Below are positions 1 through 41,181 of a stretch of DNA of 41,181 nucleotides, one piece after another. The translations under genes were made by a program, and so were the position numbers. Origin of the DNA: a bacterium. GTDB lineage: Bacteria; Planctomycetota; JADGBV01. The first letter of the stretch is position 1, and each line of letters starts with the position of its first letter. The notes under the pieces are model-generated. The model saw only the letters and a list, made by a program, of their open reading frames with translations, did not search any database and was not told the DNA's origin. The stretch is taken from the NCBI GenBank assembly GCA_023261545.1, contig JAHFOS010000018.1, forward strand, positions 1 through 41,181. Direction: 5' to 3'.

Positions 1-156
1 TTCAAGGTTCACCGCCGCCTCCCCGGCAGTCAGCGCTTTGGCGCGGGAACGGGCGTCGGCCTGGCCCTGGTCAAGAAAATCGTGGAGCGCCACGGAGGAA
101 GCATCTGGCATACCTCAGAGCCAGGGCAAGGCACGACATTCTTTTTTACTCTGTGA
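1..156 (+). CDS. Sensor histidine kinase, C-terminal fragment
   Basis: The window opens inside this gene, so only the last 51 residues are visible. They contain the end of a HATPase_c domain: the glycine-rich G2 box [20 protein letters not shown], followed by a segment ending [11 protein letters not shown], as in many two-component sensor kinases. The kinase would autophosphorylate on a histidine encoded upstream of the window and pass the phosphate to a receiver domain. The response regulator gene begins 10 bases after this stop, so it is the probable partner. Sensor domains and the HisKA helix lie outside the window, so the signal is unknown. Confidence 0.85.
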
Positions 157-166
157 GGAAGACGCC

Positions 167-1387
167 ATGAAAGGCACCAAAATCTATGTCCTCGACGACG
201 AAAAAGATGTATTAGCCATCCACAGCATGCTTTTGGAAGGCCTGGGGTTCACCGTGCGCTGCGGCAACGCTTCAGAGCGCGCCGTGGAGGAAATCCTGGA
301 GTTTCGCCCCGACGTCGTCCTGATGGACGTGATGATGCCGGGCCCGAGCGGGTTCGAGATCCTGCGCCGCTTGCGCGCCCGGCCGGAGCTTGCGGGCCTT
401 GCCGTCGTCATGCTCACCTCCAAGGGCTACGAACACGATCGCCAGAAGGCCTACGATATCGGCGCGGACGCCTACATCTCCAAACCTCTCACGGAGTCCA
501 AGCTCAAAGAAGCCCTGGCCTCCCTGCGGGGGATGAAGATCACCTTCTGGGGCGTGCGCGGCACCCTGCCAGTGCCGGGAGCGCGCAGCCTGCGCTACGG
601 CGGCAACACTTCCTGCGTGACCCTGGCGCTGCCGCGCGAGCGCCTGTTCATCTTCGACGCCGGCACCGGGATCAAGGAGCTTTCCAACCAGCTCATGAAA
701 TCCGGCCGTCGCCGCTTGAAAGCCCACCTCTTCATCACCCATCCCCATTGGGACCACATCAATGCCTTTCCCTTTTTCGTGCCCCTCTATCTCCAGGGCA
801 ACCACATCATCGTCCATGGTCCGGCGCATGAAGACCTCGGCATCAAGGACATCATGGCCCACCAGATGGACGGGGTTTATTTTCCCGTGACCATCCGCGA
901 GTTCGCGGCCCACGTCGAGTATGCGGACCTCACCGAGGGCGCCCATGAAATAGACGGCATCACCGTGCGCACCAAGTGGCTCACCCACCCCGGCATGGCC
1001 CTCGGCTATCGCGTGGAGCACCAGGGGCGCTCCTTCTGCTATATCACCGATGACGAGCTCTACCCCGCCGACAGCGGCCAGGATTCGCGCTCTTTCAGAG
1101 CCGCGCTGGCGGATTTCGTGCGCGGCGCGGACGTGCTGATCCACGACACCACCTACCTTGACCACGAGTACAAGACCAAGATCCACTGGGGACACTCCTG
1201 CGTGAGCGAAGTGGTCAAACTGGCCCACGATGCCGAGGTCAAGACGCTCTACCTCTCCCACCATGATCCCGACCACGGCGACGACGACATTGACAAGAAA
1301 CTTGCGGCGGCCCGCGCTCTAAATGACACCCTCGGCTCCAAGGTGCGCGTGGAGGCCGCCGCGGAAGGCCAGGAAATCCTGCTTTAG
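167..1387 (+). CDS. Response regulator fused to a metallo-beta-lactamase-fold domain
   Basis: The protein has 406 residues. Residues 1-122 form a receiver domain, with acidic pair D10/D11, phosphoacceptor D54 in VVLMDVMMP, and K106 in SKPL. Residues 123-406 form a metallo-beta-lactamase-fold hydrolase starting KITFWGVRGTLPVPG, like the PhnP/RNase Z-like phosphodiesterase branch. Visible metal ligands are HPHWDH (192-197), H274, D327 in HDTTY and H365 in SHHDPDH. The ATG at 167 puts the receiver strand right after the initiator and follows a GAGGAAG ribosome site; the frame is open further upstream but overlaps the kinase gene. In this reading the output is enzymatic, perhaps cleavage of a phosphodiester or cyclic nucleotide, rather than DNA binding. 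The substrate cannot be read from sequence. It is probably co-transcribed with the kinase. Confidence 0.88.
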   Translation: MKGTKIYVLDDEKDVLAIHSMLLEGLGFTVRCGNASERAVEEILEFRPDVVLMDVMMPGPSGFEILRRLRARPELAGLAVVMLTSKGYEHDRQKAYDIGADAYISKPLTESKLKEALASLRGMKITFWGVRGTLPVPGARSLRYGGNTSCVTLALPRERLFIFDAGTGIKELSNQLMKSGRRRLKAHLFITHPHWDHINAFPFFVPLYLQGNHIIVHGPAHEDLGIKDIMAHQMDGVYFPVTIREFAAHVEYADLTEGAHEIDGITVRTKWLTHPGMALGYRVEHQGRSFCYITDDELYPADSGQDSRSFRAALADFVRGADVLIHDTTYLDHEYKTKIHWGHSCVSEVVKLAHDAEVKTLYLSHHDPDHGDDDIDKKLAAARALNDTLGSKVRVEAAAEGQEILL

Positions 1388-1557
1388 GTTTGGCGCTACG
1401 TGGGACGGAGGTGCACGCTGAGCCAGGCTAGGAATTCGGGATGAGTCCAGATTCAGGGCCGCTGGGCCTTGTTTCAGACAACCTTGAGCTAAAATTGCTA
1501 TTGTTCCGTTGACAAAATTTTTTATCGGCCATCCGCCGGTCAGCAAAGCCCGCCGTT

Positions 1558-1806
1558 GTGCACTACGCCGTTGAAATCACCGACGAAGCCAAGGCCACGC
1601 TCCGGGCGATGCCGCGGGAAGTCCGGCGCGCCATCGGGCACAAAATCTCTTTGCTGGAGGATAATATGAGCGGGGACGTCCAAAAACTCAGAGCCTCCCG
1701 CAACCAGTACCGCTTGCGCGTGGGCCATCACCGCGTGCTTTTTGAACTCGAAGGAGACAGGATCGTCGTCTATGCCGTGGGAGATCGCAAGGAGATTTAC
1801 CGATGA
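1558..1806 (+). CDS. RelE/ParE-family toxin of a type II toxin-antitoxin pair
   Basis: An 82-residue protein with the RelE/ParE layout: an N-terminal strand (HYAVEITDEAKATLRAMP), two helices, then strands containing NQYRLRVGHHRVLFEL and VVYAVGDRKEIYR. The pattern Y-R-x-R-V-G-x-x-R-V-x-F is the family hallmark. RelE members cut mRNA on the ribosome and ParE members poison gyrase; sequence alone does not decide between them. It starts at GTG 1558 and overlaps the next gene by ATGA at 1803-1806, so the two are translationally coupled. The toxin is upstream of the antitoxin, the reverse of the classical relBE order. A TTGACA-like hexamer lies at 1509-1514 but I see no well-spaced -10 box. Confidence 0.82.
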   Translation: MHYAVEITDEAKATLRAMPREVRRAIGHKISLLEDNMSGDVQKLRASRNQYRLRVGHHRVLFELEGDRIVVYAVGDRKEIYR

Positions 1807-2003
1807 GCACCGCCGTTTTGAACCGCAAATCGTCCCATAGTGTGGAGGACCAGATCCGCCGTGGCAAGGCCCTACTGCGCGAGTTGCACGATACCTTGGA
1901 AGATCTGGAAGACCGCCGCGAGTTGATTGCCGCCAAAAAGCGCAACGCGGGCAAACCCGGAACTCCCTGGAAACAAGCGGCCAAAGAACTGGGCATTGAT
2001 TGA
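1803..2003 (+). CDS. Small antitoxin partner of the RelE/ParE toxin
   Basis: A 66-residue, highly charged protein with a disordered N-terminus, a long central helix (RRGKALLRELHDTLEDLEDRR) and a C-terminal segment KPGTPWKQAAKELGID. It resembles the short helical antitoxins often encoded next to RelE-type toxins; I do not recognise the exact subfamily. It starts at ATG 1803 inside the toxin stop codon. By analogy it would bind and neutralise the toxin and repress the pair's promoter. A hairpin terminator follows directly after the stop, so the two genes form a self-contained two-gene unit. Confidence 0.7.
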   Translation: MSTAVLNRKSSHSVEDQIRRGKALLRELHDTLEDLEDRRELIAAKKRNAGKPGTPWKQAAKELGID

Positions 2004-2027
2004 AAAGCCGTCTGTAGCGGCTTTCTT
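2004..2027 (+). terminator. Rho-independent terminator after the toxin-antitoxin pair
   Basis: A perfect 7-bp stem, AAAGCCG at 2004-2010 and CGGCTTT at 2018-2024, flanks a 7-base loop and is followed by CTTG. The T-tract is short, so termination may be partial. It starts one base after the antitoxin stop codon. Confidence 0.6.
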
Positions 2028-2054
2028 GTCGGCTCTTATCGGCGGGATGCAGTC

Positions 2055-2201
2055 ATGGATTTTGATCCTTGGGATTCCGAAAATCGACAAGAGCAAGTGC
2101 TCGCGCCGGGCGCGGAGTTGATCGTCGATCCCGTGGGTCGGTTGCAGTCCTTACTCGATGCGCGTATCGGAGCCTTTGCCGAGCCGCAAAGGGGCGCATG
2201 A
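2055..2201 (+). CDS. Possible 48-residue protein of unknown function
   Basis: ATG at 2055 opens a 48-codon frame beginning MDFDPWDSENRQEQVL and ending AFAEPQRGA. Its composition is acidic and looks protein-like, with an amphipathic stretch LIVDPVGRLQSLLDARIGAF. I recognise no family. It sits alone between the toxin-antitoxin terminator and the TIM-barrel gene. It may be a real small gene, a remnant of a longer gene, or chance. There is no clear Shine-Dalgarno sequence. Confidence 0.25.
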   Translation: MDFDPWDSENRQEQVLAPGAELIVDPVGRLQSLLDARIGAFAEPQRGA

Positions 2202-2271
2202 CTCCGTGTCTTCGCGCAGGAAGGTGTGATCGTCCTTGGGATATTTCACTGAATCGGGGCGCGTCCTAAAT

Positions 2272-2313
2272 CCCCGCCTCCGGAGCTTGGACGGAGGCCC
2301 GGGGCGTTATAAA
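2272..2313 (+). promoter_or_regulatory. GC-rich hairpin and weak promoter-like boxes upstream of the TIM-barrel gene
   Basis: CCTCCG at 2277-2282 pairs with CGGAGG at 2292-2297, extended by CCCC at 2272-2275 and GGGG at 2301-2304. TATAAA at 2308-2313 looks like a -10 box; TTGGAC at 2287-2292 would be a poor -35 at a short 15-base spacing. The gene start at 2341 fits a transcript beginning near 2320. Evidence is weak. Confidence 0.25.
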
Positions 2314-2340
2314 ACGCACCCACCCCACGGAGTCCCAGCT

Positions 2341-3222
2341 TTGATCCGCAACACCAACGACGGCACGCGCAGCGAACCCTACTTGCGGACCGACATCAAC
2401 TACGGCAACGTGGCCAATCTGCCCGCTTATTCTTCCGGTCCCAAGGGCGATGCCCGGGCGCTGCACGAGGGCGTGAAGGCCGCGGGCTATGTTGGACTCC
2501 AGGGCGGCGATGCCGCGCTGTGCCGCGAATTCGGCCTCAAGGTCAGCGGCGGCGGGCGGGTCAACGCTCCCGCCGAAGCCGAGGAGCAGGCCCGCCATGG
2601 CCGCGAGCAGGGCTGGGATTGCCTCACCCTGCACGTGGGCTGGGGGCACGAAAGCGATCTCGAAATGGACCAGTTGGTCGGCGCCATCCTGGAGGCTTCG
2701 GCCAAGCACGACCTTCCCCTCTATATCGAGACGCATCGCGCCACCATCACCCAGGACACCTGGCGCACGGTGCAAATGGTGGGGCGGCATCCCGAGGTGC
2801 GTTTCAACGGCGATTTTTCGCACTGGTACACGGGGTTGGAGATGCGCTACGGCGATATCAACGCCAAGTTCGATTTCCTAAGCCCCGTTTTCGAGCGCAC
2901 GCGCTTCATGCACGGGCGCATCGGCAATCCCGGCTGCATCCAGGTGGGCATCGGCGCTGGCCACGGGCTTCCCTACGTGGACCACTTCCGCGAAATGTGG
3001 ACGCGCAGCTTCGCGGGGTTCCTGCGCTCGGCGCGCCCTGGAGATTATTTCTGCTTCGCGCCCGAGCTGCTGCATCCCCAGATCTACTACGCGCGCGTCT
3101 TCCCCGGCGCGGACGGCCAGGAGCGCGAGGAGAGCGACCGCTGGGCCCAGGCCCAGGTCCTCACCCGCATCGCCCGCGAATGCTTCGCGCAGGCGCAGCA
3201 GCGGCTGCGCGCGGGAAAATGA
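2341..3222 (+). CDS. Sugar phosphate isomerase/epimerase-like TIM-barrel protein
   Basis: A 293-residue protein of the xylose-isomerase-like TIM-barrel superfamily. Typical features are a GYVGLQGGD strand near residue 60, a central LTLHVGWG strand, LYIETHRATITQDTW (the E and H are candidate metal ligands), the RFNGDFSHW strand (D and H are further candidates), and FMHGRIGNPG. These acidic and histidine residues at strand ends match divalent-metal isomerases and epimerases of this fold. The substrate is unknown. I chose TTG at 2341 because ACGGAG at 2327-2332 gives a well-placed ribosome site; the frame is open further upstream to 2236 but that extension has no family character. A dispersed palindromic repeat separates it from argC. 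Confidence 0.75.
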   Translation: MIRNTNDGTRSEPYLRTDINYGNVANLPAYSSGPKGDARALHEGVKAAGYVGLQGGDAALCREFGLKVSGGGRVNAPAEAEEQARHGREQGWDCLTLHVGWGHESDLEMDQLVGAILEASAKHDLPLYIETHRATITQDTWRTVQMVGRHPEVRFNGDFSHWYTGLEMRYGDINAKFDFLSPVFERTRFMHGRIGNPGCIQVGIGAGHGLPYVDHFREMWTRSFAGFLRSARPGDYFCFAPELLHPQIYYARVFPGADGQEREESDRWAQAQVLTRIARECFAQAQQRLRAGK

Positions 3223-3290
3223 ACCGGCAAAAAGAAATGGCAAGCGTTCAGCCCATCATTCGCGCCTTCACATCACGGCATCAGCTACCA

Positions 3291-3397
3291 GGCACGTTCG
3301 TGCTGAGCTTGTCGAAGCACGAACGTGCCGTGACCTTCCGCCATTCTCCCCCTTCGACAGCGCTCAGGACAGGCTTCGACAAGCTCAGGGCGAACGG
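3291..3397. repeat. Palindromic dispersed repeat (TTCGACAAGCTCAG family)
   Basis: A perfect 13-bp inverted repeat, GGCACGTTCGTGC at 3291-3303 and its complement at 3317-3329, flanks a loop containing TGAGCTTGTCGAA. A second block at 3351-3397 carries TTCGACAGCGCTCAGGACAG and TTCGACAAGCTCAGGGCGAA. Translated on the minus strand this gives the peptide FALSLSKP..LSAVEG, which I recognise as a product of a repeat seen in many unrelated environmental bacterial genomes. No coding role is likely. Confidence 0.75.
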
Positions 3398-3442
3398 CGA
3401 GTGGCTCATCGACAGGGTTGGACGATTACAAAAAATGAACGC

Positions 3443-4513
3443 ATGACCGCGCGCGACAAAACCCCGGTGGTTATTTTCGGGGCGGGCGGCTACGGCGGCG
3501 TGGGGCTCGTCGAGAACCTGCTGCAGCATCCCTTCATCCGCCTCGCCGCCCTGGTGAGCCGCGAGGGCGCGGGCCGGCCCTACCACGAACTCTACCCGCA
3601 TCTCAAAGGTCGCACGGACCTGGTGGTGGAGGACGCCGAAGGTTTCGCTCCCGAGGGGCGGGGCCGTTTCGTCTTCTTCTCCACGCCCGACGGGGTAGGG
3701 CAGCAGCACGCGCGCCGCTTCCTCGACGCCGGCTACCGCATCATTGACTTCAGCGGCGACTTCCGCTTTCCCGACGGCGCGACCTACGCGCGTTATGCCA
3801 AGCGCCAAAAAGTCGCGGAGAAACACCACGCCGAGGATCTGCTGGCCCATGCCGTGTACGCCTGCCCTGAGCTGCACCGCAAGGAACTCAAGAAGGCCGA
3901 CATCGCTGGCAATCCCGGCTGCATGGCCATGGGCTGCCTGCTCGCCCTCGCCCCGGTGCTCAAGGCGCGCCTCGTGGAGCCGCGCTCCATCATCTGCGAC
4001 GTCAAGACCGGCATCAGCGGGGCCGGCAAGAAGCCGCAGCCGGCTTACCATTTCCCCGCCGCCCTTGAGAACAGCTACGCCTACAAGATAGGCCGGCACC
4101 AGCACGTCATCGAGCTGGAGCGCGAGCTCACGCGCCTGGCGGGAGCGGAGGTGACCCTCGACTTCACCCCCCACGTCATCCCCGCCAGCCGCGGCATCCT
4201 CAGCACCTGTTATGCGCGCCTCACGCATAAAGCTGAAAGCAAGGCCATCGAGAATGCCTACACGGGCTTCTGCCACCGCGAGCCCTTCGTGGACGTGGAA
4301 CTCTCCGGGCGCAATCTCGAACTCCACGAGGTGCGCGGCGGCAACGAATGCCGCATCGCGTTCCACGTCTCCGAGCGCACCGCGACGCTGGTGGTGGTCT
4401 CGGTGCTGGACAACCTGCAAAAAGGCCAGTCCGGCAACGCCGTCCAGGCCATGAATATCATGCTCGGTTTTCCCGAGACAGCCGGGCTCGACGCCGTCCC
4501 GCGCTTCCCCTGA
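3443..4513 (+). CDS. argC: N-acetyl-gamma-glutamyl-phosphate reductase
   Basis: A 356-residue cytoplasmic enzyme of arginine biosynthesis that reduces N-acetylglutamyl-5-phosphate to the semialdehyde with NADPH. The N-terminal dinucleotide fold starts VVIFGAGGYGGVGLVENLL (9-27). The catalytic cysteine is C160 in AGNPGCM, followed by the family loop VKTGISGAGKKP and a GRHQH segment (217-221) carrying the likely acid/base histidine. Length matches the family. LysY, which acts on LysW-bound substrates, is a homologous alternative, but no lysW-like gene lies nearby. The start is ATG 3443, just after the dispersed repeat; no strong ribosome site is visible. The stop overlaps the aminotransferase start as TGATG. 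No other arginine genes are in the window. Confidence 0.9.
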   Translation: MTARDKTPVVIFGAGGYGGVGLVENLLQHPFIRLAALVSREGAGRPYHELYPHLKGRTDLVVEDAEGFAPEGRGRFVFFSTPDGVGQQHARRFLDAGYRIIDFSGDFRFPDGATYARYAKRQKVAEKHHAEDLLAHAVYACPELHRKELKKADIAGNPGCMAMGCLLALAPVLKARLVEPRSIICDVKTGISGAGKKPQPAYHFPAALENSYAYKIGRHQHVIELERELTRLAGAEVTLDFTPHVIPASRGILSTCYARLTHKAESKAIENAYTGFCHREPFVDVELSGRNLELHEVRGGNECRIAFHVSERTATLVVVSVLDNLQKGQSGNAVQAMNIMLGFPETAGLDAVPRFP

Positions 4514-5628
4514 TGGCCTTCGAGGACAGGCTGGCCCAGCGCGTGCTGGGCCTCGACGTTTCGGGCATCCGCAAGGTTTTCGACCTCGGCCTCAAGCTCA
4601 AGGACCCCATCAATTTTTCCATCGGCCAGCCCGACTTCCGCGTGCCCGACCCCGTGAAGCAAGCGGCCCTACAGGCCATCCGCGAGGATCGCAACGGCTA
4701 CACCCCCACCCAGGGCCTGCCCGACCTGCTGGAGGCCGTGCGCGCGGACGCCACGGCGCGCGGGCTGCGCTTCGAGGACCTCATCATCACCAGCGGCGTT
4801 TCGGGCGGCCTGCTGCTGGCCTTCGGCGCGCTGCTCGATCCCGGCGACGAGGTCATCCTCCCCGACCCCTACTTCCTGATGTACAAGCAGCTCGCGCGCT
4901 TCCTCGGGGCCAAGGCCACCTATGTGAACACCTACCCGGATTTCCGCTGCACGGCGGAACGGCTCGAACCGCTCTTGCGCCGCGAGCCCAAGCTGGTGGT
5001 CATCAACGCCCCTGGCAACCCCACGGGCGTGGGGCTCGACGCGCGCCAGTGGAGCGACCTCGCCGACCTGCTGGCGCGCCATCCCCGCACGGCCGTGCTG
5101 AGCGACGAGATCTACCGCCTGTTCCATTACGACGGAGCCTACGTGAGCCTGGCCGGCCTCGCCGACAACGTCATCACCCTGGACGGCTTTTCCAAATCCC
5201 ACGCGGTCACCGGCTGGCGCGTGGGCTGGGCGCTCGGCCCCAAGGCGGTCCTTCAGCAGATGGCCAAGCTCCAGCAGTTCACCTTCGTCTGCGCGCCTTC
5301 TTTCGCCCAGCGCGCGAGCCTCGCGGCGCTCAAACATTCGATGGAGGCGGAACGGCAGAGCTACGCGCGCAAGCGCGACCTTATTTACAGCCTTCTGGAA
5401 GCGAAATACGAAGTGGAGCGCCCCCAGGGCACTTTCTACATCTTCCCAAAAGTACCTGAGCGCTACGCCAGCGCCCAGGCCTTCGTCGAGAAGGCCCTGG
5501 AGCACAACCTGCTCATCATTCCCGGCAGCGTGTTCTCCGAGCGCGACACCCATTACCGCATCTCTTTCGCCACCTCCGAGGAAAAGCTCCAGGCGGGGGC
5601 GTGCATCCTGAATGAGCTGGCGGAGTAG
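4513..5628 (+). CDS. Class I/II pyridoxal-phosphate aminotransferase
   Basis: A 371-residue fold-type I aminotransferase. Visible landmarks: substrate-pocket segment INFSIGQPDFRVPD (33-46), GYTPTQGLPDL, the PLP-contacting NAPGNPTG (165-172), SDEIY (197-201) with the pyridine-nitrogen aspartate D198, and Schiff-base lysine K228 in DGFSKSHAVTGWR. A C-terminal HYRISFA supplies the usual carboxylate-binding arginine. It resembles aspartate, alanine or aromatic aminotransferases (AspC/AlaA group) more than ArgD. The start ATG at 4513 shares one base with the argC stop, so the two are translationally coupled. The coupling suggests a role in amino-acid synthesis with ArgC, but the acceptor cannot be stated. 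Confidence 0.88.
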   Translation: MAFEDRLAQRVLGLDVSGIRKVFDLGLKLKDPINFSIGQPDFRVPDPVKQAALQAIREDRNGYTPTQGLPDLLEAVRADATARGLRFEDLIITSGVSGGLLLAFGALLDPGDEVILPDPYFLMYKQLARFLGAKATYVNTYPDFRCTAERLEPLLRREPKLVVINAPGNPTGVGLDARQWSDLADLLARHPRTAVLSDEIYRLFHYDGAYVSLAGLADNVITLDGFSKSHAVTGWRVGWALGPKAVLQQMAKLQQFTFVCAPSFAQRASLAALKHSMEAERQSYARKRDLIYSLLEAKYEVERPQGTFYIFPKVPERYASAQAFVEKALEHNLLIIPGSVFSERDTHYRISFATSEEKLQAGACILNELAE

Positions 5629-6373
5629 TCGGCTTCTCGCCGGCTGCCTGTTGCTCGCGTTTTTTCCCGCCGTTGGGGAAGTGCGCTTCATCGCCCGGCC
5701 CGAGGGCTGGGATCCAGCCGCCACCCTGACGCTTCGCCCCGCGGGCGGGAGCGAAAAACTCACGTTCTACTGGCCCGCCTCCAAGGGAGCCGTCCCCATC
5801 TACAGCGGCGGGCCTTTCTCCTATCCTCTACTGTTGGAGGGTTCGGGAAACGCCGTGTTGCTGGCGGTGCCCCCTGAAGAAGTCGTGCACCCGGACCCCG
5901 GCGTGCTCTTCGAAGGCTGGTTCCGCGCCGCCACGGTTCCCCTTTCCCGCCCGCGCGGCCCCCTGCCCGCGGAAAGCGCCTTCCTGCTGGCCCTGGCCTG
6001 CCTGGCCGGATTGGCGGTGGTGCGCCTGCCCGCGCGCTCGGGGATGCTCCTCAGCGCCGCCGGCATCGCGCTGTTGCTCGTGCTGCCGCCGCCGGCGGAA
6101 GAATTAGGGATCGAAGCCGGAGGTACTGCCGCCCTGCTCTCGATGCGCACGCACCCGGTCGAACTCGCCTGGATCGAAACTGCCGCGGGCCGGCTTTATT
6201 TCCTCCCCATGAAGGCCCTGCCAGAAACAAGCTCAGTCGAACAGCTCGAAGCCCCCGAGTGGATCCGGGCCGCCGCCGGCCTTCCCGACCGGCAAAAAAA
6301 AATATCCTGCCAACGCGGCCTCTGGCGGCGGCTGTATTTCGCCGAGGCGACGCCCAGGGCTGCCGTCCCTTAG
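5612..6373 (+). CDS. Predicted membrane or exported protein of unknown function
   Basis: A 253-residue protein that starts at ATG 5612, inside the last 17 bases of the aminotransferase gene. The N-terminus (SRLLAGCLLLAFFPAVGEV) looks like a signal peptide, and GEVRF would begin the mature part. A beta-rich region follows, then one or two hydrophobic segments (around residues 118-132 and 140-160, the second with LLVLPPPAEELG). I recognise no family. The stop codon TAG lies at the edge of a MITE-like repeat, so the native C-terminus may have been altered by its insertion. Tight overlap indicates co-transcription with argC and the aminotransferase. Confidence 0.55.
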   Translation: MSWRSSRLLAGCLLLAFFPAVGEVRFIARPEGWDPAATLTLRPAGGSEKLTFYWPASKGAVPIYSGGPFSYPLLLEGSGNAVLLAVPPEEVVHPDPGVLFEGWFRAATVPLSRPRGPLPAESAFLLALACLAGLAVVRLPARSGMLLSAAGIALLLVLPPPAEELGIEAGGTAALLSMRTHPVELAWIETAAGRLYFLPMKALPETSSVEQLEAPEWIRAAAGLPDRQKKISCQRGLWRRLYFAEATPRAAVP

Positions 6374-6557
6374 AGCCCGTTTAAAAAGTATGAACTTACT
6401 CACCACAGAGACACAGAGGACACTGAGAATATGCGGAGGCGAAAATAGCGATTTTAAGTATTTCTTCATTTATCTCTGTGCTCTCTGTGTCTCTGTGGTA
6501 AGACATTGTTTATAAAATATTAAAAAGCGACATGAAAGACACATTTTAAACAGGCTC
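6373..6557. repeat. MITE-like element with terminal and internal inverted repeats
   Basis: A roughly 185-bp non-coding element. Its ends are near-perfect inverted repeats: GAGCCCGTTTAAA at 6373-6385 and TTTAAACAGGCTC at 6545-6557, 12 of 13 matching. Inside, an imperfect inverted pair built on CACCACAGAGACACAGAG lies at 6401-6428 and 6473-6500. The interior is AT-richer than the flanking genes and has no coding frame. The first base overlaps the stop codon of the preceding gene. I see no certain target-site duplication. It fills most of the gap between two genes. Confidence 0.7.
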
Positions 6558-6584
6558 TTGGAATTGTTTTTTTAGGCCATCAAA

Positions 6585-7019
6585 ATGTCCAACCCCCTGA
6601 CCTCCTGGTATATCTGGGCCATCCTGTCGGCGGTGTTCGCCGCACTCACGGCTGTTTTTGCGAAGGCGGGCGTCGAGAACATCCACTCCGACTTCGCGAC
6701 CTTTCTCAGGACCATCGTCGTCATCGTGGCTCTGGGCGTCCTCCTGATCGCCACCGGAAAATTCCAACCCCTGCAATCTGTGTCGCGCAAAAGCCTGATT
6801 TTCCTGACGCTTTCCGGCCTGGCGACGGGGGCCTCATGGCTGTGCTACTTTCGCGCCCTAAAGCTGGGCGATGCTGCGCGCGTCGCGCCGGTGGACAAGC
6901 TCAGCGTCGTCCTGGTGGCCGTTTTCAGCGTGCTGTTCCTGGGCGAGAAATTATCCGCCAGCAACTGGGGCGGGGTCGTGCTCATCGCCGCGGGCGTGCT
7001 GCTGGTGGCTTTCAAGTGA
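6585..7019 (+). CDS. Half-size EamA/DMT-family membrane transporter
   Basis: A 144-residue integral membrane protein with about five hydrophobic helices: WYIWAILSAVFAALTAVFAK, TIVVIVALGVLLIA, LIFLTLSGLATGASWLCYF, VLVAVFSVLFLGE and GGVVLIAAGVLLVAF. The segment WLCYFRALKLGDAARVAPVDKLSVV is characteristic of the EamA domain of drug/metabolite transporters. It has one EamA domain where full-size members have two, so it probably works as a dimer. Substrate unknown. It starts at ATG 6585 just after the MITE-like element, which may therefore lie in its promoter region. Confidence 0.85.
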   Translation: MSNPLTSWYIWAILSAVFAALTAVFAKAGVENIHSDFATFLRTIVVIVALGVLLIATGKFQPLQSVSRKSLIFLTLSGLATGASWLCYFRALKLGDAARVAPVDKLSVVLVAVFSVLFLGEKLSASNWGGVVLIAAGVLLVAFK

Positions 7020-7092
7020 GGGGATCGTCGAGGTCGGGGATGACTGATCCGATGGCGTAGCTATACTGCGGTCCCCCAAATTTCACAGCGTC

Positions 7093-7926
7093 ATGGTCAA
7101 GCAAATCCTCTCCCGTCTCTTGTTCGCCGCGACCCTCGTCGCGTGCGGCGGCTGCTTCGCGAAAAATGCCGAGGGGCGCCGAGAGCTCAACATCATGCCG
7201 GAATCCATGCTGAACAAGCAAGCGAGCCTCGCCTACCAGGATCAGAAGAAGCAGGTGCCCATCTCCAAGGATATGAAATCGCGCGCCATCGTGATGCGCG
7301 TGGCCGACCGGCTTATCGCCCAGGCGAAGGCGCGCTATGGATCCTATTGCCAGGGCTTCCAGTGGGAGGTCGAACTTTTTGACGAACCCAAGACCGTGAA
7401 CGCCTACTGCATGCCGGGCGGCAAGATCGGCATCTACACGGGCATCCTCCCCGTCTGCAAGAACGAGGCGGCCCTGGCCGCCGTGATGGGCCATGAAATA
7501 TCCCATGCGCTTCTCAAACACGGCAACGAGCGCGTGAGCCAGCAGCTCGCCACCACGGGCCTGCTCCTCGGGGCGCAGGTCGGTATGGCCGCCAAGTCTT
7601 CGATGGACAAGAACGTCCAGCAGCTCGTTCTGGCCGGTGCGGGTATTGGCACCCAGGTCGGTTTGCTGGCCTTCTCGCGCGGCCATGAGAGCGAGGCCGA
7701 CCGCATGGGCCTCAAACTCCTGGCCACTTCGGGCTACGACCCCTCGGAAGGACCCAACCTTTGGCGGCGCATGAAGGAGCAGTCCGGAGGCAAGCATCCG
7801 CCGGTTCTGCTCTCCACCCACCCCAGCAATGACCAGCGCATCAAAGACCTCGAAGCGCTGCTGCCCGAGGTGCGGCCGCTCTACGAGCAGGCCCCCCAGA
7901 AATACGGGCTGGGCGATACGTTTTGA
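7093..7926 (+). CDS. M48-family zinc metalloprotease, probable lipoprotein
   Basis: A 277-residue periplasmic protease related to the catalytic domain of BepA/LoiP-type proteins. The N-terminus is a lipoprotein signal peptide with lipobox LVAC and Cys18. Catalytic HEISH lies at 134-138 (zinc ligands H134 and H138, base E135), and the third ligand E199 sits in the ExxxD motif of RGHESEADRMG. The segment NAYCMPGGKIGIYTGIL (103-119) before HExxH and the STHPSNDQR motif near the C-terminus are typical. There is no TPR tail, unlike BepA. Likely role: degrading misfolded outer-membrane proteins. A TATACT box at 7062-7067 may be the -10 of its promoter. Confidence 0.9.
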   Translation: MVKQILSRLLFAATLVACGGCFAKNAEGRRELNIMPESMLNKQASLAYQDQKKQVPISKDMKSRAIVMRVADRLIAQAKARYGSYCQGFQWEVELFDEPKTVNAYCMPGGKIGIYTGILPVCKNEAALAAVMGHEISHALLKHGNERVSQQLATTGLLLGAQVGMAAKSSMDKNVQQLVLAGAGIGTQVGLLAFSRGHESEADRMGLKLLATSGYDPSEGPNLWRRMKEQSGGKHPPVLLSTHPSNDQRIKDLEALLPEVRPLYEQAPQKYGLGDTF

Positions 7927-7975
7927 GAAGTTTCCCCGCCGCGCCTGCGTTTGACCGTGGCAGCGGTGTTTGAGA

Positions 7976-9178
7976 ATGCGTGAAATGAGCGCGCAGCAAG
8001 GGAAGGGCAACCCGGCCCGCAAGGACAGGGTCAGTGCGGGGACGGCGTACCAGAAACACCAGAGCTTCAGCGCGTTCCAGTCTCCCGCGCGCGATCTCGG
8101 CGGCGTCGTGGCGCGCTTGCGGCGTTTCGCCGCCGCGCCGGAGTCCCGCCCCGCCGACGCTTACCGCCGGGCTATTCTGGGGCGGGCGCTCAGAGACCTC
8201 CTGGAGCCTCCCACGGGCGAAGGTCCGCGCTTCGAGCTGCATCCCAACGTGCTGGAGGAGCTGGCACGGCTCGAGGACCAGGAATTCGCCCGCTACCTGT
8301 TTTACCGCTATCGCTACGAGGTTTTTCCCCAGACTCGCGAACTCGACGCGTATCCGCCCTGCCTGCAAGTCGAGCCCACCTCCAGTTGCAACTACCGCTG
8401 CGTCTTCTGCTACCAGACGGACTCCGAGTTCACCGGCCGCCAGCAGGGGCACATGGGCACCATGGCGCTGGACCTGTTCCAAAAGCTGGTGGACGAGGCC
8501 CAGGGCCACGTCGAGGCCCTCACCCTGGCCTCGCGCGGGGAGCCCACGGTGGCCAAGGAACTGCCCGCCATGCTGCGCTATCTCACCGGCAAGTTCCTGG
8601 CCGCCAAGATCAACACCAACGCCTCGCTGCTCACCGAGAAGCTTTGCCACGCTATCCTGGAAACCGGCCTGCAGACCGTGGTGTTCTCGGCGGACGCCGC
8701 CGCCGAGCCGCTCTACAGCGAGCTCAGGGTGAACGGCAGCCTGGAGCGGGTGCTGGAGCGCGTGCGCCTTTTCCATGATATCCGCGCCAAGCATTACCCC
8801 AAGAGCCGCACCATCACCCGCGTCTCCGGAGTGCAGGTGAGCAGTTCCCAGAGCATGGAATCCATGACGGAGTTGTGGGGCGACCTCGTGGATCAGGTGG
8901 CCTTCGTCAAATACAACCCCTGGGAGAACACCTACGAGCGGCCGCTGAGCGGAGAGGATCGGCCTTGCAGCGACCTGTGGCGGCGCATGTTCGTCTGGTG
9001 GGACGGCCGGGCCAATCCCTGCGACGTGGACTACAAGTCGCTGTTATCCGTGGGCCGGGCCGGCACGGGCGGCCTGCCCGCGCTCTGGCGTTCCGAGGCT
9101 TACGAGAAACTGAGATCCGCCCACGCCGGGGGTCGTCGCGCAGAGGTGCACCCCTGCCAGCGCTGCACGGTGGTGTAG
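7976..9178 (+). CDS. Radical SAM protein with SPASM-like C-terminal cysteines
   Basis: A 400-residue enzyme. The [4Fe-4S] cluster motif CNYRCVFC holds C138, C142 and C145, preceded by the strand PPCLQVEPTSS. A GEP-type motif (SRGEPTVAKEL) and strand AKINTNAS follow, as in radical SAM barrels. The C-terminal end has WDGRANPCDVDYKS and HPCQRCTV, which suggests an auxiliary cluster of the SPASM/twitch kind. The first 125 residues are an extension with no family I know. The start could be ATG 7976 or ATG 7985; no clear ribosome site separates them. No peptide precursor is obvious next to it. Its frame ends where the RsmB-like frame becomes recognisable. Confidence 0.85.
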   Translation: MREMSAQQGKGNPARKDRVSAGTAYQKHQSFSAFQSPARDLGGVVARLRRFAAAPESRPADAYRRAILGRALRDLLEPPTGEGPRFELHPNVLEELARLEDQEFARYLFYRYRYEVFPQTRELDAYPPCLQVEPTSSCNYRCVFCYQTDSEFTGRQQGHMGTMALDLFQKLVDEAQGHVEALTLASRGEPTVAKELPAMLRYLTGKFLAAKINTNASLLTEKLCHAILETGLQTVVFSADAAAEPLYSELRVNGSLERVLERVRLFHDIRAKHYPKSRTITRVSGVQVSSSQSMESMTELWGDLVDQVAFVKYNPWENTYERPLSGEDRPCSDLWRRMFVWWDGRANPCDVDYKSLLSVGRAGTGGLPALWRSEAYEKLRSAHAGGRRAEVHPCQRCTVV

Positions 9179-9264
9179 GGATTCAAGCCGCCGAGCAGCG
9201 TTCCGACCCGCGCCGGCAACTGCTCGACTTTTGGCTTGAAGCCGACAGCGGTCGCGGCCCGCTC

Positions 9265-10398
9265 TTGCCTCCGGACGGCTCGAAAAGCGGTACGCCCCCG
9301 TTTCTCGCCACCCGCCACCGTTTGCTCTGGGCCAGTTATTCTGGTCTGCAAGCGCGCGTCAGCGGCCTGCTGGCGCGGGGCTGGGACGCTACGCCGCGCG
9401 CCTGGCGTAGGGTGCTGATGCTGGCCGCCAGCGAGCTGGTATGGGAGCGCTTCGAGAAGCCTTACGGCGCGGTGAACGAGTGGGTGGAGATTGCGCGCGA
9501 GCACTTGGGTAAACCGGCCAGCTCTCTGGTGAATGGCGCTTTGCGCCGGCTCTGCCGCGAGGCGGAAGCAGCGCCCATTCCCCCGGAAGACCTGCTCCCG
9601 ACCGCATTAACGGAGGCCTGGAAAGGTTCTGGCCGGCCCGTTGGCGGTTTGGTCATGGCCCTGTCCCACCCTTATCGCGCCTTTTGGCACGAATTCACCC
9701 GGGAACCGGCCCAGGGACTTCCGGGCGAGCCCTGGGATTGGGAGGGCGGGCGTTGCTTGCGCCTGGAGCCGGGTTGTTCCCCGCAACGGGTGTTGGCGGA
9801 GCGCGCCGCGTCGGGATTCTTTCAAAACATTGCAGCCGCCCGCATCGCCCATGCCGTCTTCCGCCGCTTGGAGGGCCGTCCAATCCTCGACCTCTGCGCC
9901 GCTCCCGGGGGGAAAAGCCTGCAAATTGCGCGTCTGGCCGCTCTTGAAGGCCAACCTCTGGAGGTGACGGCTAGCGATGCTAACCCACGGCGTTTCAAGC
10001 TATTGGAATCTTCGCCACTGGTTTCGCGGCTTCCTGGCCTGCGCGTGGCGTCCCCGGCAGCCATCAAAGACCAGCGCTTTCCCTGCGTGCTGCTCGACGT
10101 GCCCTGCGGCAACTCGGGGGTGCTGGCCAAATCGCCGGAAGCGGTGCGGCACGCCTGGAAAGCGGGCGACACCTTCCGCGAGGTGCAGGAATCCCTCCTG
10201 GCGGAAGGCGCCGCAAGATTGACGGGACCGGGAGGGCTGTTGTTCTACGGCACTTGCAGCCTCTTTCCCGTGGAGAATGGGGATCGCGCGCGCGCCTTTG
10301 CTTTGGAGCGGCATTTCGAGATCGAGCATGAGGAACAACACTGGCCGGATGCGGAAGGACAGCATGGGGCCTACCTGGCCATCCTGCGCGCCCGGTGA
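9265..10398 (+). CDS. RsmB-like rRNA (cytosine-C5) methyltransferase, start uncertain
   Basis: Homology spans a NusB-like RNA-binding helical region (RVLMLAASELVWERF, YGAVNEWVEIAREHL, SLVNGALRRLCR) and a SAM-dependent m5C-methyltransferase domain. Motifs are the SAM-binding ILDLCAAPGGKSLQIA, motif IV LLDVPCGNSGVLAKSPE, and motif VI FYGTCSLFPVENGD with the presumed catalytic cysteine. The family acts on 16S rRNA C967 or similar sites. TTG 9265 is the first ATG/GTG/TTG in frame after the radical SAM gene, giving 377 residues. However, family-like sequence (RRQLLDFWLEADSGRGPLL) begins near 9205, so translation probably starts further upstream at a rare codon such as ATT 9181, or by coupling to the radical SAM stop. 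Confidence 0.82.
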   Translation: MPPDGSKSGTPPFLATRHRLLWASYSGLQARVSGLLARGWDATPRAWRRVLMLAASELVWERFEKPYGAVNEWVEIAREHLGKPASSLVNGALRRLCREAEAAPIPPEDLLPTALTEAWKGSGRPVGGLVMALSHPYRAFWHEFTREPAQGLPGEPWDWEGGRCLRLEPGCSPQRVLAERAASGFFQNIAAARIAHAVFRRLEGRPILDLCAAPGGKSLQIARLAALEGQPLEVTASDANPRRFKLLESSPLVSRLPGLRVASPAAIKDQRFPCVLLDVPCGNSGVLAKSPEAVRHAWKAGDTFREVQESLLAEGAARLTGPGGLLFYGTCSLFPVENGDRARAFALERHFEIEHEEQHWPDAEGQHGAYLAILRAR

Positions 10399-10425
10399 GC
10401 CCGAATCCGCGTGCAAGTCTTGATA

Positions 10426-10441
10426 TGTGAACTTTGTCACA
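10426..10441. promoter_or_regulatory. CRP/FNR-type palindromic operator
   Basis: TGTGA-N6-TCACA at 10426-10441 matches the classical CRP half-sites at all ten positions. It lies 15 bases upstream of the -35 box of the FecR-domain gene promoter, centred about 57 bases before the expected transcription start, where class I or II activators of this family can work. The regulator itself is not in the window. Confidence 0.55.
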
Positions 10442-10456
10442 ACGGCCTTGGCAATC

Positions 10457-10484
10457 TTGACATGCGACCTCCCAAGGCTAAATT
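10457..10484 (+). promoter_or_regulatory. Sigma-70-type promoter of the FecR-domain gene
   Basis: TTGACA at 10457-10462 and TAAATT at 10479-10484 are separated by 16 bases. The expected transcript start is near 10491, 30 bases before the ATG at 10521. Confidence 0.6.
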
Positions 10485-10520
10485 GCACGCTTGTCCTGTG
10501 GTTCTTGTTGGGGATTCGCT

Positions 10521-11303
10521 ATGAGCCGTATTTGGTTGCCGGGCTTCCTCCTGTTGATTTTTCTGCCCAGCGTTCAGGGAGCCGATGCCCCTGTCGGCAA
10601 GGTGGTCTCCACCAAGGGGGACGCGACCATCGCCCATGGCTTGGATCCCAAAAAGCCAGCGGCGGCCGGCGATCCGGTCTTCGAGAAGGACCGCATCAAG
10701 ACCGGAACGGACGGAGAAGTCGTGGTGGACATGAACGGTGCATCCAAGATCACCGTGGGCCCCGACAGTTACTTCAAGATCACTGGCACCCAGGACAAGA
10801 AGACGGAGTTGAACCTTTTCAGCGGCCAGGTGAAATGCAAGGTCAATAAGCTCGAAGACGGGTCTGCGTTCACGGTCAAGACCCCATCGGCTGTCGCCGG
10901 TGTGCGCGGCACCGAGTTCGAGACGCAGCTCGATTCCCAGATGAACACCCTGGTGGCCGTCGAGGAAGGCACGGTGTGGAACGCCGATCCGGAGCAGCCC
11001 GACAACGTCATGGTCGTCAACCAGGGCCAGTGCGGGTTGCTGCTTGCCACCGGCGACGCCATCAAGGGCAGCATCGAGCCCGGATCTTCCGTGTTGCAGT
11101 TGGCCCAGAAGATGATGGGGGAGATGCAGGACAAGGCCGTACAAAGCGCCCTGGGATCCATGGACGCGAAAATGGACGAAATGCGCGCCCAGAAGCTCCA
11201 GGAGCTTGAGGATCGCATCCAGCTCATCGAAAGCCGCTTGCAGTTCCTGCAGGCCGAGGCCGCCAAGAAGGATCTGCCCGAACCGCCCACCACGCCGCTC
11301 TGA
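10521..11303 (+). CDS. Exported FecR-domain protein
   Basis: A 260-residue protein with a signal peptide (MSRIWLPGFLLLIFLPSVQGA, cut near residue 20-22). A FecR-type beta domain follows: GKVVSTKGDATI, DRIKTGTDGEVVVDM, and the hallmark TPSAVAGVRGTEFE. The C-terminal quarter (about 195-250) is a charged helical region likely to form a coiled coil (MDEMRAQKLQELEDRIQLIE). It lacks a transmembrane anti-sigma segment, so it is more like the secreted FecR proteins that accompany envelope machinery than the TonB-linked FecR regulator. It has its own promoter with a CRP-like site and precedes the TPR-ExbB-ExbD operon. ATG 10521 was chosen because the signal peptide starts there. Confidence 0.82.
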   Translation: MSRIWLPGFLLLIFLPSVQGADAPVGKVVSTKGDATIAHGLDPKKPAAAGDPVFEKDRIKTGTDGEVVVDMNGASKITVGPDSYFKITGTQDKKTELNLFSGQVKCKVNKLEDGSAFTVKTPSAVAGVRGTEFETQLDSQMNTLVAVEEGTVWNADPEQPDNVMVVNQGQCGLLLATGDAIKGSIEPGSSVLQLAQKMMGEMQDKAVQSALGSMDAKMDEMRAQKLQELEDRIQLIESRLQFLQAEAAKKDLPEPPTTPL

Positions 11304-11341
11304 GCGGCGGAGGTATTTTAAAGTAGGGCGGGGGGGGCGCC

Positions 11342-11365
11342 CCGGTTCCTTTCCCGAAGGACCGG
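11342..11365. other. GC-rich hairpin between the FecR-domain gene and the TPR operon
   Basis: CCGG-T-TCCTT at 11342-11351 pairs with AAGGA-CCGG at 11357-11365 around a TCCCG loop, with one bulged T. Runs of eight G lie on both sides. There is no T-tract, so a rho-independent terminator is not well supported. Confidence 0.35.
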
Positions 11366-11442
11366 AGGGGGGGGAAGCCAAGACGTCAAGTGCTGTCGTC
11401 GGTTTTCGCCTTTTCCTGAAACCCGCGCGGCCAGCCGCCAGT

Positions 11443-11470
11443 TTGACGGCCAGTGAGATCCCCGTATACT
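11443..11470 (+). promoter_or_regulatory. Sigma-70-type promoter of the TPR-ExbB-ExbD operon
   Basis: TTGACG at 11443-11448 and TATACT at 11465-11470 are separated by 16 bases. A start near 11477 leaves a leader of about 20 bases before the TTG start codon at 11498. Confidence 0.6.
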
Positions 11471-11497
11471 CGCGGCGCTTTGTTGGCGGTCAAAGGA

Positions 11498-14400
11498 TTG
11501 ATCTACCTCGGGAAGAAGTGCGCCTCGGCGGCGGTGTTCTGGCTCATGGCTTTCACGCTTTCCTTGAGCGCTCAAACGCCCGAGGATCTCTACGATGGCG
11601 CCACGCTGCTCTTCAATAACGAGGAGTACGATCTCGCCGGCGCCGAGTACCGCAAAGTGCTGGCCGCCGCCTCCGGCAATAGCGACCTCGAGGGGCGCTG
11701 TGCTTTCCAGGTGGCCGAGTGCGCGTTCCAGCTCAAGCAGTATGAGGCCGCAGAGGAAGCCTTCCGCGCCTACCTGAAGCAGCACGCCGGTCACGGCAAA
11801 CACGCGGAAGGCCAGTTCCGCCTTTCCGAGAGCTGCTATTTCCTCAAGGATTTCGACGCCGCGGAAAAGAATTACGAGCGCTTCCTCGAGGAAAATCCCA
11901 AGCACGAGCTGGTTCCACTCGCCCTGTATGCCGCCGCCAGCGCCGCCCTCGAGGTCGGGCGTTTCGGGCCCGCCCGCGAGCGCTTCGCCAAACTGGTGGC
12001 AGAGTATCCGCAACATCCCAAGGCCGAGGAGGCGCTGTTCAACATCGGCTGGGTGAGCCTGCGCGAGCAGAAGTTCGCCGAGGCGCAAAAGGCGTTCCTC
12101 GATTTTTCCCAAAGCCACCCGCGCTCAAAGCTGCGGCCCGAGGCCTTGCTCAGAGCCGGGGACGCCGCCTTTCGCGCCGAGGGTTACGCCGCCGCCCTGC
12201 AGCACTACAACCAAGTGCTCTCCGATGGGGAAGGCGCCTTCGAGCGCGACGCCCACCAGGGCATCGCCTGGAGCTATTTCAAGCTCAAGGAGTACGAGAA
12301 GGCCGCCATTGGTTTCCTGAAACTCGCCCGCGTCCATAAAGAGGCCGAACCGCGCGCCCTGGCCTACTTCCAGGCGGTGCAGTCTTTTTACAACGCCGGG
12401 AAGCATGAGGAGGGGCTCCAGGCCGCGGACCGGCTCATCCAGGAGAGTCCCAAGAGCCCGCTGGTCGCGGACGCCTGGTATTGGAAGGGCGTGTTCCTGC
12501 GCGCCCTCGACAAGGGGGGCGAGGCCGCCGAGGCCTTCAACAAAGCGCTGGCGGCCGGCACCACCAAGACCACCTCCGCGGAGGTCCGCCAGGAACTCGC
12601 CGGGGTGTACTCGGCCAACAAGGAGTACGCCAAGGCCACCGCGGCGCTCGAACAGGCGCGGGCCGAGGCCAAGGAAGGCCGGGGGCTCAACCAGGTGCTC
12701 TATGATCTGGCGCGCAACTACCACCTCGCGGGGGAGGGCCAGAAAGCGGTGGCGACCAGCGAGGAGCTTCTGAAAACAGCCGGCGCCGATCCCGCCACGC
12801 TGCTGCTCACGCGTTTCAACCTGGGCGAGTACCTTTTTGCCCTCAAGGAATACGCGCGCGCCATGCCTTCCTACCAGACGGTGCTCGACGACAAGGAGAC
12901 CAGCGCGGACCTTCGGGCTGACGCCGCTTACCGCATGGGCTGGTGCCTGAAACTCCTCGGCAAACCCGAGCCGGCGCTAAAGGTTTTCGGAGCCATGGAC
13001 CTTTCCGAAAAAAGTCGCTACGGGCGCGAGGTGCGCTTCCTGATGGCCGGTCTCGAGGAAGTGATGAACCACCTGGACAAGGCGGAAGCCGGCTACCGCG
13101 AACTGCTTTCGAGCCGCGGCCCTTTCACGGCGGATGCCTACCTCGCCATCGCCCAACTGCTTTTCAAGGCCAAGCGCCACGGGGACCTCATCGCCCTGCT
13201 CGACGAGTTCCTGAAGGGGTTCCCGGGCCATGAGCGCGAAGCCAGCGCCCACTACCTGTTGGCCGAGGCGGCCTACGAAAGCGCGCAGCCCGAACTCGCC
13301 CTCGACCATTACACCCGGGCCATCGCACTGAAGGATCCCGCCGCGCGCGAGCGCGCCCTCTACGGACGCGCCTGGCTGTACTACAAGCGCGAGCGGCCGG
13401 CGGAGGCGATGGCGGACATCGAGGCGCTGTTCCAGGAATTTCCGCAGAGCAGCTTCAAGCTCTCCGCCCTGCAGCTCCAGGGCAGCCTGTTGCGCGCGCG
13501 CGGCGAGCCGGCGAAAGCCAAGGTGGTTTATGAAAAGGGCCTGGCCGCGGCCAAGCCTGAAGAGCGCGAGGAGCTGCTGTTGAGCCTGGCCGGCACCGAG
13601 GTGGACCTCAAGAATTTTCCGGCGGCGCTGGAATTCTACAGCCGCTTCATCCAGGAGTATCCGGCCAGCCGCCAGCTCGGGAGGGCTATCTACGAGAAGG
13701 GCTGGCTGCTGATGCAGATGGAGCGGCCCGAGGAAGCGGGGGCGGCTTTCCGCCTCTACGCCAAGAACTTCGAGAAGGGCGAGCTCATCTCCGACGCCGA
13801 GTTCGCGCTGGGGGAACTCGCCTATGGGCGCAAGGAGTACCGCCAGGCGCTGGAGCGTTACGCCGCCTGCCTCGGGGACGAGCGCTACAAGGATAAGGCG
13901 CTCTACAAGCTGGGGTGGAGCCATCACAGCCTCAACCAGTACGCCGAAGCGGCCGCGCACTTCGGCAGGCTGGTGGCGGAGTGTCCGGCCTCCGTCCTCA
14001 AGCTCGAATCCATGTATCGCCAGGGTCTGGCCGAACTCATGGGCGCGCGCTTCGACAAAGCCGCAGCGGCCCTTGAGGGCTACATGAAAACCGCCACGCG
14101 CTCCGACGCCTTCTACGGGGATTCGCTCATCAACCTGGCGCGCATGTACGAGAAGCTGGCCAAACCCGACCTGGCGCGCGCCCGCTACGAGGATTACCTG
14201 GGCATGTTCCCGGAAGGGACCGAGCGCACCGAAGCCGAATACAGCGTGGGTCGGTTGCACCTTGAGGCGCGCGAGTACGCCAAGGCCGCTGAACGCTTCG
14301 AGCGCGCGAGCGCCGACAAGACGCACCCGCGCGCGCTGGAGGCGCTGTTCTTCCTCGGCGAGTCCTGGTTCCAACTGGGGAAACACGATGAGGCCGTGAA

Positions 14401-14596
14401 GGCGTACTTGAAGACCCTGCTCTACAAGGACGGGAAAGTCTGGCAGGCGCGCAGCCTGTACCGCATCGCCCAAAGCTACACGGCCCAGGCCAAGTCCGAC
14501 AAGGCCGCGAAATACCTGCGCAAACTGGTGGACGAATTCCCCGACACCGAGGAAGCCAAAAAGGCCGCCTCCGAGCTGGCCCAAGCAGAAAAATGA
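11498..14596 (+). CDS. Large exported tetratricopeptide-repeat protein
   Basis: About 1032 residues, almost wholly TPR units of the TolA-binding/YbgF and BamD kind, with recurrent A-x-F-x-x-G-x-x-Y/F-x-x-A-x-x-x-Y/F patterns and the linking motif EYP/EFPxS (for example LVAEYPQHPKAEEALFNIGW). The N-terminus (LGKK, then ASAAVFWLMAFTLSLSAQ) reads as a signal peptide when translation begins at TTG 11498, which directly follows AAAGGA; ATG 11546 is the alternative. It overlaps the exbB-like gene by ATGA. Together with ExbB and ExbD this suggests a periplasmic scaffold coupled to a proton-driven inner-membrane motor, analogous to but much longer than the CpoB/YbgF partner of TolQRA. No TolB or Pal is in the window. 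Confidence 0.85.
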   Translation: MIYLGKKCASAAVFWLMAFTLSLSAQTPEDLYDGATLLFNNEEYDLAGAEYRKVLAAASGNSDLEGRCAFQVAECAFQLKQYEAAEEAFRAYLKQHAGHGKHAEGQFRLSESCYFLKDFDAAEKNYERFLEENPKHELVPLALYAAASAALEVGRFGPARERFAKLVAEYPQHPKAEEALFNIGWVSLREQKFAEAQKAFLDFSQSHPRSKLRPEALLRAGDAAFRAEGYAAALQHYNQVLSDGEGAFERDAHQGIAWSYFKLKEYEKAAIGFLKLARVHKEAEPRALAYFQAVQSFYNAGKHEEGLQAADRLIQESPKSPLVADAWYWKGVFLRALDKGGEAAEAFNKALAAGTTKTTSAEVRQELAGVYSANKEYAKATAALEQARAEAKEGRGLNQVLYDLARNYHLAGEGQKAVATSEELLKTAGADPATLLLTRFNLGEYLFALKEYARAMPSYQTVLDDKETSADLRADAAYRMGWCLKLLGKPEPALKVFGAMDLSEKSRYGREVRFLMAGLEEVMNHLDKAEAGYRELLSSRGPFTADAYLAIAQLLFKAKRHGDLIALLDEFLKGFPGHEREASAHYLLAEAAYESAQPELALDHYTRAIALKDPAARERALYGRAWLYYKRERPAEAMADIEALFQEFPQSSFKLSALQLQGSLLRARGEPAKAKVVYEKGLAAAKPEEREELLLSLAGTEVDLKNFPAALEFYSRFIQEYPASRQLGRAIYEKGWLLMQMERPEEAGAAFRLYAKNFEKGELISDAEFALGELAYGRKEYRQALERYAACLGDERYKDKALYKLGWSHHSLNQYAEAAAHFGRLVAECPASVLKLESMYRQGLAELMGARFDKAAAALEGYMKTATRSDAFYGDSLINLARMYEKLAKPDLARARYEDYLGMFPEGTERTEAEYSVGRLHLEAREYAKAAERFERASADKTHPRALEALFFLGESWFQLGKHDEAVKAYLKTLLYKDGKVWQARSLYRIAQSYTAQAKSDKAAKYLRKLVDEFPDTEEAKKAASELAQAEK

Positions 14597-15360
14597 TAAC
14601 CCACATCTTTTGTTCCCCCATCCTAAAGTCCTCCGCGCGCGGCGCGCTGGCCTGGGCGGGTCTTGCCGCAGCCGCCAGTGCCGTCGAGGTGAACGGGACT
14701 TCGCAATCGCTCATCATCAAGGGGTCGTTCTGGGACATCTTCGCCAGCGGCGGGCCGGTCATGTATCCGCTGCTCTTGTGCTCGCTGGTGGCCATGGCTT
14801 ACGCCCTGGAGCGCTTCATGGCCTTGCGCCGCGCGAAGATCATCCCCGAAGAACTGCGCGGCGCCCTGGAGGCCGCGCTGGAGAAAGTGCCCGATGGCGC
14901 GGGGCGCGTCGCCTTGGCCGGCCGCTTCAAAGGGGGCGCCACCCCAGGGGAAAAGCTCGTGGCGCGCTTCCTCATCCGGCAGGATTACGACAACGCCCGC
15001 GATATGGAGCAAATCCTCCAGGAGTACACGGATGCGATGCTCTATGAACTGCACCGCAACATCAAGCCGCTGGCGGTGATCACCCAGGCCAGCCCGCTGC
15101 TCGGCCTGCTCGGCTCGGTGCATGGCATGATCCTGGCTTTCAATGCCGTGGGCGTGCATGGCTTCGGCAAGCCCGAGATCCTGGCCAACGGCATGGCCAC
15201 GGCCCTGTTCACCACTTTTTTCGGCCTCGCCATCGCCATCCCGTCCGCCTTTTTCCACCATCACCTGAAGGAGAAGGCCACGCGCCTCGCTCTGGACCTC
15301 TACAACACCGTGCATGAACTCGGGCTGGCGCTGGTGGCGGCCAGCAAAGGGCGCGGGTGA
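14593..15360 (+). CDS. MotA/TolQ/ExbB proton-channel family protein
   Basis: A 255-residue inner-membrane protein. An N-terminal hydrophobic stretch (13-31) may be a signal peptide or extra helix. The three family helices lie near 55-75 (PVMYPLLLCSLVAMAYALERF), 158-183 (with the conserved ASPLLGLLGSVHGMILAF) and 199-222 (GMATALFTTFFGLAIAIPSAF). ExbB/TolQ pentamers form the proton-motive stator around an ExbD/TolR dimer. It starts at ATG 14593 overlapping the TPR stop, and its stop overlaps the exbD-like GTG start by GTGA, so the three genes are one translationally coupled unit. Confidence 0.9.
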   Translation: MITHIFCSPILKSSARGALAWAGLAAAASAVEVNGTSQSLIIKGSFWDIFASGGPVMYPLLLCSLVAMAYALERFMALRRAKIIPEELRGALEAALEKVPDGAGRVALAGRFKGGATPGEKLVARFLIRQDYDNARDMEQILQEYTDAMLYELHRNIKPLAVITQASPLLGLLGSVHGMILAFNAVGVHGFGKPEILANGMATALFTTFFGLAIAIPSAFFHHHLKEKATRLALDLYNTVHELGLALVAASKGRG

Positions 15361-15776
15361 AGCTGCTCAAACAGTCCATCGGCGAAGAGGCGGTGGTTCC
15401 CTTGATGACCCCGCTCATTGATATATTCCTGCTCATCATCTTTTTCCTGCTCACCTGCACCTTCGCGAGCGGTGAGAAGGAGAAGGAGCTCACCATCCAC
15501 CTTCCGGCCACCAAGGGCGGATCGCGCGGGGTGGAGGGGATGCGCTGGTATTTCAACGTGATGGAGACGGGAGCCGTCGTGCTCCAGGGCCGCACGGTCA
15601 CCCTCAAGGAGGTGGACGGCCTGCTGGAGGCCGAACACGAACGCCGCGACGGCATCTACCTCATCGTGCGCGCCCACGAGAACGTCCCTTACCGCATGGT
15701 GGCCAAACTCATGGGCCTTTTCAGCCGCCACGGCTTCGCGCGCGTGGCCTTCCAGACCATTGACGAGAAGGAATGA
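15357..15776 (+). CDS. ExbD/TolR-family protein
   Basis: A 139-residue protein with a single N-terminal transmembrane helix (about 14-34, VPLMTPLIDIFLLIIFFLLTC) holding the conserved proton-carrying aspartate D22. A periplasmic domain follows (ELTIHLPATKGG, then DGIYLIVRAHENVPYRMVAKLM and FARVAFQT). It forms the rotor or plug dimer inside the ExbB pentamer. Starting at GTG 15357, it overlaps the previous stop. With the TPR protein upstream it forms a motor-plus-scaffold set whose partner at the outer membrane is unknown; the TonB encoded at 29191 is a possible user. Confidence 0.9.
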   Translation: MKLLKQSIGEEAVVPLMTPLIDIFLLIIFFLLTCTFASGEKEKELTIHLPATKGGSRGVEGMRWYFNVMETGAVVLQGRTVTLKEVDGLLEAEHERRDGIYLIVRAHENVPYRMVAKLMGLFSRHGFARVAFQTIDEKE

Positions 15777-15848
15777 GCCGGTGTACAAGCGTGGAAAATA
15801 GCGTATCATGAGCCCGCCCTCCCGGCTTACCCCCTGAACGAGTCGCTG

Positions 15849-16139
15849 ATGAGCGATCAACAACTGGATCTACGCCTCGCCGCGCAGGTGGCCCACCTGA
15901 GTCGCATCGCCGTCGCCGGCGAGCGGCTGGAGGAGGCCGCCCAGCGTTTCACGGGGGTCCTTGAAGCCTTCCGCGTGATCCAGACCCTCGAGCCACCCGA
16001 GGCGGGGGAGGCGGCGCAGCCGCTCGGCAGGGCGGATTTGCGGGCCGACGGCCCCGCGTCATCCTTCGGGGCGGACCGGGCGCTCGCCAACGCGCCCCAG
16101 TCGCACCGCGGCCATTTTCGCGTGCCGCCGGTCCTCTGA
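15849..16139 (+). CDS. gatC: Aspartyl/glutamyl-tRNA amidotransferase subunit C
   Basis: A 96-residue protein with the GatC pattern: an N-terminal helix (LRLAAQVAHLSRIAVAGERL), an acidic and proline-containing middle, and the diagnostic C-terminus ALANAPQSHRGHFRVPPVL. GatC stabilises the GatA-GatB complex that converts Glu-tRNA(Gln) and Asp-tRNA(Asn) to their amides. Neither gatA nor gatB lies next to it. Its stop overlaps the ATG of the FapA-like gene (TGATG at 16137-16141). The separation from gatA/gatB may reflect genome rearrangement. A GluRS gene at 37215 could supply the mischarged tRNA. Confidence 0.85.
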   Translation: MSDQQLDLRLAAQVAHLSRIAVAGERLEEAAQRFTGVLEAFRVIQTLEPPEAGEAAQPLGRADLRADGPASSFGADRALANAPQSHRGHFRVPPVL

Positions 16140-17578
16140 TGCCTGAAGGCGCCAAGCTCGTTCGCGAGGAGAACCTGGGGGATTTGCACCTGCGGCTCTA
16201 TATCAGCGACGATCAGTGCGAAGCCTCTTTCCAATTCAAGCGCATCGATCCCGGCTGCACCGTGGCCCCCGATTTCCTGAAGAAGATGATCGTTGACGCC
16301 GGAGTCGTGAACGGCATGGACGAGAACCGGGTCATGGAGCTCGCCGAGGCCTGCTGCGCGGGTTCCTTGAAGGCGTCGGAGGAATTGGTGAGCGTCGCGC
16401 GCGGCAAGCGGGCCGTCCAGGGCACGGACGGTCGCGTCGAATTCCTGATCAAGCCCAGCGCCGAGAACGTGCGCTTCAACGTGACCAAGGATGAGGCCAT
16501 TGATTACAAGAACACCAACCTCATCCAGAACGTGCTCAAGGAGCAGCACCTCGCCACCGTGCATCAGCCGGGAGCCGCCGAAGAAGGCCGCGATCTCTTC
16601 GGCAATGCCATTCCGACCCGGGCGGGCCAGCCCGTGGAGGTGCACCTCGGCCCCAATGCGGTGATGGAGGACGGCAAGATCTACTCCCAGGTGAACGGCC
16701 GTTTCGTCCTCGAAAACGATATCCTCAGCGTCAACCCCGTCTACCAGGTGCGCGGCGACGTGGACTACACCGTCGGCAACGTCAACTTCATCGGCCTGGT
16801 GCAGATCCAGAAGGACGTCCTCGACGATTTCAGCGTTTTCGGCAAGGAGGGGGTGGAGGTGAACGGCGTGATGGGCGCCGCCAACGTGGAAAGCGAGGGC
16901 CACGTCACCGTGAACGGCGGCGTGAATGGCAAGGGACGCGGTTACATCCGCGCCCTGGGCGCGGTGCGCGCCAAATACTTCAACGAGGTGAGCGCCGTCT
17001 GCCGTGAGGACGTGGAGGTAGCCAAGAGCATCATGAACAGCACGGTGAAAACCAAGGGCAAGCTGATCTGCCCCATGGGCAACGTCATCGGCGGGTCGGT
17101 GGTGGCCCTCATGGGCATTGACGTGGGCAGCGTGGGGTCGGACCTCGGGGTGGAGACCTCCATCACGGCCGGGGTGGACTACGAGATAGCCGACAAGATA
17201 GCCACCTACGAGGCGCAGATCGATGAAATTACGCGCGAGATCGAGCGCATTGATCGCGTCGTCGGCCCGGTCCTCGCCAACAAGCAGAAGCTGATGGCGC
17301 TGAGCCCCGACAAGAAAAAGGCCCTGAAGGGCCTGCTCGAACAATTGAAGAAGCACCAGGCGGAGCAGGGGGAGATGCAGAAGAACCTCGACGAGATCCG
17401 CAAGCAGAGCGTGGGGCAGCGCGCCAAGGAGATCCTGGTGCGCAAAATGCTCTACAGCGGCGTCAAGGTGTGCATCGGCCACTGCCGCAGGCTCATCAAG
17501 ATGGAGGTGCGCGGTCCCATCCGCCTGCGCGAGGACGCCGAGAACGAGACCATCTCCATCGCCAACCTTCAAGGCTAG
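16139..17578 (+). CDS. FapA/DUF342 family protein
   Basis: A 479-residue protein of the DUF342 (flagellar assembly protein A) family. After an N-terminal region with a GxxVxxGDxL-poor variant (GRDLFGNAIPTRAGQPVEVH), a long right-handed beta-helix-like domain occupies about 195-360: PVYQVRGDVDYTVGNVNFIG, DVLDDFSVFGKEGVEVNGVM, GHVTVNGGVNGKG and SIMNSTVKTKGKL. A coiled coil follows (about 355-420, YEAQIDEITREIERIDR). Family members act in flagellar or pilus placement and in bactofilin-like scaffolding; no flagellar gene is present here, so a role with the pilus-type ATPase directly downstream (4 bases away) is more likely. Confidence 0.88.
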   Translation: MPEGAKLVREENLGDLHLRLYISDDQCEASFQFKRIDPGCTVAPDFLKKMIVDAGVVNGMDENRVMELAEACCAGSLKASEELVSVARGKRAVQGTDGRVEFLIKPSAENVRFNVTKDEAIDYKNTNLIQNVLKEQHLATVHQPGAAEEGRDLFGNAIPTRAGQPVEVHLGPNAVMEDGKIYSQVNGRFVLENDILSVNPVYQVRGDVDYTVGNVNFIGLVQIQKDVLDDFSVFGKEGVEVNGVMGAANVESEGHVTVNGGVNGKGRGYIRALGAVRAKYFNEVSAVCREDVEVAKSIMNSTVKTKGKLICPMGNVIGGSVVALMGIDVGSVGSDLGVETSITAGVDYEIADKIATYEAQIDEITREIERIDRVVGPVLANKQKLMALSPDKKKALKGLLEQLKKHQAEQGEMQKNLDEIRKQSVGQRAKEILVRKMLYSGVKVCIGHCRRLIKMEVRGPIRLREDAENETISIANLQG

Positions 17579-17582
17579 GCGC

Positions 17583-19277
17583 GTGGCGGGCATCGGCGAC
17601 AACCTGGGGTCCATCCTGCTGGAGCTCAAATGGGTCAAGAGGTCCCAGCTCGACGTGGCCCTGAAGCAGATCTCCGAGGGCGCCAGCGAACGGCTGGGAC
17701 AGATCCTTTTAAAGTCCCAAGCCATCACCGAGCAGCAGCTCGCCCAGGCCTTGGCCATCCAGAATGGCCTGGAGTACGTTGAGGGCGCGGCGCTGAGCTC
17801 CACCCCCGAGGCGGTGGAAAAGGTGTCCTTGGAATTCGCCAAGCAACGCCACGCGCTGCCGCTCGACGTCAAGGACGGCGTGCTGACGGTGGCCATCGAG
17901 GATCCCCTGGACCTCAGCCTCGTGGACGACCTGCGCTTCATGACGAACCTCCAGGTGCTCTGCAAGGTGGGCGGCCAGAGCGAGCTCATGGCGGCCATTG
18001 ACCGCAGCTACGAGGGTGCCACGCGCTCCATGGAGAAACTCATCAGCGAGGTGGCCCACGACGTGGAAGTGGTGCTGGATACGGAGGGCGCGGAAGGTGA
18101 CGGTGATGAGGACGCTCCGGTGATAAAACTGGTGCACCTCATCATCACCCGGGCGGTGCAGCAGCGCGCCAGCGACATCCACGTCGAGGCTCTGGAGAAG
18201 AGCCTGCGCGTGCGCTACCGCATTGACGGCGAATGCGTGCTGGCCGACAGCCCGCCGAAGAAATTGCAGGGGTCCTTCTACGGACGCCTCAAGATGATGG
18301 CGGGGATGGACATCGCGGAACGACGCAAACCCCAGGACGGGGCCATCAAAATAAAGGTGCTGGGGAGGCTCATTGATTTGCGCGTGAGCTCCCTGCCCTC
18401 CTCTTTCGGGGAAAGCATCGTCATGCGTATCCTCGACAAGCAGTCGGTGCTGAAGGGCATGAACCAGTTGGGGTTCCATCCCACCGATTACGCCTCCTTC
18501 AAGGACCTCATCGCCCGCCCCAACGGCATCGTCCTGGTGACCGGCCCCACCGGCAGCGGCAAGACCACCACGCTCTACGCCGCGCTGGGCGAGAAGAACA
18601 AGCCCAACGTCAAAATCATCACCGCCGAGAACCCCGTGGAGTACAACGTCTCGGGCATCAACCAGATCCAGGTCAACCACGAAATCGGGCTGGACTTCGC
18701 GCGCATCCTGCGCGCCATGCTGCGCCAGGCGCCCAACGTCATCCTGGTGGGCGAGATCCGCGACCTGGAAACCGCCACTATCGCCATCGAAGCCTCGCTC
18801 ACCGGCCACCTGGTCTTTTCCACGCTGCACACCAACGACGCCCCCTCCACCATCACGCGCCTCATTGATATGGGCATCAAGCCCTACCTCGTCAGCAGCT
18901 CGGTCATCGCCGTGCTGGCGCAGCGGCTGGTGCGCGTGAATTGCGAGCAGTGCCGGGAAATCTATAACCCGGACCCCGCCAAGATGCTGGCCGCCGGCAT
19001 CACCCCGGAGATGGCCGAGGGCAAGACCTTCGTGCGCGGGGCCGGTTGCCAGAACTGCAACAACACGGGCTATCGCGGGCGCCTCGGCATCTATGAGCTC
19101 ATGCGGCTCGGCCACGAGCTGCGTGACGCCATCTTCCACAACAAGCCCACCCACGTCCTGCGCGAGCTGGCCGTCAAGGGTGGCATGCACACCCTGCTCA
19201 TGGACGGGGTGCGCAAGGTCTTCGCCGGGCTCACCACCGTGGAAGAGGTTTTAGGAGTCGCCAAGAGCTTAGAATAG
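17583..19277 (+). CDS. GspE/PilB-type secretion or pilus assembly ATPase
   Basis: A 564-residue hexameric ATPase. It has an N-terminal MshEN-like domain (9-140, LGSILLELKWVKRSQLDVAL and a LGQILL repeat), the N2 segment ASDIHVEALEKSLRVRYRIDG, Walker A GPTGSGKT (321-328), the Asp box, Walker B VILVGEIRD (386-394), the His box TGHLVFSTLHTNDA, and a C4 zinc module (C454, C457, C489, C492). All catalytic motifs are intact. It starts at GTG 17583, 4 bases after the FapA-like stop. No pilC/gspF, pilT or pilM/N/O gene is nearby, so it must work with proteins encoded elsewhere or with the membrane proteins downstream. Confidence 0.92.
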   Translation: MAGIGDNLGSILLELKWVKRSQLDVALKQISEGASERLGQILLKSQAITEQQLAQALAIQNGLEYVEGAALSSTPEAVEKVSLEFAKQRHALPLDVKDGVLTVAIEDPLDLSLVDDLRFMTNLQVLCKVGGQSELMAAIDRSYEGATRSMEKLISEVAHDVEVVLDTEGAEGDGDEDAPVIKLVHLIITRAVQQRASDIHVEALEKSLRVRYRIDGECVLADSPPKKLQGSFYGRLKMMAGMDIAERRKPQDGAIKIKVLGRLIDLRVSSLPSSFGESIVMRILDKQSVLKGMNQLGFHPTDYASFKDLIARPNGIVLVTGPTGSGKTTTLYAALGEKNKPNVKIITAENPVEYNVSGINQIQVNHEIGLDFARILRAMLRQAPNVILVGEIRDLETATIAIEASLTGHLVFSTLHTNDAPSTITRLIDMGIKPYLVSSSVIAVLAQRLVRVNCEQCREIYNPDPAKMLAAGITPEMAEGKTFVRGAGCQNCNNTGYRGRLGIYELMRLGHELRDAIFHNKPTHVLRELAVKGGMHTLLMDGVRKVFAGLTTVEEVLGVAKSLE

Positions 19278-19283
19278 CCCGCC

Positions 19284-20357
19284 ATGACCAACAACGTCTA
19301 CGTCTATATCATCATCCTTTTCGGGCTCCTGGGGTCTATGAGCAGCCTGCTCTGCTACAACCTCTCCAAGGAAGCCCAGGAGAAGCTTGAAAGCAACCGC
19401 GTGGATATGAAGGGCGTCGAGGCCCGGGCCAACGACTTGACGACGAAGCTCAAGACGCTCGGCGAAAAACAGAGCGAGCGCATCAAGCTGCGCAATGAGA
19501 GCCGTGTCCTCGCCTCCTCTATCCTGGCCGCGGATCGCGAGCTCAAACGCGCCAGCCTGCACCGCGGCTGGTATGAGCGCGGGGTGGAGTTCCATGCCGC
19601 GCGATCCGATCGATTGAGCGGCCAGGTGGCGAGCGTCCAGGATGCCATGCGCGAGGAGATCTCCAACGTCGAGCGCACCCAGCAGGAAATGGAAACCTAC
19701 TACAAGAGCGCCGGCGAGGACATGGGGCACCGCATGGACGGGCTCAAGCACCGCGAGGAGGAGAACCTCAAGACCAAGACCTTCGAGACGGCCAAGATCG
19801 AGTCCGAGGTCAAGAACTACGAGATCAAGATCAACCGCGAGCACCAGGTGGTTTACAACCGCTTCGCCACGCCGGAAGGCGTGGGACGGATCCTGGAAGT
19901 GCTGCACGGCGAGCACAAGATAATCCTCGACGTCGGCTCGGCGGCGGGCGTCAAGCAGAACTTCAAGTTCAAGGTTTTTAACCTGGCTCCCGACGGCGAG
20001 GTGGTGGACAAGGGCTTTGCCGTGGTGAAGTCCGTGAGCGACATGTACGCGGTGGCCGCCCTGCTTTACGACGACCCCAAGCGTGAGCCGGTGTTGCCGG
20101 GCGACCGGGTGGGGAGTCCCGCCTACACCCAGGGGGGGCGCCGCTTTTTCCTCGCGGGAAAGTTCGACACCAAGTTCAACAAGGCCCAGCTCACGTCCTA
20201 CCTGCAGTACATGGGCAATCTAGTGGTGGAGGAGTTGAGCCCCTCCGTGGACATGGTGGTGGAGGGCAAGTTCTCGGAAATGCAGGTGGCGCAGGCCGCC
20301 ACCATGGGTATCCTCATCATACGTGAAGACCAACTGGTGCCTTTCCTCGGAGACTGA
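19284..20357 (+). CDS. Membrane-anchored coiled-coil protein with a C-terminal BRCT-like domain
   Basis: A 357-residue protein with four regions. Residues 7-27 form a transmembrane anchor (VYIIILFGLLGSMSSLLCY). Residues 28-190 form a long charged coiled coil. Residues 198-282 form a small beta domain (GRILEVLHGEHKIILDVGSA, then a GDRVG ending) that resembles FlgT C-terminal-like domains. Residues 286-357 form a BRCT-like domain: RFFLAGKFDTKFNKAQL, YMGNLVVEELSPSVDMVVEG, then a helix and MGILIIREDQLVPFLG. The typical GG pair is GN here, so this copy is more diverged than the next gene's. It begins 6 bases after the ATPase stop and abuts the next gene (TGATGA). BRCT domains usually bind DNA ends or phosphopeptides in the cytosol; a membrane-linked one is unusual. 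Function unknown. Confidence 0.7.
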   Translation: MTNNVYVYIIILFGLLGSMSSLLCYNLSKEAQEKLESNRVDMKGVEARANDLTTKLKTLGEKQSERIKLRNESRVLASSILAADRELKRASLHRGWYERGVEFHAARSDRLSGQVASVQDAMREEISNVERTQQEMETYYKSAGEDMGHRMDGLKHREEENLKTKTFETAKIESEVKNYEIKINREHQVVYNRFATPEGVGRILEVLHGEHKIILDVGSAAGVKQNFKFKVFNLAPDGEVVDKGFAVVKSVSDMYAVAALLYDDPKREPVLPGDRVGSPAYTQGGRRFFLAGKFDTKFNKAQLTSYLQYMGNLVVEELSPSVDMVVEGKFSEMQVAQAATMGILIIREDQLVPFLGD

Positions 20358-21871
20358 TGAACGCGAGCTCCATCTTCGAACGCGCCAATTTCTACTACTT
20401 TGGCAGGCGCGCTTATCCCGCCATCCTCATCGGGGTGGTGCTGACCGCTATTTTCGCGGTGGGGGGGATCCTGGCGGCCATAGCTTCCTGGTCCTGGAAA
20501 ACCAACATGGATGAGACGCAGCGCGCCATAGCGGAGCTCAAATTCAATATAGACCGCGAGATATTCGGTACCGATCTGGAGATCGCCAGGCAAGGCGTGA
20601 GCGATTACCTGCGCGACCGGCCCGCGGTGGACGCCGAGGACAAGTTCAACGTCAAGCTGGGGAAGGAGGCGCGCTTCAATGCGGACCAGCGCGTGGCGTT
20701 GCTGCGCAAACTGCGCCGTCTCCAGGGCGATGCCGCCAAGACGGCGACGGAAGAAATGCTGCGCGAATTCCAAATCGAAGAGGGGGTGGAGGACAAAATA
20801 GCCCGCGAGGACGCGCTCATCAATTTCTTGAAGGGGTTCATCGGCGGGGCGCCCGAGCTGGCTCAGTTGTTCGAGGCGAGCAAAAGGGATCGCGACCTCA
20901 TTCCTCCGGAGGTGCTGGTCCTCATGGAACGGGCGCCCGAGCTGGCCGGCGGCGCCAAGGCGTTGCTGCAATCCCGGGTGGATGCCCTGCGCAACGAGCG
21001 CGGCCAGAACACCGAACTCACCACCCGCTTCGATGGCGCCGTCGCCGGGGCCTTCGAAAATTTCGAAAAGCGCAACACCACCTTCAAGGACCTCAAGGGC
21101 AACCTCCTGGAGAAGCGCACCGGCTACGAAAGCAGCTTCTGGTCTAAAATGGACGAGCAGCGCAAGCAATGGACCGGATACTTGCAGGCCTCGGTGGACC
21201 ACATCGCCAACGTCACCGGGCGCCAAAACCACATTGACGAGCTGCTCAGGGAAAAGGAACAGCTCAAGCGCATCCTGGACGCTCGCAGCGGTGAGGGACA
21301 AGGCTGGCTGCCCATCCTCGACCTCATTGACGGGCGGGTGCTCTCCGCTAATCCCGAACTAGGGTTCGCCGTCATTGATATCGGCCGCGAAGACGGCCTC
21401 CGCATCGGGCAGGGTTTCGACGTCTTCCGCATGAAGGGTGAGGCGCGGCAAGAAACCAAGGGGCGGCTGGAGGTCCAGTTCCTTGAGGATCGCATCAGCA
21501 TCTGCAAGATAACCGCCCGCGAATCCCTGAACCCCATCGCGGCGGGGGACAGCGTGGCCAATGCCCGCCAGGACACGCCCTTCGACCGCAAGGTGCGGCC
21601 CCAGTACGCCCTGCGCGGCCGCTTCCCGGAGTTCCCCTCGCGCGCGCTGGTGACGGCGATGATCGAAAGCTCGGGAGGGAAGGTGGTGAATGACCTGAGC
21701 GAACGCACGAATTTCCTGGTCACCGGCGACGACGTGAAACAAGAGGAAATCTCATTGAGCAAACAACTGGGCCTGCGCGTCATCCGCACCGCGGACATGA
21801 TGCAGCATCTCGGCATGGCCCTGGAAGACGTGCGCAGGATTGAGGAGAGGACATGGAAATTCGATCAATGA
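20357..21871 (+). CDS. Membrane-anchored coiled-coil protein with a clear BRCT-like domain
   Basis: A 504-residue protein with the same plan as its upstream neighbour. Residues 21-45 are transmembrane (PAILIGVVLTAIFAVGGILA), with R9, R17 and R18 on the N-terminal side, which predicts an extracytoplasmic C-terminus. Residues 50-310 are helical and rich in charge. Residues 316-402 form a FlgT-C-like beta domain (DGRVLSANPELGFAVIDIGR, then AAGDSV). Residues 415-487 are BRCT-like, with YALRGRFPEF, IESSGGKVVNDLSERTNFLV and LGLRVIRTADMMQHLGM. The GGK and T-x-F-L-V motifs match DNA-ligase-type BRCT repeats well. It starts at ATG 20357, overlapping the previous stop by one base, and overlaps the next gene by 19 bases. 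Probably a structural partner of the upstream protein. Confidence 0.75.
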   Translation: MNASSIFERANFYYFGRRAYPAILIGVVLTAIFAVGGILAAIASWSWKTNMDETQRAIAELKFNIDREIFGTDLEIARQGVSDYLRDRPAVDAEDKFNVKLGKEARFNADQRVALLRKLRRLQGDAAKTATEEMLREFQIEEGVEDKIAREDALINFLKGFIGGAPELAQLFEASKRDRDLIPPEVLVLMERAPELAGGAKALLQSRVDALRNERGQNTELTTRFDGAVAGAFENFEKRNTTFKDLKGNLLEKRTGYESSFWSKMDEQRKQWTGYLQASVDHIANVTGRQNHIDELLREKEQLKRILDARSGEGQGWLPILDLIDGRVLSANPELGFAVIDIGREDGLRIGQGFDVFRMKGEARQETKGRLEVQFLEDRISICKITARESLNPIAAGDSVANARQDTPFDRKVRPQYALRGRFPEFPSRALVTAMIESSGGKVVNDLSERTNFLVTGDDVKQEEISLSKQLGLRVIRTADMMQHLGMALEDVRRIEERTWKFDQ

Positions 21872-23103
21872 ACGGGGTCCCGAGTCGAGTCCGCTGTAGG
21901 GCGGCGTTGGTGGGAGCGCTCCTCGCTTGGGCCGGAATCCAGGGCGAAGAACCCGCCGTGCGCGTGCAGTATTCCAACAACCGCCACCTGGTGGTCCAAT
22001 ACAAGGTGCGCGACTCCATGACCGAGGATAACGTCCTGCAGTCGCGGCTGTATTACACCCTGAACAGCGGCATCAGTTGGCGCTTCTATGGCCTCGACCC
22101 GGACGGGCGCAGTCCCATGGAGTTCCTCGCGGACAACGACGGTCTCTATGGCTTCAAGGTCGGCTCGGTGGACCGGGCCGGACACGAGGAATCCGCGCCG
22201 ACGGCGGGGACGCCGCCGGACATCCTCGTGCTGGTGGACACCGCCGCCCCTCGCGTGCGGCTCCTGAGCCCCGCGGCCGGAGAACTCTGGGAGGCTGGAA
22301 CAAGGCGCCTGCTGCGCTGGGAGGCCGAAGACGAGGCCCTGGAAGAGGGGAACTGCGTCACGCTTTACAGTTCCGCGGGAAGCGAGGGGAACTGGCATGA
22401 AATCGCCAGCGGCCTGCCGGCGCGCGGCCAGTTCGCCTGGACGGTTCCCGACTCCGAAAGCGGCGAAGTGTTCCTCAAGGTCAGGGTCATGGACCTCGCC
22501 CGCAACGCAGCGACGAGCGAGGGTGGCCGCTCCTTTTTCACGCGCAACGTCATGGAGGACCGCCTCTCACGCGAGGTGCGCGACCAGGCCAACCGTTATT
22601 ACGAGGCCGCCACCATCGCCCGCAAGAACGGCGATACCGGCAAGGCGGTGAAGTACTACCGGCTTTGCCTGGAGCTCAACCCCTACCTGGTGGGCGCGCA
22701 CAACGATCTCGCCCTCGCGCTCCTGGATGCCGGGGAGCCGGAGGAGGCCTTCGAGCATTTCGAACTGGGCCTCAAATACGCGCCCTCCCGGGAGCCCTTG
22801 CTGGCGAACCTCGCCGAGCTTTACCTCTCTTACGGCCAGACCGCGATGGCGCGCAAAGTGCTGCTGCGGCTCCTGCAGGTGAACCCCAAAAGTCCGGAGG
22901 GCCTGTGGCTAGCGGCCCGCGAGGCCGAGGCCAGCGGCGATCCCGAGCGCGCGCGCATCTATCTGAAGCGCCTGACGAACCTGGACTTCCCCGAGGGCTC
23001 CGCCGGACAGCGTATGGCCGCCGGCGCGTTGGAAGCTCTTGCGCGCGTCGAGGCGCAATCCAGCGGCGTGCATGCGTTGGCCATCCCCCAGGCGAGGCGC
23101 TAG
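21853..23103 (+). CDS. Exported Ig-like/TPR protein
   Basis: A 416-residue protein. A signal peptide (about 13-31, VRCRAALVGALLAWAGIQG) leads into two beta-sandwich-like regions (35-130 with YYTLNSGISWRFYGLDPDGR and YGFKVGSVDRAGHEES; 133-230 with VRLLSPAAGELWEAGTRR and FLKVRVMDLARNAATSEGG). The second resembles the Ser-Thr-rich GPI-anchored/Ig-like repeats found in surface proteins. Residues 240-380 are three to four TPRs (NRYYEAATIARKNGDTGKAV, LLDAGEPEEAFEHFELGLKY). It starts at ATG 21853, inside the end of the BRCT protein gene, after GAGGAGAGG. It completes the run starting at gatC, and its export supports an envelope site for the whole set. Confidence 0.75.
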   Translation: MEIRSMNGVPSRVRCRAALVGALLAWAGIQGEEPAVRVQYSNNRHLVVQYKVRDSMTEDNVLQSRLYYTLNSGISWRFYGLDPDGRSPMEFLADNDGLYGFKVGSVDRAGHEESAPTAGTPPDILVLVDTAAPRVRLLSPAAGELWEAGTRRLLRWEAEDEALEEGNCVTLYSSAGSEGNWHEIASGLPARGQFAWTVPDSESGEVFLKVRVMDLARNAATSEGGRSFFTRNVMEDRLSREVRDQANRYYEAATIARKNGDTGKAVKYYRLCLELNPYLVGAHNDLALALLDAGEPEEAFEHFELGLKYAPSREPLLANLAELYLSYGQTAMARKVLLRLLQVNPKSPEGLWLAAREAEASGDPERARIYLKRLTNLDFPEGSAGQRMAAGALEALARVEAQSSGVHALAIPQARR

Positions 23104-23186
23104 GCGCGGGTTCTAGTTCTTGCTTTTGGCGCGAATTTCATGCGCTCGGTCATGGTGCGAATATCTTTTAATGGTTTAGACGGTTC

Positions 23187-23328
23187 GAAATGCGAAGAAA
23201 TAATTTGAATCTGGAACTCAGGAACTCAGGAAAATATAATTTCGAAGACAAACGTGGCGGAAATTGTTTTCGCGGAACGGGCGTTCCCCCACGATTTTTT
23301 CCTGAGTTCCTGAGTTCCAGATTAATAA
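23187..23328. repeat. Palindromic dispersed repeat, copy A (CTGGAACTCAGG family)
   Basis: A perfect 23-bp inverted repeat. The left arm at 23208-23230 reads AATCTGGAACTC then AGGAACTCAGG; its complement is at 23301-23323. Each arm contains two tandem GGAACTCA units. The left flank, CGAAATGCGAAG (23186-23197), is shared with copy B at 27975 (CGAAAGGCGAAG). The interior is AT-richer than nearby genes and differs from copy B. It fills most of the gap before the cold-shock-domain gene. Confidence 0.8.
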
Positions 23329-23348
23329 ATATCTGTTTTTCTGGCTGA

Positions 23349-24218
23349 TTGCCCGTGCGCGGCCGCGTCAAATTCTTTTCCCGCAGCAAGGGTTACGGCT
23401 TTATCCTTGAGGAGGAAAGCGGTTTAGAGCGCTATTTCAACGACCACAACGTGAGCGGCGACCTTCCCCGCAAGGGAGAGCTCGTCGAGTTCGAGCCGGC
23501 GGAAAGCGAGGGCCACCCCCAGGCGGACAACGTGCGCGTGGTGGCCGAGAAGATGCCCACGCTCATCGAGTGCAAGGCTTGCGGGCAACTGTGCGTGCCG
23601 CGCATCTACCGGCGCCACGAGGCGCTCATGAGTCCCGCCACCGAGCACATCTGCCCGCTCTGCGGAGTGACCCTCTATGAAACGGGAGGGGGCTTCCAGC
23701 CCGGGGTGCGCTGGGGGTTCTGGATCGTGCTTTGGAGCTTTGCCCTCATGATGGTGGACCATTTTTGCCTCAACCGCATCTTCAACCCGGACTTCTTCAG
23801 CCGTGAGAATTTTTTCGTGGTACCCATGTTCAAGTTCATTCCCGGCGAGCTGCTGGCTTTTGCCCTGCCCATGGTCCTGCTGCCCCCGCTGCTCATCCTG
23901 GGACTGCGAAGCGCCGTCCTGGAGAGTGCCGCGCGCGCCCTCACGCACTCCTTGGCCTTCCTCGTAGCCCTGGCCTTCGTCCTCTATCTGCAGACGGGAG
24001 GGAAAATCGCCAACGCCGCTGACGTCAACACCAATTTCCTGTGGGCGGCCTTCAACGCCTTCTTCCTGTGGATCGTGGTGGACCCCTTCTTTCGCGCGGG
24101 CGACTTCATCGCAGACCGCTTGCGGCAACGCCGCATCGGGGTTTCCCAGCGGGCGGCCCCGGCGGCGGTTTCGCCATCCCAGGAGGCGGGAAAGACGGAA
24201 AGCGCGGAAAAGCGCTGA
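23349..24218 (+). CDS. Cold-shock domain / zinc-ribbon / membrane fusion protein
   Basis: A 289-residue protein. Residues 3-66 form a cold-shock domain with RNP1-like KGYGFIL and RNP2-like RYFNDHNV motifs (binds single-stranded RNA or DNA). Residues 75-105 carry a zinc ribbon, C75-x2-C78 and C102-x2-C105, with C82 between. Residues 121-250 hold about four transmembrane helices (WGFWIVLWSFALMMV, ELLAFALPMVLLPPLLILGL, ALTHSLAFLVALAFVLYL, LWAAFNAFFLWIVV), and a short charged tail follows. Cold-shock domains fused to membrane DUF1294 proteins are known, but I do not see the DUF1294 signature here. The start may be TTG 23349 or GTG 23355; neither has a good ribosome site. It is monocistronic, right after repeat copy A. 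Confidence 0.75.
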   Translation: MPVRGRVKFFSRSKGYGFILEEESGLERYFNDHNVSGDLPRKGELVEFEPAESEGHPQADNVRVVAEKMPTLIECKACGQLCVPRIYRRHEALMSPATEHICPLCGVTLYETGGGFQPGVRWGFWIVLWSFALMMVDHFCLNRIFNPDFFSRENFFVVPMFKFIPGELLAFALPMVLLPPLLILGLRSAVLESAARALTHSLAFLVALAFVLYLQTGGKIANAADVNTNFLWAAFNAFFLWIVVDPFFRAGDFIADRLRQRRIGVSQRAAPAAVSPSQEAGKTESAEKR

Positions 24219-24232
24219 GGGGGACAGCCTTC

Positions 24233-24380
24233 GGAGGCACCCCATGGGGTACCTCCACAAGGGGGGTGCAACCACCGGTTGCCCCAACGAATACGGGTCG
24301 GGGAATAGTTGGTAGGGGTGCCCCTTGTGAGGGGCACTCGTATGGGGGCACCCTTGTGGGGGGCACCCGCAGGGGTGCCC
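24233..24380. repeat. Cluster of GGGGCACC/GGTGCCCC hairpins
   Basis: At least three stem-loops in 150 bases. GGAGGCACCCC/GGGGTACCTCC lies at 24233-24256. GGTGCCCCT/AGGGGCACT lies at 24317-24339. A perfect pair, GGGCACCC at 24361-24368 and GGGTGCCC at 24373-24380, closes the cluster. The units share a GGGGCACC core and a CTTGTG spacer (24324-24329 and 24352-24357). No protein frame is convincing here. The cluster lies between the cold-shock gene and the pseudopilin promoter. Confidence 0.65.
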
Positions 24381-24450
24381 TGCCGCGCGGGGGGTGACGT
24401 GGTGGCGCCGGCCTGCGTCTTACCGAGCTTTCCCAAGCGTGAGAAATGCC

Positions 24451-24478
24451 TTGACCCGGACGTGAATTTAATTACAAT
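24451..24478 (+). promoter_or_regulatory. Sigma-70-type promoter of the pseudopilin gene
   Basis: TTGACC at 24451-24456 and TACAAT at 24473-24478 are separated by 16 bases. The leader is strongly pyrimidine-rich (24488-24528). GGGAG at 24531-24535 gives a well-placed ribosome site for GTG 24542. Confidence 0.7.
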
Positions 24479-24541
24479 TCAAGCTGGTTTTTCTTTTCTT
24501 TTTTTCTTTCTTAATTTCAACCCTTTTTTTGGGAGACAAAC

Positions 24542-25285
24542 GTGAAAAAGCCAAGTTTCTTCACGCTCATCGAGCTGCTGGTGGTGATCGCCATCATCGC
24601 CATCCTCGCTGGGCTGCTCATGCCCGCCTTAGCCAAGGCGCGACTCGCCGCGAACCGCACCTCTTCGGACAACAACATGAAGCAGATCTCGGAGGGAGTG
24701 CTCATCGCCAATAACCCGGATCCGAAGTCAACGTTCGGGCAGGGATGGGACTACCCGATTGGAGTCCACACCGTCAATGGGGACGACGCGGCCATGAAGT
24801 ATCTTTTTGTCATCGGAGACCCCAGCGTTGCAGCGAACAAGATCAACGTGGGCCATACCAGTTGTTCTTCAGGAGCATCTGGCAACGCGGATGCGATCCA
24901 AAAGCGCTACCAGGTTTTCATTGACTACGCCGGCAAGCACCCCTTCGACGACCAGAAGGGATATTACTCTTACTACGGGGCCGTTAAAGTTGGCGCTGCG
25001 GCGGCCAATGCAACCCGCAAGGAAAAGTTCAGCACCACGGACCGTATCGTCGTCGAGAACTACCGCTTCGGCGCGAACTTCGACAAGGGTGACAGCCGCA
25101 TCGGCGTCTGCTTCGCGGACTCCCATGTGGCCAAGTTCTTGGTGGATGCGGGCAACGCTGATTCAACGACGGGCGCCGTTACGGAAGGCATGCTGTCAAT
25201 CCTCAATACGAGAAGGGTCATGTACCTGAAGGGTGAGGACGGAGCGCCCCTCAATGGGTTGTATCCTGCCACGCCGGCGGATTGA
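24542..25285 (+). CDS. Type II/IV pseudopilin with PVC-type N-terminus
   Basis: A 247-residue protein whose N-terminus is a prepilin signal: a short basic leader (KKPSF) then [18 protein letters not shown] and helix [16 protein letters not shown]11 is the conserved Glu5 of the mature pilin. The residue before the cleavage site is Phe rather than Gly. The C-terminal half carries [14 protein letters not shown], like the FADGHV segment of the pseudopilins numerous in Verrucomicrobiota and Lentisphaerota. It would be processed by a prepilin peptidase and may be assembled by a PilB/GspE-type ATPase such as the one at 17583. It has its own promoter and a strong terminator, so it is a single-gene unit and probably well expressed. 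Confidence 0.88.
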
Positions 25286-25322
25286 TCCGCCCGCGGCAAA
25301 AGTTCTCGATCATCGGATTTCC

Positions 25323-25354
25323 AAGCGGCCCCCTCTGCGGGGGCCGCTTTTTTT
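25323..25354 (+). terminator. Strong rho-independent terminator of the pseudopilin gene
   Basis: A perfect 11-bp stem, AAGCGGCCCCC at 25323-25333 and its complement at 25339-25349, surrounds loop TCTGC and ends in seven T (25348-25354). The T-tract reaches the 3' end of the opposing UbiA-family gene. Confidence 0.9.
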
Positions 25355-26216
25355 AGCCCGCCTTCATGGCTCTGGAAAGCGCGACACCAGCCAGAAAGAA
25401 TAAGGCGAATAGCGCGGCCTCGCGGGACCGGCCAGTGCCAGCCAGGAAAAGACCTTCCAGCAGGGGATAAGAACAGACGAGCAGCCCCACCGCGCGAATG
25501 CGGCCTTTGCGTCCGGCGCCGCAGAGCCGTAGGATGGCGAAAAGGTAAACGACCCAGGCCATGGCGGCGATGCCACTGGAAATCTTGGGAACGGAAACCA
25601 CGCTGAGACAACCCAACAAGGCCACGGCTGTCGCAGCCAGGCTTTCAAATAAATAAAAGCGATAACTCAGGGGCCGGTCATCGTCTTCGCCTTCGGCCAA
25701 TGCCATCAGGCCCAGGGCATGGAAGATCAGACCGGCGGCGGGGTAAATCAGGCTAGGAGACCCGACGGCCCCGACCCCCATGGCGAAGTTCAGCACGCGG
25801 CACAGCGCCACATTGGCGCCGGCTAATGGCCCGTGTTTGCTCCAGAGGTTGTAGGCAAAAATGGCGGCTACGAGCGCCAGCGCCCAGAACTTGTGATACG
25901 CGCCGGCTAACGACGCCAGCGCAACACCAGCCAGGAAGATCGCGGCGCAGGCCTTCTTGGCCGCACCGAGGCCAATCGTCCCCGCCGCCAGCGGCCGCTC
26001 GGGCCGGAGCCGCCGGTCTTTCTCGATATCCACGATATCGTTCAGGGCCACCGCGCCCATGAAGAAAAGCGCGCCCGCGATGGCGACCAGCGCCGCGGGG
26101 GGGCCGCTGGCCCCAGCCAGGAGCGCCCCGAACAGCGCTCCCGAGGCGGCGGAAGGCGCGCCGGAAAGACGCAGCAGGCGCAACCAGGGTAGGATCGAAC
26201 TTGCAAAAACGGCCAT
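25353..26216 (-). CDS. UbiA-family prenyltransferase
   Basis: A 287-residue membrane protein with about eight to nine helices. The first aspartate-rich motif is NDIVDIEKDRRLRPERPLAAG, with N59, D60, D63 and D67, which bind Mg-prenyl diphosphate in UbiA enzymes. The second motif is poorly preserved (EGEDDDRPLSYR around residue 185). The family attaches prenyl chains to aromatic rings or to sugars (quinone, heme O, archaeol or decaprenyl-phosphoribose synthesis). No quinone or heme gene lies beside it, so the acceptor cannot be assigned. It is divergent from the exported protein at 26252, with a 35-base shared promoter region, and converges on the pseudopilin terminator. Confidence 0.82.
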   Translation of the reverse strand: MAVFASSILPWLRLLRLSGAPSAASGALFGALLAGASGPPAALVAIAGALFFMGAVALNDIVDIEKDRRLRPERPLAAGTIGLGAAKKACAAIFLAGVALASLAGAYHKFWALALVAAIFAYNLWSKHGPLAGANVALCRVLNFAMGVGAVGSPSLIYPAAGLIFHALGLMALAEGEDDDRPLSYRFYLFESLAATAVALLGCLSVVSVPKISSGIAAMAWVVYLFAILRLCGAGRKGRIRAVGLLVCSYPLLEGLFLAGTGRSREAALFALFFLAGVALSRAMKAG

Positions 26217-26251
26217 GCGCGGAAAACTATTCCTCCCTTAGAAGGCCTCCC

Positions 26252-27967
26252 ATGATAAACCGCCTCCTCATTGCGCTGCTTTTCCTGACAGGCGGCGCGT
26301 CCGCTTTCGCCGCGGATCCTGACGCCACCCTGCGCGTCGCGAGCTACGAGAAGGCGCTCAAGTTCGCCCAGGATCTGACCCAACTGGTGCACTCGCCCGC
26401 CATGGCGCAGATGCTGCCCATGTTCCTCGCGCAGTACATCAAGGCTGCGCCGGACAATCCGGACTTCAAAGGCTTGGATATGACCAAGCCCATCTACCTC
26501 CGCATGCGTTTTCCGCGCCAGTTGGCACAGCCTGGGACGGGCCCCGGCGACAAAGGCGAGGGAGCCGCGTATTTTCCCGTGAAAGACTTCAAGCTGTTCT
26601 TGTCGGGTTTCCTCCCCGAGTCGTTCTTGAAATCGGACGCCACCGCGTTGGAGGCCGGCGGCTACGGTGTTTTCTTCGACAAGGCGGGCTCCGGAAACGC
26701 TGAGCAATACACGGCCTGGAGCAAATTGCCGGATCCCCAAGGCGCAGCCGGCGTGGCGAGCTTCCACGTGGCCGGCGCCTACGTTGATGAACTGATTGAT
26801 ATGGCCACGCAAGGACTGGCCGCCTTGAAGCTCTTGGCCGCCATGCAGGCGGGCAAGCTGGGCGGAGCGGGGCAGGTCCAAGCCCAGCTCGCGGCCATGG
26901 ATGGTTTCTCGAACCTCTTGCAATCCGGTCGTGGCGGAGTTGACCCAGTGGTGGTTTCCCTGGAGGATAGCCCGCAGAGCGTGGCGCTGGTCCTGCGCGC
27001 CGCGCCGCGCCAGGGCAGCACTTTTGCCAAACGGTTCAGCGCCACCGGCAAGCCGGTGCTCAACCTCAAGGGGCTCTACGCCGGCACGGCGGATATCGAA
27101 CTCCTGGGCAACATCGATCTCTCCGCGGAGACGGTGCAATGGCTCTCGGGCATGAATCGCGAGGTTTACAAGGACATCCTGAGCCCTAAAGCCAATGAGG
27201 ATTTCGCCCAGTGCACGACGCGCATGCTGGCTTCCTTGCAGCCGGCCTCGCTCTACGCCGCGTGGACGCTGAGCCCGCAGGCGCAATGGATGTATATCCT
27301 CCATCGTCCCGGCTTCAAGGCCGACGACTTCGTCGCCGAGATGGAGAAGATGGCGGCAATTCTTTCAGCACCCCCGGAAGTCGGGAAGTCGCCCCTGTAC
27401 AAGAGCTACAAATTCCAGAAGAATTCCGGCAAGATTGACGCGACTCCATTGCACCGCGTCAGCATGGAGATCAACCTCGACAACCCTCTCTACCAGCAGC
27501 ACGGACAGCAGGACTTCATGAAGCTCATGGCCCTCGACAAAATGGAGGTCCTGTTCGCCGCCAGCGGAGACTACCTGATTTTCTCTAACAACGGCGAAGA
27601 CCGCATGCGCGAAATCCTGGGCCGCATCGGCCGCGGCGAGCTTGCGGGCTCCCAACGGCTTGAGCGCGGGGATCTGAAGTTCACCATGAACGTTGGCAAA
27701 GTGGTCCAGACCTTGACCAAGGCCAGCCCTGTTCCGTTGCCCCCCGAGTACGCCATGGCTTTCAACGCCCTGGCCGCCGGGAAGATTTACCTCACCTGCT
27801 ACGCCGGCATGATCAAGGAACCGCTCGCCGCCGTGGAATTCAGCAAGCCCGGCCTCGCCAGTCTCGGCGCGGCGGTGCAAAGCATGATGCTCATGGGAAT
27901 GCAGGGCGGAATGGGGGCCCAGGCTCCGCTTCCGGTCGCTCCCGATGAGCAGGCGCCGGCGCAGTGA
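26252..27967 (+). CDS. Large exported protein of unknown function
   Basis: A 571-residue protein with a clear signal peptide (MINRLLIALLFLTGGASAFAA, cut near residue 21). The rest has alternating helices and strands with segments such as YLRMRFPRQLAQPG, VEVLFAAS-like strand MEVLFAASGDYLIFSNNG, and a methionine/glycine-rich C-terminus (SMMLMGMQGGMGAQ). It recalls the exported DUF3352-like proteins of PVC and cyanobacterial genomes, in which paired halves share a DxxF/LxxxGDxL layout, but I cannot confirm this. It starts at ATG 26252 after GAAGG; the frame is open further upstream. It is transcribed divergently from the UbiA-family gene. Repeat copy B begins about 10 bases after its stop. Confidence 0.65.
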   Translation: MINRLLIALLFLTGGASAFAADPDATLRVASYEKALKFAQDLTQLVHSPAMAQMLPMFLAQYIKAAPDNPDFKGLDMTKPIYLRMRFPRQLAQPGTGPGDKGEGAAYFPVKDFKLFLSGFLPESFLKSDATALEAGGYGVFFDKAGSGNAEQYTAWSKLPDPQGAAGVASFHVAGAYVDELIDMATQGLAALKLLAAMQAGKLGGAGQVQAQLAAMDGFSNLLQSGRGGVDPVVVSLEDSPQSVALVLRAAPRQGSTFAKRFSATGKPVLNLKGLYAGTADIELLGNIDLSAETVQWLSGMNREVYKDILSPKANEDFAQCTTRMLASLQPASLYAAWTLSPQAQWMYILHRPGFKADDFVAEMEKMAAILSAPPEVGKSPLYKSYKFQKNSGKIDATPLHRVSMEINLDNPLYQQHGQQDFMKLMALDKMEVLFAASGDYLIFSNNGEDRMREILGRIGRGELAGSQRLERGDLKFTMNVGKVVQTLTKASPVPLPPEYAMAFNALAAGKIYLTCYAGMIKEPLAAVEFSKPGLASLGAAVQSMMLMGMQGGMGAQAPLPVAPDEQAPAQ

Positions 27968-27974
27968 AACCGAG

Positions 27975-28107
27975 CCGAAAGGCGAAGAATTAATTTGAAT
28001 CTGGAACTCAGGAAAATACAGGGGAATCGCGCCGCGCCGTGATCCTGAGTGAAGCCTGCGCCCAGTCGTTTTTAATCAAAAATTCCTGAGTTCCTGAGTT
28101 CCAGATT
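27975..28107. repeat. Palindromic dispersed repeat, copy B (CTGGAACTCAGG family)
   Basis: Right arm CCTGAGTTCCTGAGTTCCAG plus ATT at 28085-28107 is identical to the right arm of copy A. The left arm at 27998-28012 (AATCTGGAACTCAGG) has lost one GGAACTCA unit. The left flank matches copy A (CGAAAGGCGAAG against CGAAATGCGAAG, then an AATTTGAATCTGGAACTCAG block). The interiors differ. Confidence 0.8.
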
Positions 28108-28191
28108 AAAAATGGCTCATCCGACGAATGCGTACCTCTGGTGGTGTCTCCTCCCAGTTTTTTCCTGGTGCTCCGTGCCCTCAACTCGGAT

Positions 28192-28281
28192 TTATCCACA
28201 GATTACACCGATGGGCACTGATTAAAGAGGCCAACTCCGATGGGTTGTTTTCTGTGTTAATCTGTGTTCTCTGTGGAAAAA
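28192..28281. repeat. Palindromic dispersed repeat, ATCCACAGATTACAC family, copy 1
   Basis: TTATCCACAGATTACAC at 28192-28208 faces an imperfect complement TGTGTTAATCTGTGTTCTCTG at 28252-28272, continuing GTGGAAAAAT. A second, better preserved copy is at 37064-37153. TTATCCACA resembles a DnaA box, but the family is known to me as a dispersed repeat in diverse genomes, and no origin genes lie nearby. With copy B of the other repeat it accounts for most of the 439-base gap before 28407. Confidence 0.7.
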
Positions 28282-28406
28282 TCCCCCCGGTATTACATTT
28301 GACTGCCGTCTTGCCAAATCGTGGCCTCGTGTGAAAACTTTTGAAAAGTACGCATGATTCGGATGAGCCTTAAAAATTTGAAAGACAGGTGAGCTGCCAC
28401 CGGTAA

Positions 28407-29123
28407 ATGACCCCGGCGTATTCCGTCATCATTCCGGCCTGCAACGAGGAGCGCTGGCTGCCGCGCACGCTGGAGTTTTTGCGCCGGGCCATGGCGGAGG
28501 TGCCAGAACCCGGCGAGATCATCGTCTGCGATAATGCTTCCAGTGATCGCACCGCCGCTTTGGCCGCAGCGGCGGGCGCGCGTGTTGTTTCCGAAGCTCA
28601 CCGCCAAATCTCCCGCGCCCGCAACCGCGGGGCCGAGGCCGCTCGCGGCGAATTCCTGATTTTCCTTGACGCGGACACCCTGGTCGAAGGCGCCCTGCTG
28701 CGCCAAGCCCTCGATCACTTGCGAAATAAAGGTTGCGGCGGCGGAGCGCGTGTCGCCATGGACGGTGACTGCCCCCCCCGGCTGCTGCGCGGGCTTCGCG
28801 CCTGGAACCGTATTTCCGCCTTCTTGCGGGTGGCGGCGGGCTGTTTCGTCTTCTGTCATCGCCAGGCCTTTGAGGAATCTGGGGGGTTCAGCGAGTCGGT
28901 GTACGCTGGAGAAGAAGTATGGTTCTCGGATCGCCTGAAGCGCTGGGGCCGGCGGCGTGGGCTGCGCTTCGCGATCCTCTCGGATCCCCCCGTGCGCACG
29001 TCGCCCCGCAGGCTGCACCGCACCTGGAAGATGGCGGGCACCCTGGTCCTCCTGGTGTTGTTCCCCTTCGCCTCGCGCTCGCGGTTCCTGTGCGGCTACT
29101 GGTACGCCGAGCAGCGGGACTGA
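28407..29123 (+). CDS. Family 2 glycosyltransferase
   Basis: A 238-residue enzyme with a GT-A fold. Signature segments are YSVIIPACNEERWLPRTLEF (5-24), EIIVCDNASSDRTAAL, ISRARNRGAEAARGEFLIFLDADTL with the metal-binding DAD, and the acceptor-side GGFSESVYAGEEVWFSDRLKR (ED-type motif with catalytic acidic residues). The C-terminus has a hydrophobic stretch (MAGTLVLLVLFPFASRSRF) that could hold it at the membrane. Donor and acceptor are unknown. It lies downstream of two intergenic repeats and upstream of tonB; later genes also concern glycans and the envelope. Confidence 0.88.
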   Translation: MTPAYSVIIPACNEERWLPRTLEFLRRAMAEVPEPGEIIVCDNASSDRTAALAAAAGARVVSEAHRQISRARNRGAEAARGEFLIFLDADTLVEGALLRQALDHLRNKGCGGGARVAMDGDCPPRLLRGLRAWNRISAFLRVAAGCFVFCHRQAFEESGGFSESVYAGEEVWFSDRLKRWGRRRGLRFAILSDPPVRTSPRRLHRTWKMAGTLVLLVLFPFASRSRFLCGYWYAEQRD

Positions 29124-29190
29124 AGAAGGCCAATCCGGCTTGGTTTTCAAGGGCCTTGCCGGAAAAGCGCGCGGGCTAGGCTCGATTCCC

Positions 29191-29997
29191 ATGAGCCGTT
29201 CTCCGCTGATGCGCTCCTTCACGCCGCCGCTTTCGGGGCTGGGTTTTTTCATCATCATTTCTTTGATTTTTCATGCCGGCGAGCTGCTGGTGCTGAGTTC
29301 TGCGTTTCCCGTGACGGCGCCATCCCTGGGAGGGAAAACGCCCCAGTACGCGCCGCTGGAGTTGAGCTGGTCAGAAGCTGCCCTCGCGCCGAGGCCGCCC
29401 GCTGGTCTTCAAGACTCTATACCGGCGGTTGCGGCGGGACTTCCCGCGGCCAAGGCCTCCCCTGCCGCTTTGGCCGTGGCTCTGGAGGCTGGCGCTATAC
29501 CCGCGCTGCCCGCCCCAGAGCCTTCTGACCGGAAAACCGAGGCGCGCTTCAACCCATTGGCCGATTCCAAGCTCAGGCCGGTCCCCAGTCTCGTGAGGCC
29601 CGATGCTGCTCCAACTCATCCCGTTCTTCCAGTTCCCCTGGCGGCAAGTGGCGAGGTCGGCCAACCCGAAGCGACTTTAAGACCAGCGCTTGCCACGGAA
29701 GCCGTGCTCCCGCCCGCCCCCTTCAGCTTTTCCAAGCCTCTTCAGAAGCGACGCTTGCGCGCGGCACCGCCACCTCCGGCCTACCCGGCCTGGGCGGAAA
29801 AAGCCGGCATCGAGCTCAGCCTGGAACTCGAACTCGTCGTGGACCGGGCCGGCCGCATCAAAGAGGTCCGCGTGACCCGCTCCAGCGGCGATATCAGCAC
29901 CGACCGCCTCGCCGAGGACTTCGCGCGCCGCATGGTCTTCGAGCCCGCCGCCGGCGAAAGCCGCGGTCGCATGAGTTGGGAGTTCCGGTTGCGGTGA
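29191..29997 (+). CDS. TonB-family energy transducer
   Basis: A 268-residue protein. An N-terminal transmembrane helix (FFIIISLIFHAGELLVLSSAF, about 18-38) contains the histidine usual in TonB signal anchors. A long Ala/Pro-rich linker spans the periplasm. A C-terminal TonB domain (about 185-268) includes PAYPAWAEKAGIELSLELEL, VDRAGRIKEVRVTRSSGD and the FEPA segment MVFEPAAGESRGRMSWEF. It passes energy from ExbB-ExbD to outer-membrane receptors. The exbB/exbD-like genes in this window are 14 kb away and belong to another operon. I chose ATG 29191 because the helix follows it; the frame is open upstream through the glycosyltransferase gene. Confidence 0.85.
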   Translation: MSRSPLMRSFTPPLSGLGFFIIISLIFHAGELLVLSSAFPVTAPSLGGKTPQYAPLELSWSEAALAPRPPAGLQDSIPAVAAGLPAAKASPAALAVALEAGAIPALPAPEPSDRKTEARFNPLADSKLRPVPSLVRPDAAPTHPVLPVPLAASGEVGQPEATLRPALATEAVLPPAPFSFSKPLQKRRLRAAPPPPAYPAWAEKAGIELSLELELVVDRAGRIKEVRVTRSSGDISTDRLAEDFARRMVFEPAAGESRGRMSWEFRLR

Positions 29998-30067
29998 TGC
30001 GCGAAAAACCCGGGGGTTAGTGCCTTACGTATTTGCTTCTTTGAAAAAACGCGGCCCGTGACTTGTC

Positions 30068-30165
30068 TTCTCCGCGTCTCCGCGTGCAAGAGAATTTCTG
30101 CATTAAGCGATGGTGTGAAAAATGAAAGAGAAGACTGGGATTTATGCACGCGGAGACGCGGAGAA
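30068..30165. repeat. Palindromic dispersed repeat, CTCCGCGTCTCCGCG family
   Basis: A perfect 21-bp inverted repeat: left arm at 30068-30088 (TTCTCCGCGTCTCCGCGTGC plus A), right arm at 30145-30165. The 56-base interior is AT-rich and carries no coding frame. It fills the gap between the convergent tonB and membrane-protein genes (29998-30222). I see no T-tract, so it is not a clear terminator. Confidence 0.75.
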
Positions 30166-30222
30166 CACGGAGGGGGAAGTGGCTGTTGACGACTTTGTTG
30201 GTTCCGGTTGCCGGGTTAGCTC

Positions 30223-32106
30223 TTATCTTCCTGGAACCAACTCGTAGGCACCGATCTCCAGCTCCAGGTCCTCAACGCTGCCGCCCATGAGGTGCACGGG
30301 GTCCTGGGGCTCCAGATCCATCCAGCGTCCTTTGAACTCGATGACCCAGCGACGGGTGGCTTTGGAATGGCTGTACTGCGCCAGCATGTCGAGGGGAAAG
30401 ATCGCACCCTCGTCGAGCAGAGCAAAATTGCAGCGCTGCTCGACCAACTTGGAGCCTTCCCGGCCGTGCGCCATCAGCAGCGAGTCGCCCTTGAGCAGCA
30501 GGGATCTCAGACGATAGTGCCAATCAACAGCATGCGCGGCGCGCAGATATACCAGGGATCTGTCCGGCAAATCAAAAACAAACCGGCCCCGGCAATCCCG
30601 CATAAAAGCGTGGGTCAGAGAGCGAAAAACGGGATTGGAGCCCTCGCCTTGCCGAAAGAGGAAGAAGTCTTTATCGCGGGCGATACAATCGTAGTGGCGC
30701 AGCATATCCAGGTAAAACTCACGGCGGTTGGACATGGGGGGGCGCTCATCCATGATCCGATCTCGGAACAGGATGAATTGCGGCGGCCGCTCCTGAAGGG
30801 CCTGGAGGTCGAGACGGCTGCGCAGGGAATTGTTATGGGCATAAAGGTTCTGGGAGCTCGGCAGCAGGTAGGGCGTGCCGAGCTGGCTCAGGGCGATATG
30901 CGCGGGAACGACGAGCAGCGATCCGCCCTGGACCTCCTGTTTCACCCAGGCGAACCTTCGCAGATAGTCTTGAAAGGCCGCCCGCGTTTTGGTCAGCGCA
31001 TCTGCGCGCCGGTCGGCATAGCCAGAGGGACTGAGCAGCCAGAAATGCCGCGGGTGCCGGTAGGGGGTGTTGTAGGGCACCAGATCCGTCCTGCCCAACG
31101 CCATGTTGGCGGCGATGAGGACCAGCAACAGCATGCGCAAGGGCTTGGTTCCCCAGAAGCGCAACAGCGCGAAGAAAAGCAGCAGCGGCAGGAACTGGAA
31201 GACGCTGCCGATGTTGGTGATGTCGGCGCGTATGTAAGCGTGCTTGTAATCCATGAAAAGCAGGGGGAAGACAAGGAAGGCGATCCAACCGCGACGTCCT
31301 TCCACCTTGAAGCCCGCCAACGCCGCCAGGATGGCGAGCAGGATCAGGGGAAAACCATAGGTGAAAAAGTTTGGCCATTCCGAGGGTGAAAGGTGCCATT
31401 GGGAATATGTCGCGCCGTCCTCCAAGGCGATCCGGCAGTATATCCCTAGCGCGTGAAGACCTCCCGAAGTGAGCGTGACGTATTCCGCGGCCATCAGTGC
31501 GGCCAGCAAGGTCAAGGCGATCAAGCTCCAGCGCGCCCTTTCCCGCAAGCCGCCTAGGTACGGGTGAAAAACCGCCACGGCGAAGATCTGCAGCATGCAA
31601 CCCAAACCCAAGGCTGGTTTGTAGAGGAAATGCAGAGAGGAAAAAACGCAGCCGCACCACAGATGGGAAGTTCGCTTTGACGTTTTCGGCAGAGCCAGGG
31701 CCCAAAGGAACATGGTGAGCGGCGTCATGCCGAGATCGGGAAAGTTGAACAGAGCAAAAAAGGCCGACAGCACCCACGCCCCGGCGGGAACCTGCACGCT
31801 GGCCAGGTACTGAAAGATCATGGTCAGGATCAGCGTGAGATACGCCGTTTTCGCTAGATAATAGTCGCCCTGATAAGTGGGGCTAACCTTTGAACTGAGG
31901 TAGCGATACAGGGGCCCGTAAGTCTGAAAACTCGCGACGCCATTCTCCGCCGGCCAAGCCTCGCGGTCGGCGGTCATGAAGTAGGCTTGGTGGGAGTCGG
32001 AATCCTCCCATGACGTCAGGGTTTGGGGCTGGAATTGCTGAAAAAGGACGTTGGCGGCCAGCAGCGCCAGCAACAGCCTGCCCGTGAGCTTCGTCAAATG
32101 CCCCAC
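30223..32106 (-). CDS. Multi-spanning membrane protein, possible GT-C glycosyltransferase
   Basis: About 627 residues. Some 10-11 hydrophobic helices occupy the first 360 residues, and a soluble C-terminal domain of about 250 residues follows. The first extracytoplasmic loop is acidic (LTSWEDSDSHQAYFMTADRE), and a Y-GPLYRYLS segment follows; this layout fits GT-C enzymes that use lipid-linked sugars, but the family cannot be named. I chose GTG at 32106 because AAGGG sits 5 bases upstream and a membrane signal begins at once (KLTGRLLLALLAANVLF); the frame is open to 32271. It is downstream of, and near, the SAM methyltransferase gene on the same strand, so the two may share a transcript. Confidence 0.65.
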   Translation of the reverse strand: MGHLTKLTGRLLLALLAANVLFQQFQPQTLTSWEDSDSHQAYFMTADREAWPAENGVASFQTYGPLYRYLSSKVSPTYQGDYYLAKTAYLTLILTMIFQYLASVQVPAGAWVLSAFFALFNFPDLGMTPLTMFLWALALPKTSKRTSHLWCGCVFSSLHFLYKPALGLGCMLQIFAVAVFHPYLGGLRERARWSLIALTLLAALMAAEYVTLTSGGLHALGIYCRIALEDGATYSQWHLSPSEWPNFFTYGFPLILLAILAALAGFKVEGRRGWIAFLVFPLLFMDYKHAYIRADITNIGSVFQFLPLLLFFALLRFWGTKPLRMLLLVLIAANMALGRTDLVPYNTPYRHPRHFWLLSPSGYADRRADALTKTRAAFQDYLRRFAWVKQEVQGGSLLVVPAHIALSQLGTPYLLPSSQNLYAHNNSLRSRLDLQALQERPPQFILFRDRIMDERPPMSNRREFYLDMLRHYDCIARDKDFFLFRQGEGSNPVFRSLTHAFMRDCRGRFVFDLPDRSLVYLRAAHAVDWHYRLRSLLLKGDSLLMAHGREGSKLVEQRCNFALLDEGAIFPLDMLAQYSHSKATRRWVIEFKGRWMDLEPQDPVHLMGGSVEDLELEIGAYELVPGR

Positions 32107-32209
32107 CTGCGCCCTTCGCGGGTGACACGGAAGATCCCCACCCATGCGCGGCGGGGCGCAAAACCTAAAACTTTGGCGACCAGATTGCGGTTGGCGACCT
32201 CCCGGGCGT

Positions 32210-32836
32210 TCAGCCGCGGCGCGTCGTCTTGACCATGAAGAACCACGGGTTGCGCCTCCACCAGATGACATCGAAGCGCCGGCGCAAAAGGTCGCGGAAT
32301 TCGTCCTGGCTGACCAGCCACTTGGGATACAGCCCCGTGTCCATCTCCTCCTTCATCACAGCGTAGCGCAGCGCCCAGGGACCGCCCAGCCAGCGCGGCA
32401 CGGGCGTCTTGAAAGTCACGAAATCCAGGGCCTTGCGGCTCAGGGAATTGCGCGGCTCGATGAGGCAGAGCAGGCCTTGCGGTTTCAGGATCCTGGCGAC
32501 TTCGGCCAGCGCCGCGTCGTAGTCGGCGATGTGGTGGAAGATGTTTTCCACCAGCACGGCGTCGAAGGAACCGGCTTCCCAGCCCGACGCGGTGATGCTG
32601 CCCTCGCGGATCGTCGCGCATTGCTTGCGCGCCTCGGACACCATGTGGGCATCAATGTCAATTCCATGGACGTCCCGGCATCCCATGCCTTGCAGCAGCC
32701 GGATGCGATCTCCGAAGCCGCAACCCATGTCGAGGATGCGCCCCTCCAGCGGCAAGTCGAACATCGCGAAGTCGTAGCGCACCTTGCGGTTCAGGAACTC
32801 TTTGTACTTCTCGAAGTTTTGGGAGTAATGGGACAC
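32210..32836 (-). CDS. Class I SAM-dependent methyltransferase
   Basis: A 208-residue Rossmann-type methyltransferase. Motif I is ILDMGCGFGDRIRLL (34-48), the acidic ribose-binding residue lies in VHGIDIDAHM (56-65), and motif IV is FDAVLVENIFHHI. A post-motif IV segment reads AEVARILKPQGLLCLIEPRNS, as in ubiquinone/menaquinone-type and glycan-modifying enzymes. The substrate is unknown. Its C-terminal part (WWRRNPWFFMVKTTRR) is basic and aromatic. It starts at GTG 32836 and lies upstream of the membrane protein gene; both may serve cell-surface polysaccharide synthesis. Confidence 0.85.
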   Translation of the reverse strand: MSHYSQNFEKYKEFLNRKVRYDFAMFDLPLEGRILDMGCGFGDRIRLLQGMGCRDVHGIDIDAHMVSEARKQCATIREGSITASGWEAGSFDAVLVENIFHHIADYDAALAEVARILKPQGLLCLIEPRNSLSRKALDFVTFKTPVPRWLGGPWALRYAVMKEEMDTGLYPKWLVSQDEFRDLLRRRFDVIWWRRNPWFFMVKTTRRG

Positions 32837-33024
32837 GGGAAATCAACCAGGCTTTGGTGTGCGGAACACGGGTCCAGACGATAAATGGCTGACAGCAGCC
32901 GACGATTTGCGGAACTGCCAATGATACGACCGCTCAAGGGCGGGTCAATTCCAAGATAAAACTTCCCGAGAGAACCCGGGGGGCGAAATATCGTTGCGCT
33001 GGCAAGATAGGCGGCTTCGACTTC

Positions 33025-33780
33025 TCATGTTTTCTGCCGTATACCGGCGTTGATGGCGACCCAGTCCGGGTGCAGAGCCAGGAGGTCCAGCACCTCGGCG
33101 CTGGTAAAGGCGGGCCGGCCGGGGTAAAGCGCCTCGATGATGCGGCGCACGAGGTCGAAGTCCTCGGGGGTGTCCACGGTCCAGCGGTGGCGGCTCGCAT
33201 CGGTGTCGTTCACGACGTCAACGCGCCGGAAGAATTCGGGATGGCGTTGCAGATAGGGCGTGACATGCTCGCGCTCGTAGGGGTCATGGGCCGCGGCGGC
33301 GGCGCGGCGCAGCGCGGCGGCGGAAAAAACCTCGGTGTCGAGTCCGCGCGGATAGGTGCGTTGCAGCACGTTCTGGGCGTAGGCGTCCTCACTGTTGGCC
33401 GCCGCATAGGCCGCGAAGACCCGATCCACGACATCAGGGTCCATGAGCGGGCAGTCGGCCGTGAGGCGCGCCACCACGCCGGCACCGCAGGCGGCGGCGG
33501 CGCCAGCGTAGCGGCCCAGCACGTCATCCTCGGATCCGCGGAAACAGGCGACCCCATGCGCTTTGCAGAAGTCCGCGATGGCATCGTCGCCCTTGGCCTC
33601 CGTCGTCGCCACCACCAGCTTGGAGAATTGCCGACAGCGCGCCAGCCGCTCGATTTGGAATTCCAGCAGCGGTTTCCCGAGCACCCGCATCAATACCTTG
33701 CCCGGCAGGCGCGTCGAACCCATGCGCGCCTGGATGATGGCGACGCGCGCCGGATCGCACGCTTCACTTTTCACGGCCAT
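33025..33780 (-). CDS. SpsF-like cytidylyltransferase family protein
   Basis: A 251-residue nucleotidyltransferase. The diagnostic N-terminus is AIIQARMGSTRLPGKVL (14-30), then KPLLEFQIERL and ADCPLMDPDVVD, which belong to the acylneuraminate cytidylyltransferase/SpsF group that activates sugars as CMP derivatives for surface glycans. Later segments NVLQRTYPRGLDTEVFS and DPYEREHVTPYLQRHP are also typical of SpsF-like proteins. It starts at ATG 33780. It stands alone on the minus strand beside the zinc-ribbon gene; the methyltransferase and membrane protein downstream are in the same direction, so a glycan-synthesis cluster is plausible. The sugar cannot be identified. Confidence 0.85.
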   Translation of the reverse strand: MAVKSEACDPARVAIIQARMGSTRLPGKVLMRVLGKPLLEFQIERLARCRQFSKLVVATTEAKGDDAIADFCKAHGVACFRGSEDDVLGRYAGAAAACGAGVVARLTADCPLMDPDVVDRVFAAYAAANSEDAYAQNVLQRTYPRGLDTEVFSAAALRRAAAAAHDPYEREHVTPYLQRHPEFFRRVDVVNDTDASRHRWTVDTPEDFDLVRRIIEALYPGRPAFTSAEVLDLLALHPDWVAINAGIRQKT

Positions 33781-33882
33781 TTAGAAGGTATCTTCCATCG
33801 AATGAAACCGGCGCTGTTATCCAATATCCGGAAAATACCAGGCGAGCTGCCCGCGTTCAGAGCCATCTTTGTGAAAGATTCC

Positions 33883-33910
33883 CCTTGCATTTCACATTTG
33901 CATCTATAAT
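33883..33910 (+). promoter_or_regulatory. Promoter of the small zinc-ribbon gene
   Basis: A perfect TATAAT lies at 33905-33910. The best -35 is poor: CCTTGC at 33883-33888 (16-base spacing), or TTGCAT at 33885-33890 with a 14-base spacing. The expected start is near 33917. A strong ribosome site AGAGGGA (33959-33965) serves ATG 33972. Confidence 0.55.
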
Positions 33911-33971
33911 CGCCCGCCGCTTTAGCTTACAAGAGCTGCTTTTCAGAGTTGCTTTCCTAGAGGGAAAACCC

Positions 33972-34178
33972 ATGCCCAGTGTCGCAAAGGGAAAAAAACG
34001 CTACTTCGGTGAAGATTCCTACTTCTACACCCTGGTCAAGCCCTCGACCCCCAAGAAAAAACGCGTGTGCCTCAAATGCGGTACGGTATTCATGAGTTCT
34101 CACTATGGCAACCGCTGCTGCGGTTCCTGCGCCGCCCAGAACGCGCGCGCCGCGGTGCGCGCCGAACATACGTTTTAG
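33972..34178 (+). CDS. Small basic zinc-ribbon protein
   Basis: A 68-residue protein. A basic N-terminal part (PSVAKGKKRYFGEDSYFYTL, then TPKKKR) leads to a C4 zinc ribbon CLKCGTVFMSSHYGNRCCGSC, with C33, C36, C48 or C49, and C52. Small basic zinc ribbons of this size often bind nucleic acid or ribosomes, but I recognise no named family. The promoter and ribosome site are clear, with a 55-base leader, so this is very likely a real and well-translated gene. ATG 33972 is supported by the ribosome site; the upstream in-frame extension overlaps the promoter. It is a single gene between two minus-strand genes. Confidence 0.75.
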   Translation: MPSVAKGKKRYFGEDSYFYTLVKPSTPKKKRVCLKCGTVFMSSHYGNRCCGSCAAQNARAAVRAEHTF

Positions 34179-34272
34179 CCGGGCCGTTCCGAAATCAGCT
34201 TTCCCGCCGGGTGGCATCGGCCATCTCTGCTTTTCTTGAGATCTGAAACGCTGCATGCGGGGGTTTTGCCCC

Positions 34273-35211
34273 TCATTTGACAGGGGGAAAGTGTCGGCTG
34301 AGATCGGGATCTTTCAGTGCCCGGCGCACGGATTCGCCCAGCGGCCGGTCGGAAGGCGCCCTGACGGGGCTGGCGTAAAGGATATCGCCAGACCCGAGGT
34401 AAAGGGTGTCAAAGGCGGCGCTCCCGGTCTGCGGTGCTGAAAGATAGAGCGGGCTGCGCGCCCCAAAGCCTCCGCGCAACCAGACCAGTTCCAAATCATT
34501 GATGTTGCCGGAGGCGCAGGCTTCAAGGGCCTGGCGCAGAGAAACGCCCGCTGGCACTTTACCGGGTCGGTTGAGCGTGCCGATCACCCAGGCTGCCTCA
34601 GCTTCGTTGCTGGCGCGGCGCTCCACCCAGGCCAGGGGTTCTGAAAAATAGGAACGCCAGCGCCCCTCGATACCGGCTTCGAGCTTGGACATGGGCAGCC
34701 CGGCGATTTCGAGGTAGCCCGCCAGAGGAAGATCGATGGCGCCCCGGGTATCCACGACGACGTTGAAGGTCATGTCGGGTTGACCCCAGAGGTGGATGCG
34801 CAAGGCTTCGCCCGGCGCCAGGGGCGGGCCGGAATCCTGGGGAGGAAGAACCGCGGGCGCAGGCGGAACAGCCGGCAACACCGGAGCGTGCTGGGAGGGT
34901 TCTGGGATTGGGTTTCTAGTCTCGGGAACTGGGGGCGCAGCGGCTACGGGCGCGGCGCGCGGAACTGGCGCTGGGGAAGCTGCGCTCAATTGCGCTCCCG
35001 GCGCTGCTCGGCGCCGCGAGGGTTCCTTTTCCCGAGACTCCCGGAAGCGCACGGGCATGGTGTAAGCCTCCGCATTCTCGACGCGGCGCGCAGCCTGATC
35101 CGCGCCGCCATGCGCAGGTTCGTCCGCTATGAGCCAAGTCCCAACCGCGACGGTGAAGATCGCGAGGCCAACCGTGACCCTCCGACCCCCTCCGTCGGGG
35201 GCGCGTCTCAT
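34273..35211 (-). CDS. Polysaccharide export (Wza-type, Poly_export) protein
   Basis: A 312-residue protein. An N-terminal hydrophobic segment (VTVGLAIFTVAVGTWLIA, about 12-29) anchors or exports it; there is no lipobox, unlike Wza. An Ala/Pro-rich linker (65-125) follows. The Poly_export domain (about 130-210) contains LAPGEALRIHLWGQPDMTFN, VVDTRGAIDLPLAGYLEIAG and RWRSYFSEPLAWVE, and a SLBB-like region ends with WVIGTLNRPGKVPAGVSLRQAL. Such proteins form the outer-membrane channel or its periplasmic part in capsule and exopolysaccharide export. ATG 35211 follows AAGGAG and overlaps the stop of the gene upstream (TGATG), so the two are coupled. No Wzc/Wzy gene is visible. Confidence 0.82.
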   Translation of the reverse strand: MRRAPDGGGRRVTVGLAIFTVAVGTWLIADEPAHGGADQAARRVENAEAYTMPVRFRESREKEPSRRRAAPGAQLSAASPAPVPRAAPVAAAPPVPETRNPIPEPSQHAPVLPAVPPAPAVLPPQDSGPPLAPGEALRIHLWGQPDMTFNVVVDTRGAIDLPLAGYLEIAGLPMSKLEAGIEGRWRSYFSEPLAWVERRASNEAEAAWVIGTLNRPGKVPAGVSLRQALEACASGNINDLELVWLRGGFGARSPLYLSAPQTGSAAFDTLYLGSGDILYASPVRAPSDRPLGESVRRALKDPDLSRHFPPVK

Positions 35212-35864
35212 CAAGATTTCTCCTTGAGGCCGATGTGCAGCCCCAGCCAGTCCGCCCAGTTCATCCAGCCTTTATCCTTGTAGGTGTGGGGCGGCCACAC
35301 GGGAATATCCTCGGGACAGGGGCCTTTTTCCGGCATCTCGCCATTGCGGAAGCGTTCCCACTCTTGGATGCTTCGGAGTTTGAGCGCGTGGGAAAAGGAA
35401 CGCGCGGAATGGAAGTCGCGCTGTTCCACCACCGTGGGGGTGTAGCGGTCCTGCAGGAAATCGGCCCAGCTCACCCAGCCCTTGCCGGAATAAACGGCCT
35501 CGGGGTCGGTGGGGATCTCGGGCGGCAGTTTGGCAAGATGCGGCTTCTCCCCGCGCAGATAGCTCTCCCAATCCTGCTGGTGCAGGAGTTTGAGGCGGCG
35601 CACGTGGGAGCGTGCGTATTCATAAGTGCGAAAGCTCTTGCGCAGTTCCTTGCTGCGCTTGGTGCCCAGGAAGTCATCGAACCCGGACCAGCCCTTGCCC
35701 TTGTAAATCTTGTCCACGCGCGCGGGAATATCGCCGGGTTTGGCGGGCTTGCCCGGCAGTTCCCCCTTGGAGAACAGCGTCCATTCCTCCTTGCTGCGCA
35801 GGCTGAGGGCGCGCGCGAATTCCCGCGCTTCCTCGAATCCACGATATTCAACGCGTCTGCCCAT
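35211..35864 (-). CDS. Protein of three tandem integrase-repeat-like units
   Basis: A 217-residue protein built from three repeats of about 65-70 residues. Each has an E/H-x-A-R-x-x-x-x-x-L-x-L helix, a QEWE/EEWT helix, a P-x-x-I-P segment, and ends with a stretch of the form VYKGKGWxxWxDFLG: IYKGKGWSGFDDFLG, VYSGKGWVSWADFLQ and TYKDKGWMNWADWLG. This matches the phage-integrase repeat unit that I know from integrase N-termini and from large repeat proteins; no integrase catalytic domain is present. It is coupled to the polysaccharide export gene by TGATG, so it may have an unrecognised role there or simply be transcribed with it. Confidence 0.72.
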   Translation of the reverse strand: MGRRVEYRGFEEAREFARALSLRSKEEWTLFSKGELPGKPAKPGDIPARVDKIYKGKGWSGFDDFLGTKRSKELRKSFRTYEYARSHVRRLKLLHQQDWESYLRGEKPHLAKLPPEIPTDPEAVYSGKGWVSWADFLQDRYTPTVVEQRDFHSARSFSHALKLRSIQEWERFRNGEMPEKGPCPEDIPVWPPHTYKDKGWMNWADWLGLHIGLKEKS

Positions 35865-35921
35865 GGTCCTGCGCGGGGTATATACCGGGCTTCGACAGGA
35901 TGGAAGCCCGACCCCCGGCTC

Positions 35922-36977
35922 TCAGTCTCGGCGGAGACTCCTCCAGGTCTGGGGTCCGGCCACGCCATCGGCGCTGAGGCGCCGGCTTTTCTGGAAGGCC
36001 TGGACTTGGCGGCGCGTTTCCGGCCCGTACTCACTTTCGGGAATGGCCAAGGGGAAGCCCGCCCGGGCCAGGGCGTCCTGGAGTTCTTTGAGGCTGAGGC
36101 CCCGGGAGCGCATGTAGGCGGGCAGGAAAATGCCCGTCCCCGTCCCCGTCGTGACCGGACGGTTGGACTTGGCGCCCTTGAAAGCGAAGTCATAAGCGTT
36201 TCGCACGTCGCGCCAGAGCAGCGGCGCGCTCTTGGCGCCGAGCACGCTCACGGCCACGCTGCGCCCCTCAAAGCTGGCCCACGAAAGGAAGCAATGGCGC
36301 GCGAGGCGGGTGTAGCCCGTCTTGCCGCGCACGGGAATGGATTTGCTCCACAGCAGGCGGTTGTGATTGGCCAGGCGTATCTCGCGCCCCTCAAGGCTGC
36401 GCAGCGTGATCTCCTTCTCGGCCATGAAATCCGCGAGCTCGGGATTGCGCCGTAACGCCAGGATGAAAAGCAGGCTGTCCTCATTGGTGGTGGCCATGCC
36501 CTCCGGCAGCGGCAAGCCCGAAGCATTGACGACACGCGTGCGCGTGGCGCCGAGTTGGCGCGCGTGGTCCTCCATGGCTTTGGCGAAGGCGGCTTCCGAA
36601 CCCGCGAGGCCCTCGGCGATGGCCACGGCGGCGTCGTTGGAGGAGGCGACGAGCATGGCGGCGAGGAGATCCTTCAGCCGGTAGCGCTCGCCCGCGCGCA
36701 ATCCGGCCTGGCTCGGGGGTACACCCGCCGCGCGCGCCGAGATGGGAAGGGGCCGTTCGAGATCCTTCTCCAACTCCACGGCGGTGAGGGCGGTCAGCAC
36801 CTTGATGGTGCTGGCCGGCGCGCGTTGCAGACCGGATCCCTTGCGGTAGAGGTAGGCGCCCGTGCCCGCATCGAAGATAGCGATGGCGGGCGCGCTGAAG
36901 GAGGGGGCCGCAGCGAGCGCGCCAGCGAGCAGTCCCAGAATCAGGGCGGGAAAACCCCGACCGATGCCGCGCTTCAC
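35922..36977 (-). CDS. D-alanyl-D-alanine carboxypeptidase with C-terminal peptidoglycan-binding domain
   Basis: A 351-residue penicillin-binding protein of peptidase family S11 (DacA/PBP5 type). A signal peptide (RGFPALILGLLAGALAAAPSF) precedes the catalytic domain. Active-site motifs are S56-x-x-K59 in ASTIK, S112-S-N114, and K219-T-G221 in VRGKTGYT. Instead of the PBP5 beta domain and amphipathic tail, the C-terminus (about 292-351) is a PG_binding_1 domain: LSLKELQDALARAGFPL, YGPETRRQVQAFQKSRRLSADG and VAGPQTWRSL. It trims pentapeptide stems in the periplasm. GTG 36977 places the signal peptide at the N-terminus; GTG 37049 gives 24 extra hydrophilic residues. Confidence 0.88.
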   Translation of the reverse strand: MKRGIGRGFPALILGLLAGALAAAPSFSAPAIAIFDAGTGAYLYRKGSGLQRAPASTIKVLTALTAVELEKDLERPLPISARAAGVPPSQAGLRAGERYRLKDLLAAMLVASSNDAAVAIAEGLAGSEAAFAKAMEDHARQLGATRTRVVNASGLPLPEGMATTNEDSLLFILALRRNPELADFMAEKEITLRSLEGREIRLANHNRLLWSKSIPVRGKTGYTRLARHCFLSWASFEGRSVAVSVLGAKSAPLLWRDVRNAYDFAFKGAKSNRPVTTGTGTGIFLPAYMRSRGLSLKELQDALARAGFPLAIPESEYGPETRRQVQAFQKSRRLSADGVAGPQTWRSLRRD

Positions 36978-37063
36978 GGTCTTTTTTGGCTCACTCGACC
37001 AAAGCGCACCTCTTGCAGTGGCCTCCCCGTGCTTCTTCTGATTATTCACGTCAGCAACCCGGG

Positions 37064-37153
37064 ATTATCCACAGATTGCACAGATCTACACAGATTAAAA
37101 AGGATGACCCAGATTGGTTATTATCTGTGTTCATCTGTGTAATCTGTGGATGA
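37064..37153. repeat. Palindromic dispersed repeat, ATCCACAGATTACAC family, copy 2
   Basis: The left arm at 37064-37097 (ATTATCCACAGATTGCACAG, then ATCTACACAGATTA) faces right arm 37121-37153 (TATCTGTGTTCATCTGTGTA, then ATCTGTGGATGAT). The arms match over most of about 33 bases, and 23 bases separate them. This copy is better preserved than the one at 28192. It lies just upstream of the DD-carboxypeptidase gene and may lie in its promoter region. Confidence 0.75.
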
Positions 37154-37214
37154 TCTCTCCGGTTGTGTGATTTGGTCCCTGTATTGCTCGGTCATGTCAG
37201 CATAAAAATTATGG

Positions 37215-38738
37215 CTACTCCTTTTTCCCTGCCGGCGCGCGCTGGCGCAGAAAGGCGGCGGCCTCCTTGAGCCTGCGCCCGACGAGGTCGGGACCTAGGA
37301 ATTCCAAGACCTCGAAGAGCGGCAGGCTTTCCTGCTCGAACATCACCGCCACGCGCACCAGCATGTACAGGGAGTTCGCGGGAAAAAGGAGTTTTTCCGC
37401 CACGCGGTCGAGGATTTCTCGGCAAGTCTGGGCCGGGATCACGGGCGCGCGCTCCAGCTCCTTGGCCACGAGTTTCAGCGCCTTGTCCGCGAGTTCAGCG
37501 TCCAACCCCACGGCGCGAAACGCCGGCTCAACATAGCGCGGCTCGCGCTCGAAGAGGAAGCTCGTCCAGCGGTCGAGGTCGGTGCGCATGCGGCTGCGCT
37601 CCTGCACCAGGGGCAGCAGGGGACCGAGGTAGTCCAAAAGGGCGTGCAGCGCATCCTCCTGATAGGCGCCAAAAGCCACGCGGTCCATGTGCACCAGGTA
37701 ATGGGTGTTGAAGCGGTCGAGCTTGGCGAAGTCGAAGATGGGCGCGGTGGTGCTGAGGCGCGCGGCATCGTAGCCGGCGACCAGCTCTCCCAGATCGAAG
37801 AGTTCTCGCCCGTCGGCGCGCGAATAGCCCATGAGCGCCAGGAAGTTCACGGTGGCGGGCCGGCAATAGCCGCGCGCCTGGAACCAGGAAAGCGAAGTGG
37901 GGTTCTTGCGCTTGGAGATTTTGCTCTTGTCGGAATTCCGCAGCAGCGGCAGGTGCATGAAACGCGGCGGCGTCCAGCCGAAGGCCTGGTACAACCGGAT
38001 ATGCTTGGGCGTGGAACTGATCCACTCTTCTCCCCGCATGACGTGGGTGATGCGCATTTCGTGGTCATCCACCACGTTGGCGAGGTGATAGGTGGGAAAG
38101 CCGTCGGCCTTGAGCAGCACCTGATCGTCAACGCCGCGATTCTCGAACGCGACCTTCTCCTTGCGAATGCCGTCGAAGAACCCGCTGATACCCGGCGTGA
38201 GCGTCGTGTCCTCATTATCCACATCCTCACCCCAGACCTCTTTATACGCCTCGCCCGCGCGCGGCATTTTCAAGCGCACCACGAATTCCTCGCCCCGGCT
38301 GGCACGCCCGTCCGCCTCCGCGGTGGCAAGTTTGCGGCAACGCCCGTCATAGCCCGGCGGCTCGCCGCGTGCGGTCTGGAGCGCGCGCAGTTCGTCGAGC
38401 TGCTCGCGCGTGCAAAAGCAGCGGTAGGCGTGCCCGCTTTTCAGGAGCTGCTGGGTGCGCGCACGGTAAAGTTCCGTGCGCTCGGACTGCCGGTAGGGTC
38501 CGTGCGGACCGCCCACGTCGGGCCCTTCGTCCCATTGCAACCCCATCCAGCGCAGCGCGCGCAGGATCTGCGCCTCGGATTCCAGGGTCGAGCGCGCGCG
38601 GTCGGTGTCCTCGATGCGCAGCAGGAACTTCCCGCCACGGCTTTTGGCGAAGGCGTAGTTGTGCAGCGCGATGTAGGCCGTCCCGATGTGCGGCGCCCCG
38701 GTGGGACTCGGGGCGATGCGCGTGCGAACCTCGTCCAC
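37215..38738 (-). CDS. gltX: Glutamyl-tRNA synthetase
   Basis: A 507-residue class I aminoacyl-tRNA synthetase that charges tRNA(Glu). The HIGH-type motif is HIGT (17-20) in APSPTGAPHIGT, and the KMSKS-type motif is KISKR (273-277). A zinc site C107-x-C109 with Y130-x3-C134 is present, as in E. coli GluRS. FLLRIEDTD and FPTYHLANVVDDHEM are typical. Length is usual for bacteria. Together with gatC in the window it fits the indirect Gln-tRNA pathway, in which GluRS also charges tRNA(Gln). GTG 38738 overlaps the stop of sth (TAGTG), so the two are translationally coupled. Confidence 0.93.
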   Translation of the reverse strand: MDEVRTRIAPSPTGAPHIGTAYIALHNYAFAKSRGGKFLLRIEDTDRARSTLESEAQILRALRWMGLQWDEGPDVGGPHGPYRQSERTELYRARTQQLLKSGHAYRCFCTREQLDELRALQTARGEPPGYDGRCRKLATAEADGRASRGEEFVVRLKMPRAGEAYKEVWGEDVDNEDTTLTPGISGFFDGIRKEKVAFENRGVDDQVLLKADGFPTYHLANVVDDHEMRITHVMRGEEWISSTPKHIRLYQAFGWTPPRFMHLPLLRNSDKSKISKRKNPTSLSWFQARGYCRPATVNFLALMGYSRADGRELFDLGELVAGYDAARLSTTAPIFDFAKLDRFNTHYLVHMDRVAFGAYQEDALHALLDYLGPLLPLVQERSRMRTDLDRWTSFLFEREPRYVEPAFRAVGLDAELADKALKLVAKELERAPVIPAQTCREILDRVAEKLLFPANSLYMLVRVAVMFEQESLPLFEVLEFLGPDLVGRRLKEAAAFLRQRAPAGKKE

Positions 38739-40129
38739 TAAACGTCGCGCAGGCGGTTGAGCCCGCTCAGGGCAGCTATCTTGTAGGCCTCGGCCAGGGT
38801 GGGGAAATTGAAGACGTTCTCGACGAAGTACTCCACCGATCCCCCGTGTTCCATCACCGCCTGCCCCACGTGCACCAGCTCGGAGGCGCTCTCGCCGATG
38901 ACGTGGACAGCGAGCAGCTTCAGCGATTCCTGGTGGAACATGATCTTCACCACACCGTCCAAGGCCCCCATGATGTTGCCCTTGGAGGTGTCCTTGTAGT
39001 AGGCTTTGCCCACCTGGTAGGGTACCTTGGCCTTGGTGAGTTCCTCTTCGGTGGGCCCGACGTAGGAGATTTCGGGGATGGTGTAGATGCCGATAGGCAG
39101 GTCCTTGGACATGGGCTGGCAGGGGGCGCCGAAGGCGCGCGTGCCGGCGATGCGTCCCTGCTCGAAGGAGGTGGAGGCCAGCGACGGATGGCCGATGACG
39201 TCACCCGCGGCGAAGATGCCGGGATTGGAGGTGCGGAAATCCTGATCCACCTTGATGACCCCGCGGTCGCTCATCTCGACGCCCACCTTGTCGAGGGCGA
39301 GGATATCCGTGCATACCTTGCGGAAGGTACAGAACAGGGCCATCTCCGAGCGCACCAGCTTGCCGGAGGAAAGGCGCACCTCCACGTGGCCCTCGCCGTT
39401 CACCGCGCAGCTCTCCACGTCATCGCCGAGGAAGAAATTGACCTTGCGCGAGTCGAGCTGGGTGACCAGGTTGGCGCGCATGTCGCGGTCCACGAGCGAG
39501 AGGATCTCGGGGCGCTTCTCGATGACGTTGACCTTGACGCCGAGGATGGAGTAAATAGAGGCGTACTCGCAGCCGATGATGCCGCCGCCCACGATGGTGA
39601 TGGAGCGCGGCAGCTTTTTCATGGTGAGCGCGTTGTCGGTGTAGAAGATGCGCTCGCCGTCGAAGGCCACATCGGGCCGCAGGAAGGGCTGGGTGCCGCT
39701 GGAAATAACCGTGAACTGGGTTTCCACCGTGCTCACCAGCTCGCCCTGATGGTTGGAGACTTCGATGTGATGGTCGTCCACGAACTTGCCGTAGCCCGGG
39801 ACGATCTCGATGCGGTTGCCCTTGAGCTGGTTCTCGAGCACGGCGATTTCCTTGCCGATGACCCAGGAGACGCGCTGCACCAACTCTTCCATGCTGGGCT
39901 TCTTCTTGAAGCCGGCGTCCATGAAGCGCAGGCGGTAGTTGGTGAGGTGCAGCGCCGCTTCGCGGAAGGTCTTGGAGGGGATGGTGCCGGCGTGCGTGCA
40001 GATGCCGCCCAGGAAACGCGGTTCGATGATGGCCACCCTTTTCCCGAGCTTGGCGGCGGCCAGGGCCGCCTTCTGCCCCGCCGGGCCGCTGCCCAGGGTG
40101 ACGAGGTCGTATTTGGCGTTTTGTGGCAT
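38738..40129 (-). CDS. sth: Soluble (Si-specific) NAD(P) transhydrogenase
   Basis: A 463-residue FAD-dependent flavoprotein of the dihydrolipoamide dehydrogenase superfamily. The FAD-binding GxGxxG is in TLGSGPAGQKAALAA (11-25). At the usual redox disulfide position it has GGICTHAGTIPSK (41-53) with a single Cys44, like Sth rather than the CxxxxC of disulfide reductases. NAD-binding IVGGGIIGCEYASI and FAD-contacting IFAAGDVIGHPSL follow. The enzyme moves hydride between NADH and NADPH pools in the cytoplasm. It precedes gltX with overlapping stop and start codons. No regulatory site is obvious in front of ATG 40129. Confidence 0.9.
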   Translation of the reverse strand: MPQNAKYDLVTLGSGPAGQKAALAAAKLGKRVAIIEPRFLGGICTHAGTIPSKTFREAALHLTNYRLRFMDAGFKKKPSMEELVQRVSWVIGKEIAVLENQLKGNRIEIVPGYGKFVDDHHIEVSNHQGELVSTVETQFTVISSGTQPFLRPDVAFDGERIFYTDNALTMKKLPRSITIVGGGIIGCEYASIYSILGVKVNVIEKRPEILSLVDRDMRANLVTQLDSRKVNFFLGDDVESCAVNGEGHVEVRLSSGKLVRSEMALFCTFRKVCTDILALDKVGVEMSDRGVIKVDQDFRTSNPGIFAAGDVIGHPSLASTSFEQGRIAGTRAFGAPCQPMSKDLPIGIYTIPEISYVGPTEEELTKAKVPYQVGKAYYKDTSKGNIMGALDGVVKIMFHQESLKLLAVHVIGESASELVHVGQAVMEHGGSVEYFVENVFNFPTLAEAYKIAALSGLNRLRDV

Positions 40130-40352
40130 ATTGGCGGTGGAGTCTAGGGCTGGAGGCTTGGATTCAAACTTGCCGCGTTCCGCTCATACCAGTTTTACGT
40201 CAAGCATAGAGTAATCTCAAACGCGATAACCGGCGATAAATTTCAGGTAACGCGTGGATTCTTTTGCGCGATTACCCCATGTTTAACAGCAAATAGGTAT
40301 CAGACCGATCCATTGCGCCTCGTTGGGCAGTATCTGCTCAGGCATCTTCGTT

Positions 40353-40509
40353 CCCCCCTCTCACCTTGGGAGAGGGCAGGGTGAGGGGAATTCACCGCCT
40401 GAAAAATGATTTTGCAAGTGCGTTCCGCAGGGATAATCGTCTCAGTTGCCTCTCGATTTTGGCGTTGCGAACCCCCTCACCCCAATCCTCTCCCGAAGGG
40501 AGAGGGAGA
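40353..40509. repeat. Palindromic dispersed repeat, CCCTCACCCC/GGGAGAGGG family
   Basis: Left block 40353-40388 contains CCCCTCTCACCTTGGGAGAG and GGCAGGGTGAGGGG. Right block 40472-40509 contains CCCCCTCACCCCAATCCTCT and CCCGAAGGGAGAGGGAG. Each block can fold alone, and GGGAGAGGGCAGGGTGAGGGG in the left block also pairs with the right block. I recognise the translated peptide PLPSGEDWGEGVR as a common product of this repeat in unrelated genomes. It lies in the 584-base gap 40130-40713. The rest of that gap shows only a terminator at its right end and no supported gene. Confidence 0.75.
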
Positions 40510-40659
40510 GTGCCAGGCCTGAACAGTTGCTTTGGGCCTTGGAGAAGTGCGGCTTTTTCCTTATTGGCGGTCTTGAAATAGCACATCCCCAGGTAGCCAT
40601 TGATGTCGTATCCCGGGCCGCAGATAGGCCACCGGCTTTCCAAGGCTCCAGGGGAAGTC

Positions 40660-40690
40660 AAAAAAAAGGCCCGGCATATCGAGCCGGGCC
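40660..40690 (-). terminator. Rho-independent terminator of the repeat-protein gene
   Basis: Read on the minus strand, an 8-bp stem (GGCCCGGC at 40690-40683, GCCGGGCC at 40675-40668) is followed by eight T (40667-40660). It lies 24 bases after the stop codon of the minus-strand gene that ends at 40714. Confidence 0.88.
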
Positions 40691-40713
40691 CTGAAGCTCA
40701 AGTTGTCAACGGA

Positions 40714-41181
40714 TCACGTGAGAGGATCTTCCATGGGCTCGCCCACGGGCATGCCGACGGGCATATCCGCCGCATCCATATGCGGCATGGGCTCCATCGG
40801 CGGGGGACCTGCCTGGGTCAGCATGTCGTCCGCGGCACCCATGCCGGGTGGCGGCGCATCTGCCCCGTAGTGCGGCCCGCCGGACATGGCGGGATCGCCA
40901 CCTGGTGCGCCCATCCCGTCGGGTTGGAAGTTGCCGATGCCGGGATCACCCCCGCCGCCGCCCCAGGCGCCTTCAGCCGGCGCCACGGTCGCGCCCGGAT
41001 CAATAGCGGCCCCCTGGCCCAGTTCAGCCCCGGGCTGGAGGGTGGCGCCTTCGCCACACTGGACATTGGGGCCCAGCGCCACGCCTTCACCGCAAGTGAC
41101 GTTGGGTCCGATTTCGCAGCCACCGCCCATTTCCACGTTGGGGCCCAGCGTGCAGCCCTCGCCGCATTGGACGTTGGGGCC
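40714..41181 (-). CDS. Repeat protein with 12-residue GPNVxCGEGxxL units, 5' end outside the window
   Basis: 155 residues are visible; the frame runs off the right edge. The first 60 residues are five units of 12: GPNVQCGEGCTL, GPNVEMGGGCEI, GPNVTCGEGVAL, GPNVQCGEGATL and QPGAELGQGAAI, then a partial unit DPGATVAPAEG. Each unit holds two hexapeptides with a hydrophobic residue in register, as in left-handed beta-helices. A low-complexity tail rich in Gly, Pro, Met, Asp and Ala follows (GAWGGGGGDPGIGNFQPDGM and later MPVGMPVGEPMEDPLT). The regular cysteines could form ladders or bind metal. No enzyme domain is visible; transferases of this fold normally have less regular repeats. The gene ends in a strong terminator. 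Confidence 0.65.
   Translation of the reverse strand, partial: GPNVQCGEGCTLGPNVEMGGGCEIGPNVTCGEGVALGPNVQCGEGATLQPGAELGQGAAIDPGATVAPAEGAWGGGGGDPGIGNFQPDGMGAPGGDPAMSGGPHYGADAPPPGMGAADDMLTQAGPPPMEPMPHMDAADMPVGMPVGEPMEDPLT

What the first reader, a model, noticed from the sequence alone, without database searches (positions are those of the whole stretch)
15849..23103. Compact run: gatC, FapA-like, PilB-like ATPase, two BRCT membrane proteins, exported TPR protein
Six genes lie on one strand with gaps of at most 6 bases or overlaps. FapA/DUF342 proteins are linked to flagella or pili, but there are no flagellar genes and none of the usual pilus partners (PilC, PilT, PilM/N/O/P/Q). The ATPase has all catalytic motifs. 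The set looks like a module in which the ATPase drives something built by the membrane proteins that follow it.
Basis: partly seen in the sequence, partly recalled or inferred. Interest (0 to 1): 0.6.

Follow-up and report, generated by a model that had tools for sequence, protein, structure and literature searches.

The report
Pilus motor with new envelope partners
In a little-known lineage of planctomycete bacteria, the gene for one of two pilus-type motor proteins sits in a tight, conserved gene run with a scaffold-like protein and a pair of seemingly undescribed membrane proteins that probably reach into the cell envelope; the motor is a known kind, its partners look new and are worth testing.

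Summary
Six same-strand ORFs (GatC, FapA/DUF342, PilB-type ATPase, two bitopic coiled-coil/BRCT proteins M1 and M2, exported Ig/TPR protein) lie at 15849-23103 with gaps of at most 6 bp. The same six, in the same order and equally tight, occur in the only other genome held for the class (Planctomycetota MAG JADGBV01, 29-63% protein identity), while three other orthologous loci of the two genomes share 0, 0 and 1 neighbour.

The ATPase is no orphan: it belongs to a phylum-wide PilB-a clade that usually sits in a PilB-a / PilT-sized ATPase / PilB-b / PilC cluster. In this genome PilB-b+PilC and PilM...secretin are on other contigs. The genome has flagellar export genes too, and FapA tracks FlhA across the phylum. 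GatC is the only GatC found, an ordinary passenger.

What looks new is the M family: TM anchor, coiled coil, small barrel, BRCT, probably facing outward; phylum-wide, usually near coaE-rho/tatC. Best reading: a displaced PilB-a motor, working with pilus parts encoded elsewhere, made together with a scaffold and an envelope-spanning accessory pair. Function is inferred, not shown.

The parts
15849..16139 (+). gatC, amidotransferase subunit C; the only GatC match in this genome; likely passenger of the transcript
   Evidence: Pfam GatC 27.4 bits; single GatC match in each of the 2 genomes of the class; 43% identical in G001
16139..17578 (+). fapA (DUF342): FapA_N plus beta-solenoid domain; proposed cytosolic scaffold
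   Evidence: Pfam; 53-54% identical in G001; pairs with the G001 copy 100/100
17583..19277 (+). pilB-a, pilus-type extension ATPase with MshEN and T2SSE domains
   Evidence: Pfam, motifs, inside the PilB-a clade 100/100
19284..20357 (+). M1: N-terminal TM helix, coiled coil, small barrel, BRCT
   Evidence: AlphaFold2 model pLDDT 85.8; fold matches to LigA BRCT Z 11.7 and FlgT barrel Z 10.0-10.8
20357..21871 (+). M2: paralogue of M1 with a longer helical part
   Evidence: Pfam BRCT over cut-off; model pLDDT 79.7; fold matches
21853..23103 (+). Exported protein with an N-terminal hydrophobic signal-like stretch, Ig-like part and TPRs
   Evidence: TPR families; 45-49% identical in G001; Ig-like reading by eye

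Best explanation
The run is a lineage-specific accessory operon of a type IV pilus (or pilus-like secretion) machine. Its ATPase is PilB-a, an extension-type motor that elsewhere in Planctomycetota sits beside a PilT-sized ATPase, PilB-b and PilC, and here lies next to FapA and the M1/M2 pair. Proposed working: (1) PilB-a hydrolyses ATP and turns the PilC platform encoded on contig C261 (motifs shown; pairing inferred). (2) FapA, a soluble beta-solenoid protein with a coiled coil, clusters or positions the motor (inferred). (3) M1 and M2 are each anchored in the inner membrane by one helix, pair through long coiled coils, reach into the periplasm and hold a barrel and a BRCT domain there, as a collar or clamp around the machine (architecture predicted; outward topology predicted; pairing and role inferred). 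(4) The exported Ig/TPR protein is a further envelope-side assembly factor (inferred). GatC is a passenger of the transcript.
For: Same six genes, order and tightness in another genus at 29-63% identity, while three other orthologous FapA loci of the two genomes share 0, 0 and 1 neighbour. Window PilB is PilB-a with 100/100 support; in 16 of 20 loci fetched PilB-a stands directly beside a PilT-sized ATPase or PilB-b, with PilC in the same stretch in 10. PilC, PilM and a secretin exist in this genome. M1/M2: TM stretch in 39 of 39 family members, charge bias for N-in/C-out in 30 of 39 with 7 ties; barrel and BRCT folds. A tandem M pair lies 1.4 kb upstream of PilB-a in G078, a different family.
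Against: Only two genomes carry the run, and a UbiA gene is syntenic beyond it, so plain descent explains part of the order. Outside the class M usually lies near coaE-rho/tatC, 23 of 34 loci, and none of 29 FapA stretches from other families has PilB-a adjacent. FapA tracks FlhA, 71 of 78 against 106 of 216, which points to flagella rather than pili. G009, of the same family as G078, has its M pair and PilB-a on different contigs. No expression or interaction data.
Confidence: 0.5

Rival explanations
1. The six genes share a promoter but no joint function: a displaced pilB-a, the genome's gatC and an M pair with an older general envelope role came together in the ancestor of the class and stayed.
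For: GatC is housekeeping and the only copy. M is phylum-wide without PilB or FapA beside it in the other M loci fetched at first. Synteny reaches beyond the run to UbiA. Only two genomes carry it.
Against: Neighbours of three other orthologous FapA loci are mostly not kept, though those stretches are short. A second M/PilB-a proximity in G078.
Confidence: 0.25
2. One reading: a self-contained new machine without PilC, in which PilB-a drives something built by M1, M2 and the TPR protein themselves.
For: No PilC in the run of either genome; the ATPase has its motifs.
Against: The ATPase is PilB-a, usually found in one cluster with PilC; PilC is present in the genome.
Confidence: 0.1
3. The run serves the flagellum: FapA is a flagellar assembly factor and M1/M2 are FlgT-like ring or collar parts.
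For: The FlgT C-terminal barrel is among the best fold matches of both M1 and M2; FapA tracks FlhA; the genome has FlhA.
Against: M does not track FlhA: 153 of 255 with, 24 of 39 without. F1-ATPase barrels match nearly as well and the Pfam FlgT_C hits are under the cut-off. The flagellar export contig C279 has none of these genes.
Confidence: 0.08
4. A DNA-uptake or DNA-tethering device: the BRCT domains of M1/M2 bind DNA, outside (competence) or, with the opposite topology, inside the cell.
For: Best BRCT fold matches are LigA and RFC1, which act on DNA; pilus motors drive DNA uptake in other bacteria (recalled).
Against: The phosphate-contacting Thr of such BRCTs (recalled) is present in 1 of 39 family members. 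Charge bias does not favour the inside topology.
Confidence: 0.07

Closest known systems
Type IVa pilus extension ATPase PilB / T2SS GspE (TIGR02538, TIGR02533)
   Same: Full-length match, 595.8 and 587.7 bits, MshEN and T2SSE domains, motifs and tetracysteine; member of the phylum's PilB-a clade
   Different: Under the cut-offs of both equivalogs (675.65 and 630.25); no PilC, PilM or secretin beside it; ENPVE in the acidic box
FapA / DUF342 (PF03961, PF20250)
   Same: Both Pfam domains over cut-off; the family goes with FlhA in the phylum
   Different: Sits beside pilB-a, not in a flagellar operon; the flagellar export contig of this genome has no FapA
PilN/PilO, GspL/GspM inner-membrane proteins
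   Same: Short cytosolic end, one TM helix, coiled coil, periplasmic domain (general architecture, recalled)
   Different: M1/M2 end in a barrel and a BRCT, not a ferredoxin-like fold; a PilM protein and PilO-like ORF exist on C36
FlgT, flagellar H-ring protein
   Same: C-terminal barrel superposes on the M1/M2 barrels: Z 9.7-10.8, 2.0-2.4 A over 78-81 residues, entries 3w1e and 8z5n
   Different: No other FlgT domain seen; F1-ATPase barrels match nearly as well; M is as common in genomes without FlhA

Membership tests
PilB/GspE extension ATPase | T2SSE domain with Walker A, Walker B, His box and tetracysteine | tested here: met
   the acidic box has N for D
PilB/GspE extension ATPase | Groups with a PilB clade found beside PilC | tested here: met
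   Tree 100/100; neighbours in the phylum
PilB/GspE extension ATPase | Score over an NCBIfam PilB or GspE equivalog cut-off | tested here: not met
   595.8 against 675.65 and 587.7 against 630.25; so it is named here only as PilB-type
Complete type IV pilus operon | PilC, PilM-Q encoded with the ATPase | tested here: not met
   Absent from the run; PilC on C261, PilM and secretin on C36
FapA (DUF342) | FapA_N and FapA beta-solenoid domains over cut-off | tested here: met
   105.8 and 191.6 bits
FapA (DUF342) | Role in flagellar assembly | not testable with these tools
   Only co-occurrence with FlhA was tested, for the family as a whole
BRCT domain | BRCT fold | tested here: met
   Models of M2 and M1: Z 11.6 and 11.7; Pfam over cut-off for M2
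BRCT domain, phosphate-binding kind | Thr/Ser before the conserved Gly of the first strand (recalled) | tested here: not met
   Thr in 1 of 39, Ser in none
FlgT | FlgT_C domain | tested here: inconclusive
   Pfam under the cut-off; fold match nearly tied with unrelated barrels
M family (named here) | Outward (N-in/C-out) topology | tested here: inconclusive
   Charge bias only: 30 of 39 N-in, 7 ties, 2 against

The most novel reading that the evidence does not exclude
M1/M2 belong to an undescribed, phylum-wide Planctomycetota family of inner-membrane-anchored coiled-coil proteins that carry a BRCT domain, a fold known from DNA repair, outside the cytoplasm, and that serve as an envelope-spanning collar of a PilB-a-driven pilus machine; the window shows the one lineage in which collar, motor and cytosolic scaffold are encoded in one operon.
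Probability: 0.25. Interest if true: 0.8.

Novelty: new variant of a known kind. Interest (0 to 1): 0.5.

Why it matters
If the M pair is part of a pilus machine, Planctomycetota pili have an envelope component unlike PilN/O/P, and a BRCT fold has been put to use outside the cytoplasm. The run gives ready candidates (fapA, M1, M2) for what sets the phylum's two PilB paralogues apart. If M is instead a general envelope protein, the phylum still gains a widespread family with no known role next to coaE-rho and tatC.

Tried and rejected
Orphan PilB: rejected, since it falls in the PilB-a clade. FapA-PilB as a widespread pair: rejected outside the class. Of 29 FapA stretches fetched from other families and 8 paralogue stretches from the two genomes, none has PilB-a adjacent (many are cut by contig ends). 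Two come near: in G130 (L138) a remote T2SSE ATPase lies 0.5 kb from FapA, in G056 (L159) PilB-a is 5.7 kb away. An earlier count gave the FapA total as 38 outside the pair; the count is 29 plus 8.

c-di-GMP control through the N-terminal MshEN part: left open. The MshE-related motif model scored 37.8 against a cut-off of 38; the script lines that were to compare it with G001 did not run (one search stopped with an error).

M as a flagellar part: not supported by co-occurrence. The tally 294 of 294 for the M profile includes weak hits; I used best E under 1e-20 (255 of 294), a line chosen after seeing the table; coiled coil or LigA BRCT may still inflate it. M in viral contigs: one pattern match, no relative. 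Wider named genomes: the FapA profile found only JADGBV010000039.1; that scan rests on two short peptide patterns, so distant modules could be missed. Metagenomes could not be scanned. TPR protein: relatives over the phylum share mostly the Ig-like or the TPR part, so it told little. A sigma-70-like site at 15782-15809 upstream of gatC was not used; such sites are near chance level (4 found, mean 1.1 in shuffles).

Papers: a DUF342 lead (PMC5182063, passages) proved to be DUF3426 and was dropped. PMC11279305 (one passage): Tad/Pil genes of Singulisphaera are up on chitin; nothing on this run. PMC11607428 (passages): FapA in flagellar gene clusters. No paper on the M family or on a FapA-PilB run turned up in the searches (open-licence PMC only; listings and abstract starts seen).

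Full report
What is there. Six ORFs run on the + strand from 15849 to 23103: GatC, FapA, a PilB-type ATPase, M1, M2 and an exported Ig/TPR protein. Junctions are overlap 1, gap 4, gap 6, overlap 1, overlap 19 (or 4). Pfam and NCBIfam support all but M1 directly. The ATPase keeps Walker A, the GEIRD Walker B, the His box and the tetracysteine; the acidic box reads ENPVE, where the orthologue in G001 reads EDPVE.

Whose genome. The window is one contig of a 4.56 Mb draft in 288 contigs. Two genomes are held for its class. G001 is 69% complete, and its contig ends about 120 bases upstream of gatC, so upstream synteny cannot be read.

Conservation. G001 carries gatC-fapA-pilB-M1-M2-TPR in the same order on one strand, with junctions of overlap 1, gap 4, gap 2, overlap 1, gap 4. 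Identities: GatC 43%, FapA 54%, PilB 63%, M1 29%, M2 30%, TPR protein 49% over the aligned part. As a rough background, three other orthologous FapA loci of the two genomes share 0, 0 and 1 further gene, though the G001 stretches are only 4-10 kb. A UbiA-type gene lies convergent to the run in both genomes, so part of the order may be plain descent; in the window a cold-shock/membrane ORF and a pilin-like ORF lie between.

The ATPase. All 119 phylum genomes searched have PilB-like matches. I fetched 20 loci of 119 genomes, most from the top of the ranking and three from lower down. In 16 of 20 the window-type ATPase (PilB-a) is directly beside a PilT-sized ATPase or PilB-b, and PilC is in the same stretch in 10. 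In one more the contig ends at PilB-a. The 36-row tree puts the window and G001 proteins inside PilB-a with 100/100 support, and the C261 copy among PilB-b. So this is the phylum's PilB-a, away from its usual cluster. The own genome keeps PilB-b+PilC on C261 beside a MutL-like gene, PilM and a secretin on C36 with two ORFs without Pfam hits between, an ATPase with two T2SSF domains on C147 and PilT-like ATPases on C72, C78 and C251. The names PilT, PilO, MutL and Tad rest on size, place or reading by eye, not on a test of their own.

M1 and M2. They are paralogues. A single-sequence query found relatives in 49 of 59 genomes; with a 39-row profile 255 of 294 genomes score better than 1e-20. In 23 of 34 loci outside the class the M gene shares a stretch with CoaE, Rho or TatC genes; several of the other 11 are short contigs, and tandem pairs were seen in some. 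The family shares a TM helix, a coiled coil of variable length, a small barrel and a BRCT. AlphaFold2 models (pLDDT 79.7 and 85.8) match LigA and RFC1 BRCTs (Z about 11-12) and the FlgT C-terminal barrel (Z 9.7-10.8), the latter nearly tied with F1-ATPase barrels. A TM stretch is predicted in 39 of 39, and charge bias favours N-in/C-out in 30 with 7 ties. The Thr used for phosphate contact in other BRCTs (recalled) is present in 1 of 39. In G078 a tandem M pair lies 1.4 kb upstream of PilB-a with one opposite-strand gene between; in G009, of the same family, M and PilB-a are on different contigs. In the own genome the only strong M matches listed are M1 and M2.

FapA. Both genomes have five FapA-like matches. 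The module's FapA pairs with the G001 module copy (100/100), nearest, with weak support (80/88), to FapA of family f32. One such f32 locus (L126) has a sigma-54 regulator, a histidine kinase, RecA and a trypsin-like protease beside FapA, not pilus or flagellar genes. Over 294 genomes FapA goes with FlhA (71 of 78 against 106 of 216; Fisher p 8e-12, not corrected for relatedness), while M does not (153 of 255 against 24 of 39). The own genome has FlhA on C279, with neighbours that I read by eye as FlhB, FlhF, FlhG and a sigma-28-like factor, and no FapA on that contig.

Reading. The firm part: a conserved, tight run that couples an intact PilB-a with FapA and an M pair in one deep Planctomycetota lineage. 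The inferred part: PilB-a works with PilC encoded elsewhere, FapA positions it, M1/M2 form an envelope-spanning collar. I put this at 0.5. Co-location without a joint function (0.25) is the main rival; only two genomes carry the run and no expression data exist.

Novelty. The motor and FapA are known kinds. The combination and the M family appear undescribed in the searches made. I file it as a new variant of a known kind, with the M family as the part most worth following.

Noticed in passing
window 10491-15776: Just upstream, same strand: FecR-like protein, 1047-aa TPR protein, MotA/TolQ/ExbB and ExbD/TolR genes, the last 72 bp before gatC; a Tol/Exb-type energised system that might share the transcript.
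   Followed up: partly
window 24542-25285: Pilin-like ORF with an N-terminal methylation motif (20.4 bits, just under the cut-off), 1.4 kb downstream of the run; absent from the same interval in G001.
   Followed up: partly
window 23349-24218: Cold-shock domain fused to a Cys-rich stretch and TM helices (CSD 28.7 bits).
   Followed up: no
window 24322-24369: Short imperfect tandem array of 14-15 bp units, about 3 copies.
   Followed up: no
L138 8382-13151 (G130): FapA (742 aa) 0.5 kb from a 683-aa T2SSE ATPase on the same strand: a second FapA/secretion-ATPase neighbourhood in another family.
   Followed up: partly
L145 6124-9220 (own contig C166): A FapA paralogue between a PilZ-domain protein and a protein kinase.
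   Followed up: no
L059 12218-13422 (own contig C261): Three small ORFs (138, 132, 128 aa) after pilC resemble parts of PilC (89, 34 and 40 bits).
   Followed up: no
L044, L050, L057, L058 and other M loci: M genes recur between divergent coaE-rho and tatC-ychF-cinA across Planctomycetota; the meaning of this linkage is unknown.
   Followed up: partly

Follow-up and report, generated by a model that had tools for sequence, protein, structure and literature searches.

The window (the whole stretch of DNA analysed, 41,181 nucleotides) carries two adjacent forward-strand genes, whose products we call BR1 and BR2, together with genes for a FapA scaffold, a pilus-type ATPase and a TPR protein. The features of this segment are as follows.

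16139 to 17578, forward strand: FapA (DUF342 beta-solenoid) scaffold, from Pfam; same order in genome G001
17583 to 19277, forward strand: PilB/GspE-type ATPase with MshEN domain, from Pfam
19284 to 20357, forward strand: BR1, first family member, 357 aa, with transmembrane (TM) helix, charged helical stalk, FlgT-C-like domain and divergent BRCT, from the ORF, homology to BR2 and the model
19296 to 19352, forward strand: BR1 predicted TM helix, residues 5-23, from a hydropathy scan
19881 to 20114, forward strand: BR1 FlgT-C/TsaP-like beta domain, about residues 200-277, from predicted strands and Foldseek matches to FlgT
20139 to 20354, forward strand: BR1 BRCT, residues 286-357, without the phosphate-pocket residues, from structure match and family alignment
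20357 to 21871, forward strand: BR2, second family member, 504 aa, with TM helix, long charged helical stalk, FlgT-C-like domain and BRCT, from the ORF, Pfam BRCT and the model
20420 to 20476, forward strand: BR2 predicted TM helix, residues 22-40, after an Arg-rich N-terminus, from a hydropathy scan
21332 to 21562, forward strand: BR2 FlgT-C/TsaP-like beta domain, about residues 326-402, from the model, structure search and family profile
21596 to 21814, forward strand: BR2 BRCT, residues 414-486, without the phosphate-pocket residues, from Pfam, structure match and family alignment
21853 to 23103, forward strand: TPR protein after BR2, from Pfam; conserved in genome G001

The adjacency to a pilus-type ATPase and to FapA, already noticed in a preliminary description of this DNA, was borne out by Pfam (T2SSE, E=7e-127; FapA, E=3e-56). 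All these genes lie on one strand, with 6 bp separating PilB from BR1, a one-base overlap between BR1 and BR2 and a 19-base overlap between BR2 and the TPR gene, and in this lineage BR1 and BR2 apparently belong to an operon with FapA, the PilB-type ATPase and the TPR protein. Just upstream (11453-15776), genes for a large TPR protein, ExbB and ExbD follow one another with 4-base overlaps and form an envelope operon energised by a proton channel, while a GatC-like gene (15849-16139; Pfam E=4e-6) overlaps the start of fapA by one base. Just downstream of the operon, a 289 aa protein (23349-24218) has an N-terminal cold-shock (CSD) domain (Pfam E=1.2e-6) and a C-terminal half resembling membrane helices, and is possibly a membrane-tethered nucleic-acid-binding protein; a 247 aa protein with a prepilin-like N-terminus and no Pfam match is encoded at 24542-25285.

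BR1 and BR2 had been described as sharing a single plan, namely an N-terminal transmembrane helix, a charged helical region, a FlgT-C-like domain and a BRCT domain, and the TM scan, Pfam, the structure models and the mutual homology of the two proteins all agree with it. They retrieve each other in protein searches (E=7.8e-5 and 6.6e-5) and are, as judged by sequence, paralogues. In BR2, residues 423-478 match the Pfam BRCT model PF00533 (E=1e-5, 26.1 bits, with a curated cut-off of 21.3), and the GGK and TNFLV motifs attributed to it are indeed present. BR1 alone gave no BRCT match in single-sequence database searches, Pfam included; its residues 286-357, to which the preliminary description had assigned the domain, are aligned as BRCT by the family profile. 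The AlphaFold models of the two C-termini (ma554d6998e29 for BR2, m8171f0217943 for BR1), built with 10 sequences and reaching a mean pLDDT of 78 and 75 with a modest pTM of 0.50 and 0.48, both contain the four-stranded sheet with flanking helices typical of the BRCT fold, as had been anticipated, and their best PDB match in Foldseek was the RFC1 BRCT (E=3.4e-5 for BR1 and 9.7e-6 for BR2, rmsd 1.4 Å in either case). A profile of 37 relatives likewise matched the solved BRCT structures of LigA (3e-12) and RFC1 (7e-10) and, weakly and through its FlgT-like part, TsaP (0.006).

For the domain preceding the BRCT, the FlgT C-terminal model PF16538 scored 13.2 bits in the single protein (E=0.12), below its cut-off of 27, and was matched by 4/50 family members at E<=0.01. 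FlgT (3w1e) nevertheless ranked high among the structures matched by each model (E=6e-4 and 3e-4), the FlgT-containing LPHT ring was also retrieved, and the modelled beta domain of BR1 and BR2 has a FlgT-C-like fold. FlgT and TsaP are periplasmic envelope proteins.

Phosphate-binding BRCTs are characterised, in a 2023 review, by a Ser/Thr-Gly in the β1-α1 loop and a Lys at the start of α2 (PMC10386641). We aligned the BRCT segments of the family (76) with those of LigA from this phylum (10, of which nine are distinct, one LigA being counted twice via two overlapping loci). The Ser/Thr before the loop glycine occurs in 4/71 family members against 10/10 LigA segments, the helix-2 Lys in 3/75 against 10/10, and the helix-2 Ser before this Lys in 5/74 against 10/10. 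Ser/Thr and Lys are found together in no family member, the window proteins having A-G and R-G in the β1 loop, whereas in LigA all the contact residues compared are conserved. The family retains the structural core, with the β1-loop Gly in 70/71 segments, the GG-loop glycine in 67/76, D/N in 65/76, the Gly after β3 in 65/76 and the Ala of helix 2 in 66/75. By the criteria of that review (PMC10386641), the family BRCTs are not phosphate-dependent. With the phosphate-contact residues lost, binding of DNA ends or phosphopeptides by these domains is unlikely. Other BRCTs make phosphate-independent protein contacts, and the loss of the phosphate-binding residues from a preserved core indicates that the domain most likely serves as a protein-protein docking module rather than as a reader of DNA ends or phosphopeptides.

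As regards topology, the charge bias around the TM helix in 71 members with a clear one predicted N-in/C-out in 54, N-out in 5 and a tie in 12, a count that may be skewed by acidic residues of the coiled coil following the TM. The bias is clear in BR2 and weak, near neutral, in BR1, which has no charge before its TM and whose own orientation is therefore ambiguous. Together with the FlgT/TsaP-type beta domain, the charge bias favours the periplasmic side, and the BRCT would probably lie outside the cytoplasm. The idea, put forward when the pair was first noticed, that it holds DNA or a phosphoprotein at the envelope is at odds with both the missing phosphate residues and this predicted orientation. 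A prepilin-type (class III) signal was also considered and dropped, as RG or KG precedes the TM in only 22/71 members and is absent from BR1 and BR2.

The family is common to most of the Planctomycetota genomes sampled: a loose protein search found relatives in 49/59 of them, and iterative profiling of 40 neighbourhoods plus the window gathered 53 proteins, most of which align all the way from the TM region through to the C-terminus. Pfam BRCT (E<=0.01) was detected in 38 of 50 aligned members. A profile scan of genome contigs returned 8 loci, of which six carry Planctomycetota in their titles and two the word bacterium only, and the same kind of scan found no relatives in viral contigs. A profile-based prevalence of 292/292 genomes was rejected as an overcount, since the end of the profile also picks up the BRCT of LigA itself; genomes with LigA and no family BRCT protein do exist (e.g., G048, G086, G186, G273), and in some families the LigA BRCT is the only one. 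The NCBIfam LigA model is conversely matched by 23/50 members, presumably through the BRCT alone, and automated annotation could therefore misname them as DNA ligases. Members occur singly or in adjacent pairs, 14 of which were in the tree set. The pairs do not form two clades in the tree, so that an ancient pair of first and second paralogues across the phylum was discarded, and the tandem pairs seem to go back to several separate events rather than to one shared duplication.

Gene order in the window is not the one usual in the family. In 35/60 inspected loci the family gene lies beside a divergently transcribed coaE-rho(-polA) set and/or a downstream tatC (coaE 30, rho 27, tatC 23, polA 15), and these conserved neighbours allow the gene to be located and deleted in cultured species. 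The order FapA-PilB-BR1-BR2-TPR was seen in the window and in G001 alone, which belongs to another genus and is the sole genome available from the same family; the BR2 proteins of the two are 31% identical. The association with the ATPase and FapA, on which the preliminary description had laid weight, thus does exist and is conserved within its lineage, but it is local and not the general context of the family, whose members across the 60 loci are almost never next to the ATPase. At nine other FapA loci, some on short contigs, no PilB was found within 5 kb, and the PilB of locus L151 was not counted as a neighbour, being 5 kb from the family member. In the window genome, coaE-rho lies on a different contig, which carries no family member. 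No T2SSF (PilC/GspF) gene was detected by Pfam in the window, and of the type IV pilus or type II secretion components sought (PilC/GspF, pilins, secretin) none accompanies the ATPase and FapA beside BR1/BR2; since a PilB-PilC pair (C261), a GspE-GspF pair (C147) and the secretins (C36) of this genome are encoded on other contigs, the window PilB is without its usual partner genes nearby.

A third protein of the window genome, encoded on contig C202 (locus L164, 5797-6669) directly upstream of mreB, has the TM, the stalk and the same beta domain, and no BRCT. This sister protein, of about 290 aa and found by the family profile, precedes mreB in six genomes (the window genome and G031, G036, G040, G055 and G234; loci L164, L181, L182, L183, L185 and L186), and mreC follows mreB in the three loci checked by Pfam (L181, L182, L185). 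It is a candidate undescribed elongasome partner in Planctomycetota. Its position adjoining mreB places the wider family near the cell-shape machinery and raises the likelihood that the BRCT-bearing branch, too, acts in the envelope.

On balance, we lean towards reading these proteins as scaffolds of the planctomycete inner membrane, each with a periplasmic coiled coil and, at its tip, a repurposed BRCT. A short N-terminus would remain in the cytoplasm, a helical and probably coiled-coil stalk would extend into the periplasm carrying the FlgT-C/TsaP-like beta domain, and the BRCT-fold domain would sit at the tip, the whole anchoring an envelope assembly to the inner membrane on a plan comparable to that of MreC, with a beta domain comparable to those of periplasmic FlgT and TsaP. 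In this lineage the adjacent pair would probably be the periplasmic part of the envelope machine of the PilB-type ATPase. Against the scaffold stand the coaE, rho and polA neighbours outside this lineage, which are cytosolic nucleic-acid or metabolic genes, and against cooperation with PilB and FapA stands the restriction of that context to two genomes. A broader proposal, plausible though somewhat short of an even chance, is that the BRCT was exported: phylum-wide periplasmic scaffolds would have taken up a ligase-type BRCT, lost its phosphate pocket and come to dock envelope machinery, one lineage becoming tied to a FapA/PilB motor operon. One alternative is the opposite orientation, N-out and C-in, in which the BRCT would hold DNA, a repair factor or a BRCT protein such as LigA at the inner membrane. 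The resemblance to the BRCTs of LigA and RFC1, both binders of DNA ends, the presence of polA in 15 of the 60 loci, the five N-out members and the near-neutral bias of BR1 speak for such a tether, which we nonetheless consider improbable: the phosphate-pocket residues are gone from nearly all members and kept in every LigA compared, the charge bias runs 54 to 5 for C-out, the beta domain is of a periplasmic type, and polA, coaE and rho are divergent and lie outside the operon of the family gene.

Two other alternatives are narrower versions of the scaffold reading; their likelihoods overlap with its own and should not be summed with it to one. The pair could serve, in the manner of TsaP, exclusively in a machine powered by the neighbouring PilB, either a type IV pilus or a type II secretion system, with its BRCT docking a secretin or pilus subunit. 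What might suggest this is the arrangement with PilB and FapA in two genera, all in one direction and with overlaps, and the TsaP/FlgT-type beta domain; with the PilB-PilC and GspE-GspF pairs and the secretins of the genome on other contigs and the family elsewhere in the phylum not next to PilB, this alternative has little probability. It is less doubtful, though still unlikely, that the family is a general cell-shape or envelope-integrity factor like MreC and the FapA/PilB link a gene-order accident in one family. The BRCT-less sister directly upstream of mreB(-mreC) and the ancestral-looking order next to tatC in many families would fit such a factor, but no BRCT-bearing member was found adjacent to mreB, and the FapA-PilB-BR1-BR2-TPR order has survived deep divergence inside its own family. 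Returning to the scaffold with a BRCT tip, the lost phosphate-binding residues and the probable extracytoplasmic location make the family look more like a structural component of the envelope than an anchor for DNA, in a phylum with unusual envelopes and many essential genes without known function (PMC10632474).

Among known systems, the BRCTs of LigA and RFC1 (PF00533) have the same fold and are the closest solved structures by both profile and structure, and the family keeps their GG motif and T-(D/N) core. It differs from them in being without the Ser/Thr-Gly loop, the helix-2 Lys and any enzyme domain, and in having the BRCT fused to a TM, a stalk and a beta domain, probably outside the cytoplasm. 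TsaP, consisting of a LysM and a FlgT-C-like domain, is a partner of the type IVa pilus secretin and is tied to a PilB-driven machine, while FlgT belongs to the Vibrio flagellar ring; both share the FlgT-C-like beta domain with BR1 and BR2, which are instead anchored by a TM helix and stalk and have a BRCT added. A Pfam scan found no LysM in BR1 or BR2, and no secretin is encoded nearby, those of the genome being on C36. MreC (PF04085) resembles the family in its TM, coiled stalk and distal beta domain, and the sister sits in the mreB(-mreC) neighbourhood; the family has a BRCT in addition, and the MreC core PF04085 gave no Pfam match in BR1, BR2 or the listed families of the 50 members, with single weak NCBIfam MreC matches only, whereas the true MreCs neighbouring the sister loci do match. 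The sister itself is alike in TM, stalk and beta domain and differs in its gene context and in having no BRCT. By the features tested, therefore, the proteins are not of the phosphate-binding BRCT class, nor TsaP, nor MreC. The searchable literature on membrane or periplasmic BRCTs yielded nothing relevant, in keeping with the initial view, which knew of no described system with such a set. In the 2023 review, the BRCT proteins usual in bacteria are listed as DNA ligase and DNA polymerase III epsilon alone, and a search of its text by terms turned up none from bacteria that is periplasmic or anchored in a membrane (PMC10386641). Set against that account, a membrane-anchored family widespread in its phylum and bearing a disarmed BRCT would add a third kind to the bacterial BRCT proteins.
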